A model generated the notes under the pieces. That model made no database searches and was not told the origin of the DNA. It saw only the letters and a program-made list of their open reading frames with translations. Below are positions 1 to 61,652 of a DNA stretch of 61,652 nucleotides, piece after piece. A program made the position numbers and the translations under genes. This DNA is from a virus. The stretch is taken from IMG/VR virus record IMGVR_UViG_3300025011_000043, positions 1-61,652 of that record; one strand, written 5' to 3'. The first letter of the stretch is position 1, and every line of letters begins with the position of its first letter.

Positions 1-48
1 CCTTTCCGTACAAAAATATCCGTTTATGAAATTTTAGCGAGGTGGTGA
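1..48 (+). CDS. 3' end of HNH endonuclease gene (joins 61305-61652 across the ends)
   Basis: The first 16 codons are open in the frame that continues exactly from the gene reaching base 61652, and end at TGA 46-48. That stop overlaps the ATG at 48 and the terminase small subunit start. The stretch encodes a plausible tail ending in ILARW. The codon-exact continuation and HNH-terminase adjacency, usual in this phage class, are the evidence that the window ends join. Confidence 0.75.
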   Translation, partial: PFRTKISVYEILARW

Positions 49-50
49 TG

Positions 51-536
51 ATGGGTAGAAACGGACAACCAATCGAAATACTGCAGGCCAAGGGTAAAAG
101 CCATCATCTTACCAAAGCCGAAATTGCAAAACGGAAGGCAGCCCAGATAAAATCTGGCAATAAAACTTTTAAGGCATCAGAACAAGTGATGGCTGATCAA
201 GTGGCACTTACAAAATTTAAACATCTGAAAAAATTATTCCGTGAGATAGAATTCATTGACGGCCTGGATGAAAATATCATTAACCGTTACTGCATAACTT
301 ACAGTCAACTACAGTCATTGCTTGATTATAAAGTCAAACACTCTGGAGCTCTTGAAGGATTGGCTATGTTTGATGAAATGCTTAAACTGGATGCCCGTAT
401 TGACAAAAAGCAGGATCTCTTGATTAAGATGGAGGACCGGCTTTTTCTGAATCCGGTATCGAGACTGAAGAATGTACCCAAGAAAGAAGAAAAGAAAGCC
501 GATCCTTTGGCAGATATGGGATATGGGAATGTATGA
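51..536 (+). CDS. Terminase small subunit (P27-like)
   Basis: Predicted DNA-recognition subunit of the packaging motor, 161 residues. Residues 1-45 are Lys-rich (the MGRNGQP and LTKAEIAKRKAAQ stretches), followed by a helical body. That build and the position directly before the large subunit fit P27-family small terminases. ATG at 51 is preferred because GCGAGGTGG (37-45) is a ribosome site; GTG at 42 lies inside it and ATG at 48 is closer. The stop overlaps the large subunit start by four bases, so the two are translationally coupled. Family call is by context and composition. Confidence 0.8.
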   Translation: MGRNGQPIEILQAKGKSHHLTKAEIAKRKAAQIKSGNKTFKASEQVMADQVALTKFKHLKKLFREIEFIDGLDENIINRYCITYSQLQSLLDYKVKHSGALEGLAMFDEMLKLDARIDKKQDLLIKMEDRLFLNPVSRLKNVPKKEEKKADPLADMGYGNV

Positions 537-2272
537 AGTACGAACTTAAGCAATACTGTGATGAAGTAATTAACAACGATATAGCCCACTGCTTAAAATA
601 TAAATGGTCTGCTATGCGATTCCTGAGAGATTTGAGACGCGAAGAAACAGACGAATTCCCTTGGTTACTGGATGAAGAAAAAGCTAAACTATATTTCAAT
701 TGGATGCGCCTGTTTAAGCACAGTAAAGGGCCGCTTGCAGGCAAGAAAAAAGAACCAGCACCATATGAGCTTTTTGTTTACGGCAATATCTACGGGTGGG
801 TACACAGGGAAACCGGCTTGAGAAGGTTCCGCAGGTCGTATGAGCAGTTAGCGCGGAAGAATGCAAAATCTCAGGACAAGGGCATCCAAGCATTGTACGA
901 GATATCGGCTTTCGGTGAACCGATGGCAGAGGCTTACGTAGCGGCTACCAAAAAAGCCGATACAAGGTTTGTTTGGGGTGAAGCAAGCTGGTTATATCAG
1001 AATTCAGAACTGCTTAAGGATAAATTCGTAACTAAATTTGACCAAGAGCTGCAAGCCACTGTCATAAAGCACAAAAAGAGCGGTTCTTTTTTTGCACGTC
1101 TATCAAAAGAAGACAAGAAGAATGGCGACGGTACCAATCCCCAATTCGTTGTGCTGGATGAATATCACCAGCACGAAACAACGGAATATTACGACTTAGC
1201 TTCATCCGGCATGAAAACAAGGTTACAGCCTTTATTGTCGATTATAACGACCGCCGGTTTTGAGCTGAATAACCCTTGCTACCGTGTTGAATATGATTAT
1301 GTCAGTAAGATACTTGACCCCGATAATCCCGTTGAGAATGACCGTTATTTTGTTTCAATATGTGAGGCCGAAACTGACGAAAACGGCAAGATGATAGACG
1401 ATATAACAAGTGAGTCTGCCCGTTTAAAGTCAAACCCCATCATCGGTAATACCGCTGTAGGTAAAGAGTCTATCGAATATGACGTTATGGAAGCGCAGGA
1501 CAAGCCCGAAAAATTGCGGGACGTTCTAACAAAGACGTTCAATATCTGGATCAACCAACGAGCTGCCGGTTATATGAATATGGCAAAATGGAAATTGTGT
1601 AGCACAAATGACGGCAGACCATTCCCAGACGTTACGGGTATGAAAGTTTATCCTGGACTTGATCTTGCGGCAACACTTGACTTAACAAGTCTGTCATTCG
1701 ATGTACCATTGCCAGATGGGTGTTATGCTGTTTTGTCTCACTCCTTTATGCCTGAGGAAACTTATGATGCGAGAATGAGGGAGGGTAAAATTAGATTCGA
1801 CCTATGGAGGGATCAAGGATGGCTGACGGTTACGCCGGAGGCTGAAGTTGACTACCACTTTATTTTAGAATACCTAATTAAAACTTTCGAAGAATACAAA
1901 TGGCCTAAGGGTGAGATATGTTTTGACCGGGCACTTGCTACCTGGCTATCGCATGAACTCGATCTATTAGGATTTATCCCGGTAGATATACCGCAGTCAT
2001 TTACCGGCTTAAGCGAGGCGACAAAGGATTTTAGGGCTAAGGTGTATAACAAAAAAATATTCCACAATAATAACCCTGTTTTAACCTGGGCAATAGGCAA
2101 TGCCGTAGTCAGAAAAGGTCCAAGTGAAAATATCATGCTGGATAAGTCTAAGGCAAGTGATAAAATTGACCCGTTAGCATCGCTCATTAACGCTCATGTG
2201 CGGGCTATGGTTAACGAAAAGCCCAAAAAATCAGCTTACGAGGACACTACGAGAGAGGTATTTGCGGGATGA
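533..2272 (+). CDS. Terminase large subunit
   Basis: Packaging ATPase and nuclease, 579 residues, normal for Terminase_1 (HK97-type) proteins. A degenerate Walker A (ARKNAKSQ) lies near residue 106 after basic FRRSYEQ, and a Walker B-like VVLDEYHQHE near 205. The C-terminal nuclease half has candidate acidic residues in PGLDLAATLD (about 370) and in DKIDPLASLINA (about 545). It cuts concatemers and drives DNA into the prohead through the portal encoded two genes downstream. ATG at 533 overlaps the small subunit stop. Confidence 0.95.
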   Translation: MKYELKQYCDEVINNDIAHCLKYKWSAMRFLRDLRREETDEFPWLLDEEKAKLYFNWMRLFKHSKGPLAGKKKEPAPYELFVYGNIYGWVHRETGLRRFRRSYEQLARKNAKSQDKGIQALYEISAFGEPMAEAYVAATKKADTRFVWGEASWLYQNSELLKDKFVTKFDQELQATVIKHKKSGSFFARLSKEDKKNGDGTNPQFVVLDEYHQHETTEYYDLASSGMKTRLQPLLSIITTAGFELNNPCYRVEYDYVSKILDPDNPVENDRYFVSICEAETDENGKMIDDITSESARLKSNPIIGNTAVGKESIEYDVMEAQDKPEKLRDVLTKTFNIWINQRAAGYMNMAKWKLCSTNDGRPFPDVTGMKVYPGLDLAATLDLTSLSFDVPLPDGCYAVLSHSFMPEETYDARMREGKIRFDLWRDQGWLTVTPEAEVDYHFILEYLIKTFEEYKWPKGEICFDRALATWLSHELDLLGFIPVDIPQSFTGLSEATKDFRAKVYNKKIFHNNNPVLTWAIGNAVVRKGPSENIMLDKSKASDKIDPLASLINAHVRAMVNEKPKKSAYEDTTREVFAG

Positions 2273-2436
2273 AAAAAGATAAAAAGTTACCTGTTGATGC
2301 TTCAGACCTGCTGATTATAGCAGGAGTGGCTATTACAGGAACAGGAATTTGGCAAATATATCAGCCAGCTTCATTAATTTTTGTTGGTATTTGTAGCCTT
2401 ATTGCTGGTATTTTAGGCTTAAGGCAGGTGGAATGA
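2269..2436 (+). CDS. Small membrane protein between terminase and portal
   Basis: 55 residues from ATG 2269, overlapping the terminase stop; its own stop overlaps the portal ATG (GAATGATG). After a charged start (MKKDKKLP) two hydrophobic segments follow (DLLIIAGVAITGTGIW and SLIFVGICSLIAGILGL), ending LRQVE. Small two-TM proteins at this position are common in HK97-type phages and have no agreed function. The overlaps on both sides support real translation. A holin role is unlikely because a better holin lies beside the amidase. Confidence 0.7.
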   Translation: MKKDKKLPVDASDLLIIAGVAITGTGIWQIYQPASLIFVGICSLIAGILGLRQVE

Positions 2437-3689
2437 TGGGGATATTTAAAAAACTAATAGGGCAGAGAAGCGGGGCAAGCATTTCTAATCCAAGTAAGTG
2501 GCTTATGGATTTATTTGGCGGTAGCAGTGAGTCAAAGGCTGGCGCAATCGTAAACGAAAAGACAGCTATGTACTACTCTACAGTCTTTGCCTGTGTTCGA
2601 ATTATATCTGAAACAATAGCATCCTTACCGCTACATCTATATCGAGGGTTACCTGATGAGGGCAAAGAAAAAGCAGTGTCCCACCCACTATACTCTGTGT
2701 TACACGACATTGGAAATCCTGAGATGCCAAGCTTTACCGTTCGGGAAACCATACAGGCGCATATAAGTACATGGGGTAATGGCTGTGCTGAAATAGAATT
2801 CAATAACGGCGGATACCCAATAGCACTTTGGCCTATGCGACCAGATCGCTTACAGATTGAGAGAGAAAAAATGCTTGGCGACGTCGGGGATCGTAGAAGC
2901 GGTCTTCTTGTTTACCGCTATACTTTTGGTACAGGGGAGCAGGTTGTTTTGCCTGCAAGCAACGTACTCCATATTCCTGGACTTGGTTTCGATGGGATCA
3001 AAGGTTACTCCCCAATCAGCATGGCAAGGGAGGCAATTGGTTTAGGGTTAGCTACTGAGGAATTCGGGGCTAGATTTTTTGGTAATGGAACTCACCCAGG
3101 CGTTATAGTTGAGCATCCAGGAGAGTTATCTGACAATGCTTTTAATCATCTTAAGTCCCAGTTAACGCAAAAACATGCCGGTCTTGGTAAAAGCCATAGG
3201 TTGATGTTGCTTGACGAAGGTATGAAACTCCAGTCTTTAGGCATCCCACCTGAAGACGCACAGTTTTTAGAGACAAGGAAATTCCAAAAATCTGAAATAG
3301 CCGGTATCTACCGAGTGCCGCCCCATATGATTGGTGACCTGGAAAAAGCAACTTTTTCCAATATAGAGCAACAATCCCTTGAATTTGTACGGGACACTAT
3401 ACGCCCCTGGTGTGTACGGTGGGAACAGTATATGTTTATGAAGTTGTTGACACCTGCCGAGCGCAAAAAATATTTTATTGAGCATCTATTAGACGGTCTT
3501 TTGCGTGGTGATATAACCAGTAGATATAATGCCTATGCGGTTGGCAGACAATGGGGTTGGCTTTCAGCGGATGATATTAGGGCTTTGGAAAACATGAACC
3601 CTTTGCCAGACGGTCAGGGGAAAAAGTATCTTACCCCGTTAAATATGGCTTCGGCAGACCAGACAGGTCATGGCACCACAAAACAATAA
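2433..3689 (+). CDS. Portal protein (HK97 family)
   Basis: Dodecameric DNA gate of the head, 418 residues, typical for HK97-type portals. Family signatures visible are the N-terminal YYSTVFACVRIISETIASLPLHLY (read as two adjoining pieces, about residues 48-70), VLHIPGLGFDGIKGYSP (about 173-190) and the C-terminal IAGIYRVPPHMIGDLEKATFSNIE region. Ribosome site AGGCAGGTGG precedes the ATG. It follows the terminase and precedes the protease in the standard order. Confidence 0.95.
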   Translation: MMGIFKKLIGQRSGASISNPSKWLMDLFGGSSESKAGAIVNEKTAMYYSTVFACVRIISETIASLPLHLYRGLPDEGKEKAVSHPLYSVLHDIGNPEMPSFTVRETIQAHISTWGNGCAEIEFNNGGYPIALWPMRPDRLQIEREKMLGDVGDRRSGLLVYRYTFGTGEQVVLPASNVLHIPGLGFDGIKGYSPISMAREAIGLGLATEEFGARFFGNGTHPGVIVEHPGELSDNAFNHLKSQLTQKHAGLGKSHRLMLLDEGMKLQSLGIPPEDAQFLETRKFQKSEIAGIYRVPPHMIGDLEKATFSNIEQQSLEFVRDTIRPWCVRWEQYMFMKLLTPAERKKYFIEHLLDGLLRGDITSRYNAYAVGRQWGWLSADDIRALENMNPLPDGQGKKYLTPLNMASADQTGHGTTKQ

Positions 3690-3713
3690 CTTGGATATGG
3701 AGGTGAAACTGAA

Positions 3714-4439
3714 TTGAGTAAAAACAAACCGCCGGTACTCTACAGAGAAATGACCTTTCAAAGGGACGCTATTGACGAATCATCACGTATAGCCACTTTA
3801 AGTTTTTCGAGTGAGGCTCCTGTAATACGCCAGTCATGGTTTATGGGCGCATGGACTGAAATTCTTAGGCATGAAACACAGGCTATTGATATGATGAGGC
3901 TTAGGGATATGGGTGTACTCTTGTATATGCACAGTTCCTATTCTCCAATTGGGAGTATTATGGAGCCGTATCTTGATGAAAGCCAGCGTAAATGTATGGC
4001 AAAAGCCCGTTTTGACACAGATCCGCAAAGCGACGCAGTGTTCCAGAAGGTCCTGAGTGGTACTTTGCGCGGCGTTTCAGTAGGATACCGGGTGCTTGAA
4101 GAAGATTGGGAGGTAGTAAAAGACGGCAAGAAGTCTTCTTGTGGGCGTTTTACTGGTCCGTGCGAGATAGCAAACCGATGGACGCCCTACGAGGTAAGTA
4201 TTGTTTCTCTACCTGCTGATGTTACTGTGGGTGTGGGCCGTTCAAATGAAACAGGTTTTGAAATGTCTGAATATATGTTTGGCCGTATGGCTGATGTTAT
4301 AACTGAAAGGATTATGAAAAATATTCCTTTTGAGATACCTAAAAAACCGGAAAAAGAGGATGAACGCTCTGAGGAATCAGGAAAATTACAAATAATGCGG
4401 CGAAAACTTGATTTAATTTCCCGTATAGACACCATGTAG
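3714..4439 (+). CDS. Prohead maturation protease (HK97 family)
   Basis: Serine protease that trims the capsid protein during head maturation, 241 residues. Hallmarks are a His in GVLLYMHSSYSPIGS (about residue 74), the Ser-containing SGTLRGVSVGY (about 117-127) and PYEVSIVSLPAD (about 160). The TTG start follows GGAGGTGAAACTGAA. The residues past about 185 are a charged, helical extension that may act in scaffolding. It is followed by the capsid gene after an intrinsic terminator that overlaps the end of this gene. Confidence 0.9.
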   Translation: MSKNKPPVLYREMTFQRDAIDESSRIATLSFSSEAPVIRQSWFMGAWTEILRHETQAIDMMRLRDMGVLLYMHSSYSPIGSIMEPYLDESQRKCMAKARFDTDPQSDAVFQKVLSGTLRGVSVGYRVLEEDWEVVKDGKKSSCGRFTGPCEIANRWTPYEVSIVSLPADVTVGVGRSNETGFEMSEYMFGRMADVITERIMKNIPFEIPKKPEKEDERSEESGKLQIMRRKLDLISRIDTM

Positions 4440-4452
4440 ATGGTGTTTTTTA
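4429..4452 (+). terminator. Intrinsic terminator/attenuator before capsid gene
   Basis: ACACCA, a 6-base loop, TGGTGT, then a run of T. It spans the protease stop codon and would reduce read-through or process the mRNA ahead of the capsid gene. Confidence 0.6.
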
Positions 4453-4498
4453 TATTGAAACCCGTAAATTAGCCCAAAAATAAGTAGGAGGATGAAAA

Positions 4499-5758
4499 AT
4501 GCCATTAAGAGAAAAGAAACAAGCCCGTTTCGCCCTTGTTGGCGAGGCAAGAGTTATGCTTGATACTGCTGAAAAAGAAAAACGTGACCTTACAGCAGAA
4601 GAGAATGAGCAGTACGAAAGAATTATGGCCGATGTTGACCGCATAGGAACCGAAATTCAAGCCGAAGAACGCAAGCAGGAACGTCGTGCCAAAGTGGATG
4701 GCCTTACCCGCGAATTAGAAGGAAGCCAAGGACGTTTTGTGGGCGGGGAAAATCCGCAAGGACAAAGCAATGATGAGCAGCGAAATGCCAGGCCACGCGA
4801 TACAGAAGAATACAAAGCAGCTTTTCGCGAGTATCTTATTGGTGGCAGAGATGCGCTAACACAAAACCAGATGCGATCACTGCAGGCAGACAGCGATACT
4901 AAGGGCGGATATACCGTAGCTCCTATTCAGTTTGTCATGGAGCTTCTAAAAGATGTTGACGATGCCTTGGTAATTCGTCAGTTAGCTAGGACATTTACTC
5001 TAGATAAAGCTGAAAGCCTTGGTGTTCCAACTCGTGAAAGTCGCTATGATGACTTTGATTGGACAGGTGAAGTTAATACCGTTGAAGAGGACGACGGCAT
5101 GACTTTTGGAAAGCGCGAACTCAGGCCGCATCCGCTCAGCAAACTGATTAAAATATCTTCAAAACTCATGCGCCAGTCAATGCTTGATCCGGAAGGACTT
5201 GTTCGTCAGGAAATTTCCTATATTCTAGGCGGTACACAGGAGAAGGCATTTATGACCGGGCCAGGTGCAGGAAGGCCGCTGGGATTTTTCACTGCAAGCG
5301 ACGATGGCATCCCGACATCGCGAGACATAAGCACCGGCAACACTGCAACTGATGTAAAAGGAGATGGCTTAATAGAGGCTAAATACGCTCTTAAATCTCA
5401 GTACGTGGCGAATGCCAGATGGTTATTTCATCGCGATACCATGAAACGTATCCGTAAATTAAAAGACGGTAATGGAAATTATATTTGGATGGCCGGCCTA
5501 ACTAATGGACAACCTGATACAATTCTTGAGGTGCCCTACATCATGTCAGAATTTGCACCAAACACCTTTACTACCGGTCAGTACGTGGGAATTATCGGCG
5601 ACTTCCGGTTCTACTGGATTGTTGACGCATTGAATATGGAAATCCAGCGGTTGATTGAACTATTCAGTCTGAACAACAAGATCGGCTTTGTTATTAGGGC
5701 TGAAACAGATGCAATGCCGGTGAGAGCTGAAGCATTCGCCAGGGTGAAGCTGGGTTAA
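4499..5758 (+). CDS. Major capsid protein (HK97 fold)
   Basis: Main shell protein, 419 residues. Residues 1-110 are a highly charged helical delta/scaffold domain (LTAEENEQYERIMADVDRI) expected to be removed by the upstream protease. The body carries family motifs such as KGGYTVAPIQFV (about 130), PHPLSKLIKISSKLMRQS (about 205-222), QEKAFMTGPGAGRPLGF (about 250) and a C-terminal FVIRAETDAMPVRAEAFARVKLG region. A strong AGGAGG precedes the ATG. Confidence 0.96.
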   Translation: MPLREKKQARFALVGEARVMLDTAEKEKRDLTAEENEQYERIMADVDRIGTEIQAEERKQERRAKVDGLTRELEGSQGRFVGGENPQGQSNDEQRNARPRDTEEYKAAFREYLIGGRDALTQNQMRSLQADSDTKGGYTVAPIQFVMELLKDVDDALVIRQLARTFTLDKAESLGVPTRESRYDDFDWTGEVNTVEEDDGMTFGKRELRPHPLSKLIKISSKLMRQSMLDPEGLVRQEISYILGGTQEKAFMTGPGAGRPLGFFTASDDGIPTSRDISTGNTATDVKGDGLIEAKYALKSQYVANARWLFHRDTMKRIRKLKDGNGNYIWMAGLTNGQPDTILEVPYIMSEFAPNTFTTGQYVGIIGDFRFYWIVDALNMEIQRLIELFSLNNKIGFVIRAETDAMPVRAEAFARVKLG

Positions 5759-5806
5759 TTCCTAACTTCACTTTTCATAAATAAAAAAAACAGGAGGCTA
5801 TAGACC

Positions 5807-6235
5807 GTGAATCTTTCAAGTGAAATCAAGATTACAAAAGTTAAAGCTGCTGAAGTAAGCGCCGGGACCGAAGTACTGAGCGATGAGGTTAATATGGCTG
5901 GTTATGACGGAGTTGTGTTTTTCACCGCTATAGGCACAGCAAACGCCGGAAATTACATCAAGGCTCAACAGGACGATGTAATGGGAATGGCCGGGGCAGC
6001 CGACCTGGAAGGGACAAAAGTTGTCGCTACCGCAAACGATCAAGTTATTTGGCTGGACGTTTACCGCCCGCTGAAACAATTTGTGCGCGTATCAGTTATC
6101 CGTGCCGGTGCAGGTTCAACCGTTGGTGAAATTTATGCTTTGCGTTACGCGGGACGGATGCGCCCGGTTGATAATGTAATTACCAATACGATTATCGGTG
6201 AACTGCATGTGAGTCCCAACGAAGGAACCGCCTAG
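5807..6235 (+). CDS. Putative capsid decoration/head accessory protein
   Basis: 142 residues from GTG behind CAGGAGG. It is beta-rich with little charge (MAGYDGVVFFTAIGTANAGN, LDVYRPLKQFVRVSVIRAG), with no signal peptide or membrane segment. Proteins of this size and build directly after the capsid gene are often head decoration or small head proteins; that role is inferred from position. It is followed by a weak GC hairpin at 6244-6262. Confidence 0.55.
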   Translation: MNLSSEIKITKVKAAEVSAGTEVLSDEVNMAGYDGVVFFTAIGTANAGNYIKAQQDDVMGMAGAADLEGTKVVATANDQVIWLDVYRPLKQFVRVSVIRAGAGSTVGEIYALRYAGRMRPVDNVITNTIIGELHVSPNEGTA

Positions 6236-6290
6236 TTAATTTAAAAACCTGGTCCGGGTTTTATACTCGGGCCATTAAGGAGGTAAACCT

Positions 6291-7265
6291 GTGGCATATA
6301 ATTCAAAAGTCTATCGTAAGCAAGGCGGAGATGAACTTGTTGTCGCCAATGGAGGCATAATCACCGTTGAATCCGGTGGACAAATTAACATAATTTCTCC
6401 CAAAGGAGCAATTTACTTTGTTGACGCTAATATTGGGGCCAGTGGGGATGGTCTTAGTTGGGGTGCAGCCTTTAAAACGATGGCCGAAGCTTTTGCGGTA
6501 ATTGCAAGTGGAGATACTATTTTCTTTCGTGGGAAAATTCGTGAACAATTAACTACACCGGTACAGGTATTTGATGTAACTATTATCGGTGCTGGCAATC
6601 GCCCACGACATGCTGACAGCACTCCTGACGGCGGTCAGGACGTGACCAACACATGGACAATTCCGGCATCGGGTGCAACCACTGCACCGCTTTGTAAGGT
6701 TCTTCAACAAGGTTGGCGATTCGTAAATATCCTGTTCGCCGGGCCTACCGATTCTGATTGTATTCAGTTGTATCGCGATGCGGGCGCGGACGATGCTGAA
6801 CGCGATGCATCGCACGCTGAGTTTATTAATTGCCGCTTTGCCTCTGGTTATAACGGCATTAATGACTCTGGAGGTTGTTGGGGTGCGCTTGTACAGGGGT
6901 GCCGTTTTGGAGCACTCACCAACTTTTGTATTCTAGGCGTGGGTAACATTGGAGTTGGGCAGAGCGATTGGATTATTGAGGATAATCACTTTTATGGTTT
7001 TGCCAACGGCGTAAAGATTGCAGCTTTCGGATGCCGGATTAAGGGCAACACTTTTACCGATGGCGGAACTCCTAACACTACAGTTGTACTTAATACCAAT
7101 AACGGCGGAGGGGCAGATAACTTTGTCGTAGATAATTACTTCCAGACAGCAACTGCTAACTTCAACACACCTGATATTGTTGGAACGGCAACTGATGTAT
7201 GGAATAACACAAGTATTGACGGCACGACGGGGATGATTGGCCGCGAAGTTGGACAGCCGGCGTAA
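6291..7265 (+). CDS. Right-handed beta-helix head/fibre protein
   Basis: 324 residues from GTG behind AAGGAGG. After residue 40 the opening IYFVDANIGASGDGLSWGAAFKT is typical of phage parallel beta-helix proteins (VDANxGxDxxxGxSWxxAFKT), and the remainder has repeated short strands with N/G-rich turns (FINCRFASGYNGI, WIIEDNHFYGFANGVKI, RIKGNTFTDGGTP). This fold often binds or cleaves surface polysaccharide. Its place among head genes suggests a capsid fibre rather than a tailspike. No catalytic residues can be assigned. Confidence 0.65.
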   Translation: MAYNSKVYRKQGGDELVVANGGIITVESGGQINIISPKGAIYFVDANIGASGDGLSWGAAFKTMAEAFAVIASGDTIFFRGKIREQLTTPVQVFDVTIIGAGNRPRHADSTPDGGQDVTNTWTIPASGATTAPLCKVLQQGWRFVNILFAGPTDSDCIQLYRDAGADDAERDASHAEFINCRFASGYNGINDSGGCWGALVQGCRFGALTNFCILGVGNIGVGQSDWIIEDNHFYGFANGVKIAAFGCRIKGNTFTDGGTPNTTVVLNTNNGGGADNFVVDNYFQTATANFNTPDIVGTATDVWNNTSIDGTTGMIGREVGQPA

Positions 7266-7268
7266 AAT

Positions 7269-7298
7269 AAAAGAGAAGGACAGCTGTCCTTCTCTTTT
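7269..7298. terminator. Bidirectional intrinsic terminator (perfect 30-base palindrome)
   Basis: A perfect palindrome centred on CAGCTG with AAAAGAGAAGGA/TCCTTCTCTTTT arms, just after the beta-helix gene. The U-tract forms in both directions. Confidence 0.8.
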
Positions 7299-7325
7299 CA
7301 CCTCAAGGAATGGAGGGCAAAGCAA

Positions 7326-8345
7326 TTGGCATTTAGGCGAAAAGAAAACTTTGAGCAGTATACCTGCCTTTCCACCGACATAAAGACGACTACAGGAATA
7401 GCTCTTGATTCAATATGTACTGAGACGGACACCGGTGACGAGTATATTTTTAATGGTGCAGCATGGGCAAAAAATAAACCAAAAGCTGCAACTGAAGTAA
7501 CGTTGGCGGCGCTTGAAGCGCTATTAACTAGCATCAAAAACACCGATGGTATAAAGAAGATAACCGATACAGTCAATACCCAACTAATCGGTAGCAGAGG
7601 TGCAGTAATAGCCCACAGGACAGCGATAACTACAGCGGATAAAGTACCAGTAATTACGATAACCGCAGCAGATCAACCAGCCACCGCAGGATCTCTTACT
7701 GCCGTTGCTCATGGAATAGGTGTTGCACCGGGTAATTCCTATGGTTCAGCAGGTGTAAGTGCTCTCGTAACGGTTACGCCTACTGTAAACAAGTCCATAG
7801 ACATAACAATCCCACAAGCAACAGGGGCAGAGTATTACGAAATTTTTGTCAGTACATCAACAAGCAGCCCTCAATTACTTGCACGTATCACAGAGGAACA
7901 ACGTGCCACGGGTTGCGCTATTACAGCAGCTTATACTGTAGGAGCAGGCGGCAGTGCCGGGGTGGTAAATATCCAAGTTGTTGGCACTGGAAACGCTTCA
8001 ACCGCTGCACCATTCGTTGCTAATAACGCTTATATTCCCACAGGCGTTACAGCAGTATCGTGTGCAGGTAAAACAAAAGCATACATTTACCTGGATTTAA
8101 CTATTGCTGATTTAAGAAGTGCTCCGGCAATTGAAATTAACCCGTTTATGCAAAATAATGACTCCGAATCAACTAAATGGTTCCAGATTGAGTCTCAGGC
8201 TATTGCTATAATGAACGGCGCAACAGGACAGCCATTGCCACAAGTTTTTGTAGTAGACGTAAATTCTGCTAGAAATTTAATTGTGCTAGTAGGCACAATC
8301 TCCGGGCAAGGTACTAGTGTAAATATTACCGTAGAATTATTTTAG
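7326..8345 (+). CDS. Structural protein with Ig/fibronectin-like beta domain
   Basis: 339 residues; TTG start behind GGAGGGCAAAGCAA. The N-terminus (GDEYIFNGAAWAKNK) resembles the short head-decoration modules seen before fibre domains. The middle (about 100-205, ITIPQATGAEYYEIFVSTS) looks like a fibronectin-type beta sandwich, and the C-terminus (about 235-339) is another beta domain. It is probably a head or neck fibre component, judged from neighbours. Confidence 0.5.
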   Translation: MAFRRKENFEQYTCLSTDIKTTTGIALDSICTETDTGDEYIFNGAAWAKNKPKAATEVTLAALEALLTSIKNTDGIKKITDTVNTQLIGSRGAVIAHRTAITTADKVPVITITAADQPATAGSLTAVAHGIGVAPGNSYGSAGVSALVTVTPTVNKSIDITIPQATGAEYYEIFVSTSTSSPQLLARITEEQRATGCAITAAYTVGAGGSAGVVNIQVVGTGNASTAAPFVANNAYIPTGVTAVSCAGKTKAYIYLDLTIADLRSAPAIEINPFMQNNDSESTKWFQIESQAIAIMNGATGQPLPQVFVVDVNSARNLIVLVGTISGQGTSVNITVELF

Positions 8346-8356
8346 GAGGTAAGCAG

Positions 8357-9046
8357 ATGTATATTATCGCTAAACCTCCGAGACTTAAAGGGGTAGAAGA
8401 TATTGTTCAGGACTGCCTTTTAGAGGAATATCGTTTTGAAGAATCTATCGGGGAAATTTTGATTGGTTATAAAAACGGTTATAATGGCACTTCCGGTACA
8501 GGTAATAATAAACCCACACCAACACCTAACGGATGGTTATTTTTTGTTGACGATTATGTTGACTTACCATCGCAAATCAAGGATGCTTTATCTGTAGAAA
8601 AATCTTTTACTACTATTTTTGCGGGGATGCTTAAAGCTAATACCGTTTTAAGTAGCGTAAAAGCAGTGGATGATAGGTTAAATATCAATGTAACCACAGC
8701 ATATCCAAAGACAATAAGAGGTAATTTGTTTAAAACCGTAAATTATAGTCGGGCAGGGCAAGAGTTTAATTCCAATGTTTTTAATGTCTTCACATACACT
8801 TCTGAGGGAGATAAGGCTAAATTTTTTATAAACAAAGATAATTTTCGTAACGGAATAACTGCTTCTAGTGCTGGGACTACGCTTGGTTGTCGTATTGGAT
8901 TAAGACCTATAGGTTCGATAGGACTAGAAGGAATATTATCTCACATGCTTATATATACCAGAGTATTAACGGATTCAGAAATACTAAGAAACTACAGGGT
9001 ATTGAAAAATACCCTAAAATTAAGGGGTGTAATTATTGGCGACTAA
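8357..9046 (+). CDS. LamG/concanavalin-like binding protein
   Basis: 229 residues from ATG behind TAGGAGG. Residues 55-220 have the pattern of a concanavalin A-like sandwich ending IGLEGILSHMLIYTRVLTDSEILRNY, the 'xxxxYxRxLTdxEixxnY' signature of phage LamG domains. A flexible GTSGTGNNKPTPTP linker lies near residue 50. It is likely a surface-binding decoration or fibre. A second LamG domain occurs at 20604. Confidence 0.65.
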   Translation: MYIIAKPPRLKGVEDIVQDCLLEEYRFEESIGEILIGYKNGYNGTSGTGNNKPTPTPNGWLFFVDDYVDLPSQIKDALSVEKSFTTIFAGMLKANTVLSSVKAVDDRLNINVTTAYPKTIRGNLFKTVNYSRAGQEFNSNVFNVFTYTSEGDKAKFFINKDNFRNGITASSAGTTLGCRIGLRPIGSIGLEGILSHMLIYTRVLTDSEILRNYRVLKNTLKLRGVIIGD

Positions 9047-9263
9047 AGTTATTATTTTTCCGACATTAGAAAGTTTTCAGTCATGTCAAAATCCTTTACC
9101 AAGCGGTCAAATTTTCTGCAATCCTGTACCGGCTAACGATGGCATAAGATATGCTATGTGTATGGATTGGGTTCAAATGGATTTAGATTATTTTGCTACT
9201 CTGGAAGGGGTAACTATCGCAGACACATTGCCTAGCGATTGGTACTACCCAGAGGAAGGTTAA
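9036..9263 (+). CDS. Hypothetical small protein after the LamG gene
   Basis: 75 residues; TTG start inside the end of the LamG gene (11-base overlap). Contains three Cys (FQSCQN, QIFCNP, YAMCMDW) and an acidic C-terminus (DWYYPEEG). No family recognised; the overlap implies coupled expression. Confidence 0.5.
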   Translation: MATKVIIFPTLESFQSCQNPLPSGQIFCNPVPANDGIRYAMCMDWVQMDLDYFATLEGVTIADTLPSDWYYPEEG

Positions 9264-9308
9264 CCAACTAAAGAAGTTGTGTTAGTTGGGATATATAATA
9301 TTTTAGAT

Positions 9309-9330
9309 AACCGCTTCCGGGCGGTTTTCT
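9309..9330 (+). terminator. Intrinsic terminator
   Basis: AACCGC-TTCCGG-GCGGTT followed by TTCTT. A further 8-bp hairpin (CCAACTAA/TTAGTTGG) lies just upstream at about 9263-9288. Confidence 0.6.
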
Positions 9331-9347
9331 TGTGGAGGTGAATTAAC

Positions 9348-10115
9348 ATTGCCTTAAAATTAATCACGGCGCCGACAGCAGATCCCGTAACGCTTACCGA
9401 AGCAAAAGAACACTGCAGAATAGACGGAGCTAGTGAGGACACCTATATCTCCGGTCTAATCACCGCAGCTACGGCATACTGCGAAAGCTATCAGAGATTA
9501 GCCTATTTACTGCAAACTTGGGAACTCTGGCTTGATGATTGGCCCTACTGTGGCTATATATCTATTCCAAGGCCCCCCCTGCAGTCGGTTGCTTCGGTGA
9601 AATATTACGACACCGAAAATGTTGAACATGCTATGCCGGAAACTGACTATTTCGTTGATGCTGTGAGCGAACCAGGTCGCGTATCGCTTGGATATAGTAA
9701 ACTATGGCCGACGGAGGTACTTCGACCGGCAAATGCTGTCTGTGTGCGTTTTACTGCAGGTTATCCGTCGTATACAGGAGTGGTCAACACCAACGGCACG
9801 GCCGTAACTAGGGTAAGCGGCAGTGAATTTAATGTCAACTGGTCCGCGGGCAAGTCTATTGAAATTAACGGAGTTGTTTACACTATCGCTTCCGTTACTG
9901 ACGAGGATAACTTGGTGCTTACTGCTACGGCAGGGACACTGACCAATAAAACCTATACCACCAACGATGTGCCGCAGAAAATTAAACAAGCAATATTATT
10001 CCTGGTTTCCCACTGGAACGAGAAACGGGAACCCATAGTAGACGGAACTGTCAGCGGAGAAATACCATTTACCGTTTCTGCGCTGCTTGGCCAGGATAAA
10101 ATTATTTTAGTATAG
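9348..10115 (+). CDS. Head-tail connector (gp6/phiE125 gp8-like) with inserted beta domain; AUU start
   Basis: 255 residues. The family pattern starts at once (LKLITAPTADPVTLTEAKEHCRID) and runs on through ISIPRPPLQSVASVKYYD, so the gene must start well before the first conventional start (GTG 9597). The frame opens after TGA 9339-9341 and has only ATT at 9342 or 9348; ATT 9348 lies nine bases after GGAGG. Between VRFTAGYPS and VPQKIKQAILFLVSHWNE an extra domain of about 60 residues (GTAVTRVSGSEFNVNWSAGK...YTIASVTDEDNLVLT) is inserted. The protein is expected to form the ring under the portal. Confidence 0.85.
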   Translation: MALKLITAPTADPVTLTEAKEHCRIDGASEDTYISGLITAATAYCESYQRLAYLLQTWELWLDDWPYCGYISIPRPPLQSVASVKYYDTENVEHAMPETDYFVDAVSEPGRVSLGYSKLWPTEVLRPANAVCVRFTAGYPSYTGVVNTNGTAVTRVSGSEFNVNWSAGKSIEINGVVYTIASVTDEDNLVLTATAGTLTNKTYTTNDVPQKIKQAILFLVSHWNEKREPIVDGTVSGEIPFTVSALLGQDKIILV

Positions 10116-10127
10116 GGGGTGGTAGTT

Positions 10128-10451
10128 GTGGGAGCGGGTAAATACAGGCACAGAATAACGATCCAGCAACTGACCACCTCTAAGGGCAGTCTAGGTGGAG
10201 TTGTAAAAACCTGGTCAACTTTTGCGACTGTAAGGGCGCAGGTTTTAGCTCTGTCAGGGCGCGAGTTCTGGCAGTCAAAACAGGTCAACGCTGATACTAC
10301 CCATAAAGTAACCATTCGTTACTTGTCAGGTGTACTACCGACTATGAGAATTGTTTTTGACGGCCGAATTTTGGAGATTGAAAGCATTATTCCTGACGAG
10401 CGGAAACGTGAAATGGTTTTAATGTGTGTCGATAGGGGCGAGGTTGTCTAA
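10128..10451 (+). CDS. Head-tail joining/adaptor protein
   Basis: 107 residues from GTG 10128 behind AGGGGGTGG. YRHRITIQQL...VVKTWSTFATVRAQVLALSGREFWQS and the ending RKREMVLMCVDRGEVV match the phage head-tail joining family (SPP1 gp16-like, PF05521). It closes the connector below the gp6-like ring. GTG 10119 in the same frame lies inside the ribosome site. Its stop overlaps the next ATG. Confidence 0.85.
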   Translation: MGAGKYRHRITIQQLTTSKGSLGGVVKTWSTFATVRAQVLALSGREFWQSKQVNADTTHKVTIRYLSGVLPTMRIVFDGRILEIESIIPDERKREMVLMCVDRGEVV

Positions 10452-11002
10452 TGGCTAGAAGAAGACCGACAGGCAGTACAAGAACCCAGGCAGTAATAAC
10501 CGGTGAAACTGAACTAATGAACAGGTTAAATTCTATGGCCGACCATCTAAAAAAAGATATAACAAAAGAAGCACTCATGGCCGGTGCCGAGGTGGTCAAG
10601 CGCGAAATGTCAGCAAAGGCGTTAGGCAGCACAGCGCAGGCTATAGAAATACATTTTCCTCAGACTACAGGAGTTCCCAGGGTGTTGATAGGCCCGGATA
10701 AAGATCATTGGTATGCCGCTTTTCAGGAGTTCGGAGCTGTGCCACACACCATCGAGACTAAAAAACGATTACCCGCTGGGACGCGTGGCAATGCCTTTGG
10801 GACACTAAGGACTAGTTTGAATTTTAATCGAGGTGCCAGGTTAAAAAGGGTACTAGCAGGCAATGGGCAAGTGTTCGGAACAGTAGTAAATCACCCTGGA
10901 GTAACCAAAAAACCTTTTATCCGTCCTGCCCTAGACGAACATGAAACAGAGGTAAAATCAGCAATGATGGCAGTTATTCGCCGACGCCTGGGGGTGACAT
11001 AG
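10451..11002 (+). CDS. HK97 gp10-like tail completion/neck protein
   Basis: 183 residues. The pattern GETELMNRLNSMADHLKKDITKEALMAGAEVVKREM followed by PRVLIGPDKDHWYAAFQEFGAVPH and NHPGVTKKPFIRPALDEHE is the HK97 gp10 family signature (FxExGTxxxxxxPFxRPA). It probably links neck to tail tube. One-base overlap with each neighbour. Confidence 0.88.
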   Translation: MARRRPTGSTRTQAVITGETELMNRLNSMADHLKKDITKEALMAGAEVVKREMSAKALGSTAQAIEIHFPQTTGVPRVLIGPDKDHWYAAFQEFGAVPHTIETKKRLPAGTRGNAFGTLRTSLNFNRGARLKRVLAGNGQVFGTVVNHPGVTKKPFIRPALDEHETEVKSAMMAVIRRRLGVT

Positions 11003-11382
11003 TGGGATTAATTGAGGATTTTTACACCAGATTAACGACTTATCCAGGCTTGACGGCGTTAATTAGTGACCGTATATGGCCTGTAGAAGCCGAGCAGGGG
11101 GTAAAAGAGCCGTATTGCGTGTATGAGCAAGTATCAGGCGGCAGACGGTACTCTCACGACGGGTATAGCAACCTACAGCGCCCCAGGATGCAGATATCCT
11201 GCTATGCCGATACATACGAGATGGCTAAAGGTATAGCCGCTAAGGTCACAGAAGCCCTTGAAACTTGGTCTTCTGTTAACTTAAATGGGGTTTTTCAGCA
11301 AAACGAACTTGACCTAATCGACCCGGAAACCGGCTTTTATGTGGTTTCGGTCGATTTTTTTATTTGGTATAGGGAGGGGTAA
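11002..11382 (+). CDS. Tail terminator/DUF3168-like protein
   Basis: 126 residues from GTG. LIEDFYTRLTTYPGLTALISDRIWPVEAEQGVKEPYCVYEQ and YSNLQRPRMQISCYA match the DUF3168/gpU-like tail completion family that caps the tail tube. Order between gp10-like and tube proteins supports it. Confidence 0.85.
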   Translation: MGLIEDFYTRLTTYPGLTALISDRIWPVEAEQGVKEPYCVYEQVSGGRRYSHDGYSNLQRPRMQISCYADTYEMAKGIAAKVTEALETWSSVNLNGVFQQNELDLIDPETGFYVVSVDFFIWYREG

Positions 11383-11385
11383 ATT

Positions 11386-12102
11386 TTGACACAAGCAAAT
11401 TCAGCTTTTGGAACAAGTATAACGATTGACAGTACAGCGATAGCCGAGTTGACCAACATCGGCGGCGTGGATATATCTATGGACACCATTGACGTGACAA
11501 ACCATGATAGTCCTGATGCTTTTCGCGAAAAGATAGCCGGACTTATTGATGCCGGACAGATACCGATTGAGGGAAACTTCTATCCTGGGGATACAGGACA
11601 AATGGCACTGCTTGCAAAGTTACTAGCTCGAACAGTAGGGGTTTTTGTAATCACTTTCCCTGCTAGCATTGGTGCAGCATGGACATTTAATGCCTTAGTA
11701 GTTGGCTTTAAGGCTGCTGATGCTCCTATTGACGGACAGTTACCGTTTTCAGCTAACTTAGAAATTACAGGAAAACCCACATTAGCAGTAACAGCTTCGA
11801 CAGGCTTAACAACTCCGTTCTTTACGGTATCCGGCGCTGGCACTCTGATTGTTCCGACTGCATCCGGAAGTGTCTATGACTATGTTGTGAATATTGCTAC
11901 CGCCATAACATCGGTAACGATTACACCGACTGCTGCAGCAGGAGTTATCACTGTCAATAGTAATATAGTAGCAACGGGCGTAGCTTCCAGTGCCATTACC
12001 TTGGGTGCAGCAGGCAGCATAACCGAGGCCGTAATTGTAGTCCAGGAAACAGGTAAAACAGCTAAGACATATAACTTGCAGCTCGTTAGGGCAGCAGCAT
12101 AG
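11386..12102 (+). CDS. Major tail tube protein with C-terminal cadherin-like domain
   Basis: 238 residues; TTG start behind GGGAGGGG. Residues 1-130 follow phage tail tube proteins (SITIDSTAIAELTNIGGVDISMDTIDVTNHDSPDAFREKIAGLIDAG). Residues 145-238 form a cadherin-like beta sandwich (TLIVPTASGSVYDYVVNIATAITSVTITPTAAAGVITVN...GKTAKTYNLQLVRAA), probably displayed on the tube surface. Confidence 0.88.
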   Translation: MTQANSAFGTSITIDSTAIAELTNIGGVDISMDTIDVTNHDSPDAFREKIAGLIDAGQIPIEGNFYPGDTGQMALLAKLLARTVGVFVITFPASIGAAWTFNALVVGFKAADAPIDGQLPFSANLEITGKPTLAVTASTGLTTPFFTVSGAGTLIVPTASGSVYDYVVNIATAITSVTITPTAAAGVITVNSNIVATGVASSAITLGAAGSITEAVIVVQETGKTAKTYNLQLVRAAA

Positions 12103-12112
12103 GAGGTAAGTC

Positions 12113-12472
12113 ATGAGTAAGGGTAAATTTTCAAAAAGTAAAGCTATCGCCGTTGTTGACATTGAACTGGATAAGTCAAGGAAACTGAAATACACAAATG
12201 GCGCTTTGCGTAAATTTGAGGAAAAAACCGGTAAAAATGCACTTAAGTTAAAATCGGAAGAGTCTAACGAATATATGACAGAACTACTTTGGTCTGGTCT
12301 GTTGCATGAGGACAAGGAACTGACTATTGAGCAAGTTGATGAAATGATCGGCCCGAGCAATCTGTATTATGTGATGTCAAAAATAACCGAGGCTTGGGGT
12401 ATGGCCATGCCAGAACCTAAGGAGCCGGCAGAGGGCAATACAGACCCTTTGCCGGAGAACCTCCCGACCTAG
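12113..12472 (+). CDS. Tail assembly chaperone, short form (gpG-like)
   Basis: 119 residues from ATG behind AGGAGG. RKLKYTNGALRKFEEKTGKNALKL and ELLWSGLLHEDKELTIEQVDEMI match Gram-positive phage tail chaperones. The acidic/proline end (PEPKEPAEGNTDPLPENLPT) carries a slippery heptamer. The short form coats the tape measure protein during tail assembly together with the frameshifted long form. Confidence 0.85.
   Translation: MSKGKFSKSKAIAVVDIELDKSRKLKYTNGALRKFEEKTGKNALKLKSEESNEYMTELLWSGLLHEDKELTIEQVDEMIGPSNLYYVMSKITEAWGMAMPEPKEPAEGNTDPLPENLPT
12445..12451 (+). other. Programmed -1 frameshift site CCCTTTG in tail chaperone
   Basis: In frame 0 the codons are gaC CCT TTG, a canonical X XXY YYZ heptamer. 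The -1 frame has a stop at 12418-12420 but is then open through 12813, and frame 0 stops at 12470. Slippage would yield a 233-residue G-GT fusion, the arrangement conserved in tailed phages. Confidence 0.8.
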
Positions 12473-12813
12473 ACGAGCTTTGGGTATTCGGGAGGTACGA
12501 TGTCGGACTAAGTGAGGAAGAATTTTGGGAGTTGACGCCTGCACAGTATGATTTGCTGGCGAAACGACATATTGAACACGAAAAGGCAAAAATTACTTTA
12601 GAAGAAGCGAAAATTAAGCGGTCTGATTACCAGGCCGCTTTGATTTGTTGTGTGCTGGCCAATATTAACCGGGATAAAAGAAAAAAACTGACTCCATATA
12701 AGCCGGACGATTTTATGCCGAAGGTTGTTGGGGAGAAGAAAAAGCAGACTCCGGAGGAACAGTTTACTATTGTTAAAATGCTTAATGCGGCGTTTGGTGG
12801 GACTACTGTCTAA
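12451..12813 (+). CDS. Tail assembly chaperone, frameshift extension (gpT-like)
   Basis: 120 residues read in the -1 frame after the slip (AGEPPDLDELWVFGRYDVGLSEEEFWELTPAQYDLLAKRHI...). The LTPAQYDLLAKRH motif is typical of the second half of chaperone fusions (xxLTPxEfxxLxxRh). An ATG-like independent start is not needed: the frame is open without a ribosome site before 12532. The C-terminus (DDFMPKVVGEKKKQTPEEQ) is basic and may contact the tube protein. Confidence 0.85.
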   Translation, partial: AGEPPDLDELWVFGRYDVGLSEEEFWELTPAQYDLLAKRHIEHEKAKITLEEAKIKRSDYQAALICCVLANINRDKRKKLTPYKPDDFMPKVVGEKKKQTPEEQFTIVKMLNAAFGGTTV

Positions 12814-12817
12814 GAAA

Positions 12818-13075
12818 TCACATTCCATAATCTGTTGTTTTCTTTTTTATCCAAGTATGTTTGCAATCTTGACATTGCCATGTGTCTTTGCCAACCATAG
12901 CTAAAACGGAGAATATAAGTAGTATCGGAACAGCTATCCATAGGGGAGGAAACAATATACCTACCCAAATCAAACACCCGGCAGAGCTGAATAAGGCTAT
13001 CACGGCTGCCCATTTGCTTACTGATTGGACTCTATTTGAACCACATCTAGGACACGGCGACCAATTATCTGACAT
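12818..13075 (-). CDS. Zinc-ribbon membrane protein
   Basis: 85 residues on the minus strand. An N-terminal CPRCGS and a C-terminal CQDCKHTW make a split zinc ribbon around two membrane segments (AAVIALFSSAGCLIWVGILF and LWIAVPILLIFSVLAMV). It lies 4 bp after the HTH gene 13079-13288 in the same leftward transcription unit, inserted between the tail chaperone and tape measure genes. It may be a lysogenic-conversion gene; function unknown. Confidence 0.7.
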   Translation of the reverse strand: MSDNWSPCPRCGSNRVQSVSKWAAVIALFSSAGCLIWVGILFPPLWIAVPILLIFSVLAMVGKDTWQCQDCKHTWIKKKTTDYGM

Positions 13076-13078
13076 GTA

Positions 13079-13288
13079 TTAAACCCCCTTTATATGCTCT
13101 AATAAGTCTCCTGGCTGACAGTTCAGAGCAGTACATAAACGATCTATTACGGAAACATCAACGCGAGTAATAGTTCCTTTGTACATAGCATACAAAGTAT
13201 TCTTATTTATTCCGCTTAGTTCCTGTAGTTCTGGTACTTTCATTCTATTATTTTCAAACATTAGTTTATCTAATTTAAATTTAATCAT
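13079..13288 (-). CDS. XRE-family transcriptional regulator (HTH)
   Basis: 69 residues starting MIKFKLDKLM; ATG 13288 sits six bases after GGAGGG (ATG 13294 and 13321 are too close to, or inside, the control elements). The pattern MKVPELQELSGINKNTLYAMYKGTITRVDVSVIDRLCTALNCQPGDLLEH is a complete Cro/C1-type HTH. Divergent to the gene at 13437 over a 148-base control region, so it probably represses one or both promoters there. Confidence 0.85.
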   Translation of the reverse strand: MIKFKLDKLMFENNRMKVPELQELSGINKNTLYAMYKGTITRVDVSVIDRLCTALNCQPGDLLEHIKGV

Positions 13289-13309
13289 ATCCATCCCTCC
13301 ATGATAGAT

Positions 13310-13338
13310 ATTATACAACATAGTATGCTGAAATTCAA
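13310..13338 (-). promoter_or_regulatory. Leftward sigma-A promoter for the HTH/zinc-ribbon pair
   Basis: On the minus strand: TTGAAT (13338-13333), 17 bases, TATAAT (13315-13310), then GGAGGG before the HTH start. Confidence 0.75.
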
Positions 13339-13348
13339 TTGTATAGAA

Positions 13349-13413
13349 TATTTTTTACAATAAACTATTGACACTAAACAATATATAATGTACAATGAAG
13401 TAAGTAAAAAATA
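13349..13413. promoter_or_regulatory. Inverted-repeat operator pair around the rightward promoter
   Basis: TATTTTTTAC at 13349-13358 and its exact reverse complement GTAAAAAATA at 13404-13413 bracket the rightward promoter. They are candidate binding sites for the divergent HTH protein. Confidence 0.5.
13368..13396 (+). promoter_or_regulatory. Rightward sigma-A promoter
   Basis: TTGACA (13368-13373), 17 bases, TACAAT (13391-13396), upstream of the TTG-started gene at 13437. Confidence 0.7.
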
Positions 13414-13436
13414 CATTGTTTGCTGGAGGTGTTAAA

Positions 13437-13706
13437 TTGAATTTTAAGGATGCGTTCAATAAGTTTATGCTAGAACGGGCGGTTGCTGTTGCTTGTGGTG
13501 AAGCAGAAATTGACGCTAGTTATGTTAAAAAGCACAATGCACTGGTAGAATCTTTGCAGAAAATAGATACCGATATTGCCGAAGTTATTGAGGAAGCATT
13601 TGTCTTTTGTTGCGGCGTATGTGCTGAATATGGCTATAAGCTTGGCATGAAGGATGGAGCAGCCTTATTGGAAGAAATACTGCCTTCGGTCAGATTGGGG
13701 GCGTAG
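13437..13706 (+). CDS. Hypothetical helical protein
   Basis: 89 residues; TTG 13437 follows GGAGGTG. Mostly helical (KDAFNKFMLERAVAVACGEAEIDASYVKKHNALVESLQKIDTDIAEVIEEAF) with Cys-rich FCCGVCAEYGYKLGMKDGAALL. No firm family. Short helical proteins with this 'YKLGMKDGAxLL' ending occur in Firmicutes prophages. First gene of a rightward cassette under its own regulated promoter. Confidence 0.6.
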   Translation: MNFKDAFNKFMLERAVAVACGEAEIDASYVKKHNALVESLQKIDTDIAEVIEEAFVFCCGVCAEYGYKLGMKDGAALLEEILPSVRLGA

Positions 13707-13707
13707 T

Positions 13708-13839
13708 ATGAAAATAATCCAATTAAGTGGTAATCTATCGGAGCTTATTGAGTATGCAGTAATATCTGGGTGCTTAATGATTAGTTCAGCGCTTACAGAG
13801 CAGGAGCAACAGGAAACCATTCAAAAAATAGCAGGTTAA
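13708..13839 (+). CDS. Hypothetical 43-residue protein
   Basis: ATG 13708, one base after the previous stop (TAGTATG), so translationally coupled. MKIIQLSGNLSELIEYAVISGCLMISSALTEQEQQ... is amphipathic without obvious domains. Confidence 0.45.
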   Translation: MKIIQLSGNLSELIEYAVISGCLMISSALTEQEQQETIQKIAG

Positions 13840-13857
13840 TACCGGGAGGGGTATGGT

Positions 13858-14484
13858 ATGGGTAAGAATATTTTAACAGCAACTATCGAGATTAAGGGAA
13901 TAAGACCGTTGTTATGGCATGTGTTCGGGCCGGATTCTTTGCCGCTTGAAAAACAAGAAAAAACCGGCGTTGCCGGGCATAATCCCGATGAATGGAAGAA
14001 AACTTTTACAGCAACCAAAGAAGGTCAGCTTTATTTGCCCGGTTCTTATTTTTTCGGAACCTACATAGCAGGTGCCAAGTTTACTAAGAAGGGTAAAGGC
14101 TCAATTCAGAGCATGGTATCGGCAACATTACAGGTGTTGGATGATAAGGTTTTAGTTAATCGCCGTTTACCGAGTGACATTTACGAAGTACCGCAAAAGT
14201 ATTATAATGCTGACGATGAACTTGTTTATATTGATGTACGGTCGGTAAGAAACCCTAGCACCAAGGCAAGGAATATTCGTTATCGTATTGCCACTTGCCC
14301 GGGTTGGGAGTGTAAATTTTCAGTGATTTTCGATAAAACGGTTGTAAGTAGGGCTGAAATGCAGGCCGCTATCATAGATGCCGGAAAACTTTGCGGCATA
14401 GGTGATGGTCGCTCAGTTGGGTATGGTAGATTTGAAGTAGTATCATTTGAGGTAACAGAAGATGCCGAAAAAGCGACCTCCTAA
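13858..14484 (+). CDS. RAMP-like phage protein with glycine-rich loop
   Basis: 208 residues from ATG behind GGGAGGGG. It begins with a beta strand and PLLWH motif (TIEIKGIRPLLWHVFG) and ends with a glycine-rich loop GKLCGIGDGRSVGYGRFEV (about 178-196). A central YIDVRSVRNPSTKARNIRYRI has conserved-looking Arg residues. This architecture belongs to a family seen in phages and mobile DNA that looks like the RAMP ferredoxin-like fold of CRISPR Cas5/Cas7 proteins. The fold link is inference from motif shape. No CRISPR array is present. Its 3' end overlaps an HNH gene. Confidence 0.55.
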   Translation: MGKNILTATIEIKGIRPLLWHVFGPDSLPLEKQEKTGVAGHNPDEWKKTFTATKEGQLYLPGSYFFGTYIAGAKFTKKGKGSIQSMVSATLQVLDDKVLVNRRLPSDIYEVPQKYYNADDELVYIDVRSVRNPSTKARNIRYRIATCPGWECKFSVIFDKTVVSRAEMQAAIIDAGKLCGIGDGRSVGYGRFEVVSFEVTEDAEKATS

Positions 14485-14752
14485 AGAGGTATGGGCAGAA
14501 CTAAGAAAAATAGTTTGGGAGCGTGACGGTGGAAAGTGTGTTCACTGTCACATCCCGGTTAAAATAAATGAGTGTAATATTGATCACATTAAAAGCGGAA
14601 AATTAGCAACTAATCAGTTAAAAAATCTAAGGACTTTATGCCGTAGGTGTCACGTTTTGAGGAGTGATAGTAGGCATAGAGGTATGATTAGTAAGGCTTT
14701 GAAGGATGGTATCATTCCTCCAAACTGGCGCGAGTTAGTTTGGGATGGTTGA
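14462..14752 (+). CDS. HNH endonuclease
   Basis: 96 residues; ATG 14462 overlaps the preceding gene by 23 bases. The HNH core is WERDGGKCVHCHIPV, then ECNIDHIKSGKLATNQLKNLRTLCRRCHVLRSD: two CxxC zinc pairs, the DH pair and the N...H of the motif. It may be a homing or nicking nuclease. Free-standing HNH genes within tail operons are often mobile. The non-coding array with a ribozyme follows directly. Confidence 0.88.
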   Translation: MPKKRPPKEVWAELRKIVWERDGGKCVHCHIPVKINECNIDHIKSGKLATNQLKNLRTLCRRCHVLRSDSRHRGMISKALKDGIIPPNWRELVWDG

Positions 14753-14760
14753 TATATAAG

Positions 14761-14845
14761 CGGTGAGGACTGGCGGGGATTGGAACGGTGAGGTGTGGAT
14801 AGGCGAGGCAAGGATAGGAACGGTGAGGTGTGGCAAGGTAAGGGA
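14761..14845 (+). repeat. Five-base-periodic NGGNN array, left block
   Basis: 17 consecutive pentamers fit NGGNN without interruption (cggtg, aggac, tggcg, gggat ...). A 17-base stretch GGAACGGTGAGGTGTGG occurs twice (14782 and 14817). Almost no C and no plausible ribosome site. Period 5 does not suit coding. Confidence 0.9.
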
Positions 14846-14902
14846 TCGAAACGGTGCTTTGCACCGTCTGTCGGGATTCGTCAACCCGACACTGATGAGA
14901 TT
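14844..14902 (+). ncRNA. Type II hammerhead ribozyme (predicted)
   Basis: All core elements are in order for a stem-II-open hammerhead. Stem II 5' strand GATC (14844-14847), GAA plus A15.1 (14848-14851), stem III ACGGTGC-TTT-GCACCGT (14851-14867), cleavage base C 14868 after GT, stem I TGTCGGG-9-base loop-CCCGACA (14869-14891), CTGATGA (14892-14898), stem II 3' strand GATT (14899-14902; three Watson-Crick pairs and one G-U). Stem II is short. Self-cleavage would fall between 14868 and 14869. Confidence 0.85.
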
Positions 14903-14915
14903 GACGATAACAGCT

Positions 14916-15020
14916 CGGTGTGGCGGGGATCGGTCTGGTAAGTCATGGCGAGGATTGGACAGGACTGGCGAGGTACGGCGGGGCGAGGTATGTTGTGGTG
15001 CGGTTTAATAAGGTATGGTA
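14916..15020 (+). repeat. Five-base-periodic NGGNN array, right block
   Basis: 18 of 21 successive pentamers fit NGGNN (exceptions agtca, tgttg, taata). The phase is the same as in the left block because the 70 bases between them are a multiple of five. The 14752-15077 interval holds no supported gene. Confidence 0.85.
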
Positions 15021-15054
15021 AAAATAAACACCTATTAACTTAGGTGTTTATTTT
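15021..15054. terminator. Bidirectional terminator before the tape measure gene
   Basis: A perfect 14-bp stem (AAAATAAACACCTA/TAGGTGTTTATTTT) with a 6-base loop and A/T tracts on both sides. It would end the RNA that carries the ribozyme and array. Confidence 0.8.
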
Positions 15055-15077
15055 ATTGCAGAGGTAGGTGAAAAAAA

Positions 15078-17423
15078 ATGGCAGTTGGCAGTTTAAATGT
15101 CGATCTCGTTTTAGACACAAGCGACATGATCGCTTCACTTAGACAATCCCAAGAAAATCTAGCAGAATTAGGGCGGCAAGCATCAAGGCAAATGACAATT
15201 ATGAGGTCTGAATTCAATACGGCCACAATGCGCATGGATGAAAATACCGATGCAACGGAACGACTAACAGCACAGCAACAGTATTTAGGACAAAGATTGG
15301 AGCAGCAGCAGTCAGTTGTTGCATTGTTGAATGATACATACCAAAGAACCGTCGCAGTTTATGGCGAAAATTCAGACGCAGCGCAAAGGCTTGCCGTCCG
15401 ACTTGCAAGGGCAACAGAAGAACAGGCTAGAACAGAGCAACAGATCCGGCAAACAAACAGGCAACTACAAGAGCAAGCTGATGCGTCAGAGGAAACCGGA
15501 CGTAGTTGGTCAGGGATGGCTGAAAGGCTGGGCAGCGTCGGGGAAAAAATGTCTACTTTTATCTCACTCCCGATTGCTGGATTTTTAGCTTTGGTAACCG
15601 AGGGGACGAAAGAATTAAGGAAAGAACTTGCTATTTTGGAAACTAATGCTGAGATGGCCGGGGCAAACCTGGAAAAAGTAAACGAGGCCTACAGAACACT
15701 TAATAGTATTCGCGACGACGATTTAGCGGCAAATGGCGAAACGATTAACGAACTCCTGGCCTCCGGTTTTAAAGGCGACGATCTGCAAAAAGCTCTTGAG
15801 GGTGTTATTGGCGCAGGAATAAAATTCAAGGATACACTTAATTTTGAAGGTATAGCTGATGGCATCCAAGAAACCCTATTTATAGGTGAAGCGGCAGGCT
15901 CTTTTCTTGAGTTGCTCGAACGTATGGGAGTAAGTATTGATGAGTTTAACGCCGGGTTGGTTGCAGCGAAAGCTAACGGGACAGAATTGCAATATGTATT
16001 AGATACTATGGCAAACTTAGGTCTGGCTGATACCTATAACGCATATCTAAAGAATAACCAGGCTATGGTTGATGGTGCAAAGGCTACATACGACATACAA
16101 AAAGCAATGGCCGATTTAGGGAAAACGATAGAACCGATTATAACTAAGTTGACGGTTGGTTTAGCTAGTTTAGTAGGATGGTTTAATCAACTACCTACAC
16201 CAGTACAGAATACAGCTCTTGTTTTTGCACTTCTAGCTGCTGCAATGGGGCCGGTGCTTTTTATGTTGGCCCAATTAATAACAGTTATACCTACAATCGC
16301 AGGTTTATTTACGACACTTGCCGGACTCCAAATAACCGGAACACTACTAACCGGACTAAGGCTCATAGTGCTAATGATAACATCTTTCGCATCCGTACTT
16401 TTACCTCAACTTGGTGCCGTATTTACAGCTGTTTTTGCAGGTCTAACGTGGCCTATCGCGGCTGTAGCGGCGGCAATCGCAGCACTGATTTATTTAGGCT
16501 ACGAGATCATTAAAAACTGGGAATCAGTCAAGCAATTCTTTGTAGACTTCGCCAAGGCAATCATGGATATTTTTCCGAGCCTTGGAGAATTATTTTCCAA
16601 AACGCTGCCGGAGCAATTTAACGGTTTTATTAACTGGTTCGCAGAACTTCCGGGTAAAATCGGAAAATATCTAAGCGAATTAGTCACTAATATACCCTAT
16701 TCGATTGGTTATGCCATAGGTGCGGCGGTAAAACTCTTAGCTGATACAGGAGAAAAAATAATACAGTGGTTTAAGGATTTACCCGGAAATATTGCAGACT
16801 CAATGATCGAGTTCAAAAACACTGTAGTTGAAAGCGCAAAGGAATTGGCAAGCGAAACATTAAATTATATCCAAGAACTACCCGGCAGAGTTAAAGATTA
16901 TTTTTCAGAAATGATTGATTCTGCAATACAGGCGGGCAAGGATTTTGTGAATGGTTTTATCGAAAGTATCAAGCATTTACCGCAAAGAATCGAGGAGTAT
17001 TTTCTGAATATCCTGGACAAAATTATCAACTTCATCCCTAACTTAATAGAATCGGCTAAGAAAATGGGCAGCGAGTTTTTGAGAGGATTTAAGGAAGGTT
17101 TGACTGGCGGGGAAATAAAAGTAAATGTAGGTGCTACGTCTGGTGTTAAACTTCCTGGATTAGCCTCCGGTGGGACATTAACATCTACTGGATCAGTTGT
17201 AGTTGGGGAGTATGGGCCCGAAATACTTAATTTACCGCGCGCCGCCTCAGTGACTCCGCTTGAGGTAAAATCGGGACAGACTCCTAGTGCTGACATAGAC
17301 TATAACCGCATGGCTACAGCTATAGCACAAGCATTAACTGGTGCCAAGTTCGTAACAGACATAAACACCGGAACCGTAAAAATGATCGTTGGCGGCATTC
17401 TTAGGAGAGAGGTGCGTAACTAA
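15078..17423 (+). CDS. Tape measure protein
   Basis: 781 residues; sets tail length and leads DNA ejection. Residues 15-140 are coiled coil (LRQSQENLAELGRQASRQM..., EEQARTEQQIRQTNRQLQEQ). A central hydrophobic zone of about 100 residues (about 376-478, including LLAAAMGPVLFMLAQLI and PIAAVAAAIAALIYLGYEI) may cross the host membrane. The C-terminus is glycine-rich (LASGGTLTSTGSVVVGEYGPEILNLPRAA), a tape-measure hallmark. The usual position is next to the G/GT chaperone pair; here a 2.2-kb cassette is inserted between. Confidence 0.93.
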   Translation: MAVGSLNVDLVLDTSDMIASLRQSQENLAELGRQASRQMTIMRSEFNTATMRMDENTDATERLTAQQQYLGQRLEQQQSVVALLNDTYQRTVAVYGENSDAAQRLAVRLARATEEQARTEQQIRQTNRQLQEQADASEETGRSWSGMAERLGSVGEKMSTFISLPIAGFLALVTEGTKELRKELAILETNAEMAGANLEKVNEAYRTLNSIRDDDLAANGETINELLASGFKGDDLQKALEGVIGAGIKFKDTLNFEGIADGIQETLFIGEAAGSFLELLERMGVSIDEFNAGLVAAKANGTELQYVLDTMANLGLADTYNAYLKNNQAMVDGAKATYDIQKAMADLGKTIEPIITKLTVGLASLVGWFNQLPTPVQNTALVFALLAAAMGPVLFMLAQLITVIPTIAGLFTTLAGLQITGTLLTGLRLIVLMITSFASVLLPQLGAVFTAVFAGLTWPIAAVAAAIAALIYLGYEIIKNWESVKQFFVDFAKAIMDIFPSLGELFSKTLPEQFNGFINWFAELPGKIGKYLSELVTNIPYSIGYAIGAAVKLLADTGEKIIQWFKDLPGNIADSMIEFKNTVVESAKELASETLNYIQELPGRVKDYFSEMIDSAIQAGKDFVNGFIESIKHLPQRIEEYFLNILDKIINFIPNLIESAKKMGSEFLRGFKEGLTGGEIKVNVGATSGVKLPGLASGGTLTSTGSVVVGEYGPEILNLPRAASVTPLEVKSGQTPSADIDYNRMATAIAQALTGAKFVTDINTGTVKMIVGGILRREVRN

Positions 17424-17770
17424 TGGCAGCACTATACACAACAGCCAATACTCTTATCACCGAGCATGTTACTTCCGTTATACCGGATTACGAAATCCAA
17501 GAGGTAGAGAACCGTCTCCTTGACGGTTCTTTTCATGTCCAAACAATCGGCCAGCCAGCGCGGACATGCGCTGTTGATTTAATTGTCACATCGACAATAG
17601 CAAAAGAAACTATAGATACTTACAAAGCAATCAAAACTCCGGTCAAGGTAACTGCTGACGGAAAATATTACATAGGCACAATTCGCGGATTACCACAGTG
17701 GACGAAAAATGCACCCGGTATTTATCAAACAAGCCTTGTCCTTCTGGTGACTGAGGAGGGATCGGTTTAA
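17423..17770 (+). CDS. Tail protein after tape measure
   Basis: 115 residues, ATG overlapping the tape measure stop by one base. Beta-rich (EIQEVENRLLDGSFHVQTIGQPARTCAVDLIV...YIGTIRGLPQWTKNAPGIYQTSLVLLV). Similar small beta proteins at this place contribute to the distal tail in Gram-positive siphoviruses; role inferred from order. Confidence 0.6.
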   Translation: MAALYTTANTLITEHVTSVIPDYEIQEVENRLLDGSFHVQTIGQPARTCAVDLIVTSTIAKETIDTYKAIKTPVKVTADGKYYIGTIRGLPQWTKNAPGIYQTSLVLLVTEEGSV

Positions 17771-18234
17771 TGCTTGATATCCCGGAGGAAATCCTGGAAC
17801 GTATCCAAAAACTAAATCAAACTAATTACGAAAACGCAGATCCTCGTATGGAGGCAGTTATAATCAAGGCAAACAGAACTCTGGACATACAAACAATTCA
17901 GTCCGGCACCTTGGGTAGTATTGACTTGGTCCCGAAAATAGTCGATTCTATTGTAACTGAAATATGGATTATTGCTGTCGTAAGTGGTCAGGCCGTGGTA
18001 AATGTCTACACATACTCTGACGCTATAGATTTTACCACCCCCGACAGAACGTTCACCCTGACAACAGAGGAAGCAAGCGCGAAGGTTCGGGATGTGTCGA
18101 TAACCTTTGATGGTGCAAATCCTTGGCTGTTTTGGGTAGAACGTGGTGTTAGTTACGACAAAATTTGGACTGTACTATGGGACGGTACCGGAGCGCAACC
18201 GGCAGGGACAGAATTGGTTGCAATTACTAGATAA
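17770..18234 (+). CDS. Tail tip-associated hypothetical protein
   Basis: 154 residues, overlapping the previous stop by one base. N-terminus ILERIQKLNQTNYENADPRMEAVIIKANRTLDIQTI resembles the starts of phage tail-tip or receptor-binding proteins carrying a beta-propeller-like half (DVSITFDGANPWLFWVERGVSYDKIWTVLWDGTG). Conserved in position; biochemical role not visible. Confidence 0.5.
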   Translation: MLDIPEEILERIQKLNQTNYENADPRMEAVIIKANRTLDIQTIQSGTLGSIDLVPKIVDSIVTEIWIIAVVSGQAVVNVYTYSDAIDFTTPDRTFTLTTEEASAKVRDVSITFDGANPWLFWVERGVSYDKIWTVLWDGTGAQPAGTELVAITR

Positions 18235-18329
18235 TGCTGTTACAATGTTCTTGTAGTGGGAGTGTCGACGCTCCGGGCGGTACCCGCCGCCCATACTGCA
18301 AATAAAAGGGGCTACTTGGGAGGTAGATT
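18235..18329 (+). other. Structured intergenic segment
   Basis: Two GC hairpins (GGAG...CTCC and GGCGG-TAC-CCGCC) sit inside a weak outer pairing (AGTGGG with CCCATACT). No open frame. It could be a leader or attenuator for 18330. Confidence 0.4.
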
Positions 18330-18563
18330 ATGTTGCGTGAAATTGAAATGTTAAAAGAAAGTAAAGAAAGCATTGAAAAAGTTTTTACTCAATTAGTAGG
18401 TGTATTATCTCCTGTTTTTCAGAAGCTGATGGAAGATATGAATTGCATTTTAAGAAATATGCGATTAAAACTAAGTAAAGAATATATAGAAGCTGGCAGT
18501 CCTTACGGAGAAAATGACGAGGGAATGTTGCGGTGGATTAAAGAGCGATATGAGATAATTTAA
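18330..18563 (+). CDS. Hypothetical helical protein
   Basis: 77 residues from ATG behind GGGAGG. Amphipathic helices (MLKESKESIEKVFTQLVGVLSPVFQKLMEDMNCIL) and an acidic/aromatic end (EGMLRWIKERYEII). No family recognised. Bounded downstream by a strong terminator. Confidence 0.55.
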   Translation: MLREIEMLKESKESIEKVFTQLVGVLSPVFQKLMEDMNCILRNMRLKLSKEYIEAGSPYGENDEGMLRWIKERYEII

Positions 18564-18600
18564 TATAAAAAAGCACTCCTTCGGGGGTGTTTTTTTATAT
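18563..18600. terminator. Intrinsic terminator
   Basis: A 13-bp stem (AAAAAAGCACTCC with GGGGGTGTTTTTT, three-base loop) followed by T-rich sequence. Confidence 0.85.
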
Positions 18601-18620
18601 TTCTGAAATGAGGTGATAAT

Positions 18621-20585
18621 GTGGCAACAGTAATTTCAACTCCGGCAGAGCTTGACGCAATACGATCTGACCTTGCTGGTGATTACGTCCTGGGCGCTGA
18701 CATAGACCTAGCAGGATATGCAAACTGGGAACCGATAGGTACAGAATTAACACCTTTTACTGGAAAAATTGACGGATCTGTATACGACATATCAAACTTG
18801 ACCATTGACCGAGCGACTACTGACAATGTCGGTCTATTCGGTGTCTGTGAATTTAATGTGCTGGACAATAATCCGAATCTAATAAATATTACCATTACAG
18901 GTGTTAACGTCACAGGGAAAGATAACGTCGGTGCGCTGGCCGGTAAAATAACGACAAACCAGCAGGTATCACCGGAATTTGATTTGGCTTTGAATTGTTC
19001 TTCTGCCGGAGCAGTCGTTGGTGCCTCTAATGTCGGCGGTCTGATCGGTTTAGTTGAGGGCCCGGACAATGACGTTTTTGACGAGTACGACCCTATGGCT
19101 GGTTGTATCAATACTTGCTTCTCCGCAGCAGCGGTGTCAGGTAGCGGGAATAATATAGGCGGGCTAATTGGTCAAACAAAAGATATAAAAGCTTATAAAT
19201 CACATGCGTCCGGTGCTGTTGCTGGTGGCAATGTTGTCGGAGGACTGATTGGTTTAGAGGCAGGGAACGCCTTTAACGAGTTATGCTATGCCCTGGGAAA
19301 TGTAGCGGGAACAAAGGTTGCCGGGGGATTGGTGGGGGCGCATTTAGGAAGATCGCTATTGAAAAAATCCTATGCCGAAGGTGATGTTACCGGCACTGAG
19401 GATTATGCCGAGCCAGAAATTTGGGATACAAGTATGCTTGGCATTGGTGGACTTGTTGGATTTACAATCTTTGAGGGAATAGACAGATGCTACGCTTTGG
19501 GTGACGTAGTCGGATTTCACCGTGTCGGTGGTCTAGTTGGTGCAGGAACCGGCGGAGGATACCGTTCACCAAACATTCAAAGCTCATTTGCCCAGGGTAA
19601 TGTATCCGGAGTCAGTCAGGTCGGTGGTCTTATAGGGTATGTGTTCCCAAGTTATTTAGATTTTAGAGATATATATTGCACTGGTTCGGTCACAGCAACA
19701 CGAAACAAGGGCGCTATTATCGGCCTTCGTGGCGCTCCGTACTTCCCTAATGACCCGATAGGTGAAGTCATTTATCAATCACCGGCATATTACAACTCAG
19801 ACACAAACACAGCTCCAAATACCAATGGGGGCGAAGGTAAAACCACTGCTGAATTGCAGCTAGAAGAAACGTATACAGAGGACTGGATGTCGTTTGATTA
19901 TTACTTTGTGATTGATCTGGACGAAAGCACTTACCCTATTTTGAAGGTATTCTATGACCCGCTTGGGATAGTTATTTCAGCGGTTAAAGGCACGACAGCG
20001 CAAGGGCTTGTTTGTGCCTACACGATTGATGGAGTAGCTTATTACCGAAAATTTGACGGTGTATCCTGGGCGGCAGAGGTTGAGGTGGATGACCTGCCTA
20101 CCGGAGTCGATACCCTGAACACGTTTAAAACCAACGATGATCGTATAGGCTTTGTGACTGACGTTGACGGTGTCATGAGTTGGGCGTTAACCCAGCAGGA
20201 TAGCTTGACCGTCGAATATACCAAAACACTACCTCCCGGCACTGGCGGCAATCTAATCCAAACTACCGATGATACACCAAAACTATACTTTGTCAACGCT
20301 GTGCAGTCACTTTCAAAATCAGACGCAGTTTTTTCTGGTGATTGGTCTGCTCTTGCGTTTGGTGCTGTAACCAACATGGCCTCTGACAACTATATCTCCA
20401 AACTGATTGCAAAGCACTTTGACGGTAAAACTTGGCTTGCTTGGCGTTCCAGAGGGCAACATAGGATTTTATCCCAGGACGAGGCAGCTGACGTAGGGGA
20501 AACGCTACAGCTAATTAGTGGCAGTATTACACTTCGGCAGGATACTCCGGTTGTGCAAGTTACTTTAGAAATACCGAGTTTTTAG
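18621..20585 (+). CDS. GLUG-repeat adhesin-like tail protein
   Basis: 654 residues; GTG behind GAGGTG. Residues 1-60 (ISTPAELDAIRSDLAGDYVLGADIDLAGYANWEPIG) are the classic start of GLUG-repeat proteins. Repeated VGGLIG/IGGLVGF units run from about 85 to 370 in a beta-solenoid. From about 450 a beta domain follows (AQGLVCAYTIDGVAYYRKFDGVSWAAEVEVDDLP). It probably binds the cell surface as a receptor-binding or tail fibre protein. Confidence 0.75.
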   Translation: MATVISTPAELDAIRSDLAGDYVLGADIDLAGYANWEPIGTELTPFTGKIDGSVYDISNLTIDRATTDNVGLFGVCEFNVLDNNPNLINITITGVNVTGKDNVGALAGKITTNQQVSPEFDLALNCSSAGAVVGASNVGGLIGLVEGPDNDVFDEYDPMAGCINTCFSAAAVSGSGNNIGGLIGQTKDIKAYKSHASGAVAGGNVVGGLIGLEAGNAFNELCYALGNVAGTKVAGGLVGAHLGRSLLKKSYAEGDVTGTEDYAEPEIWDTSMLGIGGLVGFTIFEGIDRCYALGDVVGFHRVGGLVGAGTGGGYRSPNIQSSFAQGNVSGVSQVGGLIGYVFPSYLDFRDIYCTGSVTATRNKGAIIGLRGAPYFPNDPIGEVIYQSPAYYNSDTNTAPNTNGGEGKTTAELQLEETYTEDWMSFDYYFVIDLDESTYPILKVFYDPLGIVISAVKGTTAQGLVCAYTIDGVAYYRKFDGVSWAAEVEVDDLPTGVDTLNTFKTNDDRIGFVTDVDGVMSWALTQQDSLTVEYTKTLPPGTGGNLIQTTDDTPKLYFVNAVQSLSKSDAVFSGDWSALAFGAVTNMASDNYISKLIAKHFDGKTWLAWRSRGQHRILSQDEAADVGETLQLISGSITLRQDTPVVQVTLEIPSF

Positions 20586-20603
20586 GGCGGGAGGTGATTC
20601 GGG

Positions 20604-22220
20604 ATGATTGGTGTTAAATTTAAAGGTACGACTGGCAGTTATATAGATTTTGGTCGATCATCTGACTATAACCTTCAAAATTTCACGTTAGTTTTTGAAA
20701 TATTTGTTCCAAGTGCAGTATCACCTGAAGGAACTATATTCTTCTGTAATTCTGTGAAATGGGGATTTTCTAACCAGCGTTCTGGTTATTATATGGCGTT
20801 AAGTAGCAATAGCGTACCCCAATTTGCATTTCTTACAGCGTCTAATGCCGGTGATGTTGATTATGGTCATTACGCAACGAGTCCAGATAGTATACCTACG
20901 GATAGACCTGTTTCCGTGATTGCTACTTTGACGAACGGCAGAAAAGGTCGGATATATGTTGATGGGGTACTAAAAGGTGAATCAATAACAACAACTGAAG
21001 CAGTACAATATACTAGCTCAGGTGGGGCAACTGCAATGGGTTTGGTGTGGGAGGAAATTTCTATAAAAAACATGCCATACCCAGGCATTATTGGATATGC
21101 AAGGCTATATAACAGGGTTCTTAGTGATGCAGAGATATTACAAGCTAAAAATGGAACTAGGTTAATGGATGGTCTGGTCGCTGAGTGGATGTTAGACGAA
21201 GGTAGCGGAACAACTGCTTATGATACTTTTGGTACAAGAGATGGAACAATAGTAAATGCAGATTGGGTGATTTATGAAGAGCCTGTGCCAGATGAAATAA
21301 TACCCAACTACCCGCCAGCCTCAAAAATACAGTTAAGATTCAAGGCAGGAGACAGCGATCCATTACCGATGGGTATATATTATGTTGACAGGATGCAGTT
21401 CGAAGTTGGTCAAGGGAGTGCCAGCGTAGATGCCCGAAACTCAATCGGAAAATATCTCAAAGACCAGACTTTCGATGAGAGAAATATTTACACTCCAACG
21501 ACGGTACAAGCTTTACTTACTCAAATCCTCACGGGCGCAGGCATAACTAACTACCATGTCGGAGCCGAAACAACCGAGCTAGGCATGGAATTTTCACCAA
21601 GTCAGGACATCATGAGCGGCATCAACGACGTTTTAACGACCGTCAGGGACTGGCAGATTCGAGAGGAAATAGCTGACGGTAAAGTAGTTGTGGCAGAGAG
21701 AACAGACGCAGCGTTTACGCAACTGGGGAAGTACACATTCTATCGAAGTAAGGACGTTTTTTCAAGGTCAGTTACTAAAGACGATGGGCAAACCTATGGC
21801 CGGGTGTGTGTGCATACCTCAGATTTTGCGGTCAAAGTATATAGGCCTGTATCATCGTCGCTTGGCTGGCTACCTCCGGCACAGAAAACACTATACCAAC
21901 AGGCACCGGATGGCACAACTCCGATGGCAGCGGCGGCTTTAGCCACTGAGATAGCTGAACAACTTAGCAATTCCGGAGAAGTTGAAGAATTCGTTGGCCC
22001 TATCAGACCACAACTGATGCCCGGAGATCAGGCCGAGATTATTGACGATGACGGTCCGAGATTGGTGGGCGTTATCACAACGGTCACACATGGCTTTGGC
22101 TTGGATGGGTTTTATACCAGTTTTACCGTTGATTCGGGCGGTAAGATTAATAAGCCACAACTATCTGACTATTTAAGGCAGATTTCGGCGGGGACAGTTA
22201 AATCTAAGATTACGTCTTAG
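20604..22220 (+). CDS. LamG domain fused to baseplate/tail-associated protein
   Basis: 538 residues from ATG behind GGGAGGTG. Residues 1-205 are a LamG/concanavalin domain (VKFKGTTGSYIDFGRSSDYNLQNFTLVFEIF ... GYARLYNRVLSDAEILQAKNG, then MDGLVAEWMLDEGSG). Residues 235-538 resemble tail-hub proteins of the late-control D / XkdQ type (IQLRFKAGD..YYVDRMQFEVGQGSASVDARNSIGKYLKDQTF ... MPGDQAEIIDDDGPRLVGVITTVTHGF). A carbohydrate-binding N-terminus in place of the expected hub N-terminal part is unusual. Confidence 0.7.
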   Translation: MIGVKFKGTTGSYIDFGRSSDYNLQNFTLVFEIFVPSAVSPEGTIFFCNSVKWGFSNQRSGYYMALSSNSVPQFAFLTASNAGDVDYGHYATSPDSIPTDRPVSVIATLTNGRKGRIYVDGVLKGESITTTEAVQYTSSGGATAMGLVWEEISIKNMPYPGIIGYARLYNRVLSDAEILQAKNGTRLMDGLVAEWMLDEGSGTTAYDTFGTRDGTIVNADWVIYEEPVPDEIIPNYPPASKIQLRFKAGDSDPLPMGIYYVDRMQFEVGQGSASVDARNSIGKYLKDQTFDERNIYTPTTVQALLTQILTGAGITNYHVGAETTELGMEFSPSQDIMSGINDVLTTVRDWQIREEIADGKVVVAERTDAAFTQLGKYTFYRSKDVFSRSVTKDDGQTYGRVCVHTSDFAVKVYRPVSSSLGWLPPAQKTLYQQAPDGTTPMAAAALATEIAEQLSNSGEVEEFVGPIRPQLMPGDQAEIIDDDGPRLVGVITTVTHGFGLDGFYTSFTVDSGGKINKPQLSDYLRQISAGTVKSKITS

Positions 22221-22284
22221 GTATACAAAAAGTATACAAGTATACCTATGTATACCTCAGTAAAATCAAGGCACGAAAGTATAC
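22221..22284 (+). repeat. Cluster of five GTATAC palindromes
   Basis: GTATAC at 22221, 22232, 22240, 22250 and 22279; the last three read GTATACCT. They lie between the tail-tip stop and the holin ribosome site. Possible operator or RNA-processing element. A GGTATAC...GTATACC inverted repeat recurs at 61090-61115. Confidence 0.7.
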
Positions 22285-22325
22285 CTCCAAACGGGGGTTA
22301 TTTTAATTTAAACAGGAGGTGCAAG

Positions 22326-22745
22326 ATGGAAAATTCTTTTAAAACTTTAGCAGCAGTAAGTGGGGCGGCAGTATCGTTTTTCTTTGGTGGCTGGTCAACG
22401 CTGCTTGGGGTGTTGCTGGCCTTTGTGGTCATGGACTACCTATCAGGCATGGTGGCGGCTGCCATCGAAGGAGTGCTGTCAAGCTCCGTAGGACTTCGCG
22501 GAATAGCCCGAAAAGTTTTTATTTTCGGCATGGTGGCAGTTGCCCACCTGGTCGATACAGCTATTGCAGACGGCCATGTTTTTCGGGATGCAACGATATT
22601 TTTCTACCTGGCTAACGAGCTTTTGAGCATAGTCGAAAATTCCGGCCGCATTGGTCTGCCGGTGCCTGATATTATCAGGCAGGCTGTGGAGATTTTGAAA
22701 GGAAAGTCTAAGGAGGTAGGCAAAGATGAAAATAAAACCGTTTAA
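22326..22745 (+). CDS. Holin (phage_holin_4/Cph1 type)
   Basis: 139 residues from ATG 22326 behind CAGGAGGTG. Pattern WSTLLGVLLAFVVMDYLSGMVAAAIEG with LRGIARKVFIFGMVAVAHLVDTAI and FFYLANELLSIVENSGRIGLPVP is diagnostic of this toxin-secretion/lysis holin family. Three membrane segments form holes that release the endolysin encoded next; the genes overlap by 20 bases. Confidence 0.9.
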   Translation: MENSFKTLAAVSGAAVSFFFGGWSTLLGVLLAFVVMDYLSGMVAAAIEGVLSSSVGLRGIARKVFIFGMVAVAHLVDTAIADGHVFRDATIFFYLANELLSIVENSGRIGLPVPDIIRQAVEILKGKSKEVGKDENKTV

Positions 22746-23325
22746 CTGGGGCGACAGAACAAAGCATTTTATCCCGCTGAAAGCTGTCAACTATCTGGTT
22801 ATACACCATACCGAAAGCCATGACGTACCTGCCACAGAGATCGATAAATGGCACAAAGACGGTAGAGGCTGGCTTGGTATCGGGTACCATTTTTTAATCA
22901 GAACTGACGGAAGTATAGAGCAGGGCAGGCCTGAGAACGTTGTCGGGGCGCATACCCTTAATTATAACAGCCAGTCAATTGGTATTTGTTTGACAGGTAA
23001 GTTTATGACTAACAAGCCTACGCCTGCACAAATGGATGCGTTGGAGGAATTGTTGACAGCCCTCCGGGGTAGGCACCCACAAGCCAAGATAGTCAGGCAC
23101 GGGGATTTGCAAGCCACATCTTGTCCAGGTAGTTTATTTCCCTGGCAGGAATTACAGGACAGGCTTAACCGGCCCGATGATGCCGTTAGTGTTATTGCCG
23201 GTGGTCAGAAACTTGCCGGTAAGTTGATTGACGGTCAAACATGGATCCCGCTACGGCCAGTTTTAGAGGCTTTGGGACATAAAGTTACCTGGGACGGTGA
23301 GACTAGAAAGGTTACGGTGGAATAA
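22726..23325 (+). CDS. Endolysin: N-acetylmuramoyl-L-alanine amidase
   Basis: 199 residues. Residues 15-145 are an Amidase_2/PGRP domain: zinc ligands in LVIHHTES (about 25-32) and HGDLQATSCPG (about 124-134), with GIGYHFLIRTDGSIEQGRP between. Residues 150-199 form a copper-amine-oxidase-N-like domain (VIAGGQKLAGKLIDGQTWIPLRPVLEALGHKVTWDGETRKVTV), common in wall proteins of Negativicutes and clostridia, and likely wall-binding. Confidence 0.92.
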   Translation: MKIKPFNWGDRTKHFIPLKAVNYLVIHHTESHDVPATEIDKWHKDGRGWLGIGYHFLIRTDGSIEQGRPENVVGAHTLNYNSQSIGICLTGKFMTNKPTPAQMDALEELLTALRGRHPQAKIVRHGDLQATSCPGSLFPWQELQDRLNRPDDAVSVIAGGQKLAGKLIDGQTWIPLRPVLEALGHKVTWDGETRKVTVE

Positions 23326-23326
23326 T

Positions 23327-23599
23327 ATGCCTAAAGCAGAGGAATTAAAAAATCAGAGCGGTGAATTTGGCGGTTATATAATATTTTGCCCAGGGTGCAA
23401 TACTCACCACTTATTCGATAGCAGATGGAGTTTTAACGGAGATTTTGAAAAACCCACATTTTCACCATCTATGCTGGTAAATAATCATGACCCAAAATCA
23501 AGGTGCCACAGTTTTGTTGCGGATGGAAAAATACAGTTTTTGAATGACTGTTTCCACCGCTATGCGGGCAAAACATTGGATCTGGAAGATATAGAATAG
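23327..23599 (+). CDS. DUF6527-like zinc-ribbon protein
   Basis: 90 residues from ATG 23327. GGYIIFCPGCNTHHLFDSRWSFNGDFEKPTFSPSMLVNN...RCHSFVADGKIQFLNDCFHRYAGKTLDL matches the phage DUF6527 pattern (CPGC..H.f....W.f.gd...PTFsPSl). Cys/His residues suggest zinc binding. Last gene of the lysis group, before a terminator. Confidence 0.8.
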   Translation: MPKAEELKNQSGEFGGYIIFCPGCNTHHLFDSRWSFNGDFEKPTFSPSMLVNNHDPKSRCHSFVADGKIQFLNDCFHRYAGKTLDLEDIE

Positions 23600-23630
23600 T
23601 TAAAAATAGCATAACGCGAATTACTTTCAT

Positions 23631-23660
23631 GCCTTCCCTAACCGGAGGGCTTTTTTATTT
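23631..23660 (+). terminator. Terminator of the late operon
   Basis: GCCTTCC-CTAACC-GGAGGGC followed by TTTTTTATTTT. Confidence 0.88.
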
Positions 23661-23729
23661 TGCCCTGCAAGCCGCGTATTTGCTGGGTTTTTAGATTTTC
23701 TATTCGGTGAAATATTTCTCTGAAAGGTG

Positions 23730-23780
23730 TTGACATCCCGAATAAGGGATGCTATAATAAGTTATACCCGAAAACGGGAC
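23730..23780 (+). promoter_or_regulatory. Rightward promoter with two operator copies
   Basis: TTGACA (23730-23735), 17 bases, TATAAT (23753-23758). CCCGAATAAGGGAT (23737-23750) lies in the spacer, and a sister copy CCCGAAAACGGGAC (23767-23780) lies just past the start point. Both are palindromic CCCG-N-GGG sites spaced 30 bp apart, as for a repressed promoter. Confidence 0.85.
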
Positions 23781-23809
23781 GGAAAATAAACAGCCGGGAG
23801 GGCGAACAA

Positions 23810-24205
23810 ATGAAAATCAACAGAAGCCAGATTATGAAAAGAGCACACGAAATAGCAAAAACTTTGGTTGGCGACTGGTACGCTAGATTAGCTTTAGCCC
23901 TCCGCCAGGCTTGGATGGAGGCAAAGACTATCGTGACTAAGGCAATAGAAACTGCAGCTAAAGTAAAATGCGGATTAACCGGAGTAGTAGTAACCGAGTG
24001 TTACGAAATCAAGGATACACTTAAAATAGCTGGATTTTATTACTTAGACAAAACCTGGAGAATGGACACACCGCAGGAAATTATTAAAACTAAGGACCAA
24101 GAAAAAGGAATGGCTTTCTTAGCTGCAGGACTTAAAAAGGCTATAGCAGCAGGCGCAAAACCGGCAGGCGACCAAGTAACCCAGTACGTTTTAACTCTTA
24201 TCTAA
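23810..24205 (+). CDS. Accessory protein with IMKRAHEIAK N-terminal module
   Basis: 131 residues from ATG behind GGGAGGG. Residues 8-45 (IMKRAHEIAKTLVGDWYAR then LALALRQAWMEAK) are a helical module shared almost unchanged with the leftward gene 27494-27904; the C-terminal parts differ (here LTGVVVTECYEIKDTLKIAGFYYLDKTW). This N-terminal module is widespread on small proteins of Firmicutes plasmids, ICEs and phages, of unknown role. Sole gene directly after the operator-controlled promoter. Confidence 0.7.
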   Translation: MKINRSQIMKRAHEIAKTLVGDWYARLALALRQAWMEAKTIVTKAIETAAKVKCGLTGVVVTECYEIKDTLKIAGFYYLDKTWRMDTPQEIIKTKDQEKGMAFLAAGLKKAIAAGAKPAGDQVTQYVLTLI

Positions 24206-24254
24206 ATAATTAGGATGGCCGGGAGCCAATCCCGGCAGAGGGAGGGTTTTATAG

Positions 24255-24533
24255 ATGCAGTTTATCGTATATGAGGGCGACGTTATACTGTTTGATGGTG
24301 TCAATATACCAGATGCAGTTACAGGTTTGTTATACGCATACGGTCAAGACTGGATTGTAGTTGATGCAGCGGACGAGGGTGACGCATTAGATCAGGCAAA
24401 ACTTTTTGATGCTGGGCAGCATCCGGCAAATACTGAAATGACTTTATTTGCTGCAACGTTTACCAGTATGTATAAAAATAACGAGGCAGCAGCTCTGGCT
24501 TGGGCAGGTTGGGAAATCCCACTGGGAAAGTAG
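24255..24533 (+). CDS. Hypothetical protein, probable frameshift partner of HTH domain
   Basis: 92 residues from ATG behind GGGAGGG. Acidic, beta/alpha (MQFIVYEGDVILFDGVNIPDAVTGLLYAYGQDWIVVDAADEGDALDQAKLF), ending ALAWAGWEIPLGK at a TAG that directly follows GGGAAAG. The -1 frame continues into an HTH domain (see 24500). No family recognised for the first part. Confidence 0.6.
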   Translation: MQFIVYEGDVILFDGVNIPDAVTGLLYAYGQDWIVVDAADEGDALDQAKLFDAGQHPANTEMTLFAATFTSMYKNNEAAALAWAGWEIPLGK

Positions 24534-24700
24534 TTACCGCCTCCGAAGCTGCAGAGCTTTGGGGGTTTGATGTAAGCACAGTCAAAAGAGCCTGCCTGAA
24601 TAGCAGATTCCATCCGCACGAAGCCAGGAAGTCAGGAGGTACTTGGTTGGTTACGCTGGCAGGGATGCGGCGGGTGTACGGGGAAAAGCCGGGTGAATAG
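24500..24700 (+). CDS. HTH domain, likely made as -1 frameshift fusion to 24255
   Basis: The frame runs from TTG 24500 but has no ribosome site. The recognisable domain begins right at the slip point: VVTASEAAELWGFDVSTVKRACLNSRFHPHEARKSGGTWLVTLAGMRRVYG, an excisionase/MerR-like HTH. The divergent gene 27162-27494 has the related EEAAELWGLAPGTIKNLC domain fused in one frame. A frameshifted 24255-24700 product of about 148 residues is therefore likely. Confidence 0.6.
   Translation: MGRLGNPTGKVVTASEAAELWGFDVSTVKRACLNSRFHPHEARKSGGTWLVTLAGMRRVYGEKPGE
24524..24530 (+). other. Candidate -1 slippery heptamer GGGAAAG
   Basis: Frame-0 codons ctG GGA AAG are followed at once by TAG. This is the same heptamer used by phage lambda G-T. 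A small hairpin (AAGCT-GCAG-AGCTT) lies 15-29 bases downstream. Confidence 0.6.
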
Positions 24701-24909
24701 CCCGGTTGCCTGAAAAGGAAATAAAAATTCCTTCAGGGCGGTTTATAATATAAATAACAGCCGGGGCTAAGAATACTGGCTGGTTACTGCGGACAACGAA
24801 CCTGCATGGCCGCATAACTTAGCAAACAGAGAATATTAGTCTTCCCCGGTTCACGGCGGCACCCGGACAAAAGCTGCCTACCAGTAAAATAATAAAAGGA
24901 GGAATTTTA
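24701..24909 (+). other. Structured leader region, no gene
   Basis: Holds hairpin CCTGAAAAGGAA/TTCCTTCAGG (24709-24737), a TATAAT-like box (24744-24749, no clear -35), and a large fold closed by CCGGGG (24761-24766) with CCCCGG (24844-24849) around an inner GCGG/CCGC pairing. A leader RNA for the gene at 24910 is possible. Confidence 0.45.
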
Positions 24910-25251
24910 ATGAAATCCAGCCTTGGTAGAGCAATGGAACAAAAGTTTGGCGGAAAAGAACTACTTCGCTATATTCCACCTGTTAGCATTAGGGACTTTA
25001 AGCCTAAAAATCCCTATGCGAGAATTGTAAGTCCTGTAATAGTTCATGGTAAGTCATTGGTGAATACCCACTGGATTGCCGAAATCATAGTCAAAGACAA
25101 AGATTCCGGTATGGAAAAGTCGGGTGAATTTATTACCACCGCTGATAGTAAGAAGCAAGCAGTATATAACATACTGCATTATTATTACATGTTTCGCGAA
25201 GGGGCGAATAGTGGATGGGATCGCTATTGGGAAAGATATCTAGGACAATAA
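24910..25251 (+). CDS. Hypothetical protein
   Basis: 113 residues from ATG behind AAGGAGGAA. Alpha/beta (SIRDFKPKNPYARIVSPVIVHGKSLVNTHWIAEIIVKDKDSGMEKSGEFITTADSKKQAVYNILHYYYMF). No family recognised. It stands alone between a structured leader and a strong terminator, so is probably its own transcription unit. Confidence 0.6.
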   Translation: MKSSLGRAMEQKFGGKELLRYIPPVSIRDFKPKNPYARIVSPVIVHGKSLVNTHWIAEIIVKDKDSGMEKSGEFITTADSKKQAVYNILHYYYMFREGANSGWDRYWERYLGQ

Positions 25252-25256
25252 TATTT

Positions 25257-25284
25257 GGCCGCCTCCGGGCGGTTTTTTTTTTTT
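25257..25284 (+). terminator. Intrinsic terminator
   Basis: CCGCC-TCC-GGGCGG followed by 12 T. Confidence 0.92.
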
Positions 25285-25358
25285 GCCCAAAACCGGAATA
25301 TATCAGAACGCTGATGAATAGCTTTTGAGTAACGGAACGCGCAAGCGTGAGTAACGCA

Positions 25359-25400
25359 AAAAAAAGCAGTAGAGCAACTCCGGCCTTACTGCTTTTTACT
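25359..25400. terminator. Bidirectional terminator at end of leftward small gene
   Basis: AAAAGCAGTA and TACTGCTTTT arms around about 17 bases, with T tracts in both directions. It overlaps the stop of 25386-25511. A direct repeat TGAGTAACG lies nearby (25326 and 25348). Confidence 0.7.
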
Positions 25401-25511
25401 GTTTTCGGCGGCTTTTTTGAGGGTTTTATCGGCTATATCTTTGGCGGCTTTGTTGATGTCGTAGCTGTCGCGGTCACAACTGCTTTTCAATTTGTCTATT
25501 ACGACAAACAT
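25386..25511 (-). CDS. Small basic protein (41 residues)
   Basis: Leftward ATG 25511 preceded by GAGGTGATAATA. MFVVIDKLKSSCDRDSYDINKAAKDIADKTLKKAAENSKKQ is helical and Lys-rich. Divergent to the XRE gene at 25583. Support is the ribosome site, the terminator at its end and the divergent layout; function unknown. Confidence 0.6.
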   Translation of the reverse strand: MFVVIDKLKSSCDRDSYDINKAAKDIADKTLKKAAENSKKQ

Positions 25512-25582
25512 TATTATCACCTCTAAAAGTGATTATGCCCGAAACAAAGTAAGCATATACTAAACAATAGGAGGTGGGTATT

Positions 25583-25981
25583 TTGAGCTTTAAGTGGGTT
25601 GGGATATCTGAGGACACGGCAGAAACATTATCAGCTTTGCTCAAAAAAGCCAAAAAGCATAACCCGGAGCTTACTGAAACATCTTTTATTGAGCACATTA
25701 TTTGTGATTGGTTGGAACCTTATAGGCAGGGGAAAGAGAATTCAAAGCTGACCAAAGGTAAAGTTGTCATTAGAAATAACCTTAAGCAGGCGCTTAAACA
25801 GTCCGGTAAAAAGCAAATAGACATAGCTGAGCAGGTTGGTATTAATAGAGCATACCTTGGGCAGTTAATGGCCGGAAAATACGAACCGTCCCTTGCCGTA
25901 GCTTACCTAATTGTTAATGCGCTTGGTTATCCACCGGAAAAAATAACAGACATATTTTATCTCGAACCTACTGAGGAATAA
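25583..25981 (+). CDS. XRE-family regulator with N-terminal extension
   Basis: 132 residues; TTG 25583 behind AGGAGGTGG. Residues 1-55 form a ribbon/helix extension (VGISEDTAETLSALLKKAKKHNPELTETSFIEHIICDWLEPY). Residues 66-125 are an XRE HTH (RNNLKQALKQSGKKQIDIAEQVGINRAYLGQLMAGKYEPSLAVAYLIVNALGYPPEKITDIF). A CCCGAAAC half-site in its upstream region resembles the 23737 operators, so it may control that promoter. Confidence 0.85.
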   Translation: MSFKWVGISEDTAETLSALLKKAKKHNPELTETSFIEHIICDWLEPYRQGKENSKLTKGKVVIRNNLKQALKQSGKKQIDIAEQVGINRAYLGQLMAGKYEPSLAVAYLIVNALGYPPEKITDIFYLEPTEE

Positions 25982-26010
25982 ATTACCTCTGGTAGGTTTT
26001 ATTTTTTTTA
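25966..26010 (+). terminator. Intrinsic terminator after XRE gene
   Basis: AACCTAC-GAGG pairs with CCTC-GTAGGTT, followed by TTATTTTTTT. Confidence 0.8.
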
Positions 26011-26096
26011 TCATAACGGACAAGCAGTAAAACATAATACTAAAATACAAACTTAAAATGATCGGTTTACTTAACATCTTGAAAGGTGGTTATCGC

Positions 26097-26669
26097 ATGA
26101 TCATAAAAATCAACGGAACTCCAATAAACTACCGCAAAACAGCGGAAAGACCAGTTAAAAACGAGGCTTTCAACTGGCAGGCCAAAAAAGCTACTGCCAT
26201 ACAGGTAAGGCCTGAATCATCCCCGGTAGCAGTCACCAAGCCAGAGCCAAAAACTGAGACTTTACGCGACAGACTGGCCCGCATCCGTGAGGCCGCCAAA
26301 CGACATATACTACCGCTGACTACAGGCATAAACCTCTTGGCAACTGCCCCAATATCAGCTGTGACAGGGCAGTACAGTGTAGCAGCAACAACCCAGGCCG
26401 TACCAGTGGCCGCAACTACGTATATGGGCATAGCTCCAGCACTACAGCCGGTTATTTCCATGCTTCAGGAGTTAGCTTTACCTGTCGGGATAGGCATGGC
26501 TATTTGGGGGCTTATAGAGATTATTATCGGCAATCCAGGAGGCAAAGACAAGATTAAATACGCCATGCTTGGGTATATCGGTGTATTCGTTATCCCGTAC
26601 TTTTTCTATCAGATTAAAGGGGCGCTCAGTGTTATGCCGCTGGCAATGGCCCTGCTGGGGGTGGCGTAA
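26097..26669 (+). CDS. Membrane protein, VirB2/TrbC pilin-like (tentative)
   Basis: 190 residues; ATG 26097 behind AAAGGTGG. A basic N-terminal 90 residues (RDRLARIREAAKRHILP) precede two hydrophobic helices (about 135-155 and 168-186) joined by GNPGGKDKIKYAMLGYIG. That helix, short Gly/Lys loop, helix pattern is typical of VirB2/TrbC-like subunits of type IV secretion and Gram-positive conjugation. It is followed directly by another small membrane protein and, nearby, a HerA/VirD4-type ATPase. Assignment rests on topology. Confidence 0.5.
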   Translation: MIIKINGTPINYRKTAERPVKNEAFNWQAKKATAIQVRPESSPVAVTKPEPKTETLRDRLARIREAAKRHILPLTTGINLLATAPISAVTGQYSVAATTQAVPVAATTYMGIAPALQPVISMLQELALPVGIGMAIWGLIEIIIGNPGGKDKIKYAMLGYIGVFVIPYFFYQIKGALSVMPLAMALLGVA

Positions 26670-26903
26670 TTGCCTGCTGTTGCTGCTTGGCTTGTCGCTG
26701 CTGGGCTTAAAAAAGTCGCTGGCTGGGTTGCTGTCATCGCCGGAGCTGGGACAGCGTTCTACTACTATTCGTTTGAAATCTGCCTGATGGGTGCCATGGT
26801 GTCATTGTTTTTCAGTATGTTTGGCTTTTTGCTGGCCCGGAAGGGTGTGTTATTTTCGGTCGCGTTGTATATTGTGGCGCAGGTGCTGGGGAAATCATTA
26901 TAG
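26670..26903 (+). CDS. Small membrane protein
   Basis: 77 residues; TTG directly after the previous stop (taaTTG). Three hydrophobic stretches (AAGLKKVAGWVAVIAGAGTAF, CLMGAMVSLFFSMFGFLLA, VLFSVALYIVAQVLG). VirB3-like size and placement, but no diagnostic motif. Confidence 0.6.
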   Translation: MPAVAAWLVAAGLKKVAGWVAVIAGAGTAFYYYSFEICLMGAMVSLFFSMFGFLLARKGVLFSVALYIVAQVLGKSL

Positions 26904-26914
26904 GAGGGGTATTG

Positions 26915-27019
26915 ATGTTATTTGACCTTTGTTATTTTGGATTGATATGCGCTTGTTTGGGTGGTTTTGCGGTTGTTATATTCGGGCCTTATGTTAGGAA
27001 AATAAAAAACCGCCCTTAG
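26915..27019 (+). CDS. Single-span membrane peptide (34 residues)
   Basis: ATG 26915 behind TAGGAGGGG. MLFDLCYFGLICACLGGFAVVIFGPYVRKIKNRP: one membrane helix and a basic tail. The stop lies in a CCGCC/GGCGG hairpin. Good ribosome site and operon position support it. Confidence 0.6.
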   Translation: MLFDLCYFGLICACLGGFAVVIFGPYVRKIKNRP

Positions 27020-27023
27020 GCGG

Positions 27024-27162
27024 CTATAAGTAACAATCCCAAGAATCTTTTCCTGTGGTATACATCCATAGGGTTTCCTCTGTTGCTAAAAACCAGCCTT
27101 TTGCCCACGGAACAAAATTACAGTAGTCGTTGGAAGGTGTAGATTAAAACGGTGTTTTCCAT
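27024..27162 (-). pseudogene. Frameshifted small gene
   Basis: ATG 27162 overlaps the stop of the upstream gene with GGAGGAAGA before it, but the frame ends after 14 codons (MENTVLIYTFQRLL). The +1 frame then reads PSNDYCNFVPWAKGWFLATEE... to a stop at 27024, a coding-like Trp/aromatic-rich stretch. One extra base explains both. It may be decay or a sequence error. Confidence 0.35.
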
Positions 27163-27494
27163 TATTCTTCCTCCTTTTTATTTTTAGGATTAGGGTGATC
27201 CTTCGGTATAACCCAAGTTTTCCCGATTTTCCGGGAAGTGATTTTACCAGCAGCACACAGATTTTTGATTGTGCCGGGAGCGAGGCCCCATAGTTCGGCA
27301 GCCTCTTCAACTCCCATGATTTTTTCCAATTCACTCGGCCAAACGTCGTGCTGAATAGCATATTCTGCCTGTTCTACTTTCTCGAAGTAGCCCCAGGTAG
27401 TGGGCTTTGGTTCGGTGAGGTGTAACTGCTGACTCCTGCTGACAGTGCAGATGCTTGTAGTTCCGTCCGGCATCTTCTCGGCGTAGAATCTCAT
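27162..27494 (-). CDS. Excisionase-like HTH protein
   Basis: 110 residues, leftward. Residues 1-55 are an unrecognised beta/alpha part; residues 58-100 hold an HTH (IMGVEEAAELWGLAPGTIKNLCAAGKITSRKIGKTWVIPKDHP) of the excisionase/MerR kind. A related HTH lies in the rightward module at 24531-24700. Start ATG overlaps the stop of 27494-27904. Confidence 0.75.
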   Translation of the reverse strand: MRFYAEKMPDGTTSICTVSRSQQLHLTEPKPTTWGYFEKVEQAEYAIQHDVWPSELEKIMGVEEAAELWGLAPGTIKNLCAAGKITSRKIGKTWVIPKDHPNPKNKKEEE

Positions 27495-27904
27495 TAAATT
27501 ATCCCTCCTCGTTCCTTTGTGATACTGGGAACGTAGATGTTAACAAGTTCTTGCACACGTTCGGTTGTGATTCTAGAATTTTGAGTGTTAACTGTCAATG
27601 TACCGTTGGCGTACTCGGCAGTACACTTTTCGTTCAACATACCGAACTGCTGTAGTTGCTCAGCGTCATCGGCAATAGCTTTTGTCAGCGTTACGTGTCC
27701 AGGAACCATTTCGTACTTACCGCGGCGAACCATGCGGCGGTATTCGGTTTCTACTATTGTGCGCTGTTCTGGTGTTAAGGTTATTTTAATCATTGTTTTT
27801 GCCTCCCTCCAGGCTTGGCGGAGGGCAAGAGCTAAGCGAGCGTAGTAGTCGCCGATTAAAGTTTTTGCTATTTGATGTGCTCTTTTCATAATTTTGGATT
27901 TCAT
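27494..27904 (-). CDS. Accessory protein with IMKRAHQIAK N-terminal module
   Basis: 136 residues, leftward. Residues 5-40 (IMKRAHQIAKTLIGDYYAR then LALALRQAWREAK) nearly equal the rightward gene at 23810; the rest (ITLTPEQRTIVETEYRRMVRRGKYEMV...) differs. Over about 100 bases the DNA of the two copies is also very similar, in inverted orientation. Ribosome site GGAGGGCGAGAAC. First gene of the leftward operon. Confidence 0.7.
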   Translation of the reverse strand: MKSKIMKRAHQIAKTLIGDYYARLALALRQAWREAKTMIKITLTPEQRTIVETEYRRMVRRGKYEMVPGHVTLTKAIADDAEQLQQFGMLNEKCTAEYANGTLTVNTQNSRITTERVQELVNIYVPSITKERGGII

Positions 27905-27919
27905 GTTCTCGCCCTCCGT

Positions 27920-27977
27920 CTATGCGTTATCGCCTTTTCTTATTTATAATTATACACTATGCGTTACCGTATGTCAA
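27920..27977 (-). promoter_or_regulatory. Leftward promoter with repeated operator
   Basis: On the minus strand TTGACA (27977-27972), 17 bases, TATAAT (27954-27949). CTATGCGTTACCG (27957-27969, in the spacer) and CTATGCGTTATCG (27920-27932, past the start point) differ at one base. Same layout as the 23730 promoter but a different operator sequence. Confidence 0.8.
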
Positions 27978-28006
27978 CACGATTTTAATAAAAAGTAGGT
28001 GATTTT

Positions 28007-30682
28007 ATTAAAAAGTTTTTTCAGTCTACAGCACTGGTTCCAAAAGCAAACCTGCCCCAAAATAGAACATCTTGCTATCATCAGCAAAACGATTACATAG
28101 ACGCGGAATGGTACGAAATGCAGGAAAAGCAAGGCTTTAACGCTAGAGGCTATTATCAGATCGTTGCTCCCGAGCATAAAGCTATCCGCATCCGTCCCGA
28201 CACATCGGCCCGGAACTGGCACACGGAGGACATAGCTAAATCTATTTCCGATGCTTTTAAAATACCTCTGGATAGGTTTTACTTTGAAGATGGTTGGAAG
28301 CTCCGATACAGGCAACCAGACCGGGCAACCTGGGAGATCGATTATACTAAAGACAGTATAGATTTTCTCCTGACAGTGCCGGGAGATCGCGTTGATTCTT
28401 GGGTTCGCCGGTTGTCCGGTATATGGGATAAGTCAACTATTAAGATAGATAACGATTACCGGGACACCTTGGAAACCGACAAAACTACTATTATCAAGCT
28501 GGTATACCGCAAGCATGATATGTATTCGCTGATGACCGACAGCAAAAACAACCTGCCTTTGCCGTCCCTGCTCCAGGCCGTTAAATCTCTCGAGGTAGGT
28601 GACAAGGCCAAAGTATTTGTATTTTTCGACCCTGTAGGCCGCCTTGATTGGAGCGCGACATACCAGGAAGCCTGGGAAATGCTCAGGAACGGCAGGCAGC
28701 CGGTAAAAAGGAATGGTGACGCTCGAGCGTATTTTCGTTTAGGCCTAACCTGCACTGGTCAGCTGATGCAGGAGGTTATGACGGGCCTGGGTGACATGAT
28801 CAAGTCTGACAAACAGGAAAACAGGTACGCGAAAAAAGAGATTGATCCGGAAGCTGGCCTGTTTGCGATAGAAAACTTAACATCGGCCACAAAGCGTAAA
28901 GGCGGCATGGGGGCGCTTAGAACTTACATTTGGATAGTGGCGCAGTCAGAGGACAAAGGCCGCAGGGAATCAACTGCCCGCACTCTTGCAGGAGCTTTTG
29001 CTGACCTTGCCGGGGATAACGAGCTTGAAGCCAGGGAGATTAAGAACCGCAAAAAGAAAGCTGCAGCTATAAAGGCGATCACGACCAAGCGACTCCCAAA
29101 GCTGAAATTTAACCATAGCATTTTAAGCACAGCAGAGGCCGGTAAACTCATTCAGATCCCAGGGCGCGAGTTACAGGAGGATTACCCACAGATCAACGGC
29201 ATTAAGTTACAGGAGGTAACTTTACCTGCAGAGCTTTTCGGCACCTTCGGCATCCCGCTGGGTAAGGTAACAGACCGGGGTGTTACGCGTGAGGCTAAAC
29301 TGCCTATCAGCGACCCAGATATTGAGTGTAAAGGAGAGATAAATTATGGCAATATGGGAAGTGGTAAAACGGGGAGGGGAATCACTGTTGCTGTTGCCGC
29401 TATTACTTATGGTAGAACCGTTTTTTACTTTGATATGGCAGACGGTGATGCTATTAATCAGGTGAGGGATGCTTTACCCTCCGACATTCCCGATCACAAA
29501 ATTCTTGACCTAGATTTCGGCAACAAGCACTGGCCAATACCTCTGACCTTGACTGACGTTGCTTTGCGCGGGATGCAGGGGGAAAGTGACGAACTGGCCG
29601 CCTTGGACGCTGCAGAGCGGATGACTGACTACATATACACTTTTATCAACCAACTGGCATCTAGTGAGTTTTCAGACCGGATGGAGTATTTTCTTACTCC
29701 TGTAGGTAAGGGCGTACTGACGGATCCTAAGTGTGGCCTGCTTGACGTGGTGCTAGCCTTATCCTCTCCCGTCTACCGGGAAGAACTGTTAGCTGACCCT
29801 GTTATCCAGTCACAGCCGGAAGTGGTTGACGTGCTCAGGGAGTTACAAGCTAAAGCCGTCAAGGGTAGCGATAAAACACTGGTGCAGCCCATCCTCGATC
29901 GGCTGAATTTGCTGGCCGGGAAAAGGACGCTGGCCAATATTTTTTTACAGCAGGAGAAGCTGGGAACGAACGGCAAGCCTATGCTTGATTTTCGTCGGAT
30001 GATGGACGAAGGTGGTTACTTTGTCGGACTGAGAATACCCAAAGCTGAGCTGGGTAAGGACGGAGTTAACCGAGTAGCTAGTTTTCTGATGGCAAAAATA
30101 TGGCTTGCTACTCTAAGCCGCCTGGATACGACGCAGAACAAGCGCAGACCGTTCTATACCATCATTGACGAACCACACAACTGCCTTGAAGGTACCGGGC
30201 CACTCCTGGACGGTGAGATCGGAGTTGAGGCCCGGAAGTATCGAAACAAGATGGTGTTTTTAGCTCACAGCGCGGAGCAGTTCGGAAAATTTAAGTCAGG
30301 GATTTACGCCGGGGGGCCGTTTTTCAACTTTTTTAAGACTGAGTATATTAAGACTTTTACCGACCATGCCGAGAAACTAAACCCACTGGAAGCCCGGAGC
30401 CTTTATGAGCAACTACCTAAACGATGGGTTGCTGCTTGTAAAATGGAGCTGCCTGGGACGGATAGCTTACCTGCATTTATATGTCACATGACGCCGCCGC
30501 CGAAGCCAGTTAAGGATCGGAGTTATCGGCGGGGTGAATGTTCAAAACAGTTCGGGCGACATTGGAAAGAAGTTACTGAGTATATACAGGAGAAAAGACG
30601 GATTACACTGTTGGACGAGGCTTGGAGAGAGGAACGAAAAGAGGAAGCCAAAGCCCAAAAGAAAAATAAAAAGGGGGACTAA
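28007..30682 (+). CDS. HerA/VirD4-type ATPase (DNA translocase-like); probable AUU start
   Basis: 891 residues if started at ATT 28007, five bases after AGGTG. The frame is open from 27992, and residues before the first ATG (28118) read naturally (KKFFQSTALVPKANLPQNR). Walker A GNMGSGKTGRG lies near residue 450 and Walker B TIIDEPHNC near 720, with HWPIPLTLTDVAL after the first and MVFLAHSAEQF after the second. This is the VirD4/TraG/HerA class that moves DNA or protein through membranes. Absent from ordinary siphoviruses. The C-terminus is Lys/Glu-rich. Confidence 0.8.
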   Translation: MKKFFQSTALVPKANLPQNRTSCYHQQNDYIDAEWYEMQEKQGFNARGYYQIVAPEHKAIRIRPDTSARNWHTEDIAKSISDAFKIPLDRFYFEDGWKLRYRQPDRATWEIDYTKDSIDFLLTVPGDRVDSWVRRLSGIWDKSTIKIDNDYRDTLETDKTTIIKLVYRKHDMYSLMTDSKNNLPLPSLLQAVKSLEVGDKAKVFVFFDPVGRLDWSATYQEAWEMLRNGRQPVKRNGDARAYFRLGLTCTGQLMQEVMTGLGDMIKSDKQENRYAKKEIDPEAGLFAIENLTSATKRKGGMGALRTYIWIVAQSEDKGRRESTARTLAGAFADLAGDNELEAREIKNRKKKAAAIKAITTKRLPKLKFNHSILSTAEAGKLIQIPGRELQEDYPQINGIKLQEVTLPAELFGTFGIPLGKVTDRGVTREAKLPISDPDIECKGEINYGNMGSGKTGRGITVAVAAITYGRTVFYFDMADGDAINQVRDALPSDIPDHKILDLDFGNKHWPIPLTLTDVALRGMQGESDELAALDAAERMTDYIYTFINQLASSEFSDRMEYFLTPVGKGVLTDPKCGLLDVVLALSSPVYREELLADPVIQSQPEVVDVLRELQAKAVKGSDKTLVQPILDRLNLLAGKRTLANIFLQQEKLGTNGKPMLDFRRMMDEGGYFVGLRIPKAELGKDGVNRVASFLMAKIWLATLSRLDTTQNKRRPFYTIIDEPHNCLEGTGPLLDGEIGVEARKYRNKMVFLAHSAEQFGKFKSGIYAGGPFFNFFKTEYIKTFTDHAEKLNPLEARSLYEQLPKRWVAACKMELPGTDSLPAFICHMTPPPKPVKDRSYRRGECSKQFGRHWKEVTEYIQEKRRITLLDEAWREERKEEAKAQKKNKKGD

Positions 30683-30685
30683 GAT

Positions 30686-31342
30686 ATGCTTATACAGGTT
30701 CCAGCGGCGACAAAGATAGTTGGCTTAATATTTTGCGGTGTTATGGTAATGGCTAATGCGGCTAGTAGTTTTTTGGGTATGTTCTCAGAAAAACCACATA
30801 TATCAGATTATGGTAGTCACTATGAAATACTGACGCCGCTTAAAAACGGCATGATGATAGTTAATATCAATAAAAATATTGCGTTTTGGGAAGAAGGTTT
30901 TGACGAGTGCGAAATTGTTAATAAAAATGGCGAAAGGGTTAAGCAGTGGGTGCTTGGGGAAAATTTAAACAGCTTTTGTAATAAATTGACCAAAGAAGAA
31001 AAAAGTATTTATGATAAATATGTAAAATTAGTAGAAAGTAAACAATCATATCAGGAGTTATTAAACGATTGTAAAGATGCAACTTCAAAAGTAGTAATCG
31101 AACGATATAACCCTGAATCACCATTGGTTTGCGGTAAATACAGAGATTATAGTTTTATCGGCAAAGTTTATGATAGTCCTAGCGACTCAGGTATTGATGG
31201 CGGGAGAATATCAAAGCTTACAATAAGAAATATAAAAGGTGATTTAAAAGCTGATTATGACCGGGGTTGGAGTGTGAAGCCAAAGAAAAAAGACATGGAG
31301 GCATATCAGTTAATTAAAGATAGCTTGGAGCATTTTAAATAA
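30686..31342 (+). CDS. Membrane-anchored hypothetical protein
   Basis: 218 residues; ATG follows AAAGGGGGAC. An N-terminal membrane helix (about 8-30, KIVGLIFCGVMVMANAASSFLG) is followed by a soluble, Lys-rich domain. AT-rich compared with the ATPase gene before it. A remnant of another ATPase 3' end lies just downstream, suggesting this gene was inserted. No family recognised. Confidence 0.65.
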   Translation: MLIQVPAATKIVGLIFCGVMVMANAASSFLGMFSEKPHISDYGSHYEILTPLKNGMMIVNINKNIAFWEEGFDECEIVNKNGERVKQWVLGENLNSFCNKLTKEEKSIYDKYVKLVESKQSYQELLNDCKDATSKVVIERYNPESPLVCGKYRDYSFIGKVYDSPSDSGIDGGRISKLTIRNIKGDLKADYDRGWSVKPKKKDMEAYQLIKDSLEHFK

Positions 31343-31363
31343 TTTTAAGTTTAAGTAAAACAG

Positions 31364-31440
31364 GCTAGGCTCTCCATGATGAAGCCTGGCGGGAGGAACG
31401 GCAGGCCCAGGCGAAAGAAGCAAAGAAGAAAAAGCAGTAA
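31364..31440 (+). pseudogene. Remnant of a second ATPase gene 3' end
   Basis: 31378-31440 encodes DEAWREERQAQAKEAKKKKQ-stop, close to the true ATPase C-terminus DEAWREERKEEAKAQKK. The bases directly upstream encode AL-H, matching only loosely. It looks like the original gene end left behind when 30686-31342 and an alternative end were inserted. Confidence 0.6.
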
Positions 31441-31444
31441 ACTA

Positions 31445-31490
31445 TTGACAACTAATATAAACTGCTGTAGTATAATTATAAAAACTACAG
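31445..31490 (+). promoter_or_regulatory. Promoter/operator for excisionase-like gene
   Basis: TTGACA (31445-31450) and TATAAT (31471-31476) are 20 bases apart, longer than ideal. CTGTAG (31465-31470) and CTACAG (31485-31490) form an inverted repeat across the -10 box. Confidence 0.5.
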
Positions 31491-31501
31491 GTGGTTATAG
31501 C

Positions 31502-31678
31502 TTGGATAATCTCGATAAGATATACACAACAGAACAGGTTACGGAATACCTTCAATTACCCAAGGAAACGGTATGGAAACTAATTAGGACTGGAAAACTG
31601 CCAGCGCTTAAGATAGGTAGGCACTACAGGATATACGAAAAAGATTTAAAAAAGTTTCTTGAACAGGCCGCTAAATAG
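31502..31678 (+). CDS. Excisionase-family HTH protein
   Basis: 58 residues; TTG 31502 follows AGGTGG. DKIYTTEQVTEYLQLPKETVWKLIRTGKLPALKIGRHYRIYEKDLKKFLEQ is a textbook excisionase/MerR-like HTH_17 domain. With no integrase nearby it may be a regulator rather than a recombination directionality factor. Confidence 0.88.
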   Translation: MDNLDKIYTTEQVTEYLQLPKETVWKLIRTGKLPALKIGRHYRIYEKDLKKFLEQAAK

Positions 31679-31697
31679 GCGGCTTTTTATTTTAAAA
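31667..31697 (+). terminator. Intrinsic terminator
   Basis: GCCGC-TAAATAG-GCGGC followed by TTTTTATTTT, overlapping the stop of the HTH gene. Confidence 0.85.
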
Positions 31698-31759
31698 ATA
31701 AACTAATAAAAACTATTGTATAATAAGATATGGGCAAAATACAGAGAGGGGATAAAATA

Positions 31760-32173
31760 ATGAGATTATGGCACGAAAAACTCATACCTATACTTCCCGA
31801 TGCTCAGTTACTTGGTCAGCATCGGGAATGTGCAGCTTTACGTGGTAACGGTTGGGGCAAAAAACATAGCATTGTTGATTATGTTTTCACACATAGTTAT
31901 GCCATGTTATTTTCATACCATGTGAAAGTCATGGAGGAAATGATTCGGCGCGGTTTTAAGGTATCATACGAATGGACTGTTTCACAATATCGGGGTAAAA
32001 ATTGTCCGGTGGCCGATTATGAGTTCTATATGAACAATCATAGTTATGCCGACAATCGAGAATGTGTATACCCTGAGCATAATGATGATTATTTACAAGA
32101 ATGTTTAGATAATCTTAAGGGTAAGGGTATTGTTATTGAGAATGGGGTTAACCGATTGACAAGTAAATTGTAG
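31760..32173 (+). CDS. TIGR02328/pyrimidine-dimer glycosylase-like protein
   Basis: 137 residues; ATG 31760 follows GAGAGGGGATAAAATA. MRLWHEKLIPILPDAQLLGQHRECAALRGNGWGKKHSIVDYVFTHSYAML matches the conserved TIGR02328 pattern, related to T4 endonuclease V-type glycosylases. It may act in DNA repair or modification recognition. A TATAAT (31719-31724) lies upstream without a clear -35. Confidence 0.8.
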   Translation: MRLWHEKLIPILPDAQLLGQHRECAALRGNGWGKKHSIVDYVFTHSYAMLFSYHVKVMEEMIRRGFKVSYEWTVSQYRGKNCPVADYEFYMNNHSYADNRECVYPEHNDDYLQECLDNLKGKGIVIENGVNRLTSKL

Positions 32174-32185
32174 GGGGTTTGGAAT

Positions 32186-32563
32186 ATGATAAATACTGAA
32201 GTTAATTTTAACGCATTAATTGGAAAAACATTAACCGAAATAGAGGTAAATGCTGGTAAGGATAATATAACCTTTAGTTGTGACGACGGAACTATATTTA
32301 ATATGTTCCATGAGCAAGATTGTTGCGAAAATGTTACTGTCGATGATATTTGTGGCGCATTGGTAGATATATTGGGATCGCCCATTATAATGGCAGACGA
32401 ATCTACTAGCTATGAAAATCCCAAAAGTGATTACGACAATAGTTTCACATGGACATTTTACAAACTTGCAACAATTAAGGGCTACGTAACGATAAAGTGA
32501 TATGGGGAATCTAACGGTTATTATTCTGAGGATGTAAGTTTTTTCGAGAGTAATGAAGAATAA
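32186..32563 (+). pseudogene. DUF7448-like gene interrupted by an in-frame TGA
   Basis: The frame from ATG 32186 stops at TGA 32498-32500 after IKGYVTIK, but the same frame continues YGESNGYYSEDVSFFESNEE to TAA 32563. In this family the junction is expected to read KWYGESNGYYSE, so TGA stands where TGG belongs. N-terminal signatures ITFSCDDGTIFNMFHEQDCCENV and SFTWTFYKLATIKG support the family. Nonsense mutation, sequencing error or leaky read-through are the options. Confidence 0.75.
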
Positions 32564-32564
32564 A

Positions 32565-33371
32565 TTACTTACTAAATAACTTCCTCCACCACGGCAACTT
32601 CTTCTTTTGCCGCCATGATTCTATAAATTCGTCAACACGCGAAACATGACTGATAAGGTGCTCAACTTTTTTATGGAGTTGAGCATTTTCTGTTTTTAGC
32701 TCCTGGTTTTCGGCCCGGATATGATTCAGAGCTTCTGTAAAATCTTTTATAACTAAAGTGTAGTTATTTAATTCATCCCTGGTAACGAAATTTTCTACAA
32801 CGGAAGGGATGTATTCTGACACTTCTATAGATTCTACTTCCGATCCCTCTAGGTTCGGAACTTCTTGTACTTCCGGAACTTCTTCTGGAATAGGGGCCCG
32901 GAACTTCTTCTCCAAACTATTCTTAACTTCAATAACACTATCATAGCTAATTTTCCAATAGTCTCCGGCAGGCCCTGGAACCTTCCATGCTAAGAGTTTA
33001 CCAGTATCGCACCATTTATATATTGTCTTTGTGGACTTACCTATAATGTTATGTGCCTCTGAAACTGTTATGGTTTTTATGTTGTCTATATCAGTTTTCA
33101 AGTTATCCACAGCCTCACTTCCAGTCTGGAACTTCTTAGCTTCCGTTCCGGAACTTCCAACGCTTAGATCGGAAGTTCCAAACCTGTCTTTGTAGGTATG
33201 TATTGTCTCCGTTATCCCTAAAAGATAAGATCTTAAAGAATTAATATAATAACCACCATTATTAAGATTATTATTAGGTTTGGAACTTCCGGAACCCACT
33301 TCCAAACCTTCCAGAATAGAACTTCCGGAACTTCTTAACCCACCATAATTTAATTTCTTAGCCGCCAACAT
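32565..33371 (-). CDS. HTH/coiled-coil DNA-binding protein, possible plasmid partition or replication factor
   Basis: 268 residues, leftward; ATG 33371 behind GGAGGGG. Residues 95-145 are an HTH (ITVSEAHNIIGKSTKTIYKWCDTGKLLAWKVPGPAGDYWKI), then a Pro/Glu/Val linker (PEEVPEVQEVP), a coiled coil (about 205-245, LNHIRAENQELKTENAQLHKKVEHLI) and a basic-aromatic end LPWWRKLFSK that could contact membrane. The gene carries many GGAACTTC sites. No ParA partner is seen. Confidence 0.7.
   Translation of the reverse strand: MLAAKKLNYGGLRSSGSSILEGLEVGSGSSKPNNNLNNGGYYINSLRSYLLGITETIHTYKDRFGTSDLSVGSSGTEAKKFQTGSEAVDNLKTDIDNIKTITVSEAHNIIGKSTKTIYKWCDTGKLLAWKVPGPAGDYWKISYDSVIEVKNSLEKKFRAPIPEEVPEVQEVPNLEGSEVESIEVSEYIPSVVENFVTRDELNNYTLVIKDFTEALNHIRAENQELKTENAQLHKKVEHLISHVSRVDEFIESWRQKKKLPWWRKLFSK
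32857..33334. repeat. Iteron-like GGAACTTC sites inside the HTH gene
   Basis: GGAACTTC at 32857, 32875, 32900, 33128, 33150, 33282 and 33327, and the reverse-oriented GGAAGTTC at 33171; AGAACTTCC at 33318 is a near copy. Several lie in CCGGAACTTCC context. They fall in all three codon phases of the gene, so the conservation is of DNA rather than protein. Confidence 0.8.
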
Positions 33372-33385
33372 TTTAAATTTCCCCT

Positions 33386-33418
33386 CCGCTCTAAAATTTT
33401 CAATAAAATTCTAAGCGG
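33386..33418 (-). promoter_or_regulatory. Hairpin at the ribosome site of the HTH/coiled-coil gene
   Basis: CCGCT...AGCGG arms with AT-rich inner pairing lie directly before, and touch, the GGAGGGG ribosome site on the minus strand. They could mask translation or be an operator. Confidence 0.5.
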
Positions 33419-33425
33419 TAAGGAG

Positions 33426-33454
33426 TTGACATTCTGGCCTGCATAATCTAAAAT
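33426..33454 (+). promoter_or_regulatory. Rightward promoter
   Basis: TTGACA (33426-33431), 17 bases, TAAAAT (33449-33454). No gene follows on this strand, so it may make an untranslated RNA. Confidence 0.6.
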
Positions 33455-33460
33455 AATAAA

Positions 33461-33621
33461 CAGCAAAGCAGGCAGGGGCAAAGCCTCCGCTTTAGGTAAA
33501 AGGGACCCAAACTTTGGTCGGTGGGGGTTCCTTTCGGCATTTATTTGACAATAATTTTAGCATTACCCGGCTAAAAATACAACGTAATTTATTAAACCCG
33601 GCACAGGTGGCCGGGTTTTTG
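33461..33621 (+). ncRNA. Candidate small RNA
   Basis: Downstream of the promoter a 10-bp stem AAAGGGACCC/GGGTTCCTTT (33499-33534) and an AGGC/GCCT hairpin precede the terminator CCCGG-CACAGGTGG-CCGGG-TTTTT (33592-33621). No open frame. It could be an antisense or copy-control RNA; this is a guess. Confidence 0.4.
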
Positions 33622-33625
33622 TGAT

Positions 33626-33730
33626 CTATGAGTTAACCGCTTTTTTCTCTTTAGTATCGGTAAAGATTCCTTTTTTGGTCACTACGTAATCCGCCAATCC
33701 CTTTAAGTCAACTTCATTGTTGTTTTTCAA
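33626..33730 (-). CDS. Small acidic/basic protein (34 residues)
   Basis: Leftward TTG 33730, with GGGGG eight bases upstream. MKNNNEVDLKGLADYVVTKKGIFTDTKEKKAVNS. No family. Plausible but short; coding support is the ribosome site only. Confidence 0.4.
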   Translation of the reverse strand: MKNNNEVDLKGLADYVVTKKGIFTDTKEKKAVNS

Positions 33731-33870
33731 GCGGCAGCCCCCTTTAAATATATTTAATAATATATACGTTAAAGGGTTAAGTTTTTCCTGCCCATAATTC
33801 AAAAAAATCGTACAAATGTTTGCCTATTAATTTACGACACATAGTTTTAATTTTCGACATTTGTTTATGA

Positions 33871-34239
33871 TTATGAATTTTCTAGTATAGCTTTTATTAA
33901 ATAATCCAGCTGCTTAGGCGTTAGCCCTTTTCGGGCGGCTTCGCTGGTTAGTTTTATAAAAGGTACGTTATTTTCATCAACCACGAATGCTTTTTCTTCA
34001 TCTGAAAGATGTTGTAGTATTTCTACTGGGCCGATAACGTTACCATCAATAAAGTAATCCACCCTAACACCTAATACCTTCGCCAACTTTTTTAATGTCT
34101 CAGTGGACGCTCCGCTTCGCTTGCCGCTTATTAATTCCGATATAATGGATTTACTTACGCCGCTTTCATTTGCCAGCTCTACAGCCTTTCTATTTCTTAT
34201 TATTAGCATATCGTTTATTTTTTCGCCTAAAGACTTCAA
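33871..34239 (-). CDS. Prophage repressor (XRE family)
   Basis: 122 residues, leftward; TTG 34239 behind GGAGGTGATTATAT. N-terminal HTH (EKINDMLIIRNRKAVELANESGVSKSIISELISGKRSGASTETLKKLAKVLGVRVDYFIDG), C-terminal helical part (LTPKQLDYLIKAIL) without a LexA-type protease domain. Divergent from the Cro-like gene across four operator sites, so it is the likely immunity repressor. Confidence 0.9.
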   Translation of the reverse strand: MKSLGEKINDMLIIRNRKAVELANESGVSKSIISELISGKRSGASTETLKKLAKVLGVRVDYFIDGNVIGPVEILQHLSDEEKAFVVDENNVPFIKLTSEAARKGLTPKQLDYLIKAILENS

Positions 34240-34263
34240 AATATAATCACCTCCACATAATAA

Positions 34264-34418
34264 ATTCTACATTGCGAACTAATTGCCTTTAAAACTTATG
34301 CGAACTTTTTTGTAAATATGCTTGACAGGTTCGCAAAAACGAACTATAATATCAAACATGGCAAGCAAAGAGCAGAGATAGCTCATTTATTTTTATGAAA
34401 GTAGTTCGCAAATTAGAA
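34264..34418 (+). promoter_or_regulatory. Immunity switch: early promoter and operators
   Basis: TTGACA (34322-34327), 17 bases, TATAAT (34345-34350). The spacer is itself an operator, GTTCGCAAAAACGAAC (34329-34344). GTTCGCAAATTAGAAC lies at 34403-34418, a minus-strand copy GTTCGCAATGTAGAA at about 34264-34278, and a GCGAAC half-site near 34303. Repressor binding would shut the rightward early operon. Confidence 0.88.
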
Positions 34419-34464
34419 CTATTATAACCGAAGTGATAAAAAATTATGAGGAGGTGAACTGAAA

Positions 34465-34689
34465 TTGATTGGGGATAAAGTTCGTTTTTACAGGACCAGC
34501 AAGGATCTTACATTGGCAGAACTTGCCCAGTTGTCGGGATTAGGCAAAGGTCATATCTCGGATATCGAGAACGACAAGCGTAAAAATATCGGTATTGAAA
34601 CAGTATTAAAATTAGCCGATGCGCTTGGGGTTAATATTCAAGATTTGGCCGGAGATGCGACGGTTGGAGAGCTTGAAAAATACGCTTAA
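34465..34689 (+). CDS. Cro-like XRE regulator
   Basis: 74 residues; TTG 34465 behind GAGGAGGTGAACTGAA. DKVRFYRTSKDLTLAELAQLSGLGKGHISDIENDKRKNIGIETVLKLADALGVNIQDL is a complete XRE HTH. First gene of the rightward early operon, opposite the repressor. Confidence 0.9.
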   Translation: MIGDKVRFYRTSKDLTLAELAQLSGLGKGHISDIENDKRKNIGIETVLKLADALGVNIQDLAGDATVGELEKYA

Positions 34690-34704
34690 CATGGGTGTGA
34701 CATC

Positions 34705-34908
34705 ATGGATCAACGGCAAATTATAAGCAATATTAAACTGATTTTAAAAGAAAAAAGATTAACACAAAAACAGTTTGCCGAATCGCTGGAAGTTTCAACT
34801 TCGCATGTTTCAAATATTTTAAGCGGCCGGGTAAGAATTAGTTTACCGCTACTGCTTAGGATAACCGGAGTGCTGGGAATTAGACTTATAGATTTAACAA
34901 AAATCTGA
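34705..34908 (+). CDS. Second Cro/XRE regulator
   Basis: 67 residues from ATG. IKLILKEKRLTQKQFAESLEVSTSHVSNILSGRVRISLPLLLRITGVLGIRLIDL is an XRE HTH different from its neighbour, so probably independently acquired. Its upstream GGGTGTGACATC is a modest ribosome site; coupled to the previous gene 15 bases before. Confidence 0.88.
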   Translation: MDQRQIISNIKLILKEKRLTQKQFAESLEVSTSHVSNILSGRVRISLPLLLRITGVLGIRLIDLTKI

Positions 34909-34915
34909 AAAAGCA

Positions 34916-35275
34916 TTGGTGATGCGGATGGGAGAGATCAGGGACAAGAAAATAGCCGAGATGGTTAGAAATGGTTTAAGTGTGGAAGACGTAGCTGTAT
35001 TGTATGGGTTATCTGCCGTGACTGTACGTAAAATCTGTAAAAAGTATGAACCGGAAGACCTGCAAGCTGTTAACGCTCCTATCAAATACGAGAAACGGAT
35101 GGGCAGGCAAAAGCCGATTAAGGACTACGGTGTTATCCAGTGTCCCGGTTGTGGCGGATGGATCAAACCTACATCCGGCACACAGATACGGTGCAAGCAA
35201 TGTGCTAAGAAGATAAGGAGGGCAAGGTATGAAGCAAAGAAAAACGCGAGTACAAAAGACAGAAAGCGAGCTTAG
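34916..35275 (+). CDS. HTH plus zinc-ribbon DNA-binding protein
   Basis: 119 residues from TTG 34916 (in-frame ATG at 34922 and 34928 are alternatives; the ribosome site is weak). Residues 10-45 hold a resolvase-like HTH (DKKIAEMVRNGLSVEDVAVLYGLSAVTVRKICKKYEP). Residues 75-105 hold CPGCGG...CKQC, a zinc ribbon. Overlaps the next gene by 47 bases. Confidence 0.7.
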   Translation: MVMRMGEIRDKKIAEMVRNGLSVEDVAVLYGLSAVTVRKICKKYEPEDLQAVNAPIKYEKRMGRQKPIKDYGVIQCPGCGGWIKPTSGTQIRCKQCAKKIRRARYEAKKNASTKDRKRA

Positions 35276-35669
35276 ACAAGCTAAAAAGACTATATCCGAT
35301 TTGGAAAAATGTATAGCTGCCCTGTCTGAGAGGATTGAACATGTCCACAGTAAGAGCGAGGGTAGAGACGTCAAGCTGCACAACCATGTCATAGCTACCA
35401 GAGGTGATGTAGATGATTTAAGGAAGGAAATTGTATTAGATTTAAACGCTTTGAAGGATACAGGTGACGCTATGACCGATATAACGGCCGCACACTTTGA
35501 CAGAATTGTGAGGTTGGAGGGTAAAGCCACTAATTCTGCAAGGGACTTATATTGGACTAACGAAAGGATCAGCGATATTAGTAAAAGGGTTCAAATAATG
35601 GAACAAGGTTTTTGGTGCCGGTTGATTAGCAGGTTGTTAGGAAAGAAGGTCAGACATGCCGCTTTATAA
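35229..35669 (+). CDS. Coiled-coil hypothetical protein
   Basis: 146 residues; ATG 35229 follows AAGGAGGGCAAGGT inside the previous gene. Long heptad-like helices (SELRQAKKTISDLEKCIAALSERIEHVHS and ATRGDVDDLRKEIVLDLNAL), and a hydrophobic-basic end (WCRLISRLLGKKVRHAAL). No family. Confidence 0.6.
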   Translation: MKQRKTRVQKTESELRQAKKTISDLEKCIAALSERIEHVHSKSEGRDVKLHNHVIATRGDVDDLRKEIVLDLNALKDTGDAMTDITAAHFDRIVRLEGKATNSARDLYWTNERISDISKRVQIMEQGFWCRLISRLLGKKVRHAAL

Positions 35670-36117
35670 ATATCCCAGGATTAAATTTGCTGATACCAAC
35701 ACGATAGAGCAGCAGTTAGAACACATAAGGTCAGAGATCGTTGAGGCTATACAAGCTTTTAACAGGGATAAGCTGGGCGACATGGACATTGAGCTGCATG
35801 ACATCTGTCAGAGTGTTGAGACAGCAAAGCACATACTTGAGGAAAAACACGATATAACGTGCGGTCATAAACCTTTAAGCGCCATGCAAAATGCTACATT
35901 CGACGGTCACTTAAACCACATAACGCTACTGGCAATGGAAGCTGTTATGTGGGGTGAAGAAGGTATTTTACAGGCAGTGTGCATCGAATTGAGCCGGATT
36001 ACTTTTATAGTTGAAGCACTCCATCGCATTAGGGCTGGGGGATCAAGGATTAGCACAGAGGAAGGTAAGAAAGCTATGATACAAAAAAATTATATTAGGG
36101 GGTATTACGAAAGTTGA
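35656..36117 (+). CDS. MazG-like protein
   Basis: 153 residues. TIEQQLEHIRSEIVEAIQAF followed by DMDIELHDICQSVETAKHIL matches the EExxE/D helical pattern of phage MazG-like nucleotide pyrophosphohydrolases (TIEeQLeHixsEvxEa...E.mDvihsaet). The second half is helical without a known domain. Directly before thyX, in keeping with nucleotide metabolism. Confidence 0.6.
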   Translation: MPLYKYPRIKFADTNTIEQQLEHIRSEIVEAIQAFNRDKLGDMDIELHDICQSVETAKHILEEKHDITCGHKPLSAMQNATFDGHLNHITLLAMEAVMWGEEGILQAVCIELSRITFIVEALHRIRAGGSRISTEEGKKAMIQKNYIRGYYES

Positions 36118-36809
36118 AAATTATTAAACCGTTTGTAGTTATTCCGGTAGGGGAGTTAGACCCGAAGAAGGTACAAGCTGTCGAGCGTTATGGTCGTATT
36201 TGCTATAAGTCAGAGGACTTGATTACCGCTGATAGTGCTGAAAAGTTTGTTGCTGGAATTATTAAATCAGGTCACGAATCAGTTATTGAGCATGAAAAAG
36301 CCACTGTGGTTATCACTTGTGACAGAGGCGTTACGCATGAGATTGTCAGGCATCGGATAGGTAGTTACAGTCAAGAGTCTACCCGTTATTGCAACTACGG
36401 CAAGGAAAAGTTTGGGCAAGAGATTACCGTTATCGAACCTTACTTTTACGATAATTCTGTGCTGTATCGAGATTGGTATGATGCTTGTATCGCTACAGAA
36501 GCGTATTACATGTCACTATTAGAACTGGGTAACACACCACAAGAGGCAAGGTCAGTCCTACCGAACAGTCTTAAAACTGAGATTGTTGTAACATTCAACA
36601 TGCGGGAGTGGAGGCACTTTTTTAAATTAAGATGCTCAGCAAAGGCGCATCCGCAAATGAAACAAGTCGCCATACCGCTTTTGCTAAAATTCCAGGAGTG
36701 CTTGCCTGCTTTGTTTGCTGATGTGGATTATGACAGAAGTTTTCCGGCAGAACACTACGCGGAGATCAAGGAGGGCAACTATTGGGTATACGAGAGATTA
36801 GAAAGTTAG
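36114..36809 (+). CDS. thyX: Flavin-dependent thymidylate synthase
   Basis: 231 residues; TTG start overlapping the previous gene by four bases. The ThyX motif RHRxxSxxxxSxR is present as RHRIGSYSQESTR (about 80-92), with ARSVLPNSLKTEIVVTFNMREWRHFFKLRCSAKAHPQM later. It makes dTMP from dUMP using folate and FAD, supporting phage DNA synthesis. Confidence 0.96.
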   Translation: MKIIKPFVVIPVGELDPKKVQAVERYGRICYKSEDLITADSAEKFVAGIIKSGHESVIEHEKATVVITCDRGVTHEIVRHRIGSYSQESTRYCNYGKEKFGQEITVIEPYFYDNSVLYRDWYDACIATEAYYMSLLELGNTPQEARSVLPNSLKTEIVVTFNMREWRHFFKLRCSAKAHPQMKQVAIPLLLKFQECLPALFADVDYDRSFPAEHYAEIKEGNYWVYERLES

Positions 36810-37165
36810 GCAAAGAATTTTGTGAGACAGAAGGATCACAGCACTATAAAGATGGTGGTGTTGAACCGATTGACCTGATTATTAGCAAAGGTTTAGGTAA
36901 GGACTTTTGCATAGCTAACATAATCAAATATGCTACCCGTTTTAAAAATACAGGTAACCTTGAAGACGTTAAAAAAGCAGTTGATTATGGCCACATTTTA
37001 GCTGGTATTGAGTTGGACAAGCTACAAACTGCCCGAGGTAAGGTAGACAGCGCTATACGGGGTTGTAGGTCCTGCAAGTATTGGCACATGGCTCAAGAAG
37101 CTTCAGGAGGATGCTTGCATTGTGGCAGCAGCAATAATTTTGAGAAATGGGAACCTAAAACTTAA
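36782..37165 (+). CDS. DUF3310 protein with C-terminal zinc ribbon
   Basis: 127 residues; TTG start inside thyX. QHYKDGGVEPIDLIISKGLGKDFCIANIIKYATRFKNTGNLEDVKKAVDYGHILAGIE is the DUF3310 (SaV-like nucleotide kinase-associated) pattern. Residues 93-120 add CRSCKYW...CLHCGSS, a zinc ribbon. Common in Gram-positive phage early operons. Confidence 0.85.
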   Translation: MGIREIRKLGKEFCETEGSQHYKDGGVEPIDLIISKGLGKDFCIANIIKYATRFKNTGNLEDVKKAVDYGHILAGIELDKLQTARGKVDSAIRGCRSCKYWHMAQEASGGCLHCGSSNNFEKWEPKT

Positions 37166-37198
37166 GGTTTGGAAGCTAAACAATAGGAGGTGCTGAAT

Positions 37199-37387
37199 TT
37201 GGCAGACTCTGAAAGTGCTTGGCAAAAGTTTGTTAGGAAAACAAAAGTTAAAATACAAGAGAAGTGCGGCACTTGCACAAGTGGCAGAAATACACCTGCA
37301 GGCGTTATGTGTGTAGAAAATCCTGTTATATCGTATGATTGTAAGCACTGTAAATTTCAGTATCACGAGGCGAAAACGCATGAGTAA
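37199..37387 (+). CDS. Small Cys-rich protein
   Basis: 62 residues; TTG 37199 behind AGGAGGTG. CGTCTSGR..GVMCVEN...YDCKHCKFQYHE suggests two metal-binding Cys clusters. Overlaps the next gene by eight bases. Function unknown. Confidence 0.65.
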   Translation: MADSESAWQKFVRKTKVKIQEKCGTCTSGRNTPAGVMCVENPVISYDCKHCKFQYHEAKTHE

Positions 37388-37865
37388 AAGATACCTTAAC
37401 AGAGATGAGAAGAACCAAACGTTAACACTGGCGGCGTTTATAGCTTTTATGTCAGAACGGGCAGAGGAGAGCGCAAAACTTGGAAGGTCAAAAGACCTGG
37501 TGAAGTTTTTGCGAACATCTAAAACGTATGCTGACAAGGCTCTGGCGCTAATTATGTTACCGCTGGATGCTGACGAGAAGGACAAGCTGATAGCTGAAAT
37601 ACCGAAAATGTCAGTTGTCACGAAGTACAAACGTGAAGCACTCAGGGAATTTGAAGAAGCTAAAAAGATTGACAGCGTTACTCCGGTTAGTACAGAGGAT
37701 TTTTTGGATATCGTTGACCATGCGCTTAGTGGGTTATGTGTGAAGTGTAAGCTGACAGGCGAGGATGCTGATACCTGCCGACTGAAAAAGTTGTTTATAA
37801 ATTACGATATCGAACCATTTGACTTGAACGCTCCGGAAGGGAAATGTCCTTATCAATACACCTAA
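37380..37865 (+). CDS. DUF5651-like phage protein
   Basis: 161 residues from ATG 37380. MSKRYLNRDEKNQTLTLAAFIAFMSERAEESAKLG and the Cys-rich end GLCVKCKLTGEDADTCRLKKLFINYDIEPFDLNAPEGKCPYQYT match a conserved Firmicutes phage family (DUF5651) of unknown function. Last Cys residues could bind metal. Confidence 0.7.
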   Translation: MSKRYLNRDEKNQTLTLAAFIAFMSERAEESAKLGRSKDLVKFLRTSKTYADKALALIMLPLDADEKDKLIAEIPKMSVVTKYKREALREFEEAKKIDSVTPVSTEDFLDIVDHALSGLCVKCKLTGEDADTCRLKKLFINYDIEPFDLNAPEGKCPYQYT

Positions 37866-37875
37866 GAGGTGAGAT

Positions 37876-38445
37876 ATGAACAAACTGCAAGGATTTAAAA
37901 CTTTAAGAGAATTAGGCATACCTGCTGCACCTTGGAAATTTATGACCGCTGATACAGAGTTGAACAATGGTTTATTGTGGACTGTTAGAACAGCGGTTGA
38001 AGTAGGCGACGATTATAACCTACCCAGGGCAATAGGGGTAACTGCTGAGGTAGCAAAACAGAAATATCTTGAATTTAGCAAGCAAGGTTTGAAAGTTATC
38101 TACTACCCTTATTTCAAGGCTTTAACTAGCGGTGTAATAGATATTTCAGCAGAACGCATAGTTATCGAAGGTGTTTATAGCGACTTGTGGAAGCTTGTTA
38201 CAGAGGATAGACCAGACTTTAGGGTTATGTATGCTCGATGTTACTTTTATAACTGTAACGTCCCTACTGATGGATTTATAAGACTTTTAGGCTATGCCAA
38301 ACAGGTTGCCGCTAAAATGAAAGGTTTTCTCGAAATGGGCAAGCACGTTTACATTGAATGGTCACTTGCCATGAGCGTTAATTTTCTAAATATGTCGCAG
38401 GGAAAACCTTATTATGTGTTTTACGAGTGCAGAGTCATTGATTAG
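37876..38445 (+). CDS. Hypothetical protein (ATP-grasp-like N-terminus, tentative)
   Basis: 189 residues; ATG behind AGAGGTG. FKTLRELGIPAAPWKFMTADTELNNGLLWTVRTAVEVGDDYNLPRAIG recalls the PEP/ATP-grasp style of phage proteins, with VEWS-type acidic residues late (HVYIEWSLAMSVNFL). No catalytic set is clear. Function unknown. Confidence 0.5.
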   Translation: MNKLQGFKTLRELGIPAAPWKFMTADTELNNGLLWTVRTAVEVGDDYNLPRAIGVTAEVAKQKYLEFSKQGLKVIYYPYFKALTSGVIDISAERIVIEGVYSDLWKLVTEDRPDFRVMYARCYFYNCNVPTDGFIRLLGYAKQVAAKMKGFLEMGKHVYIEWSLAMSVNFLNMSQGKPYYVFYECRVID

Positions 38446-38455
38446 GAGGGGTTTT

Positions 38456-38659
38456 ATGTCCAATATTCTGGTAACTAAAACGTGTCCTGTATGCGGGAAT
38501 ACGTTTGTACCGCGTAACAACAGGCATACTTACTGTAAAACCAGTTGCCGTAAAAGTAACAACCGGACTAAACATCTTGGTAGTGGTGTTACAGTCAGAG
38601 GTAATCAAGTTACTGTAAAAGGCGCGGTAAACGTAACACTGTTTACATTAGGATTATAG
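38456..38659 (+). CDS. Zinc-finger protein
   Basis: 67 residues; ATG 38456 behind TAGGAGGGG. TKTCPVCGNTFVPRNNRHTYCKTSCRKSNNR is a typical zinc finger (CxxC...CxxxC). A 20-base leader GATTAGGAGGGGTTTTATGT is repeated exactly before the next gene. Confidence 0.75.
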   Translation: MSNILVTKTCPVCGNTFVPRNNRHTYCKTSCRKSNNRTKHLGSGVTVRGNQVTVKGAVNVTLFTLGL

Positions 38660-38676
38660 ATTAGGAGGGGTTTTAT

Positions 38677-38874
38677 GTGGAAAGGTGGGGTTATTATCAA
38701 ATAGGCTTTAATTACGGATTTCTTGGGATGGCAAGGAAGTTACCAGATAATCTGACAGACCAGCAACAATACAGGAAAGGTTATCAGGACGGCACAGCAA
38801 GAGCAAGACAGAAACAACCGCTTGTTAAGATGCTACATGCTGTGTTGAGGGGTAATAAAACTTTGGAGGTGTGA
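38677..38874 (+). CDS. Hypothetical small protein
   Basis: 65 residues; GTG 38677. The ATG three bases earlier, within the repeated 20-base leader, is out of frame and gives only nine codons. ERWGYYQIGFNYGFLGMARKLPDNLTDQQQYRKGYQDGTARAR resembles small phage proteins with a 'YxxGYxDG' motif. Overlaps the SD of the next gene. Confidence 0.6.
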   Translation: MERWGYYQIGFNYGFLGMARKLPDNLTDQQQYRKGYQDGTARARQKQPLVKMLHAVLRGNKTLEV

Positions 38875-38877
38875 GTA

Positions 38878-39165
38878 ATAAGGTTTATATTAGTCAGTCC
38901 TTGCGGATTTGTGCAAATTGAGGACATACGCAATAAAGAAATGATGCAAAAGTATATCGGTTATGCGGAAGATGGCAAAAAGACAATTAACTCAATTGCA
39001 GGTGGGTATCTCAGATCTGTATGCGAAGATTGCAAATACAAGACACTAGAAAAACCATTAGCAGGGCACACGATAACTAATCAGTGTGAAGCTCTCGTAG
39101 TCAAAAACAACGGTAGCATACCGATTGACTGGATATCTGCTATTACTAAAGATGCGGAGGTGTAA
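38878..39165 (+). CDS. Hypothetical phage protein; probable AUA start
   Basis: 95 residues if started at ATA 38878, eight bases after GGAGG (38865-38869). RFILVSPCGFVQIEDIRN reads as a natural N-terminus, and no ATG/GTG/TTG exists before GTG 38911, which lacks a ribosome site. Contains CEDCKYKT. Function unknown. Confidence 0.6.
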   Translation: MRFILVSPCGFVQIEDIRNKEMMQKYIGYAEDGKKTINSIAGGYLRSVCEDCKYKTLEKPLAGHTITNQCEALVVKNNGSIPIDWISAITKDAEV

Positions 39166-39171
39166 GAGTTT

Positions 39172-39438
39172 ATGGCGAATGCTTCAATGGTTGTAGGGAA
39201 CGGGGTTAGTAGACACTCTTATCTTAGAAGTTTAGCGAATAGTTTACCTTTTATCGGTGGTGTGGATTTAGCTACCAAACCCGATAAAACAGCAGTAACG
39301 AAAAAGTTAAAGAAATCGGTGCATAATCACCCAAGGACGGCAGACGGTAAAAAGGTAGTTAGCTTGTCCGAGCGCAAAAAGGCGAAGCGGAAAATGGCCC
39401 GGAAGTCGAAACAGAGGAATTGTAAGTATGCCAGTTAG
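39172..39438 (+). CDS. Basic hypothetical protein
   Basis: 88 residues; ATG 39172 behind GGAGGTGTAAGAGTTT. Central low-complexity, then strongly basic C-terminus (LSERKKAKRKMARKSKQRNCK). May bind nucleic acid. No family. Confidence 0.5.
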   Translation: MANASMVVGNGVSRHSYLRSLANSLPFIGGVDLATKPDKTAVTKKLKKSVHNHPRTADGKKVVSLSERKKAKRKMARKSKQRNCKYAS

Positions 39439-39698
39439 TCAAATACCGTTTTCTCTCACTTCTCAGTTTACCCGTTGACGCGGGTTGTCGAAATCGGATA
39501 TTGAGTTGATCAAACAATAGATAACTACCCTCTGTCGGGAGGATATCCGTAGAAGTTCCGGAGATACGCCGGGCGCCATATGTAAATAGACGTAAAACTG
39601 AACATGGTTAGGGTTGGTTGTAGTTAGTTAGCTACAATATGTCAATACGGTTCCCATACCCACATAGCTGATTAATTCGGTTATGGTGGCGCGGGTGT
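39439..39698 (+). other. Intergenic region with hairpins, no gene seen
   Basis: Includes ACCCG...CGGGT (about 39471-39486) and TTGTAG...CTACAA (about 39617-39636) hairpins and one GAAGTTCCGGA matching the 32.8-33.3 kb repeat. Could be an RNA element or cis site; nothing firm. Confidence 0.35.
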
Positions 39699-40379
39699 GT
39701 GAGAGAAGTTGTAAGTCTTAGTTTAGGTAAAGACAGCTCAGCATTAGCAGTTTATCTAAAAGAAAAGTACCCAGCAAGAAAGTTTGAATTTGTTTTTGTT
39801 GATAACGGGGCAGAGTTGCCCGAAGCTTACGCGTACCTACCAAAACTGGAAAGCGTAATATGTAAAATAACCGTTCTGCATAGTGACTTTGAGAGTATTT
39901 TGAGCAAGTGGGGTAACTTCTTACCAGGTGCAAATGCTCGGTGGTGTACCAGGAAAACAAAGATTGAACCGCTCAGTAAGTACATTGGTAAGGATAAGGT
40001 TTTGATGTATGTCGGGTTGACTGCTGATGAATCTAAATCTAGTAGGGGTTGGAAATGGCCCGCCAATGTAGAGACAAGCTATATTTTTCAAGATGAAGGT
40101 ATCGTAAAGGCTGATGTAGTTAGAATCTTGGAGTTAGCAGGCATAGGACTTCCCGATTTTTACGAATGGCGATCCAGATCCGGTTGCTACTGTTGTCCTT
40201 TCCAAAAGCGTATCAAGTGGGTGGAATTGTTAGAGAGACATCCGGGATTGTTTTGGAAAGCAGCAAGTTTTGAAAATGAAAAGTATACATGGATCAAGGG
40301 TTTACCGCTTTATGAGTTAGCTTTGAAGAAAGATGCAATCAGGAAAAGATTTAGTAAAAAGGTGAAAAAGTATGCTTAA
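39699..40379 (+). CDS. PP-loop (PAPS-reductase-like) ATP-pyrophosphatase
   Basis: 226 residues from GTG. The PP-loop SLGKDSSAL at residues 7-15, WCTRKTKIEPL at about 82 and a CYCCPFQ cluster at about 164 mark the phosphoadenosine phosphosulfate reductase-like family. Phage members may act in DNA or nucleotide sulfur/base modification; it is not a dnd cluster here as no dndD/E neighbours are present. Confidence 0.85.
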   Translation: MREVVSLSLGKDSSALAVYLKEKYPARKFEFVFVDNGAELPEAYAYLPKLESVICKITVLHSDFESILSKWGNFLPGANARWCTRKTKIEPLSKYIGKDKVLMYVGLTADESKSSRGWKWPANVETSYIFQDEGIVKADVVRILELAGIGLPDFYEWRSRSGCYCCPFQKRIKWVELLERHPGLFWKAASFENEKYTWIKGLPLYELALKKDAIRKRFSKKVKKYA

Positions 40380-40842
40380 AAGACTTATCGAAGTACAAAA
40401 TTTATTACAGCACCAGTGGGAACTGCTTGATCAAAGTAAACTGCCTGTTGATGTAAAAGCTATGCTGGACAAGGATAACATAGCAGCGACAATGATTATC
40501 AGGCAGTTAGTTGACGATGTGGAAACTAAACTAGCAATGGCGGGATGGACAAAAGGTAAGGGTAAAGTCAAGTATGCCGACAACGGAGAAGTAGAGCTTA
40601 CAGTTTACAGACATCCCGATTTTAAAGGGTTAATGATTCATCGGGATTTAGGGAAAACGTGCTATACAGTTTCGCACGAGAAGAGCGGTTGGCGTCTAGT
40701 TCCTAAAGAATTTAAGTCCATGCGGGCAGTCGTAAAAGCTGTAACAAAGCATATGGCACTGATTGATTGGGATAGAGACGGTGACGAATTATTGCAGGAT
40801 AACGCGGCTTTTAACGCCTATAGAGCATTAAAAGATGCTTAA
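40372..40842 (+). CDS. Hypothetical protein
   Basis: 156 residues, ATG overlapping the PP-loop gene by eight bases. Helical first half, beta-rich second half (GEVELTVYRHPDFKGLMIHRDLGKTCYTVSHEKSGWRLVPK). No family recognised. Confidence 0.55.
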   Translation: MLKRLIEVQNLLQHQWELLDQSKLPVDVKAMLDKDNIAATMIIRQLVDDVETKLAMAGWTKGKGKVKYADNGEVELTVYRHPDFKGLMIHRDLGKTCYTVSHEKSGWRLVPKEFKSMRAVVKAVTKHMALIDWDRDGDELLQDNAAFNAYRALKDA

Positions 40843-40881
40843 TAGTTTAACGCAAAATATCAAATTAAGGAGGTGATTAAG

Positions 40882-41141
40882 ATAACTTTATCGGATTTAA
40901 TCCAACTAAACAATACACTGGAAGGTGCAAAAGCTGACTTGGAAATGTCGCTGCGGGGCATCCGTGGTCAGATTGGCGCGAAAGAATCGACAAGGATAAA
41001 AGACCATCCGTTAAAATCCTGTTTGCCGAACTTACCGCGACTGAGCAGAATATCGAAAAGCTCAATAGCGCATCGATAGTTGTGGGTTGGGAAAGTAGAA
41101 CCTTTGTAGAAAGTTTAATGGATAAGGAGGAGATCATCTAA
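40882..41141 (+). pseudogene. Small early gene with internal frameshift; AUA start
   Basis: AAGGAGGTG (40867-40875) is followed at the right distance by ATA 40882 (ITLSDLIQLNNTLEGAKADLEM). GTG 40873 lies inside the SD. The frame turns poor after about 30 codons and stops at 41079. The -1 frame instead reads HPWSDWRERIDKDKRPSVKILFAELTATEQNIEKLNSASIVV to TAA 41141, abutting the next ATG. A -1 shift near 40955-41010 restores about 86 residues. Mutation, error or recoding. Confidence 0.55.
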
Positions 41142-41480
41142 ATGCCAAATACCATTAATGTTCTGGAGCTTGCAAAAGGGGCTATCCAGGAACAAATCAC
41201 TAACGAACTGGGCAGGGTTTTAAACAACTTAGCGGATCCGAACACGGATTTTAAAACTAAGCGGAAGTTAACTGTAACATTGGAATTTGTTGTAGACGAA
41301 AACAGAGAATCGGTAGCATGTTCAGGGCAGGCAAAAGCTACTCTGGCACCGGTTAAACCGATTCTGACAAGGTTAAACTTGGACACTGACCGCAAGGGTA
41401 ACGCTGTAGCTGTGGAGTATGTCAAGCCTGAGAGCGACAGTGGAACAGCGGAAGTATATCAGTTAAGGAGCGTGAATTAA
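41142..41480 (+). CDS. Replication-associated conserved phage protein
   Basis: 112 residues; ATG directly after the previous TAA. NLADPNTDFKTKRKLTVTLEFVVDENRESVACSGQAKATLAPVKPI is a conserved pattern in Gram-positive phages (xNIaDPNTdakkkRkitvtixFkxdexR), located in early operons before DUF2800/polA. Function unknown. Overlaps next ATG by one base. Confidence 0.75.
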   Translation: MPNTINVLELAKGAIQEQITNELGRVLNNLADPNTDFKTKRKLTVTLEFVVDENRESVACSGQAKATLAPVKPILTRLNLDTDRKGNAVAVEYVKPESDSGTAEVYQLRSVN

Positions 41481-41956
41481 TGTCTAAATTTGAAGGTGTT
41501 GACGAAGTACCGAAAGTTTTTACTCCCGAACAAGTAGGCTATTTAGATGCCTTAATTGTGCATCACGTGACATACTTGGATAGTCAACTGGCTAATATTA
41601 TCGACGCTTGTAATCTACCTAGCAAACAGCGAAAAGCTGTAAGGTCTTTAATGCAGGATGCTCTTATTGATTATAACCGTGATTTTAAGGAAGATATCGA
41701 GTTGGTAACTGCCGAGGAAGAAGGTACTGAAGCACCTGAGATTGTTACCCATGTTGACGCTGTTTGTCCGTATTGTAGTGAGCATTTTAACAGTATGGCT
41801 ATACTCTGTGAGGATGAAAAGCAGCAAGGCGTAGAAGTTAAGAGTCTTTTAACCGAGACTTGCCCGCATTGTGACAAGGAAATGAAAGTCATCCATCAGT
41901 CAGCGGAACTTTGTGTACAACAATCTTTTGAAAAAATTGAAGAAGGAGTGAATTAA
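41480..41956 (+). CDS. Zinc-binding hypothetical protein
   Basis: 158 residues. N-terminal helices, then CPYCSEHF (about 95) and CPHCDKEM (about 132), a zinc ribbon-type pair. No family. Stop is followed by the SD-coupled TTG of the next gene. Confidence 0.65.
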   Translation: MSKFEGVDEVPKVFTPEQVGYLDALIVHHVTYLDSQLANIIDACNLPSKQRKAVRSLMQDALIDYNRDFKEDIELVTAEEEGTEAPEIVTHVDAVCPYCSEHFNSMAILCEDEKQQGVEVKSLLTETCPHCDKEMKVIHQSAELCVQQSFEKIEEGVN

Positions 41957-41957
41957 T

Positions 41958-42677
41958 TTGAGTTTAACCGCCGATGCAATTGAAAAGATTTTAGAACTGG
42001 CACCGATGGAGCAGGTACTTTTGAATGGTGTACTGTATCAGAGCAAAAAGCTTTACAGGACAATAGAACCTAAACCGGAAGTGTTTAAGACTCAGACACT
42101 TGCCAGCCTGGTAGAGCTTATCAACAAAGAGCACAATCACGGCAGACTGCATGACCTGATCATCCATGTGTCAGATCCTACTGTAGTTGATGTCTACAGC
42201 GTACTGAGGGAGGACCTGGGCAGGTTCCATATCTACAAAGCTGTGGCAGAGTTACCACAGCAAATGTTTGGGCAGTATCAGGATTTAGAAAAAATGGTTA
42301 TCGGGTTAAAATCAACTTTTGTTCAGTCAGAGTCAAGGGATGCACTTGTAACATTGTTAGGGAATATCACGGAGGAAGCGGTTAAAACCAGTGTTGATGA
42401 TGGTATTAGTCAGACAGTCACCGCTAAGACAGGCATAGCTACTGTTAGCAAAGTGCCGGTTAATCCGATTCAGTTGTTAGCACCTTACAGAACTTTCGTT
42501 GAAGTCGAACAGCCTGGGAGTGAGTTCTTGCTAAGGTTGCAGAACGGGCCGAGAGCAGCAATTTTTGAAGCTGACGGTGGCGCTTGGAAAATGGTTGCCA
42601 GGGCAAATATAAAAGCCTATTTTGAGGACAAGCTTGCTGACCTGATCAGCTTGGGCAGCGTCGTAGTAACTGAATAA
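41958..42677 (+). CDS. Conserved phage protein (DUF2303-like, tentative)
   Basis: 239 residues; TTG behind GAAGGAGTGAATTAAT. TLASLVELINKEHNHGRLHDLIIHVSDPTVVDVYSVLRED and PYRTFVEVEQPGSEFLLRLQNGPRAAIFEADGGAWKMVARANIKAYFEDKL match a family found in early operons of siphoviruses, thought to be linked to replication/recombination. DUF number uncertain. Confidence 0.6.
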   Translation: MSLTADAIEKILELAPMEQVLLNGVLYQSKKLYRTIEPKPEVFKTQTLASLVELINKEHNHGRLHDLIIHVSDPTVVDVYSVLREDLGRFHIYKAVAELPQQMFGQYQDLEKMVIGLKSTFVQSESRDALVTLLGNITEEAVKTSVDDGISQTVTAKTGIATVSKVPVNPIQLLAPYRTFVEVEQPGSEFLLRLQNGPRAAIFEADGGAWKMVARANIKAYFEDKLADLISLGSVVVTE

Positions 42678-42947
42678 ATGATATATCCGAATCTAGCGTG
42701 TTGCTGTCAAAGCATACATCCCGGTTGTAAAAGAATTATTCAAGATTTAGAAAACGGTAGGTTATTAAGAAGTTGTAACACTTGCAAAAGGCGGTTTTTA
42801 AGTGGCGGTTGCATGATGCGAGATGACTTACAAAAACGTTGCCTTGCAGAAAAATACTGCTTCTGGAATGACGAACCTGTAAGCTATGAAAGTGAGTATT
42901 GCAGGCGTAAACGATTAGGTCATAATTACTATGAATTGGTTAGATAA
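42678..42947 (+). CDS. Cys-rich hypothetical protein
   Basis: 89 residues; ATG abuts the previous TAA. Eleven Cys (ACCCQSIHPGCKR, CNTCKRR, CMMRDDLQKRC, EKYC, YCRRK) suggest metal binding. No family. Confidence 0.6.
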   Translation: MIYPNLACCCQSIHPGCKRIIQDLENGRLLRSCNTCKRRFLSGGCMMRDDLQKRCLAEKYCFWNDEPVSYESEYCRRKRLGHNYYELVR

Positions 42948-43125
42948 ATAGTCAACTGATTTACAGGACTAAACTAAGGAGGTGCAAAGCTTATGTAGTC
43001 GCTAATGATTTACCTTACCTACTTATAACCATACAGAAATTAAAAAGTGCGCCTCAGTCCGTTGTCGCGGTTAGAGGCGCCAACAAAAAAAATACCCACA
43101 TTAATTATAACGGAGGTTTTACATT
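42948..43125 (+). other. Leader region with start-stop codon pair and hairpin
   Basis: AAGGAGGTG (42976-42984) precedes ATGTAG (42993-42998), a start codon followed at once by a stop. A GCGCCTC...GAGGCGC hairpin (about 43050-43081) follows. No real gene; possible decay remnant or leader control for 43126. Confidence 0.45.
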
Positions 43126-43644
43126 TTGGATATTAATTTAAACGTGAGCATAAATGCGCCGGAACTGTGCGCTTCAATAAATAATCTTGCTACTGCCTTG
43201 TTAATGCAGAAAACCACTGCTGTTACTGGTGTTACCGATATCCCTGTTGACAAATCCAATTTTACTTTTGACTTGAATGACGCGGTTGTTGCGAAACGCT
43301 TACAGGAAGAAAAGAACGCTGCTACCGATAAACCGGAGCAAGTTGACGCTACTGTTCAGGATGCTGCTACCACTACTGATACAGCGGATAAGGTTGAAAC
43401 TGCTACCGAAACTACAGAAACTGCTGCTACCGCTGATAATAAACCCGCTACCGAGGAACCGCCGAAAGAGGAAGTACAGAAGGTTGAACTTGAAGTCATC
43501 CGCGGCATCCTCAAAGGGAAGGTCGAAGCTGGTAAAAAGGATAAAGTAGCCGCTTTCCTTGCCTCCTACGATGTCAAAAAGTTAACCGACATTCCCGCTG
43601 ATAAATTCACCACTGAAATGCAGGCGAAAGCTGAGGCGATATAG
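43126..43644 (+). CDS. Phage protein with Thr/Ala/Glu-rich linker
   Basis: 172 residues; TTG behind CGGAGG. N-terminal beta (DINLNVSINAPELCASINNLATAL) then a low-complexity linker rich in T, A, D and E (about 65-120), then a conserved helical end LEVIRGILKGKVEAGKKDKVAAFLASYDVKKLTDIPADKF, typical of proteins encoded just before DUF2800 in Firmicutes phages. The end resembles a single LEM/SAP-like helical hairpin. Confidence 0.65.
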   Translation: MDINLNVSINAPELCASINNLATALLMQKTTAVTGVTDIPVDKSNFTFDLNDAVVAKRLQEEKNAATDKPEQVDATVQDAATTTDTADKVETATETTETAATADNKPATEEPPKEEVQKVELEVIRGILKGKVEAGKKDKVAAFLASYDVKKLTDIPADKFTTEMQAKAEAI

Positions 43645-44817
43645 TTGGGAGATCATGCGAAACTTTCCCCTTCGGGGGCCAGTCGCTGGATGAAATGCAC
43701 TCCTTCTGCAATGCTGGAACAGAGCTTCCCGCGTGAGTCTAGCAACTACGCTGAGGAAGGCACACATGCGCACAAACTAGCTGACTTGATACTTAGCAAG
43801 CAGCTAGTCGGAAACATTAAACCGGCGCTATTTAAGAAGAAGCTTGCCGAACTACATGCAAATGCTTTTTACAACGCCGAGATGGAAGAATCAGTCGGGC
43901 TATACACCACTCAAGTTACTGAAAAATATATGGCGCTTAAAAAGGATTGTCCTGACACTCTGGTACTGTTGGAGCAGAAGCTTGATTTCTCTCCGTGGGT
44001 GCCTGGTGGATTTGGCACAGGTGACGTTGTACTTGTAGCAGACGGGATATTAGAAGTCATTGATCTTAAGTATGGTAAAGGGGTGCCGGTATCAGCAGAG
44101 GGTAACCCGCAAATGCGTTTATACGGGCTAGGGGCTATCAATGCTTACGAAATGCTGTATGGGTTTAATATAATCCGAATGACTATCATGCAACCTCGCT
44201 TGGATAGTTTATCTACTGAGGAAATGACCGTAACAGATTTATTAGCATGGGCAGATGCCGAGGTAGTACCGAAAGCTAAAATGGCAGACAAGGGCGAAGG
44301 TGAATTTTGTGCAGGTAAGCATTGTCAGTTTTGCAAGGCACGAAATACCTGCAGGGCCAGGGCAGAGTACAATTTGGAGCTAGTCAAGTACGATTTCAAA
44401 AGTCCGGCTTTGTTGGATGGAGCTGAAATAGCGGATATTCTGGGCAGGTTAGAAGAACTGACAAGCTGGGCAGGCCATATCCAGTCATATGCTTTGGATC
44501 AAGCAGTTAATCACGGTGTAAAGTGGCCCGGATGGAAGCTTGTCGAGGGCAGAAGTAACAGGAAATACACTGATGCTGACAAGGTAGCTAATTTGCTACT
44601 TGATGCAGAGTACAAAGAGGAACAAATATATGCACCGCGATCCGTGCTTGGTATAACTGCCTTGGAAAAAGAAATCGGTAAAAAGAACTTTAGCGCTTTG
44701 CTAGGTGACTTTATTATTAAACCTGCAGGCAAGCCTACTTTGGCACCGGAGAGCGACAGAAGGCCGGAAATACAGTCACTTGATGCAGCAAAGTCTGATT
44801 TTGATGGGTTGGAATAA
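43645..44817 (+). CDS. DUF2800 protein (PD-(D/E)XK nuclease-like)
   Basis: 390 residues; TTG directly after the previous TAG. HAKLSPSGASRWMKCTPSAMLEQSFP...YAEEGTHAHKLADL and VIDLKYGKGVPVSAEGNPQMRLYGLGA are the DUF2800 signatures, related to RecB/Cas4-type nucleases, with CAGKHCQFCKARNTC as a Cys cluster. It works with the adjacent DUF2815 protein in recombination/replication. Confidence 0.9.
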   Translation: MGDHAKLSPSGASRWMKCTPSAMLEQSFPRESSNYAEEGTHAHKLADLILSKQLVGNIKPALFKKKLAELHANAFYNAEMEESVGLYTTQVTEKYMALKKDCPDTLVLLEQKLDFSPWVPGGFGTGDVVLVADGILEVIDLKYGKGVPVSAEGNPQMRLYGLGAINAYEMLYGFNIIRMTIMQPRLDSLSTEEMTVTDLLAWADAEVVPKAKMADKGEGEFCAGKHCQFCKARNTCRARAEYNLELVKYDFKSPALLDGAEIADILGRLEELTSWAGHIQSYALDQAVNHGVKWPGWKLVEGRSNRKYTDADKVANLLLDAEYKEEQIYAPRSVLGITALEKEIGKKNFSALLGDFIIKPAGKPTLAPESDRRPEIQSLDAAKSDFDGLE

Positions 44818-44906
44818 TGGGCGATATAGCAGATTACTATGTTGACAGACAGACGGCAGGCAAAATATCCTGCGGAAATTATAAATCGAAGGAGACTAAA
44901 AAATAT

Positions 44907-45470
44907 ATGGCAGTAGATAAAAAGGATACTAAAATCGTTATTGGTCCGCTTAGATTAAGTTATCCTAAATTATTTGTACCTGAAGCAAATGACAAGGGAG
45001 TTTTGAAATACAGCGCTGCTTTCCTTGTACCTAAGTCCGATACTAAGACAATTGCCGCTATAAACGCCGCTGTGGAGGCTGCAAAAGTAGTAGGTTTGAC
45101 CACTAAATGGAACAATAAAATACCACCTAACCTTAAAATGCCTCTGAGAGACGGAGATGTAGAAAAGGATGCGCCGGAGTATGCGGGTCATATGTTCTTT
45201 AATGCAAACAGCAACAACAAGCCTATCGTCCTGGACAGGGCTAAAAATAAGCTTGATGAGGATAAGTTTGGTGAGATTATTTATGCCGGCTGTTACGTAT
45301 ACGCCAGCTTTAACGCCTTTGCTTTTGACGAAAAAGGTAACCGGGGCCTATCGTTAGGACTGCAGGGCGTTATGAAGTGGAAAGATGGGGAGCGTTTGGC
45401 CGGTGGTGGATCAGTGGCAGACTTTGACGGTATCGAAGCTGAACCTGACGGGGATGATATGGGTTTATAA
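44907..45470 (+). CDS. DUF2815 protein (SSB-like)
   Basis: 187 residues from ATG 44907 with GGAG upstream; ATG 44817 overlapping the nuclease stop is an in-frame alternative adding 30 residues. TKIVIGPLRLSYPKLFVPEA, KYSAAFLVPKSD and AGCYVYASFNAFAFDEKGNRGLSLGLQGVMKWKDGERLAGG match DUF2815, an OB-fold single-strand-binding type protein paired with DUF2800. Confidence 0.88.
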   Translation: MAVDKKDTKIVIGPLRLSYPKLFVPEANDKGVLKYSAAFLVPKSDTKTIAAINAAVEAAKVVGLTTKWNNKIPPNLKMPLRDGDVEKDAPEYAGHMFFNANSNNKPIVLDRAKNKLDEDKFGEIIYAGCYVYASFNAFAFDEKGNRGLSLGLQGVMKWKDGERLAGGGSVADFDGIEAEPDGDDMGL

Positions 45471-45493
45471 GCTAATTAGTTAATTAATTATCG

Positions 45494-45519
45494 GGCGGGT
45501 AGCGGTTTTGTTACCCGCC
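45494..45519 (+). other. GC hairpin in leader of 45539
   Basis: GGCGGGTA-10 bases-TACCCGCC. No T run, so an mRNA structure rather than a terminator. Confidence 0.5.
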
Positions 45520-45538
45520 TTCGATGGAAGGTAAGACG

Positions 45539-46339
45539 ATGTGGGGTATCTATAACATCTTTAAAAAAGAATTTCAATTCGGTATACGTGAACCATCCGA
45601 GCGTAAAGCACTTGAAAAACTATTTAATAGAATAGGTAAAGATGCTTACAAATGGCGTTTTGAGGCGAAAGAATACCCAAAGACTAAAACAGTACACTGC
45701 CGGAGAAAGTATGACGTTTACATCGGCAGGCCATCCAAGTGGGGCAATCCTTTCTTTATTGGCGAGGACGGATCAAGGAAAGATGTTATTGACAAGTATG
45801 AAAAATACATCTTGTCAAGGCTGGATTTGCTAGCTGATTTGCACGAGTTGAGAGGAAAGACGCTTGGATGCTGGTGTAAACCTAAACTTTGTCACGGTGA
45901 TGTTTTAGCTAAATTAGCTAATAGTTTGGAGGTTGATAATTTGAATGGTTTGACAGAATGGTTTGGTAAAGGCTGTAGATATCAGACTTCTTCTTATCCA
46001 AATGCTTTGATTTGTACGCACGGCGATAACTATTACCCTGGAGTTAATTGTAACGGGGACGCATGTCCTTTGAAGATGCCAATCAAGAAAATAGTACAGG
46101 TCACTTTTGCAGGCAACAACGAAGTCCGTTATGACTTCTTTACCGACTTGGATCTAAATGTCGGGGAGGATGTTGTTTGCCACACAGTCAGAGGTTTTGG
46201 TATTGGTAGGGTTGTCGGACATGTTGACACTAGCACAAAAGCTAGAGATTGGATTGTTCAGAGGGTGGATGTGGAGAGGTACAAAGTACTTGTTGAGCGT
46301 GACCGGCAGGCGCGGGAAATTGATGGTATGTTGGGGTGA
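45539..46339 (+). CDS. DUF4326 protein with extra C-terminal domain
   Basis: 266 residues; ATG 45539 after GGAAGG. Residues 50-130 are DUF4326 (VHCRRKYDVYIGRPSKWGNPF ... LGCWCKPKLCHGDVLAKLAN). Residues 185-255 are a beta domain (IVQVTFAGNNEVRYDFFTDLDLNVGEDVVCHTVRGFGIGRVVGHV) found on its own in other phages. Ends in DGMLG, a tail shared with five other early proteins. Confidence 0.8.
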   Translation: MWGIYNIFKKEFQFGIREPSERKALEKLFNRIGKDAYKWRFEAKEYPKTKTVHCRRKYDVYIGRPSKWGNPFFIGEDGSRKDVIDKYEKYILSRLDLLADLHELRGKTLGCWCKPKLCHGDVLAKLANSLEVDNLNGLTEWFGKGCRYQTSSYPNALICTHGDNYYPGVNCNGDACPLKMPIKKIVQVTFAGNNEVRYDFFTDLDLNVGEDVVCHTVRGFGIGRVVGHVDTSTKARDWIVQRVDVERYKVLVERDRQAREIDGMLG

Positions 46340-46344
46340 TAAAT

Positions 46345-46809
46345 TTGTTTGGTGATGGGTGCGATTCGAGAGTAAAAATTAATGGTGTGTACTTCTGCAA
46401 GAAAGGCTTTTTTCATACCACTTGCACACCTGAAACCTGTACTAAAAAAGATTATGTTATTGCCGAGGGATTAATAGGCAAGGTGTTTCAGCAATTTAAA
46501 GGCGGCGTTTACTTAGTTTTAAGCGTTACACCCGCCAATATCGTTAAGTATATGCGACTGTCTGATAAAGAAATATTTGATAGACCGCTTAGCGAATTTA
46601 TAGGTGGCAAACTTCTACCAACTGGCGAAACTGAGCGGTTTAGATTGTTAGAAGGTTACAGCTTCACAGATGGCGCGCTGAATGAGCGAGAGCGGATATT
46701 GGATTTGATTGACCGTGAGATTGAATATTTAGAGTATCACGCTTACTCAGATAAGACCTTCGGTTTATACAGAGCGAAAGAAATCATTGAAAAATTGGTT
46801 GGTGATTAA
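46345..46809 (+). CDS. DUF1653-like protein
   Basis: 154 residues; TTG 46345 behind GGGGTGATAAAT. Residues 45-95 (GLIGKVFQQFKGGVYLVLSVTPANIVKYMRLSDKEIFDRPLSEFIGG) fit the DUF1653 pattern 'G..y.HfKG..Y.vl..A........vvY..l....iwvRp...F'. N-terminus has a Cys cluster. Confidence 0.6.
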   Translation: MFGDGCDSRVKINGVYFCKKGFFHTTCTPETCTKKDYVIAEGLIGKVFQQFKGGVYLVLSVTPANIVKYMRLSDKEIFDRPLSEFIGGKLLPTGETERFRLLEGYSFTDGALNERERILDLIDREIEYLEYHAYSDKTFGLYRAKEIIEKLVGD

Positions 46810-46811
46810 AT

Positions 46812-47045
46812 TTGACATCCACAGAGATAATTGGACTGAAAAACTCTGATATTATCAATGCTGCTGAAGCAAGAATGCTGCTCAGTTTAGATGAACTTTT
46901 AGAAAAAGCTAAAAATGATAGCAATAAAACGGTTTGCCCTGATTGTAAAAAACCTATGACTAAAGAACGTATCGAGAAAGGCCCGAACTTAAACTTAAGT
47001 TATAGGTTTGTATGGGTGTGTGGCTGTACAGTTAATTATAAATAG
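46812..47045 (+). CDS. Small zinc-binding protein
   Basis: 77 residues; TTG after GGTGATTAAAT. CPDCKKPM and a C-terminal VCGCTV form a zinc-knuckle pattern. Helical N-terminus. Function unknown. Confidence 0.6.
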   Translation: MTSTEIIGLKNSDIINAAEARMLLSLDELLEKAKNDSNKTVCPDCKKPMTKERIEKGPNLNLSYRFVWVCGCTVNYK

Positions 47046-47071
47046 ATTAAATAGTTATCGTCGATATAGGT

Positions 47072-47488
47072 TTGGGCACATCTGATGGTTGTGGTACGAA
47101 TCACTATAAAATCTATAGTAAGTTGAGGTGGTCTCATATCTCGCCGGATGCTAAAGCCAGACGAAGGAGAAATAAAAAATTATCACGTACATTAAATACC
47201 ACGTCAGTATTTAAATGCCCTGGGTGCTTTTATTTATTTCCTTTCGGTAAGAAAGAAAGGCACACTAAAACTTTTAGCTGTACTAGATGTGGATCTTTGT
47301 TAGATATTGGGGAAATTACAATATACGACATCATCGATAAAAAACCGTATAGCAAAAAAGACACTAATAAAATAATAACATTATTTGCCGCAAACGAATG
47401 TAGCGGATCTTTATGCAGCGGGATATATTTTGGGAGATTTGAGCTGAGACAACGCTTACCAGGTTCCTATGGTTGTAATACGAGGTGA
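47072..47488 (+). CDS. Basic zinc-ribbon protein
   Basis: 138 residues from TTG 47072; the ribosome site is weak, so the start is uncertain. FKCPGCFYLFPF and FSCTRCGSLLD form a zinc ribbon after a basic stretch (DAKARRRRNKKLSR). Lies directly before the polymerase gene. Confidence 0.5.
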   Translation: MGTSDGCGTNHYKIYSKLRWSHISPDAKARRRRNKKLSRTLNTTSVFKCPGCFYLFPFGKKERHTKTFSCTRCGSLLDIGEITIYDIIDKKPYSKKDTNKIITLFAANECSGSLCSGIYFGRFELRQRLPGSYGCNTR

Positions 47489-47492
47489 TTAA

Positions 47493-49460
47493 ATGACTAT
47501 TCTCAGTATAGACTTGGAAACATTTAGTGATGTTGATATAAAAACGTGCGGCGCTTACAAATATGTAGCGTCGCCGGATTTTGAAATATTATTGTTCGGG
47601 TATGCGTTCGATGATAACCCTGTTACTGTCGTAGATTTGGCAAACGGTGAATTTATACCTTTGGAAGTTGAAAACTATCTTTGGCACTACACAGCCACTA
47701 AAACAGCTTATAATGCAAATTTTGAAAGACTTTGTATCGATAGACACCTTAATAAATACTCTGACGAGAAACTACCTATTGGCCAGTGGAAATGTACTGC
47801 AGTTCATGCCTTAACGCTTGGATTGCCTGGAAACCTGGATGCTGTGGCAAAAGTGTTAGGCATGGAGCAGCAAAAAGATACGTCAGGCAAGGCGCTGATT
47901 CGCTACTTCTGCCAACCGTGCAAGCCTACCAAAGCCAACGGGATGCGTACAAGGAACCTGCCGGAACATGCACCTGAGAAGTGGGAACAGTTTAAAGAAT
48001 ACTGCAGGCAGGACGTTGTTGTAGAGCGGGATATCAGAAAAAGGCTTGAAAAGTATCCCGTCCCTGCTGCAGAACATAAACTCTGGTGCCTTGACCAAAA
48101 GATTAACGATACCGGGATTCGTATTGATACCCAGCTTGTCAATAACGCTATAGCTTGTGACTTGGAATTCCAGCAGCGGAAAACTGAAGAAGCAAAAAAG
48201 CTGACGGGCCTACAAAATCCTAACAGTGTTGCACAGCTTAAAGATTGGATTTTCAGCGAGGATTGGACGGATGTTGATAGTCTTAATAAAGAAACTGTGG
48301 CGGAACTGATTAAGACTACTAAGAACGAAACTGTTAAAAAAATGCTTGAACTAAGGCAAGAAATGGCCAAAACATCAGTAAAGAAATACGATGCTATGGT
48401 AAGGGCAGTAAGGGACGACGGACGAGTAAGGGGTTTGTTTCAGTTTTACGGGGCGAATAGAACCGGCAGATGGGCTGGAAGAATTGTCCAATTTCAAAAT
48501 TTACCCAAAAACAGCATGAAGGATCTTGACATGGCCCGGCAGATTGTCAGGAGTGGCGACTTTGAAACCTTAAAAATGCTTTTTGACAGTGTGCCTAATG
48601 TCTTATCCCAGCTTATACGAACTGCTTTCATCCCTTCTGACGGTTGTATATTTTTAGTCAGTGACTTCTCAGCTATTGAGGCCAGGGTAATAGCTTGGTT
48701 AGCGAATGAGCAGTGGCGCATGGAAGTGTTCAACACTCACGGCAAGATATACGAGGCCAGTGCATCCCAGATGTTCAAAGTGCCGCTTGAAAGTATTACC
48801 AAAGCTAATCCTTTAAGGCAAAAAGGTAAAATAAGTGAATTAGCCTTGGGTTATGCGGGCGGTGTTGGTGCCCTGGTTACGATGGGAGCTTTGAAGCAGG
48901 GACTGACAGAGGAAGAACTACCAGGATTAGTTAGTACATGGCGGGCAGCTAATCCGGCCATAACGAGACTGTGGAAAGACGTTGAAAAGGCGGCCATAAG
49001 TGCCGTCAATGATAAGAAAATAATACAACTGCAGTATGGTTTAGTCTTCAGTTTTGAGTCGGGTATTTTGTTTATCAAGTTACCGTCTGGTAGACGTTTA
49101 ACATATTACAAGGCTGCAGTGGAGACTGATAAGCGGTTCAATAGACCAAAATTAACATACTGGGGTATGGATCAGGTTAAGAAGGTATGGACGAAAGTTG
49201 ACACATACGGCGGGAAATTGGTAGAAAATGTTATTCAAGCAATTGCTAGGGATTGTTTAGCGGAAGCGCTTATCAGGGTAGATGTCGCAGGTTACAAAAT
49301 TGTTAGTCACGTACATGACGAAATAGTCTGTGATGTACCTATCGGGCAGGGCAGCTTGGAAGAGCTTAACGAGATTATGGGACGGGAAATATCTTGGGCG
49401 CCCGGATTACCTACACCTGCGGATGGCTTCCAGGGTTACTATTATAAAAAGGATGATTGA
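47493..49460 (+). CDS. DNA polymerase I-type (family A) with 3'-5' exonuclease
   Basis: 655 residues; ATG behind GAGGTGATTAA. Exo I SIDLETFSD at residues 5-13 and further exonuclease motifs to about 180. Polymerase motif A DFSAIEARV at about 390, motif B-like region around KISELALGYAGG (about 447) and motif C HVHDEIV at about 606. No 5'-nuclease. Replicates the phage genome. Confidence 0.96.
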   Translation: MTILSIDLETFSDVDIKTCGAYKYVASPDFEILLFGYAFDDNPVTVVDLANGEFIPLEVENYLWHYTATKTAYNANFERLCIDRHLNKYSDEKLPIGQWKCTAVHALTLGLPGNLDAVAKVLGMEQQKDTSGKALIRYFCQPCKPTKANGMRTRNLPEHAPEKWEQFKEYCRQDVVVERDIRKRLEKYPVPAAEHKLWCLDQKINDTGIRIDTQLVNNAIACDLEFQQRKTEEAKKLTGLQNPNSVAQLKDWIFSEDWTDVDSLNKETVAELIKTTKNETVKKMLELRQEMAKTSVKKYDAMVRAVRDDGRVRGLFQFYGANRTGRWAGRIVQFQNLPKNSMKDLDMARQIVRSGDFETLKMLFDSVPNVLSQLIRTAFIPSDGCIFLVSDFSAIEARVIAWLANEQWRMEVFNTHGKIYEASASQMFKVPLESITKANPLRQKGKISELALGYAGGVGALVTMGALKQGLTEEELPGLVSTWRAANPAITRLWKDVEKAAISAVNDKKIIQLQYGLVFSFESGILFIKLPSGRRLTYYKAAVETDKRFNRPKLTYWGMDQVKKVWTKVDTYGGKLVENVIQAIARDCLAEALIRVDVAGYKIVSHVHDEIVCDVPIGQGSLEELNEIMGREISWAPGLPTPADGFQGYYYKKDD

Positions 49461-50850
49461 TATAAAACTTGGATCATTATTTGACGGAGTGGCAATGTTT
49501 CCTCTGGCAGCAAAACGGAATGGGATTAAAGCAGTTTGGGCGAGTGAGATAGAGGTTTTTCCGCTAAAGGTTAGCCAGCATCACTTTCCCGACATGAGGC
49601 ACTTGGGCGACATTTGCCTGATTAATGGGGGGGAAATTGAACCTGTTGACATAATTACTTTCGGCAGTCCTTGTCAGGACTTATCTATAGCAGGCAAACG
49701 TGAGGGCATGGCAGGGGAGAGGTCGGGATTGTTTAGTCAAGCAATAAGGATAATACGAGAAATGCAGGAGGCGACAAATGGGAAATACCCTCGATACGCA
49801 ATATGGGAGAACGTGCCCGGGGCATTTAGTTCAAACTCAGGACAGGATTTTAGGGCAGTCCTTGAAGAAATCACAGCGTCCGAAATTCCAAGGCCTCAAT
49901 CTGGAAAGTGGGCAAACGCTGGAATGGTCAGAGGGAATGGGTATAGTGTTGCTTGGCGAGTCTGTGATGCGCAATATTGGGGAGTCGCCCAGCGTCGTAA
50001 GAGAATCTTTCTTGTCGCAGATTTTAGAGGCCAACGTGCCCCAGAAATATTATTTGAGTGCGAAAGCATGTCAGGGTATTTTGAGACGAGCAAAGAAGCG
50101 AGGGAAGAAGTTGCCGGAAGTGTTGGAAATGGCGTTGAGAAGCCAAGCGGGGTTTGGGCATTTATAGGTAAAAATTCAGCGGCATCACGAACAATCGGAG
50201 AAACAGAAAATATTTCACCGACATTAGATGCTACTAAGGCAGGGGCGTTAGCGGCACAACCGGGGGTTCATCAACAAACCTTTGTTATCCAATCCGCAAC
50301 CATGGGCGGAGATAAGAATCAAAACGGTTTAGGTGTGTCTGATGGCCCGTGCTATACGCTAGATTGTCGGGCGGATCATGCAGTTGCTCATTTGATAGCG
50401 TTTAACGGTAGGCAAGATCCTGTTTATGGGGCAGTGACTGGGGCGATTGATACCGATCAAGCGACACAGTGTATCGCATATCCCGAACCTGCAAATGCTC
50501 TGCTCGCAAAAGGCAATCTGTCCTACCGTGCTGATGTTGATAATTTAGTTTGTGCCGTAGATGTCCGTAACCTTTACGAGACAGAGGAATTAAACGGAAC
50601 GGTGCAATCAAAACAGACAGGCGGTTATTCGCTTAACTATCAAAATCCGGTTAGGGTAGGTTACGCAGTCAGACGACTTATGCCGATAGAGTGCGAGCGT
50701 TTAATGTCCATGCCGGACGGTTGGACTGATATCCCAGGAGCATCCAACACAGCACGTTACAAGGCAATTGGAAATTCACTTGTTATGTTAATACCTGATT
50801 GGATATTTAGTCAGATAAACAGAATCGAAATTGAAGAAATGTTAGGATAA
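49453..50850 (+). CDS. DNA (cytosine-5) methyltransferase
   Basis: 465 residues; ATG 49453 overlaps the polymerase stop (AAGGATGATTGA). Motif I LGSLFDGVAMFPLAAKRNG, catalytic motif IV GSPCQDLS (about 73), motif VI ENVPGAF (about 119) and C-terminal RRLMPIECERLMSMPDGWTD..AIGNSLV. A long variable region (about 245-400) is the target recognition part. No restriction partner nearby; probably host-restriction evasion. Ends EEMLG. Confidence 0.93.
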   Translation: MIDIKLGSLFDGVAMFPLAAKRNGIKAVWASEIEVFPLKVSQHHFPDMRHLGDICLINGGEIEPVDIITFGSPCQDLSIAGKREGMAGERSGLFSQAIRIIREMQEATNGKYPRYAIWENVPGAFSSNSGQDFRAVLEEITASEIPRPQSGKWANAGMVRGNGYSVAWRVCDAQYWGVAQRRKRIFLVADFRGQRAPEILFECESMSGYFETSKEAREEVAGSVGNGVEKPSGVWAFIGKNSAASRTIGETENISPTLDATKAGALAAQPGVHQQTFVIQSATMGGDKNQNGLGVSDGPCYTLDCRADHAVAHLIAFNGRQDPVYGAVTGAIDTDQATQCIAYPEPANALLAKGNLSYRADVDNLVCAVDVRNLYETEELNGTVQSKQTGGYSLNYQNPVRVGYAVRRLMPIECERLMSMPDGWTDIPGASNTARYKAIGNSLVMLIPDWIFSQINRIEIEEMLG

Positions 50851-50944
50851 CTGACTACAGCGGATAAGACTACTATTGTCGCTCAAAATATATAGAAGTT
50901 TAGCTAAACATCAAACGATTGTAGCAAAAACTGAGGTGAAATAG
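50851..50944 (+). other. Short intergenic gap, nothing recognised
   Basis: 94 bases with no frame, promoter or terminator that I can support; a GAGGTG at the end serves the next gene. Confidence 0.4.
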
Positions 50945-51274
50945 TTGGAATTATTAGTCGGTGAAAATTTAAAGATTACATCGGACCGTTTAAATTATAT
51001 TATCGAACAGCGGAAAGTCAGGACTGAAGGAGAGAACATCGGTGAGGAATACTGGGTAAATGCCGGTTACTACTCTCAATTTGACGAAACAATTTTTAAG
51101 CACCTAATTAATTTAGGTTTAAGAACATCGGATTTGAAAGGTGCCAGGGAGATACTTGATTACTTGGCAGAAATTCGCAAAGACATTTTAAAGCTGGATT
51201 TCCGAGAGTGTATCAAGAAGCTGAAGCAGGAACCGGTTGGGATTGAAGAAACTGACGATGATATGCTCGGATGA
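50945..51274 (+). CDS. Hypothetical early protein
   Basis: 109 residues; TTG behind GAGGTGAAATAG. Alpha-rich (YYSQFDETIFKHLINLGLRTSDLKGAREILDYLAEIRKDILKL) and ends TDDDMLG. Overlaps the next ATG by four bases. No family. Confidence 0.6.
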   Translation: MELLVGENLKITSDRLNYIIEQRKVRTEGENIGEEYWVNAGYYSQFDETIFKHLINLGLRTSDLKGAREILDYLAEIRKDILKLDFRECIKKLKQEPVGIEETDDDMLG

Positions 51275-51573
51275 TAGCAGCACTGATTAACCGGCGGCGT
51301 AGGCAAATATTAATACACTCTTATATTTATTACAAACTTGGGACGTCTATAATAGCTGATCACACTTGGGATAAGTGGGCGAGGGATCTTGTTGACTTGC
51401 AAAAGGCTTATCCCAAGATAGCTAAAAGTTTACCTTACCATGATGTTTTTAAGGATTTTGATGGTTCATCGGGATTTTACCTGCCTGCTGATGAATGGAC
51501 GGTGAACAATGCTTTACAGTTGTTACGGATACACGACAGAGTACAGGCGGAAATTGACGATATGCTCGGATAG
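51271..51573 (+). CDS. Small protein resembling NAD-ligase Ia domain (tentative)
   Basis: 100 residues. LINRRRRQILIHSYIYYKLGTSIIADHTWDKWARDLVDLQKAYP has the 'R.qiLvHs.iYY.l...iisD..wD.....L..L' pattern annotated in phages as LigA-related (Ia domain). No adenylation lysine region. Ends EIDDMLG. Confidence 0.6.
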   Translation: MIAALINRRRRQILIHSYIYYKLGTSIIADHTWDKWARDLVDLQKAYPKIAKSLPYHDVFKDFDGSSGFYLPADEWTVNNALQLLRIHDRVQAEIDDMLG

Positions 51574-51577
51574 GAGA

Positions 51578-52345
51578 GTGATTGAATTTTTAAACAGTAT
51601 CATTCTTGGTAACTGCTTGGATGTGATGACTCAAATACCTAATAAGTCAGTTAACATGATCCTTTGTGATCTACCATATGGCACTACTGAATGTAGTTGG
51701 GATACCATCATTCCTTTTGTACCTTTGTGGGCACAGTACGAGCGTATCATAACAGACGACGGCGCGATAGTATTAACTGCTAGTCAGCCATTTACCAGTG
51801 CACTGATTATGAGCAATATAAAGATGTTTAAATATTGTTGGGTATGGCGTAAAAGCTGCGGCGCTGGATTTCTTAACGCTAAAAACGCACCGATTAAGAT
51901 GCACGAAGATATATGCGTATTCAGTAAAGGCGCCACTGCTAACGGGAGTAAAAGAAACATGGCATACTACCCGCAAGATCTAACTCCTGTAGAGAGATAC
52001 AGAAATAGAACAGGTGAGCACAGCAATGCTGTTGGTACTAGACCAAGCAGGCAAAAAGGTTATACTCAGAAATTCACAGGATATCCGGTAAGTATCCTGT
52101 ATTACCCTAACGATAGAAACATGATGCACGACACGACTAAACCAGTAGCTTTATTTGAGTATCTGATAAAAACGTATACCAACGAAGGGGATACTGTTTT
52201 AGATAACTGCATAGGTAGTGGTACGACTGCCTTAGCTTGTATCAATACGGGTAGAAAATTTATAGGTATTGACATATTGCAAGAATGGGTTGATGCGAGC
52301 AAAGCTAGAATTAACGAATTAGAAATTAGTAACATGCTGGGGTGA
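51578..52345 (+). CDS. DNA N6-adenine/N4-cytosine methyltransferase
   Basis: 255 residues from GTG 51578, which touches the GGAGAG site, so ATT 51581 is an alternative. Motif IV DLPYGTT (about 30) and motif I near the C-terminus, GSGTTALACINTGRKFIGID (about 213), give the beta-type order. The DLPY tetrad is read as an adenine-methyltransferase variant of DPPY. Ends ISNMLG. Confidence 0.88.
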   Translation: MIEFLNSIILGNCLDVMTQIPNKSVNMILCDLPYGTTECSWDTIIPFVPLWAQYERIITDDGAIVLTASQPFTSALIMSNIKMFKYCWVWRKSCGAGFLNAKNAPIKMHEDICVFSKGATANGSKRNMAYYPQDLTPVERYRNRTGEHSNAVGTRPSRQKGYTQKFTGYPVSILYYPNDRNMMHDTTKPVALFEYLIKTYTNEGDTVLDNCIGSGTTALACINTGRKFIGIDILQEWVDASKARINELEISNMLG

Positions 52346-52349
52346 TTTA

Positions 52350-53714
52350 TTGGATTATCAGGAATTTTTAGAGAGCAAGAAAACGACAGTACAGAGCTGC
52401 GGATTTAAAATCGGTAACGATGAAATTAATTCAACTGCTAAATTATTTCAAGCGGATATAGCGAGGTGGGCGCTGCAGAAAGGCAGAGCAGCTATATTTG
52501 CCGGGACAGGGCTTGGAAAGACTTTTATGCAACTTGAATGGGCGGATAAGGTTTGTGATTATACATTCGGGGATGTGCTGATAGCTGCACCTTTGGCAGT
52601 GGCTCAGCAGACAGTTCGCGAAGGTGATAAATTCGGTATAAAAGTAAATTACTGCCGGTGTCAGGACGATGTAAAAGCCGGTATCAATATAACTAATTAT
52701 GAAATGTTGGGTAAATTTGATCCTGATAAGTTTGAAGGTATTGTGTTAGATGAATCATCAATACTGAAATCTTTTACAGGGAAAGTAAGAACTCAGATTA
52801 TCGAGACATTCCGAAATACTCCTTACAGGCTTGCCTGTACAGCTACACCGGCACCAAACGATATTATGGAATTATGTAATCACGCTGAATTTTTAGGTGT
52901 AATGACAAGGGCCGAAATGTTGGCTATGTGGTTCGTGCATGACGGTGGGGATACGTCGAAATGGCGACTAAAGGGCCATGTCAAAGAGAGCTTTTGGACT
53001 TGGATTGCTAGTTGGGCAGTGATGCTGCAGAACCCGAAAGACCTTGGCTATGACGGTACAGAATACGAACTTCCGGAATTGAATATCATCCCTGTTGTTG
53101 TGGAGATGGACGGGCATGAAGCAAGGACTATGACGGAGAGAAGACGGGCCCGGAAGGAAAGTGTTGATTTAAGGGTAGCTGCAGCGGCAGAGATAGTTAA
53201 CTGGTCGGATGATCATTGGTTAATATGGTGCGGTTTGAACGATGAATCGGACAAGCTCACGAAGTCGATTGACGGAGCTGTGGGGATTAGGGGCAGTCAT
53301 AAACCGGAATACAAAGAAAAAACTATGACTGACTTTTCAGCCGGAGAGGTTAAAAAACTGGTTAGTAAGGCATCAATCTGTGGGTACGGTATGAATTTCC
53401 AAGTATGCCATAACATGATATTTGTCGGGTTATCCGATAGCTTTGAACAGTATTTCCAAGCGGTGCGCCGGTGCTGGAGATTCGGGCAGACGGAGAAAGT
53501 TAATGTGTATGTCGTAACTGCATCGACAGAGGGCGCGGTAGTCGATAACGTGAAGCGCAAGGAAGAAGAATTCAACGCTATGTTGTCAGGGATGATTGCT
53601 GCAACACAAGAGATTACCCGGGAGAATATTCAAGCCACTTTAAGAGATACAGCGGTTTATGATCCGCAGGTGCCAATGGTATTACCCGATTGGTTGGGAG
53701 GGATTGCTGTTTGA
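52350..53714 (+). CDS. SNF2-family helicase
   Basis: 454 residues; TTG behind GGGGTGATTTA. Walker A GTGLGKT at about 52, DEAH-type box VLDESS at about 133, motif III ATPAPND, and C-terminal motifs GYGMNFQVCHNMIFVGLSDSFEQYFQAVRRCWRFGQTEKV (V and VI). Likely unwinding/branch processing in replication. A second SNF2-like gene is at 59415. Confidence 0.9.
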   Translation: MDYQEFLESKKTTVQSCGFKIGNDEINSTAKLFQADIARWALQKGRAAIFAGTGLGKTFMQLEWADKVCDYTFGDVLIAAPLAVAQQTVREGDKFGIKVNYCRCQDDVKAGINITNYEMLGKFDPDKFEGIVLDESSILKSFTGKVRTQIIETFRNTPYRLACTATPAPNDIMELCNHAEFLGVMTRAEMLAMWFVHDGGDTSKWRLKGHVKESFWTWIASWAVMLQNPKDLGYDGTEYELPELNIIPVVVEMDGHEARTMTERRRARKESVDLRVAAAAEIVNWSDDHWLIWCGLNDESDKLTKSIDGAVGIRGSHKPEYKEKTMTDFSAGEVKKLVSKASICGYGMNFQVCHNMIFVGLSDSFEQYFQAVRRCWRFGQTEKVNVYVVTASTEGAVVDNVKRKEEEFNAMLSGMIAATQEITRENIQATLRDTAVYDPQVPMVLPDWLGGIAV

Positions 53715-54658
53715 TAAATGTTTTAAACCAGTCAGTCACCCGTGATTATGCTGTTTATCACGGTGACAGCATGGAGGTTATAAGGGGGATACCAACAGAT
53801 TCTTTGCATTGTTCTATATTCTCCCCGCCGTTTGAAAATCTTTACACTTATTCAAATTCTATCAGGGATTTAGGCAATTCTAAAAATCAGGTCCAGTTTA
53901 TGAAGCATTTTAGATTTTTGATAAGTGAGCTTTACCGTTCCATGATGCCTGGCAGGTTGGTAATTATACATTGTATGGACTTGCCAAAGATGAAGAGCAG
54001 GGACGGGGTTATTGGTCTTAGAGACTTCCCTGCTATTGTCCGCAAAATGTTTGAAAATGCGGGTTTTATATATCACCCAAAGGTTACTATTTGGAAAAAC
54101 CCTGTTACTGAGATGCAAAGGACAAAGGCGCTGGGCCTGCTCCACAAAACTGTAGTAAAAGATAGTGCCATGAGTCGCCAGGGGATGGCCGATTACATTG
54201 TAGTTATGCGGAAACCAGGGGTTAACCCGGAAGCTATATCGGGAGAATTTACACATTACGCGGGGGATGATCCAGAAGGTGTCTTTGGTTACACCCAGCA
54301 GGGTAACGACGTTAAAAAGTCCATTCAAATATGGCAGCGTTACGCCAGTCCTGTGTGGTTCGACATAAACCAAAGTAATACACTGCAGAGGAAAAGCGCA
54401 AGAGATGAAAACGACGAAAGGCATATTTGCCCTTTACAGCTTGATATCATTGAACGGTGCCTGCAACTGTGGAGTAACCCGGGAGATACCATATTTGATC
54501 CTTTTGCAGGTATTATGAGTGTCGGTTACAAGGCTGTTTTGATGCTTAGAAAAGCCGTCATGGTAGAGCTGAAAGATAGCTACTATAGGCAAGGCGTTGG
54601 CAACATGGAAAACGCTGTGGTTGAGAGAGATAAAGAACTTGACGATATGCTGGGGTGA
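53711..54658 (+). CDS. DNA methyltransferase with SPPF motif
   Basis: 315 residues; TTG 53711 lies eight bases after GGGAGGGA and overlaps the helicase stop. Motif IV SPPF (about 38) and DPFAGIMSVGYKA (about 263) give beta-class order; SPPF is typical of N4-cytosine (sometimes N6-adenine) enzymes. Third methyltransferase of the operon. Ends LDDMLG. Confidence 0.88.
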   Translation: MINVLNQSVTRDYAVYHGDSMEVIRGIPTDSLHCSIFSPPFENLYTYSNSIRDLGNSKNQVQFMKHFRFLISELYRSMMPGRLVIIHCMDLPKMKSRDGVIGLRDFPAIVRKMFENAGFIYHPKVTIWKNPVTEMQRTKALGLLHKTVVKDSAMSRQGMADYIVVMRKPGVNPEAISGEFTHYAGDDPEGVFGYTQQGNDVKKSIQIWQRYASPVWFDINQSNTLQRKSARDENDERHICPLQLDIIERCLQLWSNPGDTIFDPFAGIMSVGYKAVLMLRKAVMVELKDSYYRQGVGNMENAVVERDKELDDMLG

Positions 54659-54663
54659 TTAGT

Positions 54664-54945
54664 TTGAGGATGTGCAAGCGTAAAGCTGAAATTACAAGGC
54701 AAGCTCTGACAAAGGACAAACTGATAGAACTACTTATCAAATACAAACTGACCCGTGAGCAGGTAGGTAAATCCTACGGAATATCTACGTCAGCTGTCGG
54801 TAGGTTGCTTAAGGATTACGATATCAATTTAGCAATCGAAAGGAAAGAGTTTAAGGGCGCATCATCTAACGCTAATAAGGTGCTATCGTCTTTTAAATGC
54901 GCCGGGAAGGTTAGTTTTAGAAAAGATTACATGGGGATGTGGTAA
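54664..54945 (+). CDS. HTH protein
   Basis: 93 residues; TTG 54664 behind GGGGTGATTAG. Residues 15-55 (LTKDKLIELLIKYKLTREQVGKSYGISTSAVGRLLKDYDIN) form a homeodomain-like HTH; the rest is basic. No further family. Confidence 0.65.
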   Translation: MRMCKRKAEITRQALTKDKLIELLIKYKLTREQVGKSYGISTSAVGRLLKDYDINLAIERKEFKGASSNANKVLSSFKCAGKVSFRKDYMGMW

Positions 54946-54949
54946 ACGT

Positions 54950-55417
54950 TTGAGAGTATCCGGTATAACATCCGATTCTATCTTAGATGGTCCTGGTTTA
55001 AGGGTAGTATTATTTGTCCAAGGTTGCCCGCACGGTTGCAAAGATTGTCACAATCCATCAACGTGGGACAAGTCGGGCGGATATGAGATGTCGATATACA
55101 GTGTTGAGAAAGACATTTTAAGTAGGTTAACACCTATGCACCAGGGCGTTACTTTCAGCGGTGGCGAACCATTCGACCAGTCGGAAGAATTATTGATGTT
55201 AGCTTGTCGGCTAAAATATTGGGTTAAGGACATTGTAGTTTATAGTGGTTACAAAATGCGCGAACTATTAGGTAACGGTTTGCTGGGCGCTGTTGACTAT
55301 CTGATTGATGGGAAATTCGAGATAGATGGGCGAGATATTGGTCTAAAGTGGCGCGGTAGCAGTAATCAAATAATTTGGAAAAAGGTTAATGGTATCTGGG
55401 TAAAGGAGAGTGATTAA
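54950..55417 (+). CDS. nrdG: Anaerobic ribonucleotide reductase activating protein
   Basis: 155 residues; TTG start. Radical-SAM cluster CPHGCKDC (CxxxCxxC, about 26-33) after GPGLRVVLFVQG, then VTFSGGEPFDQSEELL. It would activate a class III reductase; no nrdD is in the window, so it must act on the host enzyme. It points to an anaerobic host. Confidence 0.93.
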   Translation: MRVSGITSDSILDGPGLRVVLFVQGCPHGCKDCHNPSTWDKSGGYEMSIYSVEKDILSRLTPMHQGVTFSGGEPFDQSEELLMLACRLKYWVKDIVVYSGYKMRELLGNGLLGAVDYLIDGKFEIDGRDIGLKWRGSSNQIIWKKVNGIWVKESD

Positions 55418-55418
55418 T

Positions 55419-55976
55419 CTGTCGGAACGTATAGGAGATTATGTTGAAACGTATACTGGTAAGCAGTTTTGGCCGCTGGAACCGCGACCAGAGGATGTTT
55501 GTATAGAGGATATAGCACATTCATTGAGTATGCAGTGCCGGTTTAATGGTCATTGTAGCCGGTTTTACAGTGTTGCTGAGCATAGTGTAAAGGTATCCAT
55601 TGAGATGCTTATTCGTGGTTATGACAAGCAGATGCGCCTTTATGGGTTATTACATGACGCAGCAGAAGCTTATTGCTGTGACATACCAAGACCTTTAAAA
55701 AGTTTGCTCAAAGGTTACGGAGAAATGGAAGACCATATACAGCAAGTTATTTGGCAGGCTTTTGGTTTACCCGAGCCTACTATCAGTCAGTACAAAATAA
55801 TTAAGCATGTAGATAATTGTTATTTGCGTAAAGAAGGAACTATCCTGATGCCAAACACAGATGATTGGGTTAGTAAAATTGTAGATTGGGATCCTGTTTA
55901 TATAGATATTTACGGATTATCGCAAAGCGATTCCAAAAAACAATTCATACAGATATTCGAAGAATTAAAACGATAA
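55419..55976 (+). CDS. HD-domain phosphohydrolase; possible CUG start
   Basis: 185 residues from CTG 55419; GTG 55410 lies inside the AAGGAGAG site, and ATT 55413 is closer than ideal. Junction GTGATTAAT-CTG parallels GTGATTAAA-TTG junctions elsewhere. HD motifs: SVAEHSVKVS (about 55), LLHDAAEAYCCDIPRPLK (about 80-97), HVDNCYLRKE. YfbR-like nucleotidase fold likely; would supply nucleosides. Confidence 0.85.
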   Translation: MSERIGDYVETYTGKQFWPLEPRPEDVCIEDIAHSLSMQCRFNGHCSRFYSVAEHSVKVSIEMLIRGYDKQMRLYGLLHDAAEAYCCDIPRPLKSLLKGYGEMEDHIQQVIWQAFGLPEPTISQYKIIKHVDNCYLRKEGTILMPNTDDWVSKIVDWDPVYIDIYGLSQSDSKKQFIQIFEELKR

Positions 55977-56050
55977 TAGAAAAAACTAGATGAGCAAAGT
56001 AAAACTTAGCTATTAGGTGTAAACCGTGCAATTAAAACCAAATATACCGC

Positions 56051-56079
56051 TTGCCTTTATCTGACAGACATAATATAAT
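56051..56079 (+). promoter_or_regulatory. Promoter of leader RNA before the primase operon
   Basis: TTGCCT (56051-56056), 17 bases, TATAAT (56074-56079). Confidence 0.6.
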
Positions 56080-56085
56080 TAGCGG

Positions 56086-56220
56086 ACAACCTAATACTTA
56101 TATGTAACAATTGACCGTTGTTACATATAAGACGATAACGCTAATACGTGAAACAGTAGGCAAGTGAGCCACGGTCGATGTTTAGTCATCGAAGTGTGGA
56201 CGCTTGCCTTTTTATTTTGT
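56086..56220 (+). ncRNA. Structured RNA with 14-bp hairpin and terminator
   Basis: CTTATATGTAACAA/TTGTTACATATAAG (56097-56131) is a perfect 14-bp stem with a 7-base loop. A branched element follows, closed by GGCAAG/CTTGCC with inner CCAC/GTGG and GATG/CATC pairings, then TTTTTATTTT. Promoter, folds and terminator make it a likely sRNA or riboregulator. No protein frame is supported across it. Confidence 0.6.
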
Positions 56221-56241
56221 CTAAAAAGGTGGTGTAAGGAA

Positions 56242-56433
56242 ATGGAATTAGGTAAAGAAACAATGAGTATTAAAGAATTCGCTGAAAAAATGAGTATAAG
56301 CAGAAGTTTAGCTTATAAACTTGCGGCTACCGGGCAAATACCTGTTATCAGACTGAGCAAGCGTAAGTTAGTGATACCGATGCAGGCGGTCGAAAAAATG
56401 TTGAATAGTGTACTGACGCTGCAGGAGGCGTGA
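56242..56433 (+). CDS. Excisionase-type HTH protein
   Basis: 63 residues; ATG behind TAAGGA. ETMSIKEFAEKMSISRSLAYKLAATGQIPVIRLSKRKLVIPMQAVEKML is an HTH_17/excisionase fold. It is coupled to the primase gene (overlap of one base) and may bind the origin repeats downstream or the leader. Confidence 0.82.
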   Translation: MELGKETMSIKEFAEKMSISRSLAYKLAATGQIPVIRLSKRKLVIPMQAVEKMLNSVLTLQEA

Positions 56434-58220
56434 TGTATTTAAGCAGCATTTTAGAAGAAACTTTAGGTTATGCCCGTCTTGGTTGGTGTGTTATTCCTCT
56501 CAATATGAAAATACCTTTGATTAAGAATTGGACCAAAATAGCCACGACAAATGAGCAACAAATAACTAAATGGGCAAATAAATACAAAGGTTGCAATTTT
56601 GGCTTAGCTACTGGCAGGGAATCCGGTATTCTAGTTTTAGATATAGATAAGAAAAACGATGGTTTAAAATCACTGGAAGACTTACAGACTAAACACGGTA
56701 AACTACCCACCACTGTTACTTGTAATACGGGTGGGGGTGGTAAACAATATTATTTCTGTTATCCCGAAGATAGAAAAATAAAAAACGCCGTAGAATTTTA
56801 TCCTGGTATGGATATAAGGACAATCGGCGGGCAAGTAGTGTTACCGCCGGGTAAACACCCGAGCGGCAAAAGATATGAATGGGTAAAAGGTTACGGCCCC
56901 GGTGATGTGGGCATCATGAGTGCACCGGAATGGCTTTTAGACCTGATGGAGTCAGCGAGTAACGGTAAAAATACTAATGTTGAAATTATCTCCGGTAATA
57001 TCAGTGCTGGACAGCGGAATGCTAAATTAACAAGTTTAGCAGGTAGTATGCGGCAAAAAGGGCTTAATTTTGATGAAATACTAGCCGCTCTTACTGTTAC
57101 AAACGAAACTAGATGCGAACCTCCTGTAAGCGATAATGAGCTAAAAACAATAATAAAAAGTGTTTGCAGGTATAAACCTGGAGATGAGTTTATACATGAC
57201 TTTGATCTACCAGGTGATGCTGTAGTTGTGAGATTGTCAGATGTTAAGGTTGAGGATTTATCTTGGCTTTGGCATCCTTACATACCTTATGGGAAATTAA
57301 CCTTGATGGAGGGAGATCCTGGTGAAGGTAAGACTTTTATAAGTCTAGCCATAACTGCGGCACTAACAAGTGGAGATAGCTTACCCGGGAGGGAAAAGAC
57401 AAGTCCTGTTTCGGTTATATATATAACAGCAGAGGATGGGTTAGGTGACACTCTGAGGCCGAGACTGGATAGTTTAAAGGCTGATGTAAGTAAGGTACAT
57501 GCAATTACAGGTGTTAAAGATGTTAACGGGGATATACTGCCTTGGAACATGAAGCAAATTAACGAACTCGAGACAGTAGTAAACAATACTGGTGCCAGAC
57601 TTGTTATCATAGATCCTTTACAGGCTTTTTTAGGTGCAGATGTTGACTTCCATAAAGCTAATGAGACGAGGCCGCGCATGACTGGGCTTGTTAGTATGGC
57701 CGAAAGAACGGGATGTGCAGTTGTTTGCCTAAGACACTTGTCTAAGTCAACAGGTACTAAGGCAGCATACAGAGGTTTAGGATCTATTGACTTTACCGCC
57801 GTTGCCAGAAGTGTGTTACTGGTTGGCAAAGACCAGAATGGTACGAATAGAGCTGTGGTACATGTTAAATCTTCACTAGCACCTGCTGGATCGTCACAAG
57901 GTTTTATACTTGATCCTAGTTTCGGTTTTGCTTGGACAGGTGAATCTTCTACTACTGCAGACGATATATGTAACGCGCCGAAAGACAAAAAAGGCAATAC
58001 TGTTTTGGAATATGCAGTTGAATGGTTAACCGAATTTTTAGAAGACGGACCAAAAGAATTCTCAGAAATAGAAAAAGAGGCCAAAAGGCAAGAAATTAAA
58101 AAACCGACTTTGCATAGAGCAAGAGGGGAATTGAAGAAAAATCCTCTTTTTAGCACCTATAAAAAACCCGGAATACAGCACGGGCCGTGGGTTTGGGAGC
58201 TTAAACAAGATACATTATAG
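56433..58220 (+). CDS. Primase-polymerase/RepA-like helicase fusion
   Basis: 595 residues; ATG 56433 six bases after GGAGG. Residues 15-175 are a bifunctional primase/polymerase (Prim-Pol) domain with GLATGRESGILVLDIDKKNDG and GGGGKQYYFCYP. Residues 180-240 are a primase C-terminal-like helical part. Residues 270-500 are a RepA/AAA helicase with Walker A GDPGEGKTF (about 293) and Walker B VIIDPLQAF (about 390). It primes and unwinds at the adjacent origin. Confidence 0.93.
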   Translation: MYLSSILEETLGYARLGWCVIPLNMKIPLIKNWTKIATTNEQQITKWANKYKGCNFGLATGRESGILVLDIDKKNDGLKSLEDLQTKHGKLPTTVTCNTGGGGKQYYFCYPEDRKIKNAVEFYPGMDIRTIGGQVVLPPGKHPSGKRYEWVKGYGPGDVGIMSAPEWLLDLMESASNGKNTNVEIISGNISAGQRNAKLTSLAGSMRQKGLNFDEILAALTVTNETRCEPPVSDNELKTIIKSVCRYKPGDEFIHDFDLPGDAVVVRLSDVKVEDLSWLWHPYIPYGKLTLMEGDPGEGKTFISLAITAALTSGDSLPGREKTSPVSVIYITAEDGLGDTLRPRLDSLKADVSKVHAITGVKDVNGDILPWNMKQINELETVVNNTGARLVIIDPLQAFLGADVDFHKANETRPRMTGLVSMAERTGCAVVCLRHLSKSTGTKAAYRGLGSIDFTAVARSVLLVGKDQNGTNRAVVHVKSSLAPAGSSQGFILDPSFGFAWTGESSTTADDICNAPKDKKGNTVLEYAVEWLTEFLEDGPKEFSEIEKEAKRQEIKKPTLHRARGELKKNPLFSTYKKPGIQHGPWVWELKQDTL

Positions 58221-58565
58221 TTCAACATGATCAAGATAATCAAACATACTCTTATTACACAAAATGATCACCTTGAATTCTTTAAAAAAAACTATATATA
58301 TCAAGGGTTGTAAGTGTGTTTTCAAGGTGATCATAGTAAATCTTGACTTACAAAAAAAAGTAAATTTATTTTTACAATATGTGGTAGTCAAGATAATCAC
58401 ATGATCATCTTGAACACGTTGTCTTAACCCTTGATTTTACTGGGCTGGAGTCAACTTGATCAACTTGATCAACGTTTATCGTAAGGACAATTTAAAAATA
58501 TTTGATCGAGTTGGTTCAAACCATTGATTTTACTGGGTTTTTAATTCCGTGAAAGGAGTGTTTTT
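58221..58565 (+). other. Origin-like region with ATGATCA-N-CTTGAA repeats
   Basis: No gene. ATGATCACCTTGAA (58264-58277) and its exact reverse TTCAAGGTGATCAT (58321-58334); ATGATCATCTTGAA (58401-58414) facing TCAAGATAATCA; TTCAACATGATCAAG at the start; tandem CAACTTGAT (58452); and a 19-base direct repeat AACC(C/A)TTGATTTTACTGGG at 58426 and 58519. An AT-rich core lies between. Placed directly after the primase/helicase gene. Confidence 0.7.
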
Positions 58566-59141
58566 ATGACCATCTTAGGCATAAAACCGATAGAGACGCT
58601 TTACAGGGGGTATAAGTTTAGGAGTAGACTTGAAGCACGTTGGGCAGTTTTCTTTGATACTCTTGGGTTTAAATACGAGTATGAGAAAGAAGGATTTGAG
58701 TTAAGTACAGGTGAGCGGTATTTACCAGATTTCTATTTACCAGAAGATAAACTGTGGGTTGAGGTTAAAGGCGACCAACCAAATAGCAAATACGTAAAGA
58801 TGCTTAAATCATTCTCTGATCAGTTAGGTAGTGCTTTACTGCTGGCCGTTGGTATACCGGGAGAAAACCAAATACAAATCTTGGCCTACGATACATGTGA
58901 TAGCGGCGCTGGAAACTATGATGGGTACGTTGATATAGTGGCGGCGAAAAAAGGCAGATTACAGTTAGTTACGTGTTCTGACAGTAGAGTTGTGTGGGAC
59001 AGAACTATCTATTCGGACGAGTTTTTTGAGTGTGATCTAGATGTTAGTTATTTACCTAACCGTGTCATGTTCCATAGTGTTGCTAAAGCTGTGGATGCGG
59101 CTAAATCAGCTAGATTTGAATTTGGAGAAACTCCTCGGTGA
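58566..59141 (+). CDS. PD-(D/E)XK-like nuclease
   Basis: 191 residues; ATG behind AAAGGAGTG. Pattern FRSRLEARWAVFFDTLGFKYEYEKEGFEL...YLPDFYLPEDKLWVEVKGDQ has the D...ExK catalytic arrangement of this superfamily. The second half is less conserved. Possible resolvase or recombination nuclease. Confidence 0.82.
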   Translation: MTILGIKPIETLYRGYKFRSRLEARWAVFFDTLGFKYEYEKEGFELSTGERYLPDFYLPEDKLWVEVKGDQPNSKYVKMLKSFSDQLGSALLLAVGIPGENQIQILAYDTCDSGAGNYDGYVDIVAAKKGRLQLVTCSDSRVVWDRTIYSDEFFECDLDVSYLPNRVMFHSVAKAVDAAKSARFEFGETPR

Positions 59142-59425
59142 GAGAGTCGTCCATAGAAAAAAAGTTAAAAACTGAAGTAGAAAAACACGGAGGAAAAGCC
59201 TATAAATTCGTTTCTCCTGGAACGTCAGGAGTGCCAGATCGGATTGTTCTTTTCCCAGGAGGCAGATTGTTTTTTGTAGAGTTAAAGGCACCAGGAAAAA
59301 ACTTAGAACCGTTGCAGGCAAAAAGAAAAAAGGAATTAGAGCAACTTGGTTTTAAAGTTTTTAAAATAGATACTTTTGCAGGAGTGGACGAATTTTTAAA
59401 AGAGGTTTTGCAAGATGGAGTTTAA
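59138..59425 (+). CDS. VRR-NUC nuclease
   Basis: 95 residues; GTG overlapping the previous stop. ESSIEKKLKTEVEKHGGKAYKFVSPGTSGVPDRIVLFPGGRLFFVELKAPGKN is the complete VRR-NUC core (GvPDr, vElK). Phage VRR-NUC proteins act as Holliday-junction or structure-specific nucleases beside SNF2 helicases, as here. Confidence 0.93.
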   Translation: MRESSIEKKLKTEVEKHGGKAYKFVSPGTSGVPDRIVLFPGGRLFFVELKAPGKNLEPLQAKRKKELEQLGFKVFKIDTFAGVDEFLKEVLQDGV

Positions 59426-60872
59426 ACCGCACGTTTACCAGGACCATGCAATTAAGCAAATTATAAATTTACCGGCAACAGGATTGTTCCTCGATATGGG
59501 TATGGGTAAGACGGTATGTACGCTGACAGCAATATCCGAATTGCAATATGACTACTTCCACGTTGCAAAAACTTTAGTCATAGCACCACTCAGAGTTGCA
59601 GAAGACACCTGGGGTAGCGAGGTGGCGAAATGGGACCATATAAAACATCTCCGGGTATCAAAGGTATTGGGTTCTGCGAATGAGCGTTTAAATGCGCTAC
59701 AAACACCTGCTGATATTTATATAATCAACAGGGAGAACGTTTTATGGTTATGTGAGCAGTATGGTGAATTCGTGAGTAAGGGAAAACCCAAAGTAGGAGC
59801 AGACGGAAAAGAGATACAACCGAAAATATGGCTTTGGCGTAAAGTATGGCCGTTCGACATGGTGGTAATAGACGAGTTAAGCAGTTTTAAGGACCACAGC
59901 ACAGTAAGATTCGGGATGCTGCGAAGAGTCAGACCGCATGTAGAAAGGATAGTGGGGTTGACAGGTACTCCTGCACCTAACGGATTGGTTGATTTATGGT
60001 CACAGATATTCCTATTAGATTTCGGGGAGAGGTTAGGGAGAACCGTTACAAGCTACAGAGAGCGGTATTTTGACAGAGGAAAGATGATTTACCGAAAAGG
60101 GAAAAAAGTTAAAAGTGAGTTTGGATATGAACCTAAAGACGGGGCAGACACAGCGATCCATAACAAGATATCGGATATATGTGTCAGCATGAGTGCGAAG
60201 GACTGGCTAGCCTTACCTGAACGAATTAATAACACTGTTACGGTTAAAATGTCAGATGCGGAAAAACGTAACTACAAGGTCATGGAGCGTAACAAGCTAT
60301 TGGAATTCGCTGAGGGTGATGTTGTAGCTAACACAGCAGCAGTGCTGAGTAATAAATTGCTGCAGATGGCTAACGGGGCCGTATATGATGAAAATAAATT
60401 AGTCCAGGAGATACACAAGGCTAAATTGTTAGCACTGGATGACTTGATAGAATCAGCTAACGGAAAGCCCGTCATGGTGTTTTATTACTACGAGCACGAC
60501 CTGATCCGATTACAGGAACATCTTAAGAAGTTAAAACCGAGAATACTGAAAAAATCCAAGGATATAGAGGACTGGAACAATAAAAAGATCCAGGTGCTGT
60601 TAGTACATCCGCAGTCAGCAGGACACGGACTGAACCTGCAGGCTGGAGGAAATATAATCATCTGGTTTAGTCTCACATGGTCGCTTGAATTTTATTTGCA
60701 GGCTAATGCGAGACTTGATAGACAAGGACAAACAGAAGCGGTTATCGTTCACCATTTAGTTACCGAGGGAACGATAGACGAAGATGTTATGAGAGCACTG
60801 GCAGGCAAGGCAGAAGGACAAACTGCACTGCTTGAAGCTGTCAAGGCACGAATAGAAAAATTAAAGGGGTGA
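59415..60872 (+). CDS. SNF2-family helicase (DEAD/DEAH)
   Basis: 485 residues, overlapping the VRR-NUC gene by 11 bases. Walker A DMGMGKT (about 27), motif II VIDELSSF (about 152), motif III LTGTPAPN, and motifs V-VI AGHGLNLQAGGNIIIWFSLTWSLEFYLQANARLDRQGQ. Conserved phage pair with VRR-NUC; probably replication-fork or recombination remodelling. Confidence 0.95.
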   Translation: MEFKPHVYQDHAIKQIINLPATGLFLDMGMGKTVCTLTAISELQYDYFHVAKTLVIAPLRVAEDTWGSEVAKWDHIKHLRVSKVLGSANERLNALQTPADIYIINRENVLWLCEQYGEFVSKGKPKVGADGKEIQPKIWLWRKVWPFDMVVIDELSSFKDHSTVRFGMLRRVRPHVERIVGLTGTPAPNGLVDLWSQIFLLDFGERLGRTVTSYRERYFDRGKMIYRKGKKVKSEFGYEPKDGADTAIHNKISDICVSMSAKDWLALPERINNTVTVKMSDAEKRNYKVMERNKLLEFAEGDVVANTAAVLSNKLLQMANGAVYDENKLVQEIHKAKLLALDDLIESANGKPVMVFYYYEHDLIRLQEHLKKLKPRILKKSKDIEDWNNKKIQVLLVHPQSAGHGLNLQAGGNIIIWFSLTWSLEFYLQANARLDRQGQTEAVIVHHLVTEGTIDEDVMRALAGKAEGQTALLEAVKARIEKLKG

Positions 60873-60878
60873 GGTTTG

Positions 60879-61076
60879 ATGCTACATACCAGAATGTTGA
60901 AAGCATCGTCGAACGAGTTTTGGAAACTGTTTTGTGAGACAAGCCCACCGGATCACAACGTAAAAGATTACAACTGTCCGATGTTAGCACCAGCACATAG
61001 GGGCGGCGGCAGCAAGAGCGGTAAAAGAAAAAAGAAAAAAAATCTATCTGATTTGAGGAAATATGTATTGCAATGA
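60879..61076 (+). CDS. Small basic protein
   Basis: 65 residues; ATG 60879 (TTG 60876 possible) behind GGGGTGAGG. Gly/Lys-rich middle (HRGGGSKSGKRKKKKN) may bind nucleic acid. No family. Last gene of the early operon before a control region. Confidence 0.5.
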   Translation: MLHTRMLKASSNEFWKLFCETSPPDHNVKDYNCPMLAPAHRGGGSKSGKRKKKKNLSDLRKYVLQ

Positions 61077-61089
61077 TATTGACACATAT

Positions 61090-61152
61090 GGTATACTAGC
61101 GACATGTCGTATACCCTAAACGTAACAAGCGCCTGAGCAGGGCGCTTTTTAT
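61090..61152 (+). promoter_or_regulatory. GTATAC inverted repeat followed by terminator
   Basis: GGTATAC (61090-61096) and GTATACC (61109-61115) flank the inner palindrome CGACATGTCG. AGCGCC-TGAGCA-GGGCGCT plus TTTTTATT (61128-61152) ends early transcription. The GTATAC motif is shared with 22221-22284. A TTGACA lies at 61079 without a spaced -10. Confidence 0.6.
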
Positions 61153-61186
61153 TATGCGTATTTTGAGGGAGGGGTTTGGTTATGAT

Positions 61187-61321
61187 ATGAAAAGAACCTT
61201 GATTAAAGCCGTTGAGTTTGGTATGAGTGCAGAAACTGCAACTGAGATACTCCAAAACGTTATGTGTAGAACTATCAGGGACGGTGTAAAGATTGAGTTA
61301 GACAATGCCTCCGAAGTCTAA
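61187..61321 (+). CDS. Small hypothetical protein before HNH
   Basis: 44 residues; ATG 61187. KRTLIKAVEFGMSAETATEILQNVMCRTIRDGVKIELDNASEV. Overlaps the HNH start by 17 bases. Ribosome site weak (GGGAGGGG is 22 bases upstream). Confidence 0.5.
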   Translation: MKRTLIKAVEFGMSAETATEILQNVMCRTIRDGVKIELDNASEV

Positions 61322-61652
61322 GCGGCCATGTTCTTACCCTGGATGTAGTCAGTTGACTACTGAGCGATTCTGTGAGAAACATAAGAAGCAGGAAGCTAAA
61401 CGTTATGACGAGCGCAGAGGTAGTTCTGCGAGTCGTGGGTACGGCTTTAGATGGCAGAGGTATCGTAAAGGGTTTTTGTATGAGAATCCGTTGTGTGTTA
61501 AGTGTGAAGCTGTAGGCAAGCTTACACCATCGACTGACGTTGACCATATTAAGGCTGTGAGTGGCCCGAGTGATCCAATGTTTTGGTTGCCCAGTAACCA
61601 TCAGGCGCTATGCCATAGCTGCCATAGCAGAAAAACCGTTATGGAAGACGGT
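61305..61652 (+). CDS. HNH endonuclease of the packaging module (runs off the right end)
   Basis: 116 codons to the window end, continuing in frame at 1-48. N-terminal CSYPGCSQLTTERFCEKHKK zinc motif, then RYRKGFLYENPLCVKCEAVGK, DVDHIKAVSGP and NHQALCHSCHSRKT: the full HNH set with two CxxC pairs. HNH proteins beside terminase are needed for DNA packaging in several cos phages. Total length would be about 131 residues. Confidence 0.92.
   Translation, partial: MPPKSKRPCSYPGCSQLTTERFCEKHKKQEAKRYDERRGSSASRGYGFRWQRYRKGFLYENPLCVKCEAVGKLTPSTDVDHIKAVSGPSDPMFWLPSNHQALCHSCHSRKTVMEDG

What the first reader, a model, noticed from the sequence alone, without database searches (positions are those of the whole stretch)
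14761..15020. Predicted type II hammerhead ribozyme embedded in a five-base-periodic array
Seen: all invariant core bases (CTGATGA, GAA, A15.1-U16.1, cleavage GTC), perfect stems I and III (7 bp each) and a short stem II, in the order for a stem-II-open molecule. It sits between two NGGNN arrays (17 of 17 and 18 of 21 pentamers) whose phase is kept across the 70-base ribozyme segment, and a terminator follows. Known: type II hammerheads occur in bacteria and prophages. Inference: the arrays and ribozyme make one non-coding RNA whose processing matters to the phage or to the neighbouring HNH gene.
Basis: partly seen in the sequence, partly recalled or inferred. Interest (0 to 1): 0.92.

Follow-up and report, generated by a model that had tools for sequence, protein, structure and literature searches.

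The report
Self-cutting phage guide-RNA array (VIPR)
A bacterial virus carries an RNA-guided targeting cassette (a Vipr protein, an HNH nuclease and two five-base-repeat guide RNAs) in which a small self-cutting ribozyme sits between the two guides, apparently to cut them apart; systems of this kind were first described in a 2026 preprint.

Summary
Two five-base-periodic arrays (17 of 17 and 18 of 21 GG-H-NN pentamers) flank a complete type II hammerhead with cleavage predicted at 14868|14869. Rfam Hammerhead_II scores 36.3 bits (cut-off 37). Sixteen hammerheads from eight independent array loci keep the core and show strong covariation in stems and pseudoknot. The gene at 13858-14484 is a homologue of SUSP1 Vipr (PDB 36pp, phmmer 1.7e-6) with a confident CRISPR RAMP (Csm-like) fold. 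The HNH gene is its conserved partner in all 16 members of its clade, and 74 of 79 Vipr-like viral loci carry such arrays. Best mechanism: the arrays are vrRNA guides, and the hammerhead separates them without a host nuclease. In relatives a hammerhead also follows the HNH stop codon, or seven alternate with guide arrays. The preprint already reports hammerhead-interspersed arrays, so this is a new member of a known kind. No target was found for either guide; cleavage and HNH function are untested.

The parts
13079..13321 (-). Cro/C1-type regulator (HTH_26), divergent from the cassette; regulators of this kind also lie divergently upstream of vipr in L010, L268 and L269
   Evidence: Pfam HTH_26 5e-20; position
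13858..14484 (+). vipr: RAMP protein, 208 aa, with the conserved G-loop AGKLCGIGDGRSVGYGRFEV
   Evidence: phmmer to PDB 36pp SUSP1 Vipr 1.7e-6; AF2 pLDDT 89.8, pTM 0.84; Foldseek to Csm subunits about 3e-10
14462..14752 (+). HNH protein, 96 aa, overlapping the end of vipr; presumed vipr-associated protein (vap)
   Evidence: Pfam HNH 1.1e-6; homologue next to vipr in all 15 other clade members
14762..14846 (+). Array 1: 17 of 17 GG-N-NN pentamers, presumed guide part of vrRNA 1
14844..14909 (+). Type II hammerhead; stem II strands 14844-14847 and 14899-14902, predicted cleavage 14868|14869
   Evidence: Rfam RF02276 36.3 bits; covariation across 16 hammerheads
14851..14867 (+). Stem III hairpin (14851-14857 with 14861-14867), left as the 3' end of vrRNA 1 after cleavage
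   Evidence: fate inferred
14869..14891 (+). Stem I hairpin (14869-14875 with 14885-14891), left as the 5' end of vrRNA 2 after cleavage
   Evidence: fate inferred
14892..14898 (+). Catalytic core CUGAUGA
14878..14907 (+). Pseudoknot: loop I 14878-14884 pairs with 14901-14907 (7 bp; its last two pairs compete with the outer stem II pairs)
   Evidence: conserved columns
14917..15021 (+). Array 2: 18 of 21 GG-H-NN pentamers, presumed guide part of vrRNA 2
15022..15053 (+). 13-bp hairpin followed by a T-rich stretch: likely terminator and 3' end of vrRNA 2
   Evidence: z -5.4; not listed by the simple terminator scan

Best explanation
A phage-borne VIPR system of an HNH-bearing clade, with a hammerhead-interspersed guide array. 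Vipr (RAMP fold) presumably assembles along guide RNAs made of GG-H-NN pentamers whose NN pairs are read against DNA with one base skipped between them, as shown for SUSP1. The type II hammerhead between the arrays cleaves the transcript in cis at 14868|14869, giving vrRNA 1 (array 1 plus the stem III hairpin, 2',3'-cyclic phosphate end) and vrRNA 2 (5'-OH, stem I hairpin, core, array 2, terminator hairpin). The HNH protein probably acts on DNA bound by the Vipr-guide complex, most likely that of a competing phage. Shown here by computation: anatomy, Vipr homology and fold, clade-wide linkage of HNH and arrays, hammerhead covariation. Inferred: cleavage in the cell, guide use, the skip code in this clade, HNH action, and the target.
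For: Vipr homology and RAMP fold. Same-strand arrays in 74 of 79 Vipr-like viral loci. HNH next to vipr in all 16 members of one clade with support 1.0. Sixteen hammerheads in eight array loci with strong covariation; Rfam finds seven in the L267 array at 45-55 bits and none in 14 control genomes. Placement in relatives: right after the HNH stop and between arrays in L261, alternating with arrays in L267, bracketing one array in L269. The preprint reports hammerhead-interspersed arrays and says such RNAs were seen by sRNA-seq.
Against: No DNA target was found for either guide or for two relatives' guides. Array lengths (17 and 21 units) exceed the 9-16 given for SUSP1-type vrRNAs, three units of array 2 are broken, and A stands at the Y position in 10 of 38 units. 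No hammerhead precedes array 1, so its 5' end is unexplained. Eleven of the 16 clade members have no hammerhead detected, so it is dispensable for the system. The hammerhead scores just below the Rfam cut-off.
Confidence: 0.85

Rival explanations
1. The hammerhead mainly processes phage mRNA (separating vipr-HNH from the downstream tape-measure transcript or tuning its stability), and its place between arrays is incidental, as proposed for other prophage hammerheads.
For: PMC3088659 reports hammerheads flanking genes in prophages and suggests mRNA processing. The cassette lies inside the tail module, between Phage_tail_T-like and tape-measure genes.
Against: In L267 seven hammerheads follow each other with only arrays between them, 122-146 nt apart, and in L261 one lies between two arrays: cuts there separate guides, not genes. 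A strong hairpin already ends the unit before the tape-measure gene.
Confidence: 0.07
2. The ribozyme is a decayed or slow hammerhead: the structure is kept as an RNA tail or Vipr handle, but little cleavage happens.
For: Score below the Rfam cut-off; stem II is short; many relatives separate arrays with other, non-hammerhead elements.
Against: All catalytic bases, a GUC cleavage triplet and a 7-bp pseudoknot are intact; compensatory changes preserve the fold across loci; the catalytic core itself is invariant in all 16 apart from the tolerant N7 position.
Confidence: 0.05
3. The arrays are simple tandem-repeat DNA or an odd coding sequence without guide function.
For: A 17-nt stretch recurs inside array 1; an 81-aa frame spans the region; no target was found.
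Against: NN varies freely while GG is fixed, and the period is 5, not 3. Arrays are linked to vipr genes across 74 of 79 viral loci. SUSP1, whose vrRNAs co-purify with Vipr (PMC13142463), has the same pattern beside the homologous gene.
Confidence: 0.03

Closest known systems
VIPR systems (Viral Interference Programmable Repeat; PMC13142463, 2026 preprint), in particular its hammerhead-interspersed array architecture (fig. S19)
   Same: Vipr homologue with RAMP fold and G-loop, phage-borne two-gene locus, same-strand GG/NN pentamer arrays, hammerhead between arrays
   Different: Third base is H rather than strictly Y; arrays of 17 and 21 units; the partner is an HNH protein (the main text read here says nucleases for some types but does not name HNH); type not assignable because the supplement was not available
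Type II hammerhead ribozymes of bacteria and prophages (Rfam RF02276; PMC3088659)
   Same: Core, three stems with open stem II, loop I to 3'-flank pseudoknot, phage context
   Different: Sits between guide-RNA arrays rather than beside ordinary genes; scores 0.7 bits under the Rfam cut-off
Class 1 CRISPR effectors (Csm/Cas7-type RAMPs)
   Same: RAMP fold (Foldseek about 3e-10 to Csm subunits) and a backbone protein presumed to coat a guide RNA
   Different: One small RAMP gene, no CRISPR repeats; guide ends apparently made by a ribozyme instead of a Cas6-type nuclease (the latter from general knowledge); pentamer code

Membership tests
VIPR system | RAMP protein of the Vipr family with RRM core and G-loop | tested here: met
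   phmmer 1.7e-6 to SUSP1 Vipr 36pp; AF2 and Foldseek; conserved G-loop
VIPR system | Adjacent noncoding array of GGY/NN pentamers or a related consensus | tested here: met
   38 pentamers, 35 with GG; third base T 17, A 10, C 10, G 1, so GGH rather than strict GGY
VIPR system | 9-16 repeats per vrRNA (as given for the SUSP1-type arrays) | tested here: not met
   17 and 21 units; the figure describes the characterised systems, not a stated limit for all types
VIPR system | vipr-accessory gene (vap) beside vipr | tested here: met
   HNH gene beside vipr in all 16 clade members; whether it is one of vap1-6 was not determined
VIPR system | Carried mainly by phages or proviruses | tested here: met
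   Viral record G000 with terminase, tail and tape-measure genes
VIPR system | DNA targets matched by NN with a one-base skip | tested here: inconclusive
   No target found in the sequences searched
VIPR system | vrRNA expression and co-purification with Vipr | not testable with these tools
   Needs sRNA-seq and pull-down
Type II hammerhead ribozyme | Conserved core (CUGANGA, GAA, A15.1-U16.1) and NUH cleavage triplet | tested here: met
   CUGAUGA, GAAA, GUC
Type II hammerhead ribozyme | Stems I and III closed by loops, stem II open | tested here: met
   7, 4 and 7 bp for stems I, II and III; covariation
Type II hammerhead ribozyme | Loop I to 3'-flank pseudoknot (in most members) | tested here: met
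   7 bp, p 0.0015; four of five conserved pseudoknot pairs show changes on both sides across loci
Type II hammerhead ribozyme | Rfam covariance-model score at or above gathering | tested here: inconclusive
   36.3 against 37 bits here; relatives in L267 score 45-55
Type II hammerhead ribozyme | Self-cleavage | not testable with these tools
   Needs in vitro transcription

The most novel reading that the evidence does not exclude
A compact RNA-guided DNA nuclease made of one RAMP, one HNH protein and guides that mature themselves with cis-acting ribozymes, each mature guide keeping half a hammerhead as an end handle recognised by Vipr or HNH, so that no host or Cas6-type nuclease is needed. The preprint main text read here does not describe an HNH partner or a handle role for the ribozyme halves; its supplement was not available.
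Probability: 0.35. Interest if true: 0.85.

Novelty: new member of a known kind. Interest (0 to 1): 0.6.

Why it matters
It gives a concrete, testable job to phage type II hammerheads, whose biological role was unclear when they were described: releasing individual guide RNAs from an array. It documents an HNH-partnered Vipr clade that spans phage contigs and bacterial genome contigs (Paenibacillus, Marinithermofilum, Pelotomaculum), with hammerheads scattered within the clade. If the HNH protein cuts guided targets, this would be a very small programmable nuclease whose guides need no processing enzyme.

Tried and rejected
Default Rfam scan of the window: no hit, because the hammerhead lies just under the cut-off. 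Vipr single-sequence search of genome contigs found nothing; the alignment search found seven. First AF2 run with 9 sequences gave pLDDT 40 and was discarded; the 63-sequence run is used. CTGATGAG-plus-array hits in L015, L017, L027 and L030 are chance cores inside long arrays without stems. L218 and L259 (detector score 11) are not at arrays and were rejected. Target hunting failed: exact 8- and 9-unit patterns in viral contigs (the six 8-unit hits do not extend); all held loci at skips 0-3, with only self hits at skip 3; 113 genomes of the Pelotomaculum class for both window guides; 400 and 105 family genomes for the two Paenibacillus guides. Profile E-values to 36pp from alignments A1 and A4 are partly circular, since both contain SUSP1 Vipr; the phmmer value of the window protein alone is the one relied on. 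Single pseudoknot p-values are mostly weak (combined 0.0008 over ten loci-level cases), so the covariation count carries that argument; in alignment A3, L029 and L204 are partly misaligned and count against the structure. A hidden-ORF reading of the array (81 aa) was rejected because the period is 5, not 3.

Full report
What was checked. The two pentamer arrays and the hammerhead are at the stated coordinates. GG recurs every five bases in 17 of 17 units from 14762 and in 18 of 21 units from 14917, against an expectation of 0.01 pattern matches in shuffles. The Rfam scan with default thresholds is empty, but the E-value scan of the region gives Hammerhead_II across its full length, 36.3 bits against a cut-off of 37. 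PMC3088659 describes such a pseudoknot in a majority of type II hammerheads and shows by mutation that it matters for fast cleavage.

What the arrays are. A literature search on hammerheads in phages surfaced PMC13142463, which defines VIPR systems: a small RAMP protein, Vipr, and vrRNAs of alternating GGY/NN motifs that recognise DNA through the NN pairs with a one-base skip. It also mentions hammerhead ribozyme-interspersed arrays. The gene at 13858-14484 was tested for this. Alone, it finds PDB 36pp 'SUSP1 Vipr protein' at 1.7e-6, and tblastn finds SUSP1-like and Felix-O1-like phages. A model built on 63 relatives has pLDDT 89.8 and pTM 0.84, and its best structural matches are Csm subunits at about 3e-10 with probability 1.00, though with modest TM-scores of 0.45-0.57. 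SUSP1 itself shows GGYNN arrays flanking the homologous gene. Of 79 Vipr-like viral loci found from an alignment, 74 carry a same-strand NGGNN array in the held flank.

The HNH gene. A homologue of the 96-aa HNH protein (14462-14752) lies next to vipr in all 15 other members of one well supported clade (support 1.0), at 55-80% identity: viral contigs L010, L032-L037 and L261, and genome contigs L266-L272, including Pelotomaculum, Marinithermofilum and Paenibacillus. In L269 a type I methylase gene lies about 4 kb downstream, weakly in line with the preprint's remark that nuclease-bearing types are enriched in defence islands. Which of the preprint's seven types this is cannot be settled without its supplement. 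The same cassette sits inside the tail module in the window but at another place in the related phage contig L010, which suggests that it moves as a unit.

The hammerheads. A strict detector over 4.55 Mb of held sequence (both strands summed) scored 12 or more only for hammerheads at arrays. With L267 and L269 there are 16 in eight independent loci: window, L010, L029, L204, L232, L261 (two), L267 (seven), L269 (two). Rfam independently finds seven in L267 at 45-55 bits and one each in L010 and L269; fourteen control genomes have none. Stems I and III differ in sequence between loci while pairing is kept. Over an alignment of all 16, 87.5% of cells pair against 68.8% in shuffles and 22-42% in slid controls; 17 of 23 pairs show changes on both sides, including four of the five pseudoknot pairs. 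The seven of L267 are related to each other, so cells are not independent events. L204 and L232 carry Vipr-like genes outside the HNH clade, so hammerheads occur in more than one Vipr lineage.

How it most likely works. The positions argue for guide release. In L261 one hammerhead follows the HNH stop directly and another separates the two arrays. In L267 seven alternate with arrays, with cleavage sites 122-146 nt apart, and in L269 they bracket one array. Each cut leaves the stem III hairpin at the 3' end of the upstream guide and the stem I hairpin with the core at the 5' end of the downstream guide. In the window this predicts vrRNA 1 ending at 14868 and vrRNA 2 running from 14869 to the hairpin at about 15053. 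Array 1 starts 10 nt after the HNH stop with no hammerhead before it, so its 5' end is undefined. That Vipr coats these guides and that HNH cuts the bound DNA are inferences from the preprint and from gene linkage.

What is missing. No target was found for either window guide, nor for two Paenibacillus guides, so the skip code is untested for this clade. Given that target phages of an uncultured host may not be sequenced, this is weak evidence against guide function. Cleavage and nuclease action need the bench.

Novelty. VIPR and hammerhead-interspersed arrays are already reported, though in the library searched only in one 2026 preprint, so the locus is a new member of a known kind. What this report adds is the HNH clade and its linkage, the covariation and pseudoknot evidence, the placement after the HNH stop in relatives, and the GGH spelling of the pentamer.

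Noticed in passing
L267:6860-7700: Marinithermofilum abyssi contig: seven successive type II hammerheads alternating with pentamer arrays after vipr and HNH, cleavage sites 122-146 nt apart; a MazF/PemK-like toxin gene lies downstream.
   Followed up: yes
L092:3580-3650, L106:3355-3670, L107:3965-4280: Between arrays a different structured element recurs (GGGCTGC-GACGGCAGCACGGAGGG...CCCTGCTG), repeated with compensatory-looking changes; no Rfam match at gathering score. Possibly another processing element or vrRNA tail.
   Followed up: no
L033:4690-4870, L034:4075-4130, L266:3043-3112: HNH-clade relatives without hammerheads separate their arrays with other hairpin elements, so the hammerhead seems interchangeable with other spacers or tails.
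   Followed up: partly
L029:2210-2380: A hammerhead directly followed by one pentamer array and a strong hairpin, with no vipr gene in the held flank: possibly an orphan vrRNA.
   Followed up: no
window 14782-14798 and 14817-14833: A 17-nt stretch (GGAACGGTGAGGTGTGG) occurs twice, 35 nt apart, inside array 1.
   Followed up: no
L010:4640-6486 compared with window 13079-15053: The regulator-vipr-HNH-array cassette lies in the tail module in the window but at a different place in the related contig L010, as if it moved as a unit.
   Followed up: partly
L232:1448-2022: The Vipr-like gene upstream of the L232 hammerhead array seems split by a frameshift.
   Followed up: no
L090:1-1128 and 3024-4814; L095:4231-4525: Very long pentamer arrays (hundreds of bases) beside Vipr-like genes.
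   Followed up: no
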